In this document: piece after piece, positions 1-33,519 of the stretch
Layout: each line of letters begins with the position of its first letter
Numbering within the stretch: position 1 is the first letter of the stretch
Source: a virus
Direction: 5' to 3' (one strand)
Virus record (IMG/VR): IMGVR_UViG_3300042691_007469
Coordinates: 1 to 33,519 of that record
DNA: 33,519 nt
Made by a program: the position numbers and the translations under genes
Notes under the pieces: generated by a model
Database searches by the model: none
What the model was told of the DNA's origin: nothing
What the model saw: the letters and a program-made list of their open reading frames with translations, nothing else

Positions 1-2
1 AT

Positions 3-581
3 GCGGAAGAAACTGGCCAGATGGTTCCAGAAGGAATCCACGACCAGTATGCAATCGAACCGAAGGGTGGACTTGACTTTATCAACCGCCAGTTCGCGTT
101 GCAAAAATCTGTGTCTCGGATGCAGATGTTCCAAAATAATCCTTTCATCAACCAGGGCGAACTGGTAAAATCAGTGCTTGAACAAGACGATCCCTCGCTG
201 GTCCGCAGACTCTTCCAAGATCCAAACGCAGCCTCTGGCGATCAAGCTGAAGATCAAGCGACTGAAATCGCGACTATGCTTGCAACTGGATTCCCCGTCG
301 CCATCAAGCCTAGCGATGATCACAAGGCGCATATATCCGTTCTCTTCGCGTTTAACCAAGCGGCTCAACAGCGGCAACAGCAGGTCGATCAGAGTGCAAT
401 GCAAGTTCTAATGGCACACTTACAACAGCACTTGGCTGCCTTGGAACAGGTTGACCCGAACACATCCCGAGCAATCCAGAAACAACTTCGCGATGCGGCT
501 AAAGCTCAAATGCAACAGCAGGGACAGCAATTACCTCCCGAAGCTATGCAGGCTCAACAAGCTGGTCCGATGGTTGCTTGA
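3..581 (+). CDS. Portal protein, C-terminal part (partial gene)
   Basis: The frame is open from base 3, so the gene begins before the window and only about 192 C-terminal residues are seen. The segment runs through a helical part (GGLDFINRQFALQKS, then DDPSLVRRLFQDP) into a long Gln-rich helical tail (QQRQQQVDQSAMQVL onward), ending in a low-complexity Gln/Ala tail. This Gln-rich coiled tail is typical of podovirus portal (head-tail connector) C-termini, which form the crown or barrel facing the capsid interior. Position supports this: scaffold and capsid genes follow within 2 kb. The internal ATG at base 21 is probably not a start, because the frame continues upstream without a stop. The call rests on composition and synteny; the diagnostic portal core lies outside the window. 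Confidence 0.6.
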   Translation, partial: AEETGQMVPEGIHDQYAIEPKGGLDFINRQFALQKSVSRMQMFQNNPFINQGELVKSVLEQDDPSLVRRLFQDPNAASGDQAEDQATEIATMLATGFPVAIKPSDDHKAHISVLFAFNQAAQQRQQQVDQSAMQVLMAHLQQHLAALEQVDPNTSRAIQKQLRDAAKAQMQQQGQQLPPEAMQAQQAGPMVA

Positions 582-1144
582 TAGAACAATTTGATACAAG
601 AGATTTGATGGTTGATGCCTTCGTCAAGGAGGGCATGGCTGGTGCGGAGATCGGAGTGTTTGCTGGAGACTTCTCCGCTAAATTAAGAAGCAAGAATCCA
701 AGCGTACTTTACTTGGTTGACCTATTTGAAGGCAAATGGCCGTCTGGCGACGTTGACGGAAACAATTTAAGGCATATTGACCTAAACGAATCGCTTGTGG
801 CGTTACACGACAAGTACCATAAAGATCCAGTAGTAAAGCTTGTCAAAGGTCCGTCATTCTTCTTTATGGCTAGTTTGCCGGACAATTTGCTTGATTTTAT
901 CTACCTTGACGGCGACCACTCCTACCTAGGCGTGAAGATTGACCTTGAAATGGCTAGGATCTTGGTAAAGCCAGATGGCTTAATTATGGGTCACGACTAC
1001 TCAATGAATATGGATAAGGCCAAGACACAATATGAGTTTGGGGTCAAGAAAGCAGTTGACGAGTTTTGCACAAGGCATAGCTTGGCGATCAAGGCTATTG
1101 CAAATGACGGCTGTACATCATTTGCCATAGTCAACACCAAATGA
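578..1144 (+). CDS. Class I SAM-dependent methyltransferase (Methyltransf_24-like)
   Basis: A 188-residue protein with a Rossmann methyltransferase pattern: motif I-like GAEIGVFAGDFS (about 23-34) for SAM binding, an acidic end of strand 2 (YLVDLFEG, about 45-52), and the family signature IYLDGDHSY (about 108-116) followed by a KPDGLIMGHDY loop. This DGDHSY class contains small-molecule and sugar O-methyltransferases, so the substrate cannot be read off; a sugar or glycan is a reasonable guess. The start is a TTG at 578 that overlaps the portal TGA (TTGA), suggesting coupling; ATG 608 is an alternative that would remove ten residues. The gene sits between portal and scaffold, an unusual place for an enzyme, which suggests a recent insertion or a virion/glycan-modifying role. 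Confidence 0.8.
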   Translation: MIEQFDTRDLMVDAFVKEGMAGAEIGVFAGDFSAKLRSKNPSVLYLVDLFEGKWPSGDVDGNNLRHIDLNESLVALHDKYHKDPVVKLVKGPSFFFMASLPDNLLDFIYLDGDHSYLGVKIDLEMARILVKPDGLIMGHDYSMNMDKAKTQYEFGVKKAVDEFCTRHSLAIKAIANDGCTSFAIVNTK

Positions 1145-1464
1145 GAAAACTAAAGGCAATACTGGCTTTCATTAGGCATCAGTCTTGGGTCAACGAACCC
1201 AAGTGGAATAGCGAGGACGAGAAGGCGTTGACATCCTTCCTTGGAACACCATCCGGCAAGCGTTTAAGCCTTATCCTTTTGAACCTAACTTTGCGTAATA
1301 ATGCCTCTGCCATAGAAAAGAATAATGCGGAACTTGCAGAGGCTTGCGGATATGCTAAAGGATTTCGAGGTTGCGTAGCGGTTCTCGAATCGCTTGCAGC
1401 CTCAAAACTAAACTCAGCCATCCAAGACGGCATGGATGGGTCTGATGAAACTGCCGTCAACTAA
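1141..1464 (+). CDS. Hypothetical small protein between portal and scaffold
   Basis: A 107-residue protein whose ATG overlaps the methyltransferase stop (ATGA). It starts with a basic, partly hydrophobic helix (MRKLKAILAFIRHQSW) and continues as a mostly helical, mixed-charge protein, with a middle part rich in Leu/Asn/Ala and an acidic tail. I recognise no catalytic motif. Small helical proteins of this size often lie between portal and scaffold genes in phages, so an accessory assembly role is possible, but this is only synteny. Confidence 0.6.
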   Translation: MRKLKAILAFIRHQSWVNEPKWNSEDEKALTSFLGTPSGKRLSLILLNLTLRNNASAIEKNNAELAEACGYAKGFRGCVAVLESLAASKLNSAIQDGMDGSDETAVN

Positions 1465-1513
1465 CCTGTTCTACAGAATGACTCCCTGTAGGGCGGTGTA
1501 AGAAAGGGTCAAA

Positions 1514-2488
1514 ATGGCGGAATTGAATAACCCAACCGAGGCGGAAGTCTTGGCTTTGGCTAGAGCAGCAGATGAAGGCGTGGATTACACGCAAGCACCA
1601 ATTGCTCCAGTTGAAACAAGCGGAACCGAATCGGAGAAGGCCAGCGGAGATAACTTGGAGCAACCCGCGACTCCCGAAACCACCGAAACCAAATCCACGT
1701 CGATTGATGTGGTGACGGATGAGGTCCCTAAGACTGAAACCGTTTCAACCAAAAGTTCTTTAACAGAGCAATCTGATGAACCCAAGTCAGAGTCGGCTTC
1801 CGAAGAAAAGAAGCCAAGCAAGTACCAAAGGGCGCAGTCTCGACTCGCAAAAGAGTGGGACGATGTCAAAGCGGAACGAGCAAAAGTCCAAGCTGAAAGG
1901 GAGGCACTTGAAGCAGCCAAGGCTGCAAAGGCTAGTCAAGCGTCTTCTGAAGCAGAGACAAAGGGAAACAGTCGCAAGTTTAGCGCGGAAGATTACCGGG
2001 AAGCGGCAAAAAGCTACCGTGATGAAGGCCGTGACGATCTTGCGAAACTCGCTGAAAACAAAGCCAGCGAGATTGAGGTAGAGCAAAAGAAGGCGTTTGA
2101 GCAGAAGGTGCAGGCTGAAATGAAGTCTGCCTGGGATAAGAACCTCATGGAAGAGGTCGATTCCAACCCTGAACTCAAAGACTCTTCGACCCCACTCTAC
2201 AAGGCTGTTTCCGATCTGCTCCAACGGCACGCGATTCTGCGGAACTATCCCGCTGGAATCAAAGATGCTGTTGGTTTGGCTAAGATGCATTTGAAGGCGG
2301 AAACCGCCTCTGGCTTGGAAAAGAAGATTGCGCAGTACGAGTCCGAACTGACTCGGCTGAGAAAAGCTACGACTCCGGCGAACAGTCAGCCTTCGGCTCC
2401 TGCACGTCAGAAGCAGTTCCATGAACTCTCCAGCAAGGAACAGGAAATGGAATTGTTGAAGATGGCAGCAGAAGCTGATCGTGCCTAA
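1514..2488 (+). CDS. Putative capsid scaffolding protein
   Basis: A 324-residue, highly charged protein directly upstream of the major capsid gene, the usual place for scaffolds. Residues 1-100 are acidic and Thr/Ser/Glu-rich (disordered). Residues about 105-220 are Lys/Glu/Ala-rich heptad-like coiled coil (KEWDDVKAERAKVQAEREAL). A second helical region follows, with a short helix near the C-terminus (SSKEQEMELLKMAAEADRA). Scaffolds bind the inner face of the coat protein during procapsid assembly and then leave or are degraded. No protease motif is visible. A GAAAGGG ribosome site precedes the ATG. Confidence comes from composition plus position, as scaffold sequences diverge quickly. Confidence 0.8.
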   Translation: MAELNNPTEAEVLALARAADEGVDYTQAPIAPVETSGTESEKASGDNLEQPATPETTETKSTSIDVVTDEVPKTETVSTKSSLTEQSDEPKSESASEEKKPSKYQRAQSRLAKEWDDVKAERAKVQAEREALEAAKAAKASQASSEAETKGNSRKFSAEDYREAAKSYRDEGRDDLAKLAENKASEIEVEQKKAFEQKVQAEMKSAWDKNLMEEVDSNPELKDSSTPLYKAVSDLLQRHAILRNYPAGIKDAVGLAKMHLKAETASGLEKKIAQYESELTRLRKATTPANSQPSAPARQKQFHELSSKEQEMELLKMAAEADRA

Positions 2489-2519
2489 TCGTTGGATCTA
2501 GCAGAAAGATAATACTACA

Positions 2520-3548
2520 ATGGCTAACGTAACTACAGGGTCTGTTGCTTCACAGTTTCAGACCTTTTTCTCAAAACAACTCCTAGAACGGCAGATCCCC
2601 TTGCTCCAGATGGAGCAGTTTGCCCAAAAGGTTCCTTACCCGACAAAAACTGGCGGCAACAAAACCGTTAGATTTTTTAGGTTTGACAACCCCAGCATCA
2701 GCTCGATCACCACTCTCTCCGAAGGAACGACTCCTTCTGGCGGATCTGGTGAACGTCAGTTGACTCTGACCACGGTTGAAGCCACCCTCGTTCAGTACGG
2801 ATCGAGCATCGTCCTCACGGATATTTTGCTCGCGACGGAGCTGTTCAATCATTTGGCCCAAGCGACCAAGCAGCTTGGGGAGGACGCAGCGCTGCACGCG
2901 GATACATTGTCGCATCGCGCGTTGGTCTTGAACACGACTGACTCCACGACTGCTGGAACAACCGTCTCTGCTGCGTCTTATACACGCTATGCTCAGAACG
3001 GAACCAACGGAACCAACTTCCAGAGCGCATCGGCGGCCAACGCCTCGATGACTGCTCTTGACTTGCTGGATGCCGCGACTGCCCTCAAGGTCAACCGCGC
3101 TCCCAAGATCAAAGATGGTTACGTCCTCGTTGCTCCTCCCCAGGTCACTCGTGACTTGATGAACGACGATGACTTCCTCCGCGTGTCCTCCTACTCTGCT
3201 CCGGATGCTATCTTCCGTGGCGAAGTTGGTCGGCTCTTCGGCGTGAGCGTGATCGAAACCACCAACAACTTGACGGCTGGAACGGCTGCCTACGGTGTCA
3301 ACACCGAAGCTACCGGAACCAACTACGCTTCCATCGTTCTCGGTGGGCAAGCCTTCGGCGTGCCTCACTTGACGGCGGTTGCTGCAACCGGATCGCCTTA
3401 CGCTCCTAAAGTAACGATTCTGGATGCTCCCGACAAGAGCGACATCTACGGACAGCGCACCTATGCGTCGTTCAAGACGTTCTACACTGCCAAGCAGTTG
3501 AACCCTGCGTTCTACCGCGTGGTGTGGTCGAAGAGCAACTACAGCTAA
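2520..3548 (+). CDS. Major capsid protein, N4-gp56-like HK97-fold family
   Basis: A 342-residue protein. The N-terminus (residues 1-35) resembles the N4-gp56 capsid family: a short variable arm followed by a helix (FQTFFSKQLLERQIPLLQME). KVPYPTKTGGNKTVRFFRF (about 40-60) and a TTLSEGTTPSGG loop come next, then an AATLVQYGSSIVLTD-type strand and the long spine helix TELFNHLAQATKQLGEDAAL. It forms the icosahedral shell. The coding sequence is more GC-rich and codon-optimised than neighbouring genes, as expected for the most highly expressed gene. The ribosome-binding site is weak (AGAAAGA about 15 bases upstream). A strong hairpin sits about 50 bases after the stop. Confidence 0.9.
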   Translation: MANVTTGSVASQFQTFFSKQLLERQIPLLQMEQFAQKVPYPTKTGGNKTVRFFRFDNPSISSITTLSEGTTPSGGSGERQLTLTTVEATLVQYGSSIVLTDILLATELFNHLAQATKQLGEDAALHADTLSHRALVLNTTDSTTAGTTVSAASYTRYAQNGTNGTNFQSASAANASMTALDLLDAATALKVNRAPKIKDGYVLVAPPQVTRDLMNDDDFLRVSSYSAPDAIFRGEVGRLFGVSVIETTNNLTAGTAAYGVNTEATGTNYASIVLGGQAFGVPHLTAVAATGSPYAPKVTILDAPDKSDIYGQRTYASFKTFYTAKQLNPAFYRVVWSKSNYS

Positions 3549-3556
3549 AGATCCTA

Positions 3557-3901
3557 ATGGGAACCATGCTAGTTATCGGTATGGGTCCTCGGAAGGCTGG
3601 GGAGGGTAAAACCTCCCCAGCTTCTTCCAAAGAGAAGTCTATGCCCAAGGAAGGTCTTGTTCGTCTTCCCCTATCTATGCTTGAGATGGATGGTGGAGAA
3701 GGCGAGATGGCTGCTCCCGAAGCAGGCGACTCTGTGGAACTCAGCGGCACAGTTGAAAAGGTTGACGGTGATGTTGTTCATGTTCGCGTCAATGATGCGA
3801 TGGTGGAGAACGAATCCGAGAAACCCGAAGAGCCAATGATGTCCGAAGAGGATAAAATGCGTAAGTTGGCAGAGTCAGCCGACGAGGAAAGCTATAGCTA
3901 A
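3557..3901 (+). CDS. Hypothetical acidic protein downstream of capsid gene
   Basis: A 114-residue acidic protein. Residues about 30-80 look like a small beta-rich unit (VRLPLSMLEMDG, then PEAGDSVELSGTVEKVDGDVVHVRV), similar in pattern to short domains encoded just after capsid genes in many podoviruses. The tail is Glu/Asp/Met-rich. The start is uncertain: ATG 3557 is used here, but ATG 3641 (MPKEGLVRLP) would put the strong 3597-3620 hairpin outside the coding region. An in-frame GTG/ATG-type extension into the capsid gene is unlikely. Function unknown; capsid decoration or an accessory role is a guess from position. Confidence 0.6.
   Translation: MGTMLVIGMGPRKAGEGKTSPASSKEKSMPKEGLVRLPLSMLEMDGGEGEMAAPEAGDSVELSGTVEKVDGDVVHVRVNDAMVENESEKPEEPMMSEEDKMRKLAESADEESYS
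3597..3620 (+). promoter_or_regulatory. Strong hairpin just after the capsid gene
   Basis: A perfect 9-bp inverted repeat, CTGGGGAGG - GTAAAA - CCTCCCCAG. With one bulged G it extends to GAAG/CTTC, giving about 13 pairs over 3592-3624. It begins about 50 bases after the capsid stop, within the first codons of the next frame. There is no T-run behind it (CTTCTTCC follows), so it is not a classical terminator. It could stabilise the 3' end of processed capsid mRNA or partially attenuate read-through. Function is inferred. Confidence 0.5.
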
Positions 3902-4182
3902 TGCCGATCTACCAGTACACCGACACCCGAAATGGATCAGTCGTTGAACTGGAGAAATCGGTTGCTAGTCGGGATTCAGTTCCCAAGCACCTCAAGAGGT
4001 TTACTTTTCCACAACGCTTGGCAGTATTTGGAACCGGAGAATCCCCATCCGATCCCAAGCTGTCGAGTACATCAACAATTATGAAGGGGTACTACAAACA
4101 AGAACAAAAGCTTGGGAGTAGGTTCAAAAGCAACTTCAGCGCGGATCAAGTGAAACGTGCCTGGAGTCGCAAAGGAGATTAA
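3901..4182 (+). CDS. Small FmdB-like protein lacking the cysteines
   Basis: A 93-residue basic protein that starts on the last base of the previous stop (TAATG). Its N-terminus, MPIYQYTDTRNGSVVELEKS, follows the pattern of FmdB-type zinc-ribbon proteins (MPxYxYxC..CG..fE...S). Where those proteins carry paired cysteines, this one has Thr/Asn, so it cannot bind zinc in that way. The rest (FTFPQRLAVFGTGE... KGYYKQEQKLGSRF) is basic and probably folds around the same beta start. The family resemblance is judged by eye and tentative. Function unknown. Confidence 0.5.
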   Translation: MPIYQYTDTRNGSVVELEKSVASRDSVPKHLKRFTFPQRLAVFGTGESPSDPKLSSTSTIMKGYYKQEQKLGSRFKSNFSADQVKRAWSRKGD

Positions 4183-4184
4183 CC

Positions 4185-4382
4185 ATGTCAGACAATTATG
4201 TACGCAGGGAATCGTTGGCCAAAAGCCGTCCTTTCCGCCTCGATACAGCCAAAGAAACGCAGTTGGTTGAAATTATCAGCACAGCTACCAGCGGAACATT
4301 CAGCACGAATGCTACCAGCCTTGGTGCTTTGTTGATTAAAGTCAACGGCACGGCTGTAAAGATTCCGTTCTACACGGCGTAA
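4185..4382 (+). CDS. Hypothetical small virion-region protein
   Basis: A 65-residue protein preceded by a strong AAAGGAG site that lies inside the end of the previous gene. The second half, rich in Thr/Ser/Ala (STATSGTFSTNATSLG), resembles short beta-structured fibre or head-decoration pieces. No motif was recognised. It opens a run of small genes (4185-6070) with similar Gly/Thr/Ser-rich composition. Confidence 0.55.
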   Translation: MSDNYVRRESLAKSRPFRLDTAKETQLVEIISTATSGTFSTNATSLGALLIKVNGTAVKIPFYTA

Positions 4383-4384
4383 TC

Positions 4385-4624
4385 ATGTCCCGCGCTTTAG
4401 ATAAATTCCAGGGTGGGAATGGTTTTACCGTTGGCACTGCTGGAACTGCTGCGTCAGGATATTGGGCGATTCAGATGCTTGCCGACACCACGTTTACTAC
4501 TATCAGCGGAAATTACGATGGTACGCTGACAGGTATATCAATTGGTTCCGGCAATATCATCTACGGCGAGTTTAACAGCTTTACTGCTGGAACTGGCCGA
4601 GTGATTGCATACAAATCGGCCTAA
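4385..4624 (+). CDS. Hypothetical Gly/Thr-rich structural protein
   Basis: A 79-residue protein two bases after the previous stop. The sequence is beta-rich with many Gly and Thr (GGNGFTVGTAGTAASGYW, then ISIGSGNIIYGEFNSFTAG) and ends in VIAYKSA, as often seen in small phage proteins encoded among tail-fibre or head-fibre genes. It probably contributes to a trimeric beta structure or a virion surface protein; this is inferred from composition and neighbours only. Confidence 0.6.
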   Translation: MSRALDKFQGGNGFTVGTAGTAASGYWAIQMLADTTFTTISGNYDGTLTGISIGSGNIIYGEFNSFTAGTGRVIAYKSA

Positions 4625-4686
4625 TGGAATTAGCAGTCAACCCGCCAAAGGTTCAAGTCCTTGGCGATTGATTGCATTGTTATTTT

Positions 4687-5106
4687 ATGCCTTCGCTAAG
4701 TCTTAACATTGGACTAAACGGCGGAAGAAAACTGCCTTTTGGTGGTGGAGCTGCAGGAATTGGATTTCCGATAACAGTAACATCATCGTATTACGGACAA
4801 ATGCAGAGAAACTCTGGAACAACTGGAAATCAAACTGGTACGCCTGGGTTTATAGCAAGCAAGTGGTATTATTACGACAATACCCAAATCAATGAAGACA
4901 CAGGACAACCATACGGATACGGAATAAACATAGGTCTTACAACTGGCAATGTCTGGTATTATGAAACGTGGTATTGGGAAGATGGCAATCTCATCGTTGA
5001 AACAACTCAATCAAACGCAAATCCAAGCACAATTTACACATCATTCCCAACAACGAACTGGACTCAGTACAACGGAGTTGTGCCAGGAACATTTACAACT
5101 CCGTAA
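4687..5106 (+). CDS. Hypothetical Tyr/Gly-rich structural protein
   Basis: A 139-residue protein. ATG 4687 (MPSLSLNIGLNGGRKLPFGG) is preferred over ATG 4672, because the upstream five codons (MHCYF) look unlike a protein start, although neither has a good ribosome site. The middle is rich in Tyr, Trp, Thr and Asn (KWYYYDNTQINEDTG, then WYYETWYWEDGNL), typical of beta-sandwich surface proteins. A role as a fibre or decoration protein that contacts host glycans is possible. The 47 bases before it hold no convincing gene. Confidence 0.6.
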   Translation: MPSLSLNIGLNGGRKLPFGGGAAGIGFPITVTSSYYGQMQRNSGTTGNQTGTPGFIASKWYYYDNTQINEDTGQPYGYGINIGLTTGNVWYYETWYWEDGNLIVETTQSNANPSTIYTSFPTTNWTQYNGVVPGTFTTP

Positions 5107-5170
5107 TGAATTACCATCACCGCCGCTTGATGAACCACCCCTAGCGTGTTAAACTAAAAAGGACAAATAT

Positions 5171-5584
5171 ATGGGCTGGCAAACACAACGTATTCTTGAA
5201 ACCATAGGCACTGCTACTGGCGGTACGCAAAGCATTAACTACAACCTCGAAGCAATCGAGGCTTTGATGGTTACGTTGCAGGCTGATGTGGCTGATGGTC
5301 TAAGGCCCCCCAACGCAACAACTGGTGGAACTGGTTCTACTGACTTTACCTCGACTAGCTACGGCACGATTGCAACGGCAAGCACTGGTAGGCTGGGATG
5401 CACAATCTTCAATTCTGGCCCAGGCAACCTCCACGTTCTTCTAGGCACTGGAACGGCAAGTACGTCAGTCTTCACAGTTAGATTAAGTGCTGGAGACTAC
5501 TATGAAGTTCCATTCAACTACACTGGATTGATTGGTGGCATCTTTGCAACCGCTGGAACTGCTGAAGTTACGCAGTTGAGCTAG
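5171..5584 (+). CDS. Hypothetical structural protein, possible fibre tip
   Basis: A 137-residue protein with an AAGGA site six bases before ATG. The N-terminus is a helix (QTQRILETIGTATGG, then NYNLEAIEALMVTLQADV), followed by a Gly/Thr-rich linker and a beta domain (GRLGCTIFNSGPGNLHVLLGTG... AGDYYEVPFNYTGLIGGIF) that resembles small phage jelly-roll-like capsid/fibre pieces. Similar domains occur in phage head-fibre or tail proteins. Exact function unknown. Confidence 0.6.
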   Translation: MGWQTQRILETIGTATGGTQSINYNLEAIEALMVTLQADVADGLRPPNATTGGTGSTDFTSTSYGTIATASTGRLGCTIFNSGPGNLHVLLGTGTASTSVFTVRLSAGDYYEVPFNYTGLIGGIFATAGTAEVTQLS

Positions 5585-5593
5585 GAGTAGGCG

Positions 5594-6070
5594 ATGGCAC
5601 TTTTTCGATCCACTCCTCAAATCTTTACGCTTTACGACACGACCCTTACTCAGTCCCTTTCGACGTCATTCGTTTCGTCATCAACTCAAATTACTTTGCC
5701 GGCTGGCACGTATCAGTATGACGGATGGGTGGGCGGAAGTACGGCATCAGGAACCGCAGGCGTTCAAACGCAATTATCAGCGATTACCGGCTCGGGCTGT
5801 TTTATCGTTCGCAGCTTGCGCGGTACTGGATATTTCAGCTTAACCATTGACCAAGGAGCGTCACGCAGGGCAGACACAAACGCGAATCTACTGGCCGCAA
5901 TAAACACGGGAGCAGCCGCAGCAGCTTGCGTTGGGTTCTTAAACGGAACCCTCATTTTAACCAGCACCCAAACATTTGGATTTGAAATTGCCCAAAGAAA
6001 CGCAACAGATGGGGCAAACCCAACAATCCTTTCGACTGGCTCATATATTAGATTTCTAAAAATAGCCTAA
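5594..6070 (+). CDS. Hypothetical beta-rich structural protein
   Basis: A 158-residue Thr/Ser/Gly/Ala-rich protein with a good AGGAG site overlapping the previous stop region. The pattern of alternating hydrophobic residues (TQITLPAGTYQYDGWVGG... GCFIVRSLRGTGYFSLTI) suggests a beta-sandwich like those in fibre or receptor-binding heads. It is the last of the small structural genes before the lysis-like group, and its stop overlaps the next start (TAATG). Confidence 0.6.
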   Translation: MALFRSTPQIFTLYDTTLTQSLSTSFVSSSTQITLPAGTYQYDGWVGGSTASGTAGVQTQLSAITGSGCFIVRSLRGTGYFSLTIDQGASRRADTNANLLAAINTGAAAAACVGFLNGTLILTSTQTFGFEIAQRNATDGANPTILSTGSYIRFLKIA

Positions 6071-6192
6071 TGCCCCTCCTCCTCCTCGCCCTCTTGCTCT
6101 GCTCCTGCTCGCCTAAGCCAGTAGATAATAACAATGTACTACCTCGCTATTCCGACATGGGTGCAGCCGAAGATGCCGGGAAAGTGAAATGA
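6070..6192 (+). CDS. Short lipoprotein (possible outer-membrane spanin)
   Basis: A 40-residue gene. The start overlaps the preceding stop (TAATG at 6068-6072). The product begins with a hydrophobic signal, MPLLLLALLLCSCS, with a lipobox-like LLLC (Cys11) or LCSC (Cys13), then a short polar tail (PKPVDNNNVLPRYSDMG). Acylated 40-60-residue phage lipoproteins often act as outer-membrane spanins (Rz1-like). A membrane protein gene follows at 6457, which supports a lysis role. No coiled i-spanin partner is obvious, although the 6189 product is a candidate. The next start overlaps this stop (ATGA). Confidence 0.6.
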   Translation: MPLLLLALLLCSCSPKPVDNNNVLPRYSDMGAAEDAGKVK

Positions 6193-6470
6193 GAAAGATT
6201 TATTCATGGATGTTCAGGACAGGTTTGCGTTTATTGCTGACTCCACACGACTACGCTTGTTTCAACGAGGCGTGGAAGTGCGCGGAAGCGAACAACAGAT
6301 TGTCGGGAGAAACCAAGTACATCGGGGCTGTAAAGCATCTTTTAAGCGTCAACCGTTCTATCAAGCGAATGGTGGCAGACGGCCACAATCGGGACGAGCT
6401 TGTTGCGGCTGTTGTCCATCTTGCGGTCAGCCTACGGTATCTGGAAAGTAGGAAACATGGGAACGGATGA
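6189..6470 (+). CDS. Hypothetical basic helical protein
   Basis: A 93-residue protein in ATGA overlap with the lipoprotein gene. It is basic and helical. The N-terminus (MRKIYSWMFRTGLRLLL) is amphipathic with a moderately hydrophobic run, and the rest is a helical bundle with conserved-looking Cys and His/Arg residues (YACFNEAWKCAEANNR, then KRMVADGHNRDELVAAVVHL). I do not recognise the family. Because it lies between a lipoprotein and a holin-like protein, a role in lysis or its control is possible but unproven. Confidence 0.55.
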   Translation: MRKIYSWMFRTGLRLLLTPHDYACFNEAWKCAEANNRLSGETKYIGAVKHLLSVNRSIKRMVADGHNRDELVAAVVHLAVSLRYLESRKHGNG

Positions 6471-6687
6471 CCAGATTGGCGACCTTCGGGAGAGGCTGGC
6501 AAGGATGGAAGAGAGGCAACTCTCTCTGTATAAAATGGTTGAAACCAGCTTGTCAAACTACGCAGATGTGGTAAATAGAATCTCTTCTCTGGAGCATCTC
6601 CGGACGAAGGCTCTGGCTATTGCAGGGGTTGTTGGTCTAATATGTTCAATGGCCTGGGACGTGATCAAAAATCGTTTAAGCAACTAG
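6457..6687 (+). CDS. XhlA/holin-like membrane protein
   Basis: A 76-residue protein starting at ATG 6457 with an AGGA site at 6449-6453. The upstream in-frame ATG at 6400 lies within the previous gene and is not used. Residues about 5-45 form a charged heptad coiled coil (DDQIGDLRERLARMEERQL). Residues about 52-68 form a single hydrophobic span (ALAIAGVVGLICSMAWDV), followed by a short basic tail. This coiled coil plus C-terminal membrane span is the layout of XhlA-type hemolysin/holin proteins, which act with endolysin in host lysis. No endolysin is adjacent; the muramidase at 19163 is 12 kb away. Another possibility is an inner-membrane spanin. Confidence 0.6.
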   Translation: MGTDDQIGDLRERLARMEERQLSLYKMVETSLSNYADVVNRISSLEHLRTKALAIAGVVGLICSMAWDVIKNRLSN

Positions 6688-6695
6688 GAGATTAA

Positions 6696-7484
6696 ATGGC
6701 AACACTCGGAACACAGCTAATCAGCACAAGCTACACACAGCTTATCAAGACCCTTGGAACAGGCGGTCTTGACGGCTCGTTGCAGGTTATTACTGATGGC
6801 GATGACACGCAAAGCGCGCTTTCCTTGTCCACCTCTGCTGTAAGCAGCACAGGCTCATTCTCGGTTGTTGGAGCATCTACGCTCACAGGTGCGGTTACTT
6901 GTTCAAATACTCTTGGTGTAACTGGTGCGGCAACGCTATCCAGCTCACTTGGAGTTACTGGTGCGGTAACATTGTCCAGCACGCTTAATGTTACTGGAGC
7001 AGTTACATTGTCATCCAGCTTCACGGCATCTACTGGAACATCCACCATTGGTACTCTTTCTTGCGGCACTGCAAGCATTGGAACGTCCACCATTGGAACG
7101 ATCAATGGTACGACTGGAAGCTTTTCTGGCCTTACAGTAGCTGGGTCATTTAAGGTTGACGGAGGATCAACTCTTACGTCAATGACGTATGCTACTGCCG
7201 CATATACAGGTTCTACAATTTCAGACATCAATAATGCGACAAATGGTAATAATATTTCAACAGGAACATTTGCATTTACTGGAATTGGGAATAGCGACAT
7301 TGTTCTCGGTAGCCTTTCATCGCTTGCAGGCGCAACTGGTGGTACTCCTGGTGGTCTTGTTATGACATTCAGAACCGAAGCGACGAATGTGGCCAGATAT
7401 ACAATTCTTAATTGCTCTTCCAATACGGCAAGCACAATTTCGGCAGGAACAATCCACGCAACCGCACTGAGGTTTACAGCTTAA
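6696..7484 (+). CDS. Repetitive tail-fibre-like protein
   Basis: A 262-residue Thr/Ser/Gly/Ala-rich protein with a strong AGGAG site. The middle (about residues 45-155) holds imperfect repeats of about 10-12 residues (TLGVTGAATLSSSL, LGVTGAVTLSSTL, LNVTGAVTLSSS), the pattern of a trimeric beta-helix fibre shaft. The C-terminal third is less repetitive and may be the tip. It probably contacts the host surface with the next gene's product. The N-terminus (MATLGTQLISTSYTQLIKT) is of the kind that recurs in phage fibre proteins as a virion-attachment piece. Confidence 0.75.
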   Translation: MATLGTQLISTSYTQLIKTLGTGGLDGSLQVITDGDDTQSALSLSTSAVSSTGSFSVVGASTLTGAVTCSNTLGVTGAATLSSSLGVTGAVTLSSTLNVTGAVTLSSSFTASTGTSTIGTLSCGTASIGTSTIGTINGTTGSFSGLTVAGSFKVDGGSTLTSMTYATAAYTGSTISDINNATNGNNISTGTFAFTGIGNSDIVLGSLSSLAGATGGTPGGLVMTFRTEATNVARYTILNCSSNTASTISAGTIHATALRFTA

Positions 7485-7485
7485 T

Positions 7486-9132
7486 ATGGCAAACATAATC
7501 AATCGCCAGCAGACTTTTGCTACCAACGGAACTGTTGATGCAGCGAGCCTGCACAACCTTATTGATAGTGCGCTTATCAATTCAGCGATTATCAAGAACC
7601 AGGACGAAATAACAACAATTGGTACTTCTGATTTACTTCTGATTGCTCCTAGTAGCGTTGATTCCGCCTTGGCTCCAAGGAAGGTAACTGTCCAGAATCT
7701 TATTGATGATTCTTTTACATTCGGAACGTACACAAATTTAAGTCTTTCTGGATCTTTAACCTATGCAACGGCCACAGGGAATAACACCATCAGCACAAGT
7801 GCTACCATTACGAATGGTACGATTACAAATTTAAGAAATACATCTGGAACGATTGCCACGCTTAACAGCACAACTGGAACTATTGCTACACTAAATAGCA
7901 CTACTGGAACTATTGCTACACTAAACAGCACTACTGGAACGATTGCTACCTTAAACAGCACTACCGGGACAATCACAACTTTTAACAGCACGACTGGAAC
8001 GATTGGCAATCTGTCAACAACGCTTTCTGGAGACTTTACAATTAGCCAAGGAATAGGAACGCTTGGTACTTCTGGCGTGACGCTTGGCACTTATGGCGGG
8101 GCAACATCTATTCCAGTTCTTGCTATTGATGCAAAAGGCCGAGTAACAACTGCCAGCACATCTGCAATTACAAGCGGATTAACTGGATTCAGAAATCGCA
8201 TCATCAATGGTGATATGCGGATTGATCAGAGGAGTGATGGGTCAAGCCTTTCATTCCCAGCGAATTCTTCTGGATACGCAGTAGACAGATTTAAGTTCAT
8301 AACAAATGGATCTGCTGCTGCGACAGTCCAGAGAAGCACAACTGTTCCAACTGGACAAGGTTTTACAAATAGCCTATTGACCACAATTACAACAGCAGAG
8401 CCAGCAGTTGCATCTGGAAATAAAGTTACAACTTACTACTACAGTCTTGAAGGATTTAATGTTTCTGACCTTGGATGGGGAACTGCATCAGCACAATCAA
8501 TAACAATTTCGTTTTGGGTTAGGTCATCTGTTACTGGGACATTTTCGTTCTCAGTAATGAATACGTCCTTTGCTAGAAGCTACAACAGTTCTTACACAAT
8601 AAGCGCAGCGAACACATGGGAGAAAAAGACATTTACAATACCAGGAGATACTGGTGCAACATCAATTGACACTACAAATGGGAATGCAATTCAACTTGTA
8701 TTTGACCTTGGGTTTAGCACTTTGTACGAAACATCTACTGCAAATACTTGGTTGGCAAGCGGTGCATACGCTCTTTCTGGTTGCGTAAAACTTTCAAGCA
8801 CACTTAACGCAACTTGGTATTTAACTGGCCTACAACTTGAAGCAGGCTCAACCGCAACCGAGTTTGAGCGCAGGCCGATTGGGACGGAGTTGGCGTTGTG
8901 TCAGAGGTATTATGAGCAATCAAATACCTTAATGTCGACCTCAAGTTGGACAGCATTAATTAATGTATTGTTTTGGAAGGTTCTAAAAAGAGCTACACCA
9001 ACACTTACGGCAACATCTGAATCTGGTGGAAGCGGAGTTGCATTTGCTGCACTTGGCGCATTTTCGGCATATCAAAGTGTTGGTAATAGTGTCATTGGTT
9101 CGGTTCAAGTTAGAGGAGAATCAGAGCTATGA
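7486..9132 (+). CDS. Tail fibre protein with tandem decapeptide shaft
   Basis: A 548-residue protein starting one base after the previous stop. Residues 1-85 are an N-terminal attachment domain ([21 protein letters not shown]), of a type also seen in other fibres. Residues about 120-179 contain six tandem 10-residue repeats, T-[GS]-T-I-A-T-L-N-S-T, likely a beta-helical shaft. After a GRVTTAST linker comes a large C-terminal domain beginning [15 protein letters not shown] (about 236-250). That sequence starts a jelly-roll carbohydrate-binding-like head in many phage fibres, and the head ends near [18 protein letters not shown]. Likely role: receptor recognition. The stop overlaps the next start (ATGA). 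Confidence 0.85.
7843..8022 (+). repeat. Six 30-bp tandem repeats in fibre gene
   Basis: Consecutive units begin at 7843, 7873, 7903, 7933, 7963 and 7993. The consensus is ACTGGAACTATTGCTACACT followed by AAACAGCACT, encoding [10 protein letters not shown]. Copies 2 and 3 are nearly identical at the DNA level, while the first and last are diverged. Such repeats can change copy number by slippage or recombination, altering shaft length. Confidence 0.9.
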
Positions 9133-9284
9133 ACTATAAGCTATCTAATAGTGTAAATGGTCCGAATGTAATAAGGTTGATTGATAATGCTGTAATTCCT
9201 TTCGACCCAGCCAACACCGACTATCAAGTCTACTTGAAATGGCTGGCCGATGGAAACACCCCACTTCCTGCTGATCAAGAATAA
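9129..9284 (+). CDS. Small tail-fibre-associated protein
   Basis: A 51-residue gene whose ATG overlaps the fibre stop (ATGA). The product has the sequence pattern [20 protein letters not shown] (about 23-42) with a final TPLPAD. This N/D-x-D-Y-x-x-Y-x-x-W-L-x-x-G-N-T-P-x-P-A-D pattern recurs in small phage proteins encoded after tail fibres, some annotated as fibre assembly or attachment proteins. A chaperone or fibre-cap role is therefore plausible, but not shown. Confidence 0.65.
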
Positions 9285-9287
9285 CAA

Positions 9288-9983
9288 ATGACCCTAACCG
9301 AAATCGCTCAGTATGCTGGCGAGAAGGTTGGCAAGACCGACTCGGATACGCTTACATTCTTACAGAAGTCGGCATCGCTGAACTATCGCAGGGTGTGGAA
9401 CTTTGCGCCCTGGCGGGAAACAGTAACAAGCTCAACCTACACGCTGGCAACCGGAACACGCACAGTCAGCCTTGGGTCGTTGGTCGAGAATCCACTATCT
9501 GTCGCTTATGATAATAGTGAGCTACAGCCAATGGATTTGGCCACGATTGTAAGCCAAGATGCAAACCTGCTTAATTCGGACACAACTGGAACTCCAGCAT
9601 TCTATTATTTCAAGGGAAGAAATACTGGAGGTACGGCTCAGATTGATATTTTCCCAACACTGCAAACGAGCAGCACTTCTGTTTTGCAGGTAATTGAAAA
9701 GCTCCAATGCCTTACACGCAGCAACTATCAAGTTGACTTTCCACCATCTCAAAGCTCTCTTAACGACGAGCTTCGTCTTCCTCACGTTAATCACGTTGTT
9801 CTATCCCTAACCCACGCAGATGCACTTGAGCGCGAGAGGCAGTATGGCAAGGCACAGGTAGTGACGCAGGCTGCAAATGCCGATCTTGCTGCTATGGCCA
9901 ATTATGAGTTAAGCCAGGTTGGAGGAATGAAACAGATTACTCCCAATAGCCTTGGTGAATTGACAATCGAAGAGATCATTTAA
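9288..9983 (+). CDS. Putative head-tail connector/adaptor protein
   Basis: A 231-residue protein. The helical N-terminus (LTEIAQYAGEKVGK, then TFLQKSASLNYRRVWNFAPWRE) and the Trp-rich, loosely packed beta middle (LVENPLSVAYDNSELQPMDL) match the overall look of podovirus adaptor or gatekeeper proteins (T7 gp11/P22 gp4 class), which sit between portal and nozzle. A long C-terminal helix (LSLTHADALERERQYGKAQVV) fits the same architecture. It is followed immediately by the nozzle-like protein. The assignment rests on order and architecture and not on a specific motif. Confidence 0.65.
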   Translation: MTLTEIAQYAGEKVGKTDSDTLTFLQKSASLNYRRVWNFAPWRETVTSSTYTLATGTRTVSLGSLVENPLSVAYDNSELQPMDLATIVSQDANLLNSDTTGTPAFYYFKGRNTGGTAQIDIFPTLQTSSTSVLQVIEKLQCLTRSNYQVDFPPSQSSLNDELRLPHVNHVVLSLTHADALERERQYGKAQVVTQAANADLAAMANYELSQVGGMKQITPNSLGELTIEEII

Positions 9984-9986
9984 GTT

Positions 9987-11837
9987 ATGCCGTACTTTGT
10001 TGACGCAACGGACGATGTCCTGACGTTTGACGGCATCCGAAGCTTTACAGGAGGTCAAGCCAGCGGTCTTCAGTCCGACCTGCTATCCGAGAATCAAGTA
10101 CAAGAGTTGTACAACATGACCCTTTCTCCAAAGGGTAATCTTGAAACTCGTGTAGGCGCAACAAGCTTTGCAACTGGAGCAACAAGCGGTACTGGATCGG
10201 TTGGCGGTATGCGATATTACGAAACTGGTTCGACTGCCCAATTATTGACTGTTACTGGCGGAAGATTCTACAGCATCAATTCCAGCGGTAGCGCAACACT
10301 CCACGCACCGGACAGAGTTTGGGGTACAACAAGCACTACATTTTCCTCAACAATTGGACAATGGAGGGATGGGTATGATGTAGCTCAAGACATTGAAGTA
10401 TCTTTTGCACAATTTGTTGACAGAATGTATTTGGCTGATTTAGACAGCGACCTTCATTATTGGGATGGAACAGGCATGGTAAAGCAAGGCGGGAAGGTTA
10501 GGGCAATCACAGTAACAACAGCGGGTAGCGGATACACTAGCGCAACAGCAATTGTTACTGGTCCAGACCTTGGCGGAACAATGCCAGAACTTATTGTAAC
10601 TGTGGCTGGCGGGGCTGTTACAGGGGTAACTGTTGTGAATGGCGGATCTGGATATTCCGGCGCACCGACTGTTACAATTATTGGGGATGGCTCTGGTGCT
10701 ACGGCCACAGCCACGGTCAGTCCGCCTCCTGCAAGTTTAAGGCTTATAGTAAATGCAGAAAACAGGCTGTTTGGTGTTGGATCTGGAACAAACAGAAACA
10801 CGCTTTATGCGTCTGATCTTCTTGACCCTTCCGTATGGGACTTGACAAACAGCATCGTTGTCAACGGAGATGACGGAGATCAAATCACGGCAGTTGTTCC
10901 TTACTATAAGAACAGGCTGATCGTATTTAAGAAACGCAGAGTTTTTCAGGTTGACATCCCAAATGATGCAACTTCTGGTGCAGATTGGGTTGTTTCAATT
11001 ATTTCAAACAATACTGGATGCGTGGCAACCGGAACTGCTGTTCAGGTAAGCAGCGATATTCTATTCTTATCCGACAACGGAATCAGATCGCTAGTTCGTT
11101 CTGCTGCGGATGATTTTAGCTCTGTAGGAATACCTATTTCAGAGATTGTCAAGGATGTAATCCAAAGCATCAATACGGATTCAATAAGAGTAGCTACTGC
11201 AATCTACTACGATAACCGCTATTTCTTGGCCATTCCAACAGGATCAAATGATTACAATGATACGCTATTGGTTTACAACACGGCGTTAAACGCATTTGAG
11301 GGAACATGGAGTCCGCAGGTAATGCAGTTCACGCTTACCAACTTCAATCAAGAAGGCTCTAGGGCAATGTTCAAGAAGACCAATGGGATCATTGAGAAGT
11401 ATGCTGGCTATAAGTCTCCGGCGGGAACTACATCTTCAGACTATCAAGATGCTGGAACTGATTATAGTTCTTATGTCCGCACCAAAGACTTTAACTTTGG
11501 CGATCCATTCTCGTTGAAGTACGGAAGCCATTTTGAAGTCATATTTGACAATTCATTCTCAACTGATGCGACCATTACAATCCAGCGCGATGTTGACGTT
11601 GGCGACATTGACGTTGCCTCCAACATCAACATTGCAAGCTCAGTTCTCACACTTCCATTTACGCTACCAGCCGTACTTCCAACATCCGTTAAGAAGAAAC
11701 TAGCAAGCGATCTACGCAAGTACGAGAAGTGGCGGTTGTTAAACATCAAGATTTCCACACCAGCGAACAAGATGGCTATTCGTCAAATTATGGCGGCAGC
11801 CAATCCAGATACTATTGAGATTCAAAAGACAATATGA
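9987..11837 (+). CDS. Putative tail nozzle / tubular protein
   Basis: A 616-residue, strongly beta-rich protein, three bases after the adaptor-like gene. Residues about 1-160 carry propeller-like repeats (QVQELYNMTLSPKGNLETRVGA). A Gly/Val/Thr-rich insert at about 170-250 has two related units (TTAGSGYTSATAIVTG and VNGGSGYSGAPTVTIIG), a recurrent phage-surface repeat. The propeller continues with ENRLFGVGSGTNRNTLYASD and YYKNRLIVFKKRRVFQVD. This matches the podovirus nozzle class (T7 gp12/P22 gp10-type) that closes the tail tube. The inserted SGY repeats may project from the virion as decoration or host-contact modules. Confidence 0.75.
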   Translation: MPYFVDATDDVLTFDGIRSFTGGQASGLQSDLLSENQVQELYNMTLSPKGNLETRVGATSFATGATSGTGSVGGMRYYETGSTAQLLTVTGGRFYSINSSGSATLHAPDRVWGTTSTTFSSTIGQWRDGYDVAQDIEVSFAQFVDRMYLADLDSDLHYWDGTGMVKQGGKVRAITVTTAGSGYTSATAIVTGPDLGGTMPELIVTVAGGAVTGVTVVNGGSGYSGAPTVTIIGDGSGATATATVSPPPASLRLIVNAENRLFGVGSGTNRNTLYASDLLDPSVWDLTNSIVVNGDDGDQITAVVPYYKNRLIVFKKRRVFQVDIPNDATSGADWVVSIISNNTGCVATGTAVQVSSDILFLSDNGIRSLVRSAADDFSSVGIPISEIVKDVIQSINTDSIRVATAIYYDNRYFLAIPTGSNDYNDTLLVYNTALNAFEGTWSPQVMQFTLTNFNQEGSRAMFKKTNGIIEKYAGYKSPAGTTSSDYQDAGTDYSSYVRTKDFNFGDPFSLKYGSHFEVIFDNSFSTDATITIQRDVDVGDIDVASNINIASSVLTLPFTLPAVLPTSVKKKLASDLRKYEKWRLLNIKISTPANKMAIRQIMAAANPDTIEIQKTI

Positions 11838-12202
11838 CGGCTATTGAATATATTGAAGAAAGTGGCGTGCCGGAGGCTATGTGGCCTAATCTAGCCGATT
11901 GGTTTGGATGGTTTGAGAAGCAAGGCATGGTAGGCATTGTAGAGGATAAGGACGGCATAGCTGGAGTGGCTTTGGCTAGGTGTATAAAGGATGGACAAAA
12001 GCCTGATCATTATGTGCATAGCGAAGATGGGGAGAATGTATTTGTTGATTTGACTATATCCTCAAAAGGTGCTAAATCCTTGAGATGCTTGCTGTTGCTC
12101 CTTTGGGAGCGTTTTGGTCCCCGCAAGCGGATCACATTTAATCGTTCTGGTAAACCAAGGAGTTACGACTATATGACATTTATGCGAAAGGCTAGGGTTT
12201 AG
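11834..12202 (+). CDS. Small GNAT-like protein in the tail/core cluster
   Basis: A 122-residue protein in ATGA overlap with the nozzle gene. It reads as alpha/beta with GIAGVALARCI (strand), an acidic loop, VFVDLTISS, then a helix ending in LLLLLWERFGPRKRITFNR. This resembles the small acetyltransferase-like proteins found with internal virion proteins in some podoviruses (T7 gp13-type position). A clear acetyl-CoA loop (Q/RxxGxG/A) is not visible, so it may be non-enzymatic. Function tentative. Confidence 0.5.
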   Translation: MTAIEYIEESGVPEAMWPNLADWFGWFEKQGMVGIVEDKDGIAGVALARCIKDGQKPDHYVHSEDGENVFVDLTISSKGAKSLRCLLLLLWERFGPRKRITFNRSGKPRSYDYMTFMRKARV

Positions 12203-12203
12203 T

Positions 12204-12680
12204 ATGGGTGGAGGACCTTCAATTCCTGCACCGCCGCCCCCGCCCGATCCAGCGGCGGTTGCGCAAGCCAATGCAGAAGCATACAAGAAGAATATTGAGA
12301 CTTATCTTGAGAAGGCTCCAGAGATGGCACAGCTTGAGAATAAGCTTCGCATTCAATATATGCCTCAACAGCGTTCTCTGGAACGCCAGCTATCGGCTCT
12401 AGACCAACAGGCAGGCGTGCAGGCTGGTATGCAATTGGAACGTCAATATGGTCCGCAACGCACTTTAGAATCGCTCCGCAGGCAGTATGAGACTAGCCCC
12501 CAGGCGTATGCATTGAATCGTGGATTAGGCGATCAGATGACACGCCAGTTTGAGCGTCTTTATGGAACTAGCCCATACGGATCGGTTGAGCAGAATGTGG
12601 CAATGAATCGCCAGCCTGGACCATTTGATTTTTATGGCACGATTGGAACGAATATTAACAATCCAGACCTAAAGGCATAG
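12204..12680 (+). CDS. Putative internal virion protein (gp14-like)
   Basis: A 158-residue protein beginning MGGGPSIPAPPPPPDPAAVA, a Gly/Pro-rich start typical of podovirus internal core proteins and their adaptors. A long helix (about 25-95, rich in Gln/Glu/Arg) follows, then a Tyr-containing tail (FERLYGTSPYGS). Such proteins are ejected first and form a conduit through the outer membrane. The location just before three larger internal-protein genes supports the call. Confidence 0.65.
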   Translation: MGGGPSIPAPPPPPDPAAVAQANAEAYKKNIETYLEKAPEMAQLENKLRIQYMPQQRSLERQLSALDQQAGVQAGMQLERQYGPQRTLESLRRQYETSPQAYALNRGLGDQMTRQFERLYGTSPYGSVEQNVAMNRQPGPFDFYGTIGTNINNPDLKA

Positions 12681-12681
12681 T

Positions 12682-14259
12682 ATGGCAGTATTATCTAAAG
12701 AAGAATTTTACAATCAGAAGTATGCTCCAACAGCAAATTGGAATCAGTTGTTTTATACCAATCCTGGTCATTTTCAATCAGCAAACGCTCCGGCAGACTA
12801 TAAAAGTTTTCTAGCTGGAAAGTCTACATACAATGGTGGATGGTCTAGCGGTCCAAGAACATACGCTGCTGATGCGGTTGATAAAAACGCAATGCTTCGT
12901 GACTTTGATAATGCTTATCAAGACTACAAAGATACCGCGCGAGACGAAGAACAAAAACAAAGCTTGGCTCAAATTCAGGGACAAGAAAACACATACAACT
13001 CTCTCGCATCACAAATAGCAGCGTTATCTGGTGGTGGAGCTATGGGAGCAGGTGCAGCACAAGGTTCGGCTGGTTCGCAATTCAATCAGGCATTGGCTCA
13101 ACTTTCCGCTGGCCGTAATTACGGATCGTCTGACCTTGGCACGATGTTAAACTTTCAGGTATCCGACAAGCAGATCGTTGACGACTACAACAACTCCAAG
13201 CTTTCCAGCCTAAATAGCGTGATTGATAGAGGCAATGCTCAGATTGCCGGAATCAATGAGAGGCTTAAAACAGCTAATGACCTTCTGGCTGGATTGCCAG
13301 CGGGCGACGCAAGGCGTACTTCTTCCGAAGTATTTGTTAAGCAACTTGGTGATGACCTAAAAAGCGTAACCAGTGCAGTTGCCGAAGCGCAAGATATGCA
13401 GAAGAACTTTAAGCCTATCTCGATTGATAGTCCTGAAGGCTTAAAGGAAATAACATCATTCCGCAGTTTTGCACAGCTCCCCGAAGAACGCGCTGCCCAA
13501 CAGCTTTATCAGATTGATCCAGAGTCATACAAGACAGCAGTTGGTCTTGGACAGCAATATCGCCAGATGGCTACTCAGCCAATCGGACCCACAACCACGC
13601 CAGAGACTGAGCAAATCCGCAAGACCATTGAGGACGAGGCTCTTAATCAGCTTCGCCTTGGATCGACCATTGGTGCGGAAGAACGGCGTGGATACGAGCA
13701 AGCCGCCAGAGCCGCACAAACTGCGCGTGGCAATATCTTTGGAATTGGACCAGCAGTACAAGAGGCAGCACAGATTGGCGCAGCTGGAGAAGCCCGCAAG
13801 CTGGCACGATATGGTGCGGCACAAAGCTTCCTTGGGTCTGGATTGTCAACTGGTGATGCGCTCAAAGCTGACTTGGCGTTCCGTGACGCATTGCGTCAAA
13901 ACAGACTAGGTGCAGCTTCTAACTTCATTGGCGGGGGACCTTCAATTGGAAACTTGTCGCAGGCTAGAACAGCCCAACAACAGGGCGCGTTCCAGAACTA
14001 CATCCAAGCCAATCAAGCTCTCCCCGGCGGGTTTAACCAACAGCCTTCTACAGCGGCTAACTTCTATCAGACAACTGATCCAAATATTCCTGTTGCTCTT
14101 ACCAATGCGTTTAACGATCTGTACAGATCGCAGTCCAATTACCAAGCCAGCACTTATGGCGCGCAGGTTGGTGCTATCGCAAGCCAGCCAAGCGGAGCGC
14201 AACAGTTTGGAGCAATTGCGTCTGGCATTGGTTCGCTTATACCGAATATAGCAATTTAA
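12682..14259 (+). CDS. Putative ejection (internal core) protein
   Basis: A 525-residue, Gln/Ala/Ser-rich, mostly helical protein starting one base after the previous stop. Residues about 80-250 form coiled coil with repeated AGINERLKTANDLLAGLPAG-like helices, and residues about 310-430 form an Ala/Arg-rich helical bundle (EERRGYEQAARAAQTARGN, then EARKLARYGAAQSFLG). The last 60 residues include a Gly/Ser/Ala-rich hydrophobic end (QQFGAIASGIGSLIPNIAI). Internal-core proteins of this size are delivered into the cell during DNA ejection and help span the periplasm. No enzymatic motif seen. Confidence 0.6.
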   Translation: MAVLSKEEFYNQKYAPTANWNQLFYTNPGHFQSANAPADYKSFLAGKSTYNGGWSSGPRTYAADAVDKNAMLRDFDNAYQDYKDTARDEEQKQSLAQIQGQENTYNSLASQIAALSGGGAMGAGAAQGSAGSQFNQALAQLSAGRNYGSSDLGTMLNFQVSDKQIVDDYNNSKLSSLNSVIDRGNAQIAGINERLKTANDLLAGLPAGDARRTSSEVFVKQLGDDLKSVTSAVAEAQDMQKNFKPISIDSPEGLKEITSFRSFAQLPEERAAQQLYQIDPESYKTAVGLGQQYRQMATQPIGPTTTPETEQIRKTIEDEALNQLRLGSTIGAEERRGYEQAARAAQTARGNIFGIGPAVQEAAQIGAAGEARKLARYGAAQSFLGSGLSTGDALKADLAFRDALRQNRLGAASNFIGGGPSIGNLSQARTAQQQGAFQNYIQANQALPGGFNQQPSTAANFYQTTDPNIPVALTNAFNDLYRSQSNYQASTYGAQVGAIASQPSGAQQFGAIASGIGSLIPNIAI

Positions 14260-14267
14260 GGAGATTT

Positions 14268-15008
14268 ATGGGTAAAATCACAATGGATTTGGCGGCAATG
14301 TTTCCTCAAACTTTTGGAGATAAAGATGCATTGCGTAGGGCTGCATTAAGCGAACAACTTCAAAATGCACAGTTAAATGCATACACACAAAATCAGCAGG
14401 AAAAAGAGGTAATAAGATCAAATCAAATATTGCCATTTGAGGACTTTAAGATTGATGTAAATGGAGAGCAGATTCCATTTAAGGCACTTCCTCCAGAGCA
14501 GAAGGCTCAGTGGGCAAAGCAACGCCAAGTTGATTGGGAGCTAGAGCAATCAAGAAAGTTTACAAAGCACCAAGCAGATATGGCGAAGGCTGAAGTTGAG
14601 CTTGAAACAAACCTTCAAAAGAAGAGGGATATTCAAGCCTCTCAAGCTGGTGGCAATGTAAAGCCTGGTCCAGATTTCTTCCCTGGTGAAATGTTTGGGA
14701 AGTCATACGCAAAACAACTAAAAGACATCGAACAAGAAATAGGTAAAACTGAACAAAAGCGTAATGTTGCTGGGATTCAAATGCAGGCATTAAAAGATAC
14801 TCAAATGCCGCAAAGTTACGGAATGCCTTCAGTTACAAGGCCTGCCACACAGCAACCAACAGCCCAACCATCCGCACAGCCACAAGCACAGCCACAAACA
14901 CAGCAAGCAGTTCCTACCTATAAATCAAGAGACGAGGCAATTCAAGGCGGGGCAAAAGCTGGAGATATTGTTTATATTCAAGGTGTCGGAAAAGTAAGGA
15001 TGAGATAA
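14268..15008 (+). CDS. Putative internal virion protein, Gln/Pro-rich linker
   Basis: A 246-residue protein with a strong AAGGAG site. Residues 1-155 are helical and charged with coiled-coil character (QADMAKAEVELETNLQKKRD). Residues about 175-210 are a Pro/Gln/Ala low-complexity linker (QQPTAQPSAQPQAQPQTQQ), and the last 35 residues form a small beta unit (YKSRDEAIQGGAKAGDIVYI, then VGKVRMR). The layout, helical body - flexible linker - small beta tag, resembles internal or scaffolding-type virion proteins. Function unknown beyond the context of ejection genes. Confidence 0.55.
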   Translation: MGKITMDLAAMFPQTFGDKDALRRAALSEQLQNAQLNAYTQNQQEKEVIRSNQILPFEDFKIDVNGEQIPFKALPPEQKAQWAKQRQVDWELEQSRKFTKHQADMAKAEVELETNLQKKRDIQASQAGGNVKPGPDFFPGEMFGKSYAKQLKDIEQEIGKTEQKRNVAGIQMQALKDTQMPQSYGMPSVTRPATQQPTAQPSAQPQAQPQTQQAVPTYKSRDEAIQGGAKAGDIVYIQGVGKVRMR

Positions 15009-15012
15009 CAAA

Positions 15013-18000
15013 ATGGCAAGTCCCGACTTGGGGTTTGACATTATTGAGCCAGAGGTAAAAGCAAATCAGCAAGATGCTGGATTTGATGTAATTGAGCCAG
15101 AAAATGCTAAACCAGCTCCATCAGAATCATTTGATGTAATTGAGCCGGACAGACAATACTTATCTCAAATCAAGCGAGACTATGTTTCGCAAGGTGGAAA
15201 TCCGCTTGACGTTTACGCACCAGAGCGTGCTGATTTCCTTGCAAATGAAGTAAACAAAAACCTTCAGTCTGGACTATCGCAAGAAGAGGCGTTGCTCAAG
15301 GCAACAGATGCGCTTGAAGCCCTGCCTCCAGAGACAAGACCGGATGGGTCTATATCCGCCGGATACGCTCCAACCGAGGAGGCCATCCAAAAGGGAATGA
15401 TCCAGCCAGCAGCATTACCAGCCGTTAGGAAGGCGATGAACGAAGGTGTGCTTACTGTCTCGTCTGGATTCGATAAAGATAAAGGCGTTGGATTTGCGGT
15501 TGGTAAGGCAAAGGATGGCAGAGTTGTCCGTATTGAAGAAAAGCCACCTGGAATAATTGGGGCATCATTAAGGTCGGTTGGAGAACAGATTATACCTGGA
15601 GCTAGTGCAGTTGCTGGATCAATTCTTGGTGGAGTTGCTGGCGCACCAGCAGGACCAGTTGGGATACTTGCTGGAGGATTGGCTGGTGGTGCTGCTGGAT
15701 ATGAAGCTGGAAGAATGGGGCAAGCTGGCCTTGCAAGAATTCTAGCTGGTGAACAAGGCTACGCAGACTACCAGAGAATGCGCGAGGCCGATATTGCGAT
15801 GTTCCCAATTACAACAAAATCTCTTGAGATTGCGACACCTATGGCTGTTGGTGCTGGACTCGCTGGGCCAACGAAAGCCATTGACAAATTTCAACAATTG
15901 TTTCAGCCCAAAGCTACTCCTTCCCTACAAACAAAAGCACAGCCTCCAGAAACAATTATTCCTCAAGCTGCTGTTTCAGCAACTGAAAATGTACCAACAA
16001 AAACATTTTATCACGGATCTCCAGCAACATCTATTGAAAACATAAAAAGCGATGCCAGAGGACTTGTTTTTGTATCTGAATCAAAAGATGTATCATCTTC
16101 ATATAGGCTATCGAGGACAAAGGATGTTGACTTAAATAAAGCTGGATTAACAAATGAAGAGAGATTGTCTTACGATATGTACAGAAAGGGTCTTCGTGAA
16201 GATCCAACTGCAAACCCGGACCAATTTTTGTCACCAAAAGAATTTGATGAAGCAAGTTCTGCTCTTGAAAAGATTGAAGCATACAAAAAAGCATTGGCAG
16301 AGCAGGGGAAAATTTACGAGATAAATATACCGACAGACAAGATTATTGACTGGAGAAATCCAGATAATTTCTATAAAACCTTGTCTGCTGTTGAGGCTGA
16401 CTTGAGGACATCTGGAGAGGTTAGGCTTGCCAATATATTGCGAAATTCAATCTCAAACAAAATTCCTCCTCAATCTGGTTTGCTCGACAAGCCAGTATTT
16501 GATTCCCTGAAAAAACAAGGCATTGAGGGAATAACATTGCCACATTCAAAAGAAGGGTCGGAGACAATGCTAATCAGAGGCGCACTAGAAGTTGCGCCAG
16601 AAGGACAGCAGCCAATTCGCCCCGGGGTTATTGGCGAGGCTGGCTTTGAATCTGGAACAGTGCGTCCAGAGTTCAAGATGCCGGAAGTTCCAGAAGGATC
16701 TAAAATAGCTAGGACGGCAGAAAGAGTGTTGAAATCTGAAAAAGCACCAGAGCCATTCAAGGCAGAGGTTGCGGTTCAGCCAGGCACAGTAAGGCAGAAT
16801 GTTCCTCTTGGTGCTATTAAAAGAAATCTTGAAGACCTTACAGATGATGAGCTAAATGAAATTGCAAGAAGAAGCATTACCTCGTCAGCGTATGATGATG
16901 CAGAAAGAGCAGGGGCAAATGCAATACTTGCCGCAAGGCAGATTGATGCAGACCCTGCGTCTGCCGCAATCAATTGGGATGAATTCACTAAGGCTGCATC
17001 TTTAGCTGGTGTTTCATTAAGAAATGTCCGTGAGTACTTGAATACTCCTGCTGGGTATTTGGCAACAATATCAAAGGCAGCGGAAGCAGCGAAAAGAAAT
17101 GTACCACAAAGCGTGAAGGACAATGTTCTTCGACTATTTAATGCAAGTAAAAATGCAAAAGCTGAGTTTGTTAAAGCGGAAGCAAATTACAGATCAAGCC
17201 TAACCGATGAAGCTGCTGCTATTGCTGAAAACGCAAGAAGGACGGCGGCTAGCGCGGCAACAAAACTTCAAAAATATTCAGACAGAATTTTTCCAAAGAA
17301 AATTCTTGGCGAGATACTTCCACAAGCCATACAGCTTACGCTATTAAGTCCGTTATCTCTTGTTAAGAATCCAGTATTTAACGTAGCCAGAGCAGTAGGC
17401 CAGCTTGGCGTGAGGTCACTAGCAAACGCTGGAGATGCGGTAATAAGCTATGTAACCAAGCAACCAAGGACGATGACTCAATCTGCGCTTACAACAAAGG
17501 GTGCAATGATTCGTGGCACTGAAAAGACAAAAGAAGCAATTCGAGCATTCCTTGGTGAAGGCATTCCAGAATCTTCAGCATTGGCTGGCGAAGGCGTAAA
17601 GGGATTTAGTGTATTCAAATCTCTTGCCCAAGCATTTACTGGCAAGGACATGGTTACAAATGCAAAAGGAAACATCGCTCTTATTGACCGAGTGCGGAAG
17701 CTTACCGAAGGAATAATCGGATCATATACAGAACCAGTAGGCAGAGCATTAACTCTTGGTGACGTTCCGGCCAGAGGGTTTGCAGAAGGCAGGCTTCTTG
17801 CGGAACAAGCTATTTTGGCCGGGAAATCACCAGAAGAAGTTTTGGCGAGCGTGAGATTTCCGACAAGGACGGAGCTAAGAGGGATATCAAACAAAGCAGC
17901 AGAGGCAACATTTCAGCAAGACACAAAGCTTACGGCAGTAGTCGGTGTTGTTGCAAATGCAGTAAAAAGCGTTCCAATTGTTGGACCGCTTACAAAAGCA

Positions 18001-19161
18001 GTTGTTGCTCCATATACAAAAACTCCAGTTAATGTCGTTACTGACGTTGTGAACTTGGCAGTGCCTGGGCTTTCCTTTGCAAAGAGTGCATATTATGCAA
18101 GCAAAGGAGATAGATCAAAAGCACTAGAGATGGCTGCTAGTGGAATTGTCGGAACAGTAATTGGAGGGGCGGCTGCCGCCTTGTATCGAGCTGGTGTTAT
18201 TACTGGGTCTGCTCCCAAATCTGCAAAGGAGCGTGGCGTTCAATACGCAACACAACCTCCTAATACAATAAATATGTCCGGCCTAAGAAGACTTCTTAAT
18301 GGCGAAGATCCAACCATTCAGGCTGGCGATGAAATATCTAGCTATGAAAATTTTGGATACCTTGGAACAATCTTTAACGTGTATTCAAATGTATTAAGTA
18401 AGAACGAAGGCTCTGGATTACTTGAGGATGTTCTTGATGTGACGCTCAAGGGATTGCCATCAGTTGCAAGTTATACGCTCAACCAAACATTCCTAAAGAG
18501 TACGAACACTCTTCTTAATGCAATTTCAAAAGAAGATTATGATAGCTATTTGGAATCTTTATATAGCACAATCTCATCAATTCCATTCCCCAACACATTG
18601 CAAGCCTTCAATAAGGCAAATAGGGAGAATATGATTGACCCAAAAACAGATGATAGCTTGCAACTATTTGCTAATGTTCTCAAGTCGAAGATGCCAGAGT
18701 TTGCCAGAGAGGCAATTGGTGCGGAGGAGCTTCCACTCAAAAGGGATATGTGGGGCAACCCGATCAAGCAGACACCGGAAGGCGCAAACCCATTCTTGTA
18801 TAATTTTCTTGATTTCACAAGATCAAGAGTAGTCCCAAGTGATGAAACAAATGTTGCTTTATATAAACTATGGAAGGAAACAGGCAATCCAGATGTTCTG
18901 CCGTCTGTGCCGTCCAGAGATGTCATAGATAAAAAGATCACATATAGGCTTGATGAGAATCAGTATTCAATTTATCAGGAATATATAGGCCAAAGGAGAA
19001 AGGCTCTTACTGATAATTTATTCCAAAGCGCAACATTTGATGGAATGGACCCAGATTTCAAGATTAAGGCTTTAGAAAAAGCGTATGATCGCGGTGCTGA
19101 AGATGGGAAAAGGCAGTTCTTGAAATACAATAGGGATTACTTGACACCAAAGGAGAAATAA
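15013..19161 (+). CDS. Giant ejection protein with ART-like domain
   Basis: A 1382-residue polyvalent-type protein. Residues 1-46 carry three GFDVIEPE-like peptides (GFDIIEPE, GFDVIEPE, SFDVIEPD). Residues about 195-245 form a Gly/Ala-rich hydrophobic segment, possibly membrane-inserting. Residues about 330-521 resemble an ADP-ribosyltransferase of the H-Y-E type: FYHGSP (His334), LVFVSESKDVSSSY (Tyr364), YEINIP, DWRNP and EGITLPHSKEGSETM (Glu514/517 candidates). The C-terminal half (about 760-1380) is helical with hydrophobic stretches and contains TKTPVNVVTDVVNLAVPG and PPNTINMSGLRRLL, which resemble LPD38-class domains seen in phage polyvalent proteins. Such proteins are packaged and injected to act in the host. 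ART activity is inferred from the motif pattern only. Confidence 0.7.
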   Translation: MASPDLGFDIIEPEVKANQQDAGFDVIEPENAKPAPSESFDVIEPDRQYLSQIKRDYVSQGGNPLDVYAPERADFLANEVNKNLQSGLSQEEALLKATDALEALPPETRPDGSISAGYAPTEEAIQKGMIQPAALPAVRKAMNEGVLTVSSGFDKDKGVGFAVGKAKDGRVVRIEEKPPGIIGASLRSVGEQIIPGASAVAGSILGGVAGAPAGPVGILAGGLAGGAAGYEAGRMGQAGLARILAGEQGYADYQRMREADIAMFPITTKSLEIATPMAVGAGLAGPTKAIDKFQQLFQPKATPSLQTKAQPPETIIPQAAVSATENVPTKTFYHGSPATSIENIKSDARGLVFVSESKDVSSSYRLSRTKDVDLNKAGLTNEERLSYDMYRKGLREDPTANPDQFLSPKEFDEASSALEKIEAYKKALAEQGKIYEINIPTDKIIDWRNPDNFYKTLSAVEADLRTSGEVRLANILRNSISNKIPPQSGLLDKPVFDSLKKQGIEGITLPHSKEGSETMLIRGALEVAPEGQQPIRPGVIGEAGFESGTVRPEFKMPEVPEGSKIARTAERVLKSEKAPEPFKAEVAVQPGTVRQNVPLGAIKRNLEDLTDDELNEIARRSITSSAYDDAERAGANAILAARQIDADPASAAINWDEFTKAASLAGVSLRNVREYLNTPAGYLATISKAAEAAKRNVPQSVKDNVLRLFNASKNAKAEFVKAEANYRSSLTDEAAAIAENARRTAASAATKLQKYSDRIFPKKILGEILPQAIQLTLLSPLSLVKNPVFNVARAVGQLGVRSLANAGDAVISYVTKQPRTMTQSALTTKGAMIRGTEKTKEAIRAFLGEGIPESSALAGEGVKGFSVFKSLAQAFTGKDMVTNAKGNIALIDRVRKLTEGIIGSYTEPVGRALTLGDVPARGFAEGRLLAEQAILAGKSPEEVLASVRFPTRTELRGISNKAAEATFQQDTKLTAVVGVVANAVKSVPIVGPLTKAVVAPYTKTPVNVVTDVVNLAVPGLSFAKSAYYASKGDRSKALEMAASGIVGTVIGGAAAALYRAGVITGSAPKSAKERGVQYATQPPNTINMSGLRRLLNGEDPTIQAGDEISSYENFGYLGTIFNVYSNVLSKNEGSGLLEDVLDVTLKGLPSVASYTLNQTFLKSTNTLLNAISKEDYDSYLESLYSTISSIPFPNTLQAFNKANRENMIDPKTDDSLQLFANVLKSKMPEFAREAIGAEELPLKRDMWGNPIKQTPEGANPFLYNFLDFTRSRVVPSDETNVALYKLWKETGNPDVLPSVPSRDVIDKKITYRLDENQYSIYQEYIGQRRKALTDNLFQSATFDGMDPDFKIKALEKAYDRGAEDGKRQFLKYNRDYLTPKEK

Positions 19162-19162
19162 A

Positions 19163-19858
19163 ATGGAACGCTATGAAAAGATGATGCAGGCTAATATTCC
19201 AAAGCCAAATGTCGCGCCAGTACAGCAACCAACTGTGCGTCAAAACCAGCCAGAAGCTGATCCTGGATTTGACGTGATTGAGCCAGAGGGTGTGGCAAGC
19301 GATACCTCTGGATTTGATTTGATAAATGCAGCAAAAACAACAGTCAATTGGGAAGGTAGGCGTGACAAGAAGGGCAATCTTTCAGTATATGCCTTGCCTG
19401 CCGGGGATATGGGTGGAGATTACGAGGTAGCTGGCATCAATGACAGATACCATCCAGAAGCATTTAGAAAGATCGCAAGCTTGCCAGCCCAACAGAGGGA
19501 AGAGGCAGCCGCAAAATACATCAGCGAATACACAGCTCCTCTTGTGTCGAAGCTCCCACAGGCAATTCAGCCATTCGCCCAGGATATGGCGTTTAATAGA
19601 GGAATGGGCGGTGCAACAAAGTATATCCAAGAGGGGCTGAACTCACTTGGCGTTAAGGTTGCTGTTGACGGAGCCATTGGACCAAAAACTCTTGCTGCTA
19701 TTGGAAGTGTAAATCCAAAGCAACTTATGCTTGCGGCAAGCCAAGCACAATTGAATGATGAAAGAGCTAGGGCAGGTGCTGATCCGAGAAGAAAGAAGTT
19801 TATTGTTGGTCTTGAAAACAGAATTAACAATAGACTTAGCGCATTCGGAGGCGGTTAA
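19163..19858 (+). CDS. GH108-like muramidase (virion/lysis)
   Basis: A 231-residue protein. After a polar N-terminal segment with GFDVIEPEG (about 35-43) and GFDLINA (about 50-56), residues about 60-150 match the GH108 N-acetylmuramidase pattern: NWEGRR (candidate catalytic Glu64), a GGDYEVAGINDRYHPEAF region (84-101), and later the helix FAQDMAFNRGMGG (128-140). The next part, GLNSLGVKVAVDGAIGPKTL, looks like the peptidoglycan-binding PG_binding_3 C-terminal module. The enzyme cleaves cell-wall glycan. Because it carries the same GFDVIEPE peptide as the injected giant protein and follows it by one base, it is likely virion-associated and opens the wall during DNA entry; it could also act as endolysin. 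No signal peptide. Confidence 0.75.
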   Translation: MERYEKMMQANIPKPNVAPVQQPTVRQNQPEADPGFDVIEPEGVASDTSGFDLINAAKTTVNWEGRRDKKGNLSVYALPAGDMGGDYEVAGINDRYHPEAFRKIASLPAQQREEAAAKYISEYTAPLVSKLPQAIQPFAQDMAFNRGMGGATKYIQEGLNSLGVKVAVDGAIGPKTLAAIGSVNPKQLMLAASQAQLNDERARAGADPRRKKFIVGLENRINNRLSAFGGG

Positions 19859-20197
19859 TTATTCTGAATCGTTTTCAAACACATAGGTTGAACCAGCCGT
19901 TCCAGAATAATACTCGCCAACCTGCACCTTTGTTCCATTTGATCCATAATAAAGGTATCCAGTTTTTGTCACAATTTCGTTTCCGCCATAATAAACATCT
20001 CCACATGAAGAATAACATCCATTTGGGGTTTGCTTGAGTATGCCATTATCCACTATCAATCCATTGGATGTTATAGCCAATCCTTTGCCACCACTAAACA
20101 CGGCGTATCCAGAATCATATACTCCGCCATCAAAGTCATCCGCCATCACCGATGCCATCAGCATCGCCGTCACTATAGTCATTGTTATTGCTTTCAT
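19859..20197 (-). CDS. Secreted protein on the opposite strand (moron candidate)
   Basis: A 112-residue protein with a clear signal peptide (MKAITMTIVTAMLMASVMA, cleaved before DDF). The mature part is Gly/Tyr/Ser-rich with repeated GYxxYGSNG-like pieces (NGLIVDNGILKQTPNG, then VTKTGYLYYGSNGTKVQVG) and two Cys in CYSSCGD. Its stop abuts the muramidase stop tail-to-tail, with no base in between, and it is the only minus-strand gene in the first 32 kb. The upstream gap to the next + gene is 38 bases, and no good ribosome site was seen. The layout is that of a separately expressed moron coding for a host-envelope protein. Family not recognised. Confidence 0.6.
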   Translation of the reverse strand: MKAITMTIVTAMLMASVMADDFDGGVYDSGYAVFSGGKGLAITSNGLIVDNGILKQTPNGCYSSCGDVYYGGNEIVTKTGYLYYGSNGTKVQVGEYYSGTAGSTYVFENDSE

Positions 20198-20235
20198 AGT
20201 GAAAAGTATCTAGGACAAATCGAAAGCCGTCAAGC

Positions 20236-20619
20236 ATGAAATTAACATCACGCCAAATTGGAGCAGTCGGGGTAGCTCGCGTTACCGGAGCTTTGTTGCG
20301 GTGTGGATACAACGTGCTTACTCCATACGAGGACTTTGCTGGATACGACGTGGTGGCTGAAAGGAACAACAAGTTCTTCCGCATTCAGGTTAAGACGGCG
20401 CAGGCCGTAGAGCCTGGGCGCACCAAGTATCGTTTTACCACCAGCGTGGGGAATGGATTTAATATACCGAAGCGTGCCATTAGTGGCGTGGATTACGTTG
20501 CGTGTTGGGGAATGAGTGATGACCTTTTCTGGCTATTGCCAATCTCCAAGTGCAGATCGTTAACAACAAAGCTTTGCCCATCGACAGGCGGTGGCTGGCG
20601 TGTATTCAAAAACCTATGA
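20236..20619 (+). CDS. PD-(D/E)XK endonuclease
   Basis: A 127-residue protein with the helix-strand start RQIGAVGVARVTGALLRCGYNVLTP and the catalytic core GYDVVAE...FFRIQVKTAQ (Asp38, then Gln51-x-Lys53, with Glu32 upstream), matching the restriction-endonuclease-like fold found in intron-associated and Holliday-junction-resolvase-type nucleases. It probably cuts DNA during replication, recombination or packaging. Gln in place of the usual Glu/Asp at the D-E/Q-xK site is common in this branch. The next gene overlaps by ATGA. Confidence 0.8.
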   Translation: MKLTSRQIGAVGVARVTGALLRCGYNVLTPYEDFAGYDVVAERNNKFFRIQVKTAQAVEPGRTKYRFTTSVGNGFNIPKRAISGVDYVACWGMSDDLFWLLPISKCRSLTTKLCPSTGGGWRVFKNL

Positions 20620-20795
20620 CCGAGAAAGAGGCGTGGGCTAAATTTGAGAATGGACTAAAGAATACGCAATCCTTTGATGAGGCCGTGGCTTGGGTAAAGA
20701 AGAACAAAAAGATAGTTGAGAAGCTGACCATGATGGCAATGATTAGGCGATTTAATGAGGATATTAGCAGAGCTAATAGAACTTGGCGGAATTAA
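20616..20795 (+). CDS. Hypothetical small helical protein
   Basis: A 59-residue, charged, all-helical protein starting at ATG 20616 in overlap with the nuclease stop (ATGA). The sequence is rich in Lys/Glu/Asn (KKNKKIVEKLTMMAMIRRFN). No motif known. It is tied to the upstream nuclease by translational coupling, so it may modulate or bind it, but this is inference. Confidence 0.55.
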   Translation: MTEKEAWAKFENGLKNTQSFDEAVAWVKKNKKIVEKLTMMAMIRRFNEDISRANRTWRN

Positions 20796-20839
20796 AATAT
20801 ATCTCGACGCTTGCGGGGGTTGACAGCTAAACCCAGTAG

Positions 20840-21301
20840 ATGGGCAAAATCAATAGTCGGGCAAAGGGTGCTGCGGGGGAACGAGAGTTAGCGAATTACC
20901 TGCGAGAACAAGGCTGGCAGAAGGCCAGGCGCACACAGCAATACGCTGGCAATCCAGAGGGCGGTAGCGGGGATGTGGTATGCGAGAACTTTCCATTCCA
21001 CATTGAGGGCAAGCGTTGTCAGGCATTAAAACCCGAAGAGTGGATTGATCAGTCCAAGCGGGATTGCCCGGCGGGCAAGATCCCAGCAGTATTTTTCCGC
21101 CGCAATGGACGCAAAGAGTGGCTGGTCGTTTTGACCGCAGATAGCGTGTGCGAATTAGCTCGACAAATTGCACCCGCAAATGTGAAGATTGAATATGTAC
21201 CAAACAATCCTATGTCAACCACAGTCGGTGCTGGATTTTGGGTACACAATCAAGAAGAACTTACCCCATACATACAACCAAAACTAAACCCAAATAAATA
21301 A
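20840..21301 (+). CDS. Holliday-junction-resolvase-like PD-(D/E)XK nuclease
   Basis: A 153-residue protein with the Hjc-type layout: helix with Glu14 (KGAAGERELANYLREQGW), then GGSGDVV (Asp45) and FHIEGKRC (Glu56-x-Lys58). These form the catalytic D-ExK set that binds Mg2+ and cuts branched DNA. The product is small for a nuclease but normal for Hjc/VRR-type enzymes. The 44 bases before it hold no strong ribosome site. It follows the first PD-(D/E)XK nuclease and precedes an SSB-like gene, which supports a role in DNA branch processing or packaging. Confidence 0.85.
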   Translation: MGKINSRAKGAAGERELANYLREQGWQKARRTQQYAGNPEGGSGDVVCENFPFHIEGKRCQALKPEEWIDQSKRDCPAGKIPAVFFRRNGRKEWLVVLTADSVCELARQIAPANVKIEYVPNNPMSTTVGAGFWVHNQEELTPYIQPKLNPNK

Positions 21302-21313
21302 AGGAGAAATAAC

Positions 21314-21955
21314 ATGGCACTAACCCTAAGTGAATCGCAGAAAACAGAACGCAAGTTGCCCGAAGCCGGAGCAACTGTAGGCGTTCTCTACTCATTGGTC
21401 GATCTTGGCCACCAGAAGACCAACTGGGATAACCAGGAGAAGTGGACTCCCAAAGTCCGCTTAACCTTTGAGTTGCCAGACCAGACAGATGAGTACGAGG
21501 TGGAAGAGAATGGCAAACGCACCACAGTCCAAAAGCCTATGGTCGTTAGCATCGAGCAGACCCGCAGTCTTGGCGAGAAAGCCAGCTTGCGGAAGTTGCT
21601 TGAGCAATGGAGGGGGCAAACCTTCACGGCCAAGGAACTGCAAGCATTCAGCTTGAAGAACCTACTTGGCAAGCCAGCTATGCTGACGCTCATCCACAAG
21701 ACGAGCCAGCAGGGTCGGCAGTATTGTGCAATTGCCGGAGCTTCCAAGCTTCCCAAGGGCATGACTGCTCCAGCCAAGACTGCCAACGATCAGATGTACT
21801 ACGAGATTGAGCAGGGCGAGGGTGGTCAGTTCAATGATATGCCGGATTGGTTGCAGGAGAAGATCCGTGGTTCCAAGGAGTTTGCTACCGCTGCTGGCAA
21901 GTCCACGGCCACTAAGGTCGAGGTGGACGCAGACGGAAACCAAGTGCCGTTCTAA
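21314..21955 (+). CDS. Putative single-stranded DNA-binding protein
   Basis: A 213-residue protein with a strong AAAGGAG site. Residues about 15-150 look like an OB-type beta barrel (GVLYSLVDLGHQKTNWDN, TPKVRLTFELP, then a loop and SLKNLLGKPAMLTLIHK). The C-terminal third is acidic and low-complexity, ending in VPF after acidic residues, as SSB-like tails often do. This family occurs in phages next to RecB/Cas4-type exonucleases, as here. Assignment rests on pattern and context; experimental DNA binding is not shown. Confidence 0.7.
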   Translation: MALTLSESQKTERKLPEAGATVGVLYSLVDLGHQKTNWDNQEKWTPKVRLTFELPDQTDEYEVEENGKRTTVQKPMVVSIEQTRSLGEKASLRKLLEQWRGQTFTAKELQAFSLKNLLGKPAMLTLIHKTSQQGRQYCAIAGASKLPKGMTAPAKTANDQMYYEIEQGEGGQFNDMPDWLQEKIRGSKEFATAAGKSTATKVEVDADGNQVPF

Positions 21956-21960
21956 ATTAA

Positions 21961-22779
21961 ATGGCTCTAACAATCACATCAAAAGAGCCATCCAATTCCC
22001 GCTTGGTCGCTACTGACCAGGCGGGACATTGGTACACAGCCGAGGGTGAATCCGCCCACGTTGTGATTGGCAAGAACGGAAAAGAAAGAAACACAACTGT
22101 TGCCGATGCGCGTAAGATGGGGCTTTACCCGTCAGTTACGAGCATTCTTGGCATCATGGATAAGCCACAGCTAACAGCGTGGAAGATCGAACAGGCAATC
22201 ATGTCTTCATTGACGTTGCCAAAGGAGGAAAATGAAAGACTCGAAGACTATGCGAAAAGGGTCGTTAGGGACTCGCGGGAATCGACAAGCAAGGCGGCGG
22301 AACACGGCACGAAAATGCACACTGAAATGGAGAACATCCTCTTGGGAAGAGCCGTATCCAGAGATGAAAAACTTGCTCCGTACATCGAAACCTTTAAGAA
22401 GTGGGCAGACGAAAACGTTGAAAAAACATACTGGTGTGAAAAGGGCTTGGTCGGTGCTGGTTACGCTGGGCGGTGCGATGCCTACGTGCGGTTGTCAGGA
22501 ATTGGCGATGCCATCATTGACCTGAAGAACAGGAAGGTTAATCCAAAGTACGATCCGTTTTACGACACAGATTGCGCCCAGCTATGGGCCTACAGGACTG
22601 CGTCGGAGAACCCGCAGTGCGCATGTGTCTCGGTTGTTTTGGCATCCAACGACCCGACCAATATTATGATCAAGGTCTGGGATGATGAAGAACTCTACCA
22701 AGCCGGTATAGCCTTCTGCGCAATGCAGAAGGTTTGGTCTTGGGTGAAGCAATACACTCCGCCAGGGATGAAGCTATGA
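21961..22779 (+). CDS. RecB/Cas4-like PD-(D/E)XK exonuclease
   Basis: A 272-residue protein. Features: YPSVTSILGIM (about 56-66), EHGTKMHTEME (His115-x4-His120, Glu122; the H-x(4-5)-H helix of the RecB family), AGRCDAYVR (Asp173) and IIDLKNRK (Asp187-x-Lys189), followed by Gln207-x-x-x-Tyr211 in CAQLWAYRTA. This D-DxK-QxxxY set is the RecB/Cas4-type exonuclease active site. It probably resects DNA ends for recombination with the preceding SSB-like protein. The start (ATG 21961) sits five bases after the SSB stop. The stop overlaps the next start (ATGA). Confidence 0.9.
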   Translation: MALTITSKEPSNSRLVATDQAGHWYTAEGESAHVVIGKNGKERNTTVADARKMGLYPSVTSILGIMDKPQLTAWKIEQAIMSSLTLPKEENERLEDYAKRVVRDSRESTSKAAEHGTKMHTEMENILLGRAVSRDEKLAPYIETFKKWADENVEKTYWCEKGLVGAGYAGRCDAYVRLSGIGDAIIDLKNRKVNPKYDPFYDTDCAQLWAYRTASENPQCACVSVVLASNDPTNIMIKVWDDEELYQAGIAFCAMQKVWSWVKQYTPPGMKL

Positions 22780-23072
22780 CTGCGCCAACAATCCAAGAAA
22801 TGGGAAATGCTGCACAGGAGATCGTGTGGCGAGTGATGGGCAAGGGGTCAGATAAGTCTGGTTATGGAGATTGGTTGCTGAAGGATCGGCCTACCCACGA
22901 TTACCATATTGCCAGAGCCGTCCGGCACTTGGCCACAGCGCAGATGCAGTTGCACAAGTCATCGCCTTGTCCGGATAATAACGGAGAGACAAGTGTTGAC
23001 CACTTGGAGCGTGCGCTGGTAAGGTCGCTCTTCGTGTTAGCACAAATCAAAAAGGAAGTACCAAGACTATGA
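22776..23072 (+). CDS. Hypothetical protein in nuclease operon
   Basis: A 98-residue helical protein. ATG 22776 is preferred because it overlaps the previous stop; an in-frame GTG/ATG at 22734 lies inside the exonuclease gene. A central segment DYHIARAVRHLATAQMQL, then DHLERALVRSLFVLAQIKKE, gives a conserved-looking helical pair with His/Asp/Glu that loosely resembles DUF5664-type phage proteins. Function unknown. Confidence 0.6.
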   Translation: MTAPTIQEMGNAAQEIVWRVMGKGSDKSGYGDWLLKDRPTHDYHIARAVRHLATAQMQLHKSSPCPDNNGETSVDHLERALVRSLFVLAQIKKEVPRL

Positions 23073-23239
23073 ACCAAGAAGAAATAGACAAAGATTGGGA
23101 TGAGTTTTTCAGCAAACCTCGTCCTTGGCTTTATTCAAATTACGGAGATAAGTCAAACGACAGCGATGAATCTGAAACAGAGAAATCTTTCCAGAAGTTC
23201 TGCGATCACGATGGAAACAATAGGTATCCTAGGGAATGA
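23069..23239 (+). CDS. Hypothetical small acidic protein
   Basis: A 56-residue protein; ATG overlaps the previous stop (ATGA), and its own end overlaps the next start (ATGA). It is acidic and Ser/Asp/Glu-rich (SNDSDESETEKS) with a Trp/Phe-containing start (DKDWDEFFSKPRPWLYS). No family recognised. Acidic peptides of this type are often phage anti-host proteins, but nothing here proves it. Confidence 0.5.
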   Translation: MNQEEIDKDWDEFFSKPRPWLYSNYGDKSNDSDESETEKSFQKFCDHDGNNRYPRE

Positions 23240-23412
23240 GGCTGGCGTTGTCTTGGATTTTTTATTACTTAGGGGATATAGTAAGTAGGACTATTCTGCG
23301 CCATGGATATGGCTACGGACTATACAAAACTCTGATGCTTTGGTCAGTCGATCTGGATGACAAGTTTAATGTATGGAAAGAAGTTAAACCGAAGCGGAGG
23401 AGAAAAAAATGA
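23236..23412 (+). CDS. Hypothetical small protein with basic tail
   Basis: A 58-residue protein in double ATGA overlap. The start is a hydrophobic amphipathic helix (MRLALSWIFYYLGDIVSR), which could be membrane-associated. A Gly/Tyr stretch (HGYGYGLYK) follows, and the protein ends with a strongly basic tail (KEVKPKRRRKK). No family recognised. Its small size makes it a candidate for an early host-interaction protein. Confidence 0.5.
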   Translation: MRLALSWIFYYLGDIVSRTILRHGYGYGLYKTLMLWSVDLDDKFNVWKEVKPKRRRKK

Positions 23413-24086
23413 AACGCGCTGTTGTAACTATGGCATTCGGGCCGGAGTGGGAGAAGATTCTTGAACTAACTCATCCGCGCATTGATGACTTTGCCAAGCG
23501 GAACAAGATGGATTTTCTTGTGATGAATAAATCCGTAATAGACCCAAAGGATTACAACAAGTCAATGATTGCTCATATTATGGTTGGCAAGAATTATGAC
23601 CAAGTAATCTACATTGATTGCGATTGTCTTGTGGCCAAGGATTGCGATGACTTTGCTAATCCATCCGAGGATGGCAACGATGGCTTCATTGCGTTTGACG
23701 AAGGTGACTTCCTTGATCGCAAGGAAGGCATGAAGAAGTTGGCTAAAGAGTTTGGCGGCAATATCACGCCAACCTATTACTTTAACTTTGGTGTGTTTGC
23801 TATGACAAGAAAGCACCTTGGATTGCTTGCGCTTCCTCCTCTTGGAGTTGTTCCAAACCATTTCGGGATGCAGACCTGGGCGAATATCCAGGCACACTTT
23901 TGGGATATACCGCTGTCTGGAATGGACCCAGCGTACAATTGCATGACCAGCGTTGAGCAGCACTACGGCCTAGACCGCCACAAGGATGCGATGATTATTC
24001 ATTACGCTGGTCAGTCCGGCGATATGGTTAAGTTATCTAACCAGATTAAAGCTGACGATGCGAAGCTGGTGGAGCTGGGTCGGTGA
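23409..24086 (+). CDS. GT-A type glycosyltransferase
   Basis: A 225-residue protein with a strong GGAGG site. The N-terminus MKRAVVTMAFGPEWEKILEL is the nucleotide-sugar-binding Rossmann start, and IYIDCDCLVAKD (Asp70-Cys-Asp72) is the DxD metal site. A helix follows (ANPSEDGNDGFIAFDEGDF), then FNFGVFAMTRKHL, and a loop with HYAGQSGDM near the C-terminus. It resembles GT8-type transferases. It moves a sugar from a nucleotide donor to an unknown acceptor, possibly modified DNA bases or surface glycans. Within 4 kb come a 2OG oxygenase, a cytosine methyltransferase and a second glycosyltransferase. Confidence 0.8.
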   Translation: MKRAVVTMAFGPEWEKILELTHPRIDDFAKRNKMDFLVMNKSVIDPKDYNKSMIAHIMVGKNYDQVIYIDCDCLVAKDCDDFANPSEDGNDGFIAFDEGDFLDRKEGMKKLAKEFGGNITPTYYFNFGVFAMTRKHLGLLALPPLGVVPNHFGMQTWANIQAHFWDIPLSGMDPAYNCMTSVEQHYGLDRHKDAMIIHYAGQSGDMVKLSNQIKADDAKLVELGR

Positions 24087-24403
24087 GGTCAACCCAACTA
24101 TGTCGTGGAGACTACGATGATAGGGTGCAGCAGTTGGCTGGAGAAGTAGCACTGCAAGCTATCCGCGACCTAAAGATGCTTCGCAAGCGCGGCATGGTGA
24201 AGGGCATGAAGATTGTTAAGGATCACACTGGCGTGGCACTCAACGATGCGCTGGAGTACAAAAACTCACACGAGGTACAGAAGTTATTGCGTGACTTTAA
24301 GACTGGAGTTGTCTCTTGGTGGTGTAGGGCAAGCGGGGTTCAGATCGACAACAGAACGCTGTTAAGGAAACTAAAGGAAAACGACTATGTTCTGCCTACT
24401 TGA
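24083..24403 (+). CDS. Hypothetical helical protein
   Basis: A 106-residue basic helical protein that starts with GTG (24083) in overlap with the glycosyltransferase stop (GTGA). The sequence LAGEVALQAIRDLKMLRKRG and the later SHEVQKLLRDFKTGV suggest two helical units; WWCRASG lies in between. No motif recognised. Its 3' end overlaps the next small gene by 17 bases in a different frame. Confidence 0.55.
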   Translation: MRSTQLCRGDYDDRVQQLAGEVALQAIRDLKMLRKRGMVKGMKIVKDHTGVALNDALEYKNSHEVQKLLRDFKTGVVSWWCRASGVQIDNRTLLRKLKENDYVLPT

Positions 24404-24533
24404 TATTGGCGCAATAGTTTGGGTAATTGCTTCTTTTATTCTTTACAGCTCGCTGACTTTGTCGGCAATCTACTGTGCGTTGTACATCATCTTCAAACTG
24501 ATTGATTACATAAGAAAGGAACTGGATCTATGA
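24387..24533 (+). CDS. Small membrane protein
   Basis: A 48-residue gene that starts at ATG 24387 with an AAAGGA site and overlaps the previous gene. The product is almost entirely hydrophobic: MFCLLDIGAIVWVIASFILY, then SSLTLSAIYCALYIIFKL, with a polar end (IDYIRKELDL). This gives one or two membrane spans. It may be a small membrane accessory, or a holin or superinfection-exclusion peptide; the sequence alone does not decide. The stop overlaps the next start (ATGA). Confidence 0.6.
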   Translation: MFCLLDIGAIVWVIASFILYSSLTLSAIYCALYIIFKLIDYIRKELDL

Positions 24534-24733
24534 GGAAAAGAAAGGCTGGGAAGCGCATCAAACTTCTGAAGGTAGAGGAGTACGATGCGGTCAAGATTAC
24601 AGTCAATGTTGACGATGATCTGTACGAAGTTATGGCCGAGGCTGGCCGTCAGCATATTGTAAAAGACAAGAAGGCGTGCTTTGAGTACGCGCTAAACCAA
24701 GCATTGCTTGAGTTATCCAAGGAGATTAAATGA
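24530..24733 (+). CDS. Putative ribbon-helix-helix protein
   Basis: A 67-residue protein. It starts with a basic segment (MRKRKAGKRIKLLKVEEY), then a beta strand AVKITVNVDD, followed by two helices (DLYEVMAEAGRQH, then KACFEYALNQALLELSKE), the ribbon-helix-helix layout of small DNA-binding proteins. It probably regulates a promoter of the phage or of its host. Confidence is moderate because the strand and helix lengths fit but no operator is known. Confidence 0.55.
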   Translation: MRKRKAGKRIKLLKVEEYDAVKITVNVDDDLYEVMAEAGRQHIVKDKKACFEYALNQALLELSKEIK

Positions 24734-25302
24734 ACGAGTTTAAGCAGAAGGTATTAACTGCTTCAGTAGATCGCTATGTCCTAACTAGGACGCAGTGCGA
24801 GATGCTGCGCCAGGATGCGGAAGTGATCGGGATGAAGCGTGCGCCTGTGCTGTCGAAGGATGGAGTAACACGTACGGTATCACGTACGCGAACCTGCTCA
24901 TCGTGCTGGATTCCTTTCGCCAAACATTACGAATGGATCTACAACGTGATGCGCGAGATTACGGAAGGCATCAATGCCGAGCAATGGCGTTTCGACATTC
25001 AAGGCATCCAACAGTTGCAAATACTGCGATACCGCCCACTACAGAAGTTCTCTTGGCACTACGACACCTACACATCAGAAGCACCAGTACGCAAGCTGAC
25101 GGCTGTGGTGAACTTGTCCTCGCCGGAGGAGTATATCGGAGGCGGGTTGCAGGCCAAGGCTGATATGGTGAACACTCAGTTCATCCGCGAGCAAGGAGCA
25201 GGCTGCTGGTTTCCATCTTACATCGAACATCGTGCGCGTGCTCCTATATGGGGTACACGCTGGGTGTTGGTGGCTTGGTTTACTGGCCCTGCCTGGAAAT
25301 GA
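24730..25302 (+). CDS. 2OG-Fe(II) oxygenase (prolyl-hydroxylase-like)
   Basis: A 190-residue protein in ATGA overlap with the RHH-like gene. The double-stranded beta-helix signature is clear: FSWHYDTY (His110-x-Asp112, iron ligands), GGGLQ (138-141), then GAGCWFPSYIEHRARAP (third ligand His167) and GTRWVLVAWFTGPAW (Arg177, 2-oxoglutarate binding). The family hydroxylates prolines, bases or small molecules using O2 and 2-oxoglutarate. Which substrate is used is not shown; the neighbours (GT-A, cytosine methyltransferase, GT9) suggest modification of nucleic acid or glycan, but the sequence looks closer to the P4H type than to TET/JBP. Confidence 0.85.
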   Translation: MNEFKQKVLTASVDRYVLTRTQCEMLRQDAEVIGMKRAPVLSKDGVTRTVSRTRTCSSCWIPFAKHYEWIYNVMREITEGINAEQWRFDIQGIQQLQILRYRPLQKFSWHYDTYTSEAPVRKLTAVVNLSSPEEYIGGGLQAKADMVNTQFIREQGAGCWFPSYIEHRARAPIWGTRWVLVAWFTGPAWK

Positions 25303-25889
25303 CCCACGCTGCCAACCTACCTCGCCATCACTACGTCAAGGTTGACTTGACCTTCGTGTCGGATGGAGAGAATAAAGAGATAGGGGATGCTGTGTGGTTT
25401 GGGCTAACCGCCATACCAGGACGAGCTTGGGGATGCACTGTGATGCTCAAGTGCGGTGCGCTGTATCGAGGCTTACCTCTTCACGCTTTGATGCACGGCG
25501 ATGTGGCGATTATGGATTGGGACATTAGCGATGCGCAACGCTGGGATTGTTTTGGCTGGAACTTTACAACGATTGAGTACGACTATCTGATGGGGTTGTC
25601 TTGCAAGGTTTGGATCGCCAGCAAGAAGACTTGGGAGGTTGGAAGCTATATGTTCACAGCCGAGCCTTATGGAGATGGTTTTTCTATGTCTCCGGCTCAA
25701 ACTAAGTCGCACCATTTTATTGCACTTAACAATGGACGCATCACGGCTGTTCCAGGTAATAATGTTCTTTGGAATGAATCAAGTTTCACCACTCCAAGTG
25801 ACAAGCCTAAATGGTTGCGCTCGCAACCGCAGGTCTGGCACGGAGAAGAAGCAACGTGGGATGATGTGGTAGGAGAGGAGACAGCATGA
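25299..25889 (+). CDS. Conserved hypothetical protein, Trp/Asp-rich
   Basis: A 196-residue protein starting at ATG 25299 in overlap with the oxygenase stop (ATGA). The pattern VWFGLTAIPGRAWGCTVMLK, then LYRGLPLHALMHG, DAQRWDCFGWNF and YLMGLSCKVW, suggests a beta-rich enzyme-like fold with conserved Trp, His and Asp residues. Similar sequences occur in many phages without assigned function. Its place next to the oxygenase suggests a common pathway, but no catalytic motif is certain. Confidence 0.65.
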   Translation: MTHAANLPRHHYVKVDLTFVSDGENKEIGDAVWFGLTAIPGRAWGCTVMLKCGALYRGLPLHALMHGDVAIMDWDISDAQRWDCFGWNFTTIEYDYLMGLSCKVWIASKKTWEVGSYMFTAEPYGDGFSMSPAQTKSHHFIALNNGRITAVPGNNVLWNESSFTTPSDKPKWLRSQPQVWHGEEATWDDVVGEETA

Positions 25890-26065
25890 ATGTAGAGGCT
25901 AGGGACAGACTCAAGTGGGCGCGCGATTGCCTTATCAATGCTCGCAATAGGCTGGCAGTCGAGAGGGATCGCGCGACTCACGGAAGATCAATTGACATCA
26001 TCCAGATCATTACTCTGGTAGATGCAGCATCCTTGGTATGCAAGGAAGTCATAGGAGAACAATGA
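25886..26065 (+). CDS. Small helical protein before the methyltransferase
   Basis: A 59-residue helical protein in double ATGA overlap (with the previous stop and the methyltransferase start). It contains Arg/Asp/Glu-rich helices (ARDRLKWARDCLINARNRLA, then HGRSIDIIQIITLVDAASL). No motif recognised. The gene is not an artefact of the upstream frame: both junctions are textbook couplings. Confidence 0.55.
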   Translation: MNVEARDRLKWARDCLINARNRLAVERDRATHGRSIDIIQIITLVDAASLVCKEVIGEQ

Positions 26066-27459
26066 AATATCTATCTGTCTGTTCTGGCATAGAGGCAGCG
26101 TCCAAAGCGTGGGAGTCAATTGGATGGAAGCCAGTTGCGTTTTCAGAAATAGAGCCATTTCCGTCAGCGGTGCTGAAGCATCATTGGCCGGAAGTACCAA
26201 ACCTAGGAGATATGAGTAAATATGAGCAATGGAATATACAAAGCGGATCAGTTGACCTTCTGGTCGGAGGCACACCCTGCCAATCCTTCAGCGTCGCAGG
26301 ACTCAGGCAAGGACTCAAAGACCCAAGAGGCAACCTTATGCTTACATACCTTGCAATCGCTGAACGTCTCAAACCTCGATGGCTTGTCTGGGAAAATGTC
26401 CCCGGTGTCTTGTCATCTAACGGAGGAAAAGATTTTGGTTCCTTCCTCGGAGCGTTGGGGGAGTTGGGGTATGAGTGGGCGTACCGAGTGCTGGACGCTC
26501 AATGGTTCGGAGTGGCCCAAAGACGCAGACGTGTGTTCGTTGTCGCATATCTTGGAGAAGGGAGTCTTGCCGCAAAGGTTTTATTTGAGTCCGAAAGCGT
26601 GCGCAGGGATACTCCGCCGAGCCGAGAAACGAGGCAAGGAGTTGCCACCAATGTTGAAGCAGGCGTTGGGGTTAGTCTGCCAGAACGAGAAGTAGTTGGA
26701 TGTTTAAGCGATGGCGCACACATGGGTGGAGGACTTAACGGACAAGATGCTTACAGCGGAAGGATTATGGCGGTTAAGACTGAAACAGTAATCATTGATC
26801 GGGCAGCATTCAACCAAGGACAGAACGCACAATACAGGCCACGGATCGAGCATGGTGAGACTATGGATTCTCTGGTTGCTAGAGTTCCGCACGCTGTTGC
26901 CATACCAATCCACGACCAAGCGACGCGACACTCTGGCAAGCACGGAGACAAGCAAGACGGCAAAGGTAATGGACTTGGAGTGGGTAAGCCAGGTGATCCT
27001 TGCCCCACTCTGACTAAGGGTGACAAGCACGCTGTCTTATACGAGAACCATCCCAACGACAGCCGAGTAACTGGCCCACACGATGTCGCTCCTAGTTGCG
27101 TATCACGATACGGAACAGGTGGTGGGAATGTTCCGTTTGTGCAGGAGGCAGTTGCAGTCGATTGCTACAACAAAACAATTGGAGAGAAGTCGCAATCTAT
27201 ATCGTCTTCAGCATCCGACATCAATCATACTGGTGGAGTCATCAATCCGGCGGATCGGATGGCAGTACGCAGGCTCTCGCCAAAAGAATGTGAACGACTC
27301 CAAGGTTTTCCAGACGACCACACGATGATCTCTTGGCGTAACAAGCCAGCGGATGAATGCCCCGATGGTCCACGATACAAGGCTCTTGGAAACTCTATGG
27401 CCGTGCCGTGCATGGCTTGGATTGGAAAAAGGATTGACGCAGTAGAAAAAACTAAATAG
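26062..27459 (+). CDS. DNA (cytosine-5) methyltransferase
   Basis: A 465-residue protein starting at ATG 26062 (MKYLSVCSGIEAASKAW, the SAM-binding FxGxG-like motif I). Other motifs: GGTPCQSFSVAG with the catalytic Cys73 (motif IV), VWENVPGV with Glu111 (motif VI), GVAQRRRRVFV (motif VIII, 150-160), and the C-terminal YKALGNSMAVPCMAWIG (motif X). Between motifs VIII and X lies a long variable target-recognition region (about 165-410) with His/Gly-rich inserts. It methylates C5 of cytosine, probably to protect phage DNA from host restriction. No cognate restriction enzyme is nearby, so it acts alone. Confidence 0.95.
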   Translation: MKYLSVCSGIEAASKAWESIGWKPVAFSEIEPFPSAVLKHHWPEVPNLGDMSKYEQWNIQSGSVDLLVGGTPCQSFSVAGLRQGLKDPRGNLMLTYLAIAERLKPRWLVWENVPGVLSSNGGKDFGSFLGALGELGYEWAYRVLDAQWFGVAQRRRRVFVVAYLGEGSLAAKVLFESESVRRDTPPSRETRQGVATNVEAGVGVSLPEREVVGCLSDGAHMGGGLNGQDAYSGRIMAVKTETVIIDRAAFNQGQNAQYRPRIEHGETMDSLVARVPHAVAIPIHDQATRHSGKHGDKQDGKGNGLGVGKPGDPCPTLTKGDKHAVLYENHPNDSRVTGPHDVAPSCVSRYGTGGGNVPFVQEAVAVDCYNKTIGEKSQSISSSASDINHTGGVINPADRMAVRRLSPKECERLQGFPDDHTMISWRNKPADECPDGPRYKALGNSMAVPCMAWIGKRIDAVEKTK

Positions 27460-27472
27460 AAAGGCAGGCCAA

Positions 27473-28633
27473 ATGAAACTATGGACAAATAACACAAACG
27501 GAGTCCACGTTGTGGACGATAACAAGCTGTGGCCACGCTGCAGCTACATTCTTCCAGACGAGCTGGTCAACGCTCCATTCAATGAAGCAGTGCCAGTTCC
27601 GCACAAGATTAAGCCGTACTATCCTAGGCGAGCCGAGGGTGGAGCAACTGCGGTCTATCGTGCTGGTGCGATTGGTGATGCGATTATGGCCACCGGAATT
27701 ATCCGCTACCTAGTCGAGACTTCGGGTGGGAGCGTGGACATTTACTGTCCTGCTCGCAATATGCCTATCTACGCTGGGCTGGGTGCAAGGATTCTTCCGC
27801 TGCCACCCACAGCCGAGGCATGGGATTCTTACGAGGCTCACGTCCCGCTGGATGATCTATTCTCTGGCAAGGTCGGAGGAACAGAACTTGGAACTGGTCC
27901 AGGCAATCACTATGACCGCATCTACCTATGGATGGGTGCTGAAGGCATACTGGCTGACATCTCCGGTAGAGTTGGTGATGTCAGGCGGGTGGATGATAAG
28001 TATAAGCGACCCCACTTGTACGTTGTCCAGCCAGATCACGATGAGCTGATTAAGATGGGCAGATGGCCGTTGCCAGATAAGTATTTTGTTTATCACGTCA
28101 GCAGTTCTGGACCTACACGAACCTATCCGCCACAGCTAGGCAAGAAGGCGGTGGAAGCGTTGCTTGAGGAGTTTAAGGATCATCACGCTGTCATCGTCGG
28201 GCTGGATCGCAGTCTTGATTTCAAGATTGACCATCCCAATGTCATTGACTTGTTCAACGCAACGTCAAGCATTCGCAGTCTGTTTCCAGTTGTGCAGGGT
28301 GCTGACTTTGTCGTTGCTCCAGACTCATCGGTCAACCACATGGCAGCGGGGCTGGGTACTGCCTGCATATCGCTTTGGGGTAGTTATCATCCAGATGATC
28401 GGGTCAAGTATTATCCAAAGTCATATCCGGTGTTCGCTCCAGAAGTGTGTCCACACGCACCTTGCAGACCGCAGGGTGGGTTGCCTCAAGCAAAGTGCAA
28501 GGATGCAACCAACCGCACACCCAAGACACAACTATGGTGCAACGCTCTTCGCAACATTACAGCAGAGATGATTGTGGATTCAGCAAAGAAGGCGGCGGAG
28601 TTGGATGGTAAGCAGCATGAGGAGAAGAAATGA
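27473..28633 (+). CDS. GT9-like (heptosyltransferase-type) GT-B glycosyltransferase
   Basis: A 386-residue protein with an AAAGGCAGG ribosome site. The N-terminal half has YRAGAIGDAIMATGIIRYL (61-80), the glycosyltransferase-9 start with G-x-x-G-D. The C-terminal half has FVVAPDSSVNHMAAGLGTAC (279-298; Asp283, Ser284), the nucleotide-sugar-binding region of ADP-heptose:LPS transferases. Length fits the family. In phages such enzymes may modify host LPS or glycosylate modified bases. It comes 14 bases after the methyltransferase and four bases before the zinc-protein start overlap, so it is transcribed with them. Confidence 0.85.
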   Translation: MKLWTNNTNGVHVVDDNKLWPRCSYILPDELVNAPFNEAVPVPHKIKPYYPRRAEGGATAVYRAGAIGDAIMATGIIRYLVETSGGSVDIYCPARNMPIYAGLGARILPLPPTAEAWDSYEAHVPLDDLFSGKVGGTELGTGPGNHYDRIYLWMGAEGILADISGRVGDVRRVDDKYKRPHLYVVQPDHDELIKMGRWPLPDKYFVYHVSSSGPTRTYPPQLGKKAVEALLEEFKDHHAVIVGLDRSLDFKIDHPNVIDLFNATSSIRSLFPVVQGADFVVAPDSSVNHMAAGLGTACISLWGSYHPDDRVKYYPKSYPVFAPEVCPHAPCRPQGGLPQAKCKDATNRTPKTQLWCNALRNITAEMIVDSAKKAAELDGKQHEEKK

Positions 28634-29181
28634 ATAAAGTAAAGTTCCGTTGGGGCGAGGAAACCTATACTCTTTGCGTAACCCAAGACGATTGCTGGCT
28701 TGAGGATGGCCCATCCGACATCTCCGACAGAATGTTAAAAGGAATGGACGAGCTTGCGATGGAGAATGGGATGCTACCGCCGAAGGGTTTGTGTGCAGAA
28801 TGCTGGAAAGGAACTTATGAGGCAATAGTCGAGGACTACCACATAGGTGGGGAAACTATTAAAGACCTTGACTTAGAAAGATGCCCTAGGTGCAGACACA
28901 CTATTTTGCCCTGGCAATCGGTGGAAAGAGTTGACAAGGTATTGGAAGCATTGAAGAGGCCAGCAGAGCTATGCCCTACCTGTCGCAAGTCAAACACAGT
29001 TGAGGTTACTGGCGATATTAAGATGGATACGGTTTGCAAGCTTAACGGAGAGCCTTTCACAGTACCAAACATAACCAGAACACAATGCCCTAAGTGCAAG
29101 GATGAGTTCTTCTTTATGTCCGAATGCGAGAAGATTGATGCTGCTATCCAAGCGGAGCAGAAGAGGCGAGGATTGAATTGA
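28630..29181 (+). CDS. Four-CxxC zinc-ribbon protein (YgiT-like)
   Basis: A 183-residue protein in ATGA overlap with the glycosyltransferase. It has four CxxC pairs: Cys55-Cys58 (CAEC), Cys85-Cys88 (CPRC), Cys115-Cys118 (CPTC) and Cys153-Cys156 (CPKC), enough for two zinc sites. The part FTVPNITRTQCPKCKDEF resembles YgiT/MqsA-type zinc fingers. The N-terminus (KFRWGEETYTLCVTQDDC) is beta-rich. Such proteins bind nucleic acids or act as antitoxins. It sits directly before a non-coding leader and a Mom-like gene, where in phage Mu a zinc-finger protein, Com, controls mom translation. No sequence similarity to Com is claimed. Confidence 0.75.
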   Translation: MNKVKFRWGEETYTLCVTQDDCWLEDGPSDISDRMLKGMDELAMENGMLPPKGLCAECWKGTYEAIVEDYHIGGETIKDLDLERCPRCRHTILPWQSVERVDKVLEALKRPAELCPTCRKSNTVEVTGDIKMDTVCKLNGEPFTVPNITRTQCPKCKDEFFFMSECEKIDAAIQAEQKRRGLN

Positions 29182-29205
29182 TATAAACCTAACTGGCGTT
29201 GTGGT

Positions 29206-29224
29206 ACGCAGGGAGATCCTGCGT
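29206..29224 (+). promoter_or_regulatory. Hairpin in leader before Mom-like gene
   Basis: A perfect 7-bp stem with a 5-base loop: ACGCAGG-GAGAT-CCTGCGT, in the 130-base gap between the zinc protein and the Mom-like gene. No T-run follows. Nearby, CCTAG (29240-29244) can pair with CTAGG (29255-29259), and AACCTA (29187-29192) could pair with TAGGTT further down, giving competing stems. This would suit a translational control element. No ribosome-binding sequence is visible just before ATG 29312. Confidence 0.5.
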
Positions 29225-29311
29225 CGGGATAAATGCCTGGCCTAGTTATCATTCGCTAGGTTGCAGATGGTGTTGTTCTCCCCTTGAATCAGAGCCAGTT
29301 TGAATTTTAAT

Positions 29312-29881
29312 ATGAACTTTTGCGGCGATAGCATAACAAACAATGCGCCACTTTTCCAAAGTGAAGATGGGGGTGCAATTCCTACCTCGCCGCTCCAGCT
29401 TAAAATACGGCAATGCAATGTTCATTTGGCTTGTGGCTTAAATGAATTATGGCATAGCAGATTACCAAGAATTCATTGGTCAAATGTGGTGCGAAGCAAA
29501 AGATATGCGTGTTTTGTTGCAGAATATTCTTTTATAAATTACGCAACTGCAATATGGTCAAGCCCGATTGCTGGCAATAAAATGAAAAATGCATATCAAA
29601 TTTTAGAGTTAAGAAGGATGGCAATATCCAAGGATGCGCCCAAAAATACGGCAAGCAGGATGATTTCAATAATGATTAAAACAATCCGAAAATCATTTGC
29701 AGAGATTACAACGCTTATTAGCTATCAAGATACAGATGTCCACTTGGGTACTATCTATAAGGCATCTGGATGGAGGATTGCTGGTTTAACAAAATTTGCA
29801 TCTTGGAAAAGCAATAACCGAGTCAGAGGTTTGGATCAAAGCAATGCCAGTAAAATCAAGTGGGAATACAGTCTTCTATGA
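29312..29881 (+). CDS. Mom-like GNAT-fold DNA modification protein
   Basis: A 189-residue protein (ATG 29312; a TTG at 29300 is an alternative). Motifs fit the Mom family: WHSRLP (47-52), ELRRMAISKDAP (99-110) and SYQDTDVHLGTIYKASGW (137-154), the strand-turn-helix core of the acetyltransferase-like fold. Mom of phage Mu modifies adenine (carbamoylmethylation) and protects phage DNA from restriction. The gene is clearly more AT-rich than its neighbours, lacks a visible Shine-Dalgarno and follows a hairpin leader, both suggesting special control and horizontal transfer. It overlaps the primase start (ATGA). Confidence 0.75.
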   Translation: MNFCGDSITNNAPLFQSEDGGAIPTSPLQLKIRQCNVHLACGLNELWHSRLPRIHWSNVVRSKRYACFVAEYSFINYATAIWSSPIAGNKMKNAYQILELRRMAISKDAPKNTASRMISIMIKTIRKSFAEITTLISYQDTDVHLGTIYKASGWRIAGLTKFASWKSNNRVRGLDQSNASKIKWEYSLL

Positions 29882-30807
29882 CAACCCAACAACGGCAAGC
29901 TGAAGAGATCGTAGGCCAAGTGGATTGGCAGTCCGAGAATCATGGGTTGTGCAGATGCCCAGGTGAGGCTGCACACACAAGCCACACGCGAGTTAGGGAT
30001 ACGACTGTGTTTGTTGACGGTGCACCGACGATCTTCTGCTGGCATACCAGTTGCACGCCGTATAGGGACGAGGCCAACCGCAAGTTGCGCAAGGCAATCT
30101 TCAACGACCCGCTGTACCGCCCGATCAATATTATGTCGGTTGGATCGTCTGCTCCTATTCGCTTGGTTAAAGATCCAGAGGCCGAGGTGCTTGACAGGCT
30201 CAAGACAATTGCTGAGTCAAACAAGCAACGCTATCTCACGCATTACAATTGGGACCCAGCGGATATGTACGAGGAAAGTCCTACCAAGCTAGACGACTCG
30301 AAACAGGACTATCATTTGTTCCTCTCGATGTTTAACGCTGTAGATAACATCTGGATAGGTAACGTCACGGACAGCGGTAAGCATCCTCAGAACTTCCGTA
30401 TTGCTTACGATTGGAAGAAGCTGGATGAACCGATTGGGCAGTACACAACTGGTGCGAGCTACAAACAAGGCACAGTCAGCAGGTCCAACGATACGGTTGA
30501 ACATAGGGTGTTTCTAGTTGTGGAGTCAGATGTGCTAACCAAGCCAGAGATCGGCGCGGTGTTTCAATTGATGCGCGATCTATTCCGAATGAAGCTTTAC
30601 GCTGTGGTTGACACAGGCGGCAAGAGTCTTCACGGATGGTTCGAGATGCCACAAAAGAATGAGTGGCTTGAGCAATTAAAAGCTTTCCTTGTTCCGTTGG
30701 GGTGCGATCCTGCAACTTTCAAACCAAGCCAACCAGTAAGGATTCCTGGTGCTAAAAGAAACGACAAAACACAGAGCCTTTTGTGGTTCTGCAAGGAGGG
30801 GAAATGA
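29878..30807 (+). CDS. Primase with N-terminal zinc-binding module
   Basis: A 309-residue protein starting at ATG 29878 in overlap with the Mom-like stop; ATG 29860 is an alternative. Residues about 23-60 form a CHC2-like zinc site (LCRCPGEAAHTS, then PTIFCWHTSC; Cys25, Cys27, His33, Cys54, Cys59). The C-terminal half (about 205-300) has VFLVVESDVLTKPEIG, YAVVDTGGKSLHGWF and SQPVRIPGAKRNDKTQSLLW, which is the catalytic part of primase-polymerase-like replication proteins. It makes RNA primers for phage DNA synthesis. The next gene, a helicase, overlaps by ATGA. Confidence 0.8.
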   Translation: MTTQQRQAEEIVGQVDWQSENHGLCRCPGEAAHTSHTRVRDTTVFVDGAPTIFCWHTSCTPYRDEANRKLRKAIFNDPLYRPINIMSVGSSAPIRLVKDPEAEVLDRLKTIAESNKQRYLTHYNWDPADMYEESPTKLDDSKQDYHLFLSMFNAVDNIWIGNVTDSGKHPQNFRIAYDWKKLDEPIGQYTTGASYKQGTVSRSNDTVEHRVFLVVESDVLTKPEIGAVFQLMRDLFRMKLYAVVDTGGKSLHGWFEMPQKNEWLEQLKAFLVPLGCDPATFKPSQPVRIPGAKRNDKTQSLLWFCKEGK

Positions 30808-31817
30808 TTGAGCCAGCAGTAGCTTTGGGGGTGAAGCCGAAGGTGGACGAATGGCCGCCGATTAAGTCATACGCAGAGTTGGTTAGGGACAACATACCAG
30901 CACCGGAAGTGTTGATTGATGGGATGTTGCACAGAGGAGGCAAGCTTCTACTTGGCGGAGGAAGCAAGGCGTTTAAGAGTTGGTCACTCATTGACCTAGC
31001 ATTATCACTACACGCTGGCGTGCCGTGGTGGGGTCAGCAGTGCAAGCAAGCAAGGGTGCTGTTCATTAACTTTGAAATTCAAGAATGGAGTTTCCGCAAC
31101 CGACTCGCAGATGTTATCAAGGCAAAGCAACTGGAAGGCAAGGTTGATGACTTTGATGTGTGGACGCTGAGAGGTCACGCTGCCGATTTAACTCTCATCC
31201 GCCCTATGATTGAGAAGCAGATTGAGGGGCGGGGATACCAGGCGATCATTCTCGATCCAAACTATATGTTGATGGGGGATCGGGACGAAAATTCAGCGGG
31301 GGATATGTCAAGTTTGATGAATGAATTTGAGTACCTAGCGACCCGCCACAATCTGTCAATCATTCTGTCACATCACTTCTCCAAGGGTAACAAGAGTGGG
31401 TCAGAGTCAATTGATCGGTTTAGCGGTAGCGGGGTGTTCGCTCGCAATCCAGACAGCTTGGTGGTCCTCACGCCACACGAGGAGGACGAGCGCACCTTCA
31501 CCTGCGAGGTCACGCTACGCAACTTCTCACCTATGGATGCCTTCGTTGTACAATGGAGCTACCCGCTATTCCGGCAGAACTTCGGACTCAATCCAGATAG
31601 GCTAAAGAGGCCAGGCGCACAGAAGTCTATGGAGGATGACAGGTTCTTGTCAGAGATGGGTAGCAAGGAGTGGCAGGCTGGCGATTTAGCCCGTCACATC
31701 GTCGAAAAATGCAAGGTGAGTGAAAGTACGGCATACCGCTACCTAAAGAGGCTGACGAAGGCTAAGAAGATATTGTCAGCCAACGGATTATATTCAGCAG
31801 ATCAGTCTGCTTTTTAG
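30804..31817 (+). CDS. RepA/DnaB-like AAA helicase
   Basis: A 337-residue protein starting at ATG 30804 (AAGGAGGGG site, ATGA overlap with the primase). It has GGKLLLGGGSKAFKSW (Walker A-like, 46-60, with A-F-K-S in place of GKS), a Walker B strand YQAIILDPNYML (145-156) and the sensor-like SIILSHHFSKGN (185-196). The end (about 275-335) is a winged-helix-type unit (GSKEWQAGDLARHIVEKCKV, then ESTAYRYLKRLTKAKKIL). This is the AAA_25/RepA-type ring ATPase used as a replicative helicase in phages. Confidence 0.85.
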   Translation: MIEPAVALGVKPKVDEWPPIKSYAELVRDNIPAPEVLIDGMLHRGGKLLLGGGSKAFKSWSLIDLALSLHAGVPWWGQQCKQARVLFINFEIQEWSFRNRLADVIKAKQLEGKVDDFDVWTLRGHAADLTLIRPMIEKQIEGRGYQAIILDPNYMLMGDRDENSAGDMSSLMNEFEYLATRHNLSIILSHHFSKGNKSGSESIDRFSGSGVFARNPDSLVVLTPHEEDERTFTCEVTLRNFSPMDAFVVQWSYPLFRQNFGLNPDRLKRPGAQKSMEDDRFLSEMGSKEWQAGDLARHIVEKCKVSESTAYRYLKRLTKAKKILSANGLYSADQSAF

Positions 31818-31820
31818 TTC

Positions 31821-31880
31821 TGTCATATCGACTGTCATTTCTTGAGTGTCATACTCATATAATATATGAATATATATCAC
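31821..31880 (+). promoter_or_regulatory. TGTCAT direct repeats and AT-rich tract
   Basis: TGTCAT occurs three times at 31821, 31833 and 31847 (spacings 12 and 14), directly followed by TATAAT (31858-31863) and a long AT tract with partly palindromic ATATATGAATATAT. This lies just after the helicase stop. It could be an operator, a promoter (no good -35 at the right distance) or part of a replication origin. Evidence is the sequence pattern only. Confidence 0.4.
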
Positions 31881-31889
31881 GAAGGGAAA

Positions 31890-31932
31890 GTAGGGGAAAG
31901 GGACTCCTTTTGTCCCGTCCCTTCCCCACTAC
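31890..31932 (+). repeat. Long imperfect inverted repeat
   Basis: GTAGGGGAAAGGGAC (31890-31904) is almost fully complementary to GTCCCTTCCCCACTAC (31917-31932), with one deletion and one insertion. The same left arm can also pair with GTCCC (31912-31916), giving two registers. It stands immediately before the terminator. Possible roles are an origin hairpin, a processing site or a structured 3' end. Confidence 0.6.
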
Positions 31933-31959
31933 CACTACGTTCTTTCCCGTAGTGTTTTT
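31933..31959 (+). terminator. Intrinsic terminator of the replication operon
   Basis: Perfect 7-bp stem CACTACG - loop TTCTTTCC - CGTAGTG followed by TTTTT (31955-31959). This is a standard rho-independent terminator about 115 bases after the helicase stop, ending the long operon. Confidence 0.85.
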
Positions 31960-31968
31960 CTGTTCTGG

Positions 31969-32039
31969 AAAACGAACTGAAAGCTGGCTGGCAGCCACGC
32001 TGGGCATCCTCACACCTGCTGAGGAACGAAGTTCGTTTT
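31969..32039 (+). ncRNA. Predicted three-way-junction RNA
   Basis: Outer stem AAAACGAACT (31969-31978) and AGTTCGTTTT (32030-32039) pair perfectly over 10 bp. Inside are two hairpins: TGGCT-GGC-AGCCA (31985-31997) and CCTCA-CACCTGC-TGAGG (32008-32024). All stems are perfect Watson-Crick, giving a compact three-way junction of about 71 bases between the terminator and the next gene. No known RNA family was recognised. It could be a small RNA, a processing signal, or DNA structure at an origin. Transcription is not shown. Confidence 0.45.
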
Positions 32040-32065
32040 AGGTGAAGGTGTGGTACAATGGGCAA

Positions 32066-32200
32066 ATGAATAATTCTAGACCTGGTTTATATGCCAACAT
32101 CAACGCTCGCCGTAAGGCTGGCACTAGCCGTAGCAAGAAGAACAGCACCATCAAGCCGAAGGTATGGCGTATGATGAAGGCCAAGAAGGGTGGCTTTTGA
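32066..32200 (+). CDS. Small basic phage protein (RPGLYANI family)
   Basis: A 44-residue, strongly basic protein. It contains RPGLYANINARRKAG, then repeated Lys/Arg. Small proteins with the RPGLYANIxAKRxRIxxG pattern are widespread in podoviruses and are of unknown function; DNA or nucleoprotein binding is a fair guess. The gene is preceded by an ATG-GGC-AAA-TGA mini-frame (32058-32069) whose stop overlaps this start (ATGA). An extended -10-like TGGTACAAT (32051-32059) lies just before it. Confidence 0.7.
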   Translation: MNNSRPGLYANINARRKAGTSRSKKNSTIKPKVWRMMKAKKGGF

Positions 32201-32475
32201 ATCAAGACAGAGAGCAACTGAAGGTAGCGCATAAGTTTATTGCACTACTTCAGCGTGAGAATGCACAATTGCATAGCGTGCTGCGTCTGCTAGGGCAATT
32301 GGTTGACGATATGAACGCAAATTGCTCCTATGAGGTGTTCGAGACGCAATGGAATGCAATTACTGATAGGGTCAAAAGCCTTTCAGCATTCTTTGCAACC
32401 CACCAGAAGCACCTAAAAACGCTCCAGGATGCCTGTCCTGACGCTTTTGATGAAGATGAGGTAGATGAGTCGTGA
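32197..32475 (+). CDS. Hypothetical helical protein
   Basis: A 92-residue protein. A TTG start at 32197 overlaps the previous stop (TTGA) and has a GAAGGG site; ATG 32164 would overlap the previous gene by 37 bases and is less likely. The product is a charged helical protein (REQLKVAHKFIALLQRENAQ, then SLSAFFATHQKHLKTLQDAC) with an acidic tail. Coiled-coil-like; function unknown. It overlaps the next start by GTGA. Confidence 0.5.
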   Translation: MNQDREQLKVAHKFIALLQRENAQLHSVLRLLGQLVDDMNANCSYEVFETQWNAITDRVKSLSAFFATHQKHLKTLQDACPDAFDEDEVDES

Positions 32476-32708
32476 ATCCAAGAGATTTGCCCTGTAATTC
32501 GCCCCGCCGGACTCTTGGGGGACCTAAAAAGTTCGTTGTTAGGGCTTGCCAAGGCGGGAAAAGCAAAACAATCCGCTACGGCGACCCCAAAATGACTATA
32601 AAGAAGAACAATCCAGAGCGTAGGCGTAGCTTTAGGGCTAGGCACAAGTGTGACAGCAACCCTCCCAGCAAGCTAACAGCTCGTGCGTGGTCATGCAAAA
32701 ACTGGTAA
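32472..32708 (+). CDS. Conserved small basic phage protein
   Basis: A 78-residue protein starting with GTG (32472, GTGA overlap). It carries a pattern I know from many phage small proteins: KKFVVRACQGGKSKTIRYGD, then KMTIKKNNPERRRSFRARHK, and a final ARAWSCKNW. The Cys/Arg/Trp at the end are typical. The family's function is not settled; association with capsid assembly has been suggested by context in other phages. Strongly basic. Confidence 0.75.
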   Translation: MNPRDLPCNSPRRTLGGPKKFVVRACQGGKSKTIRYGDPKMTIKKNNPERRRSFRARHKCDSNPPSKLTARAWSCKNW

Positions 32709-32710
32709 AT

Positions 32711-32875
32711 ATGCCAAAGGTAGCCAAAAAGAAGCGTCAGGATGCCTCAAAATCGAGCAGAAATGCCGTTTCTAAGCGTCTTCGCGCGAAAGGTGATGCT
32801 CCAGACCTTCCAGTGGTCAAATTTAGGGTTGAGGAACTTGGAAATCGAGCCTGTTGTTGTCGGATAGGTCGCTAG
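32711..32875 (+). CDS. Hypothetical basic peptide, partly repeat-derived
   Basis: A 54-residue basic protein (MPKVAKKKRQDASKSSRNAV). The ATG at 32711 lies two bases after the preceding stop. The middle (residues about 19-28) is coded by a copy of the GCCGTTTCTAAGC / GCGCGAAAGG repeats of the right-end field, so the gene or its 3' part may have been formed from repeat DNA. The end is Cys-rich (RACCCRIGR). Low confidence that it is a functional gene. Confidence 0.35.
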   Translation: MPKVAKKKRQDASKSSRNAVSKRLRAKGDAPDLPVVKFRVEELGNRACCCRIGR

Positions 32876-32906
32876 GCTGTCTTCCCCCCATACGCGCGAA
32901 AGCTAA

Positions 32907-33086
32907 CTACGCTTCCGTTTTAGGTGGCTGCGCTTCCGTTTGTTTGCGCTCCCGATACTTAGCCCACCGGATTCCTACTGCCTTCTGATAATGTTCCTTG
33001 GGTCGCACCTTCTGCGGACCCTTTACAGATCCGCCTTTCCTACCCAGGCGCGAAAGGTAAGCCTTGATAATTTCGTCTTCAGTCAT
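32907..33086 (-). CDS. Small basic protein on the minus strand
   Basis: A 59-residue protein (ATG at 33086-33084) with a good AAGGAG ribosome site 11 bases upstream on the minus strand. The product starts MTEDEIIKAYLSRLGRKGGS and continues with basic/Pro-rich sequence (VKGPQKVRPKEHYQKAVGIR), ending KQTEAQPPKTEA, where both TEA pieces are coded by the GCTTCCGTTT repeats. The LGRKGGS start recalls small phage and bacterial DNA-associated peptides. It is convergent to the 32711 frame. Confidence 0.65.
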   Translation of the reverse strand: MTEDEIIKAYLSRLGRKGGSVKGPQKVRPKEHYQKAVGIRWAKYRERKQTEAQPPKTEA

Positions 33087-33205
33087 ATTTTTATACGCTC
33101 CTTATAGGCCAAGCTTCCGTTTGTAAAGACGGAATGCCTACGCTGCCGTTTGTTAGCAAGCGCGAAAAGCCGTTGGGGTTTGAACCCTTGGGCTAAATTA
33201 GTTGT

Positions 33206-33376
33206 TTAGCTATTCATCAAGTCAAATACAGCAATCCCAAAACTATCCTCAAACCAATGCCATATTTCCTCTCGATGAGTTCCAACTTGAAAGTGTTGGA
33301 ATGGAAGCTCAATGCAATCCCTATCATCCGTTGGAATATCTCCCAACTTTTGCCATAATACTTTTACTTTTTTCAT
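33206..33376 (-). CDS. Conserved small protein on the minus strand
   Basis: A 56-residue protein. The start at 33376 is preferred because AAGGGA lies eight bases upstream; a start at 33406 would add ten unlikely residues. It has the pattern VLWQKLGDIPTDDRDCIELP, then HREEIWHWFEDSFGIAVFD, which resembles short proteins found widely in bacteria and phages (LGDIPxxxxDxIexPFxHF...REEIWHWFE). Function unknown. Acidic, with a conserved Trp/His cluster. Confidence 0.7.
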   Translation of the reverse strand: MKKVKVLWQKLGDIPTDDRDCIELPFQHFQVGTHREEIWHWFEDSFGIAVFDLMNS

Positions 33377-33519
33377 CTTTTCCCTTTCTTTCATTCGCGC
33401 AATCAATAAAGACTGAGCTGCCGTTTGTTAGGATGTCCAGGCGAAAGCCGGAATCCACCCTCCGCCCACCTCCGTTACGAGGTGGAACGAGGATAGACTA
33501 ACCTCTCAATCCTTCGTAA
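33377..33519. other. Non-coding segment with hairpins at the right end
   Basis: No gene is supported in the last 143 bases on either strand. Besides repeat copies (33417-33431, 33440-33449) there is a perfect 7-bp hairpin, CCACCTC-CGTTAC-GAGGTGG (33466-33485), and a GGC-GAAA-GCC tetraloop (33440-33449). It may hold regulatory signals for the minus-strand genes, but no promoter is convincing. Confidence 0.4.

Follow-up and report, generated by a model that had tools for sequence, protein, structure and literature searches.

Two adjacent genes in the window (the whole IMG/VR virus record that was analysed, 33,519 bases) encode a giant protein and a muramidase that carry the same short acidic peptide in their N-terminal tails, which raises the question of what this peptide binds and at which step it acts. 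The initial annotation had suggested a packaging or docking tag common to two virion-type proteins, which would send them into the capsid or core, perhaps by binding portal, scaffold or core proteins.

Occurrence and conservation of the tag peptide

Three copies of the peptide stand at the start of the giant protein, GFDIIEPE (15031..15054, + strand), GFDVIEPE (15079..15102, +) and SFDVIEPD (15127..15150, +), at a spacing of exactly 16 residues. A single copy, GFDVIEPE (19265..19288, +; residues 35-42), was found by motif scan and pLDDT in the disordered tail of the muramidase, so that all four lie where the initial annotation had placed them. A scan of all six frames found the strict motif nowhere else in the window. 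The copies differ from each other by 1-3 synonymous codons, so that they are kept as peptides and do not stem from a fresh DNA duplication. A further sequence in the muramidase, GFDLINA (19310..19330, +; residues 50-56), had been counted as a weaker copy. In the AlphaFold2 model of this protein, residues 1-47, with the tag inside them, are disordered, and from residue 48 onwards the model shows a confident helix; GFDLINA opens this first helix and thus belongs to the folded catalytic domain. The relatives read GIDLINA, NVDLVNA or NNDLINA at this place, with loss of the FD, and we rejected it as a tag.

Searching for the motif in this phage and its relatives, as the initial annotation had advised, showed the peptide to be confined to the giant protein and the muramidase. 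Across eight genomes and twelve loci no other protein was tagged, and thus no non-virion protein of the relatives. When every viral contig of IMG/VR was scanned for GFD[VIM]IEPE/D, the giant/muramidase family came up together with a few unrelated single matches. One of these unrelated matches was a conserved tail-sheath segment. The tags are kept in relatives while the linkers between them vary, and pN/pS was 0.13 in the giant's tags versus 0.24 in the linkers, a small difference in the expected direction.

The proteins at the tagged locus

The capsid gene of the window matches PHROG and Pfam capsid families, and a near-complete relative encodes TerS, TerL and a portal matching PF23899 (SU10_portal); we therefore consider this a podovirus-like phage. 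A prohead protease was not seen in those head genes from terminase to capsid that carry an annotation. Downstream of the capsid and tail genes lies a gene for a 246-aa protein, here called U (14268..15008, +), directly followed by the larger gene for the giant protein (1382 aa; 15013..19161, +), an order that is expected for the ejection-protein pair of a podovirus. The giant protein, which takes the gp16-like position, has three long hydrophobic segments by hydropathy, as expected of the hydrophobic or transmembrane regions of a gp16-like protein. Neither U nor the giant protein showed sequence homology to known ejection proteins, with no tblastn match for either among 50,697 phage records (INPHARED) and no PHROG, Pfam or cultured-phage relative found for the giant protein. 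Since no relative of U by sequence turned up in cultured phages, we call it gp20-like by its position and architecture, and we infer that U and the giant protein are virion ejection proteins.

The U open reading frame, as modelled by AlphaFold2, consists of a helical body, a disordered Pro/Gln-rich linker and a C-terminal mini-domain, which places a small folded unit at the end of a protein in the gp20/gp15-like position. The tether (residues 190-213; 14835..14906, +) is disordered (pLDDT ∼31), and the mini-domain (residues 216-246, TYKSRDEAIQGGAKAGDIVYIQGVGKVRMR; 14913..15005, +) is predicted to form a strand-helix-hairpin (pLDDT 83-84). Its charge of +3 is opposite to that of the N-terminal tail of the giant protein (-9) and of the muramidase tag (-6). 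The predicted structure and the charge, together with the co-variation described below, make the mini-domain a candidate receptor for the tags. It had no match in a PDB sequence search or a BFVD fold search, and INPHARED tblastn searches gave no useful match for U or for the type II and type III mini-domains (see below).

The muramidase is a stand-alone protein of 231 aa (19163..19858, +) with a PG_binding_3 domain (PF09374, 33.5 bits against a cut-off of 24.6). Its predicted fold resembles Brucella SagA (Foldseek 3.3e-4), NMB1012 (1.7e-4) and Salmonella Sen1395. We call it GH108-type by fold only and its catalytic activity putative, because the Glyco_hydro_108 match (PF05838) is under the curated cut-off (14.0 versus 21.2 bits). 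Genome contigs searched with the muramidase yielded only distant relatives of 35-41% identity and indicated no host.

Tag type changes together with the C-terminus of U

Muramidase-based scans gathered more than 100 loci, in which tag type is clade-specific and the same on the giant protein and the muramidase: both carry GFDVIEPE, EFVPD/EFVPE or GYEVL/GYEII, or neither is tagged. When the mini-domain of U was included, 26 loci were of type I in all three parts, 37 were of type II in all three and 41 had none of the three, so that 104 of 109 non-redundant loci were concordant by type expressions that were defined after inspection of the data (the permutation test and the written prediction given below are exempt from this). 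The other five loci, of the L113 clade, have a third mini-domain type and no repeated tag. A permutation test that compared giant tails with muramidase tails in 17 clusters, without use of any motif, gave an own-pair score of 36.6 versus 29.8 +/- 1.6 for shuffled pairs; the own-pair score was unreached in 20,000 shuffles (p < 5e-5). On a tree of 29 U bodies the type agreed in 29 of 29 and had changed independently at least twice, each time concordantly in all three parts, and a sign test on this tree had two independent pairs only, both concordant and too few for significance. The alignment of type I and type II mini-domains is too variable to scan a collection with.

A natural experiment is provided by two relatives, G002 and G003, that carry different tags. 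Between them, identity is 100% for the portal, 99% for the scaffold and 97.7% for the major capsid protein, and 100% and 98.6% for a 152-aa and a 652-aa protein, respectively; the body of U is likewise in the range of 97-100%. At the nucleotide level the two are 0.97-1.00 identical as far as the middle of U; identity then falls to 0.47 and 0.39 over the U C-terminus and the giant's tags, returns to ∼0.6-0.97 along the giant gene and drops again to 0.51 at the muramidase tag. The part of U that differs is its last ∼35 residues (YKSRDEAIQGGAKSGDIVYIQGVGKVRMR versus YNTPEDALKAGVKEGDRVIIGGRAGTFKRPK). Portal and scaffold, which had been put forward as binding partners, and the capsid protein thus stay unchanged when the tags switch; it is the C-terminal mini-domain of U that changes instead, and we rejected these head proteins as candidate partners.

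Matched ends in other phages

A repeat similar to the tag of the window, NPFDQFD, was then put to the test. Where the locus includes a gene upstream, the product of that gene has an F..KYG-type C-terminus for 91 of 103 NPFDQFD-tagged genes. In the reverse search, from the FDAKYGAGAA mini-domain to the next gene, 44 of 46 products have an N-x-[FY]-D-x-aromatic/Ile tag in their first 60 residues; one more (L376) has two tags directly behind a fused hydrolase domain, which brings the total to 45 of 46 and leaves L391 alone untagged. Judged by eye, the next genes of L376, L397 and L412 open with a peptidoglycan hydrolase-like domain, with the tags flanking it or behind it. The succession of an F..KYG mini-domain and a tagged gene also occurs in Pseudanabaena phage Pam1, where the mini-domain protein is annotated as 'translocase of injectosome', in Aeromonas phage 4_4512, where it is a homologue of P22/Sf6 gp20, in Proteus phage V3 and in Shewanella phage ZP9.

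The type of the gp20 C-terminus matched that of the gp16 N-terminus in 20 of 20 cultured phages, which fall into four end types. SKSGI[KQ]FTVE goes with [K]VTANGKTF in P22 and epsilon34; SLWGD with MAKAWKDV in Sf6, ST64T, L, VSe13, S9-5, Gally, 683R2, HK620, CUS-3 and Louie; RYG/KYG with NPFDQFD-like sequences or NPFAQ[LI]E in Sf101, IME10, APC_JM3.2, V3, 4_4512, ZP9 and Pam1; and KYLGG with MAYSREQL in Emek. These ends appear on near-identical bodies. Within each of three groups (P22, HK620/CUS-3 and Emek; epsilon34 and ST64T/L/S9-5; Sf6 and Sf101) the gp20 bodies are at least 90% identical and the ends different, and the gp16 fits each end. Likewise, the gp16 bodies of epsilon34, CUS-3 and Louie are 99-100% identical and have different N-termini, each fitting its gp20. 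A prediction written beforehand, that HK620 and CUS-3 share one N-terminal type and that the gp20 of phage L ends in SSLWGD, held in both parts. The type that HK620 and CUS-3 share is that of Sf6 and not the NPFAQ type that had been judged likely in advance.

Published genetics of P22 bears on the function of these ends. P22 carrying either gene 16 or gene 20 of Sf6 alone makes non-infectious particles, whereas both genes together are functional; the foreign gp16 is present in the particles of the gene 16 hybrid, and P22 gp20 cannot do without its last 33 residues, whose removal abolishes function (PMC10883804). These hybrids exchanged whole genes, not ends. P22 gp16 and gp20 enter the particle independently of each other and must match for DNA delivery (PMC10883804, PMC8402733), and gp20 enters by means of its first 314 residues (PMC8402733). 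From the hybrid genetics, the packaging of the foreign gp16, the entry of gp20 by its first 314 residues and the different ends of P22 and Sf6, we conclude that it is most probably the delivery machine, and not packaging, that depends on matched ends.

A proposed docking tag for DNA delivery

The docking tag on two virion-type proteins that the initial annotation proposed is well supported by the disordered tails in which the peptides lie, by their conservation between varying linkers and by their joint change. We think it likely, from sequence and comparative analysis, that the tag docks the giant protein and the separate muramidase onto U and acts in DNA delivery rather than in packaging. 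The basic mini-domain of U, held on its tether, would bind the tags, which are acidic and hydrophobic and lie in disordered tails at the N-termini; the giant protein would be held at the end of U through its three tags and the muramidase through its single one. Both proteins would thereby be kept on one tunnel complex, and the muramidase would open the peptidoglycan at the site of channel formation. The arrangement would correspond, with its genes split, to gp16 of T7 and of Sf101, where the peptidoglycan hydrolase is a domain of the ejection protein itself. The analysis shows the tags, the disorder of the muramidase tail, the mini-domain, the three-way co-variation and the recurrence of such ends in other phages, and from these we infer the binding of the tags by U, its stoichiometry and timing and the role in delivery.

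The packaging role that was part of the initial proposal, in which the tags would bring the giant protein and the muramidase into the procapsid via scaffold, portal, capsid or core as in T4, now seems rather unlikely. It would suit two proteins that look like virion proteins, the position of the tags in tails recalls the signals of T4 internal proteins, and there are precedents in T4 IpIII, whose first ten residues are enough for it to be packaged, and in P22 gp16, which depends on scaffold for its incorporation (PMC8402733). However, portal, scaffold and capsid are constant across the tag switch, the annotated head genes include no prohead protease, and in P22, where gp16 and gp20 are packaged independently and their match is needed for delivery (PMC10883804, PMC8402733), Sf6 gp16 enters particles without its cognate gp20 (PMC10883804).

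Linkage could also produce matched ends in the absence of binding to U, if recombination concentrated at the junctions of U with the giant gene and of the giant gene with the muramidase led to co-inheritance or gene conversion of the tags. The end of U and the start of the giant protein are adjacent on the DNA, so that a single crossover moves both, and the block that differs between G002 and G003 is a single replaced segment. Linkage could thus yield part of the co-variation; it would not explain why the muramidase tag matches as well, across 3.5 kb of giant body. As the sole explanation we consider it improbable, given also the synonymous codon differences between tag copies, the survival of matched pairs through repeated swaps on gp20 and gp16 bodies and the failure of the P22/Sf6 single-gene hybrids.

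Short acidic disordered motifs frequently have host proteins as binding partners, and the tags might bind one in entry or lysis; this is very improbable, since tag type differs between near-identical phages, whose hosts are presumably the same or similar, and tracks a phage domain. A maturation protease might cut at the tags, as would be suggested by their IxE-like sequence, which resembles T4 head cleavage sites; this is hardly credible with no protease among the annotated head genes, no common cleavage consensus in EFVPD-type tags and a third tag copy at residue 160 in two relatives (L139 and L024).

Docking of tags onto the end of U may be one instance of a wider rule. We are inclined to think that an exchangeable docking code operates in short-tailed phages: the gp20/gp15-like protein would offer its final ∼10-35 residues as a socket, recognized by a tag or small domain at the N-terminus of the gp16-like protein, separate enzymes would carry the tag as well, and the ends would be swapped as matched sets. 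The need of P22 gp16 and gp20 for matching partners is known from genetics, and matched gp20 C-termini and gp16 N-termini would supply their contact site, in a form testable by a few short swaps. If true, the code could explain why some ejection proteins cannot be exchanged singly, and sequence alone would predict partner ejection proteins and the separate enzymes that ride along.

Comparison with known systems

A full-text search returned no paper for NPFDQFD and none relevant for FDQFD; the P22 mosaicism analysis cited as ref. 72 of PMC10883804 was outside its scope and may already have noted the matched ends, so that priority for P22 is uncertain. What is new relative to the cultured phages examined is a stand-alone muramidase with the giant protein's tag, which was not found described in the full-text search.

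P22 and Sf6 are like the window in having a U-like gene followed by a gp16-like gene with matched end types; they differ in that the end types are other ones and no separate tagged muramidase was seen beside gp16. In T7, the gp15 tunnel is stitched in its C-terminal region by the N-terminal part of gp16, which contains the hydrolase domain (PMC8954989). The hydrolase-bearing part thus contacts the C-terminal region of gp15, much as proposed here for U, although the T7 hydrolase is fused and the contact is made by a long 'molecular tape' and not by tandem short tags, whereas the hydrolase of the window is separate and has its own tag. The capsid-targeting sequences of T4 are, like the window tags, short N-terminal peptides on internal virion proteins; however, they direct import into the head and are cleaved, whereas the window tags track a domain of a putative ejection protein and the annotated head genes yielded no protease. 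The GH108-type muramidases Brucella SagA and Salmonella Sen1395 have the fold and the PG_binding_3 domain in common with the window enzyme, which is only ∼20% identical and has an extra disordered, tagged tail.

Similar in design are the NPFDQFD phages (Pam1, ZP9, 4_4512, Sf101 and many uncultured ones), which have one to three copies of an N-terminal F-D-x-aromatic/Ile tag on a protein encoded after the mini-domain protein, with hydrolase domains beside the tags. The tag itself is a different one, the mini-domain reads AAIxYLRxNPxLxxxFDxKYGxGAA, and the hydrolase, where seen, is fused and not separate. In Sf101 gp16 a transglycosylase-like domain is followed by NPFAQLE and NPFAQIE, so that hydrolase, tags and ejection protein form one chain, whereas the phage of the window divides them between two proteins, each of them tagged.

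Loci that depart from the match between U and the tags, with further copies and look-alikes of the tag

Five loci (L113, L120, L144, L148 and L153) break the rule by which the C-terminal mini-domain of U, the protein encoded just upstream of the giant protein, agrees in type with the tags. At these loci the mini-domain that ends U belongs to a third type (GDMVIIGGRRGILEP), the giant protein has one candidate tag at most (MAFRPLDGE) and the muramidase is without a tag. An additional, third copy (LPGYDVIEE) was found inside the giant protein of L139 and L024, at residue 160, with the N-terminal tag pair lying well before it. The peptide GFDIIEPEPF also occurs within a conserved tail-sheath-like protein of the unrelated contigs L056, L062, L067 and L068, and was rejected as a tag, being a chance resemblance.

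Giant protein versions and other genes

The giant protein exists in a shorter form of about 1174 aa and a longer one of about 1382 aa. The longer form contains an extra stretch of ∼208 aa (FYHGSPATSIENI...; window about 15,970-16,600, giant residues roughly 320-530) that is possibly an exchangeable cargo domain. A Pfam search gave no match for this stretch; judged by eye, it has an ADP-ribosyltransferase-like look.

Directly 3′ of the muramidase lies a small convergent gene (19859-20197, minus strand), 95% conserved in the related phages G002 and G003, whose product has a signal-peptide-like start and gave no match in a family search. The non-structural half contains PD-(D/E)XK nuclease-like (20236-20619) and DNA methyltransferase-like (26038-27459) genes.

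Giant proteins with P22- or Sf6-like N-termini

In L025, L037, L114 and L143 the giant protein has no tags and bears an N-terminal small domain (IDIEGVGEIDLPDDATPEDIN...), which is similar to the P22 gp16 N-terminus. U ends such as GKYATDPATGKVIRVK accompany the tagless giants of this group, and the two together possibly form a P22-type docking pair. In L118, L123 and their relatives, where U has two alternative C-terminal regions followed by a common ...RLGR end, the giant protein starts with PPAWSEIKASEDYKSLTYPEQ, similar to the Sf6 gp13 N-terminus (MAKAWKDVIASPQYQALAPEQ).
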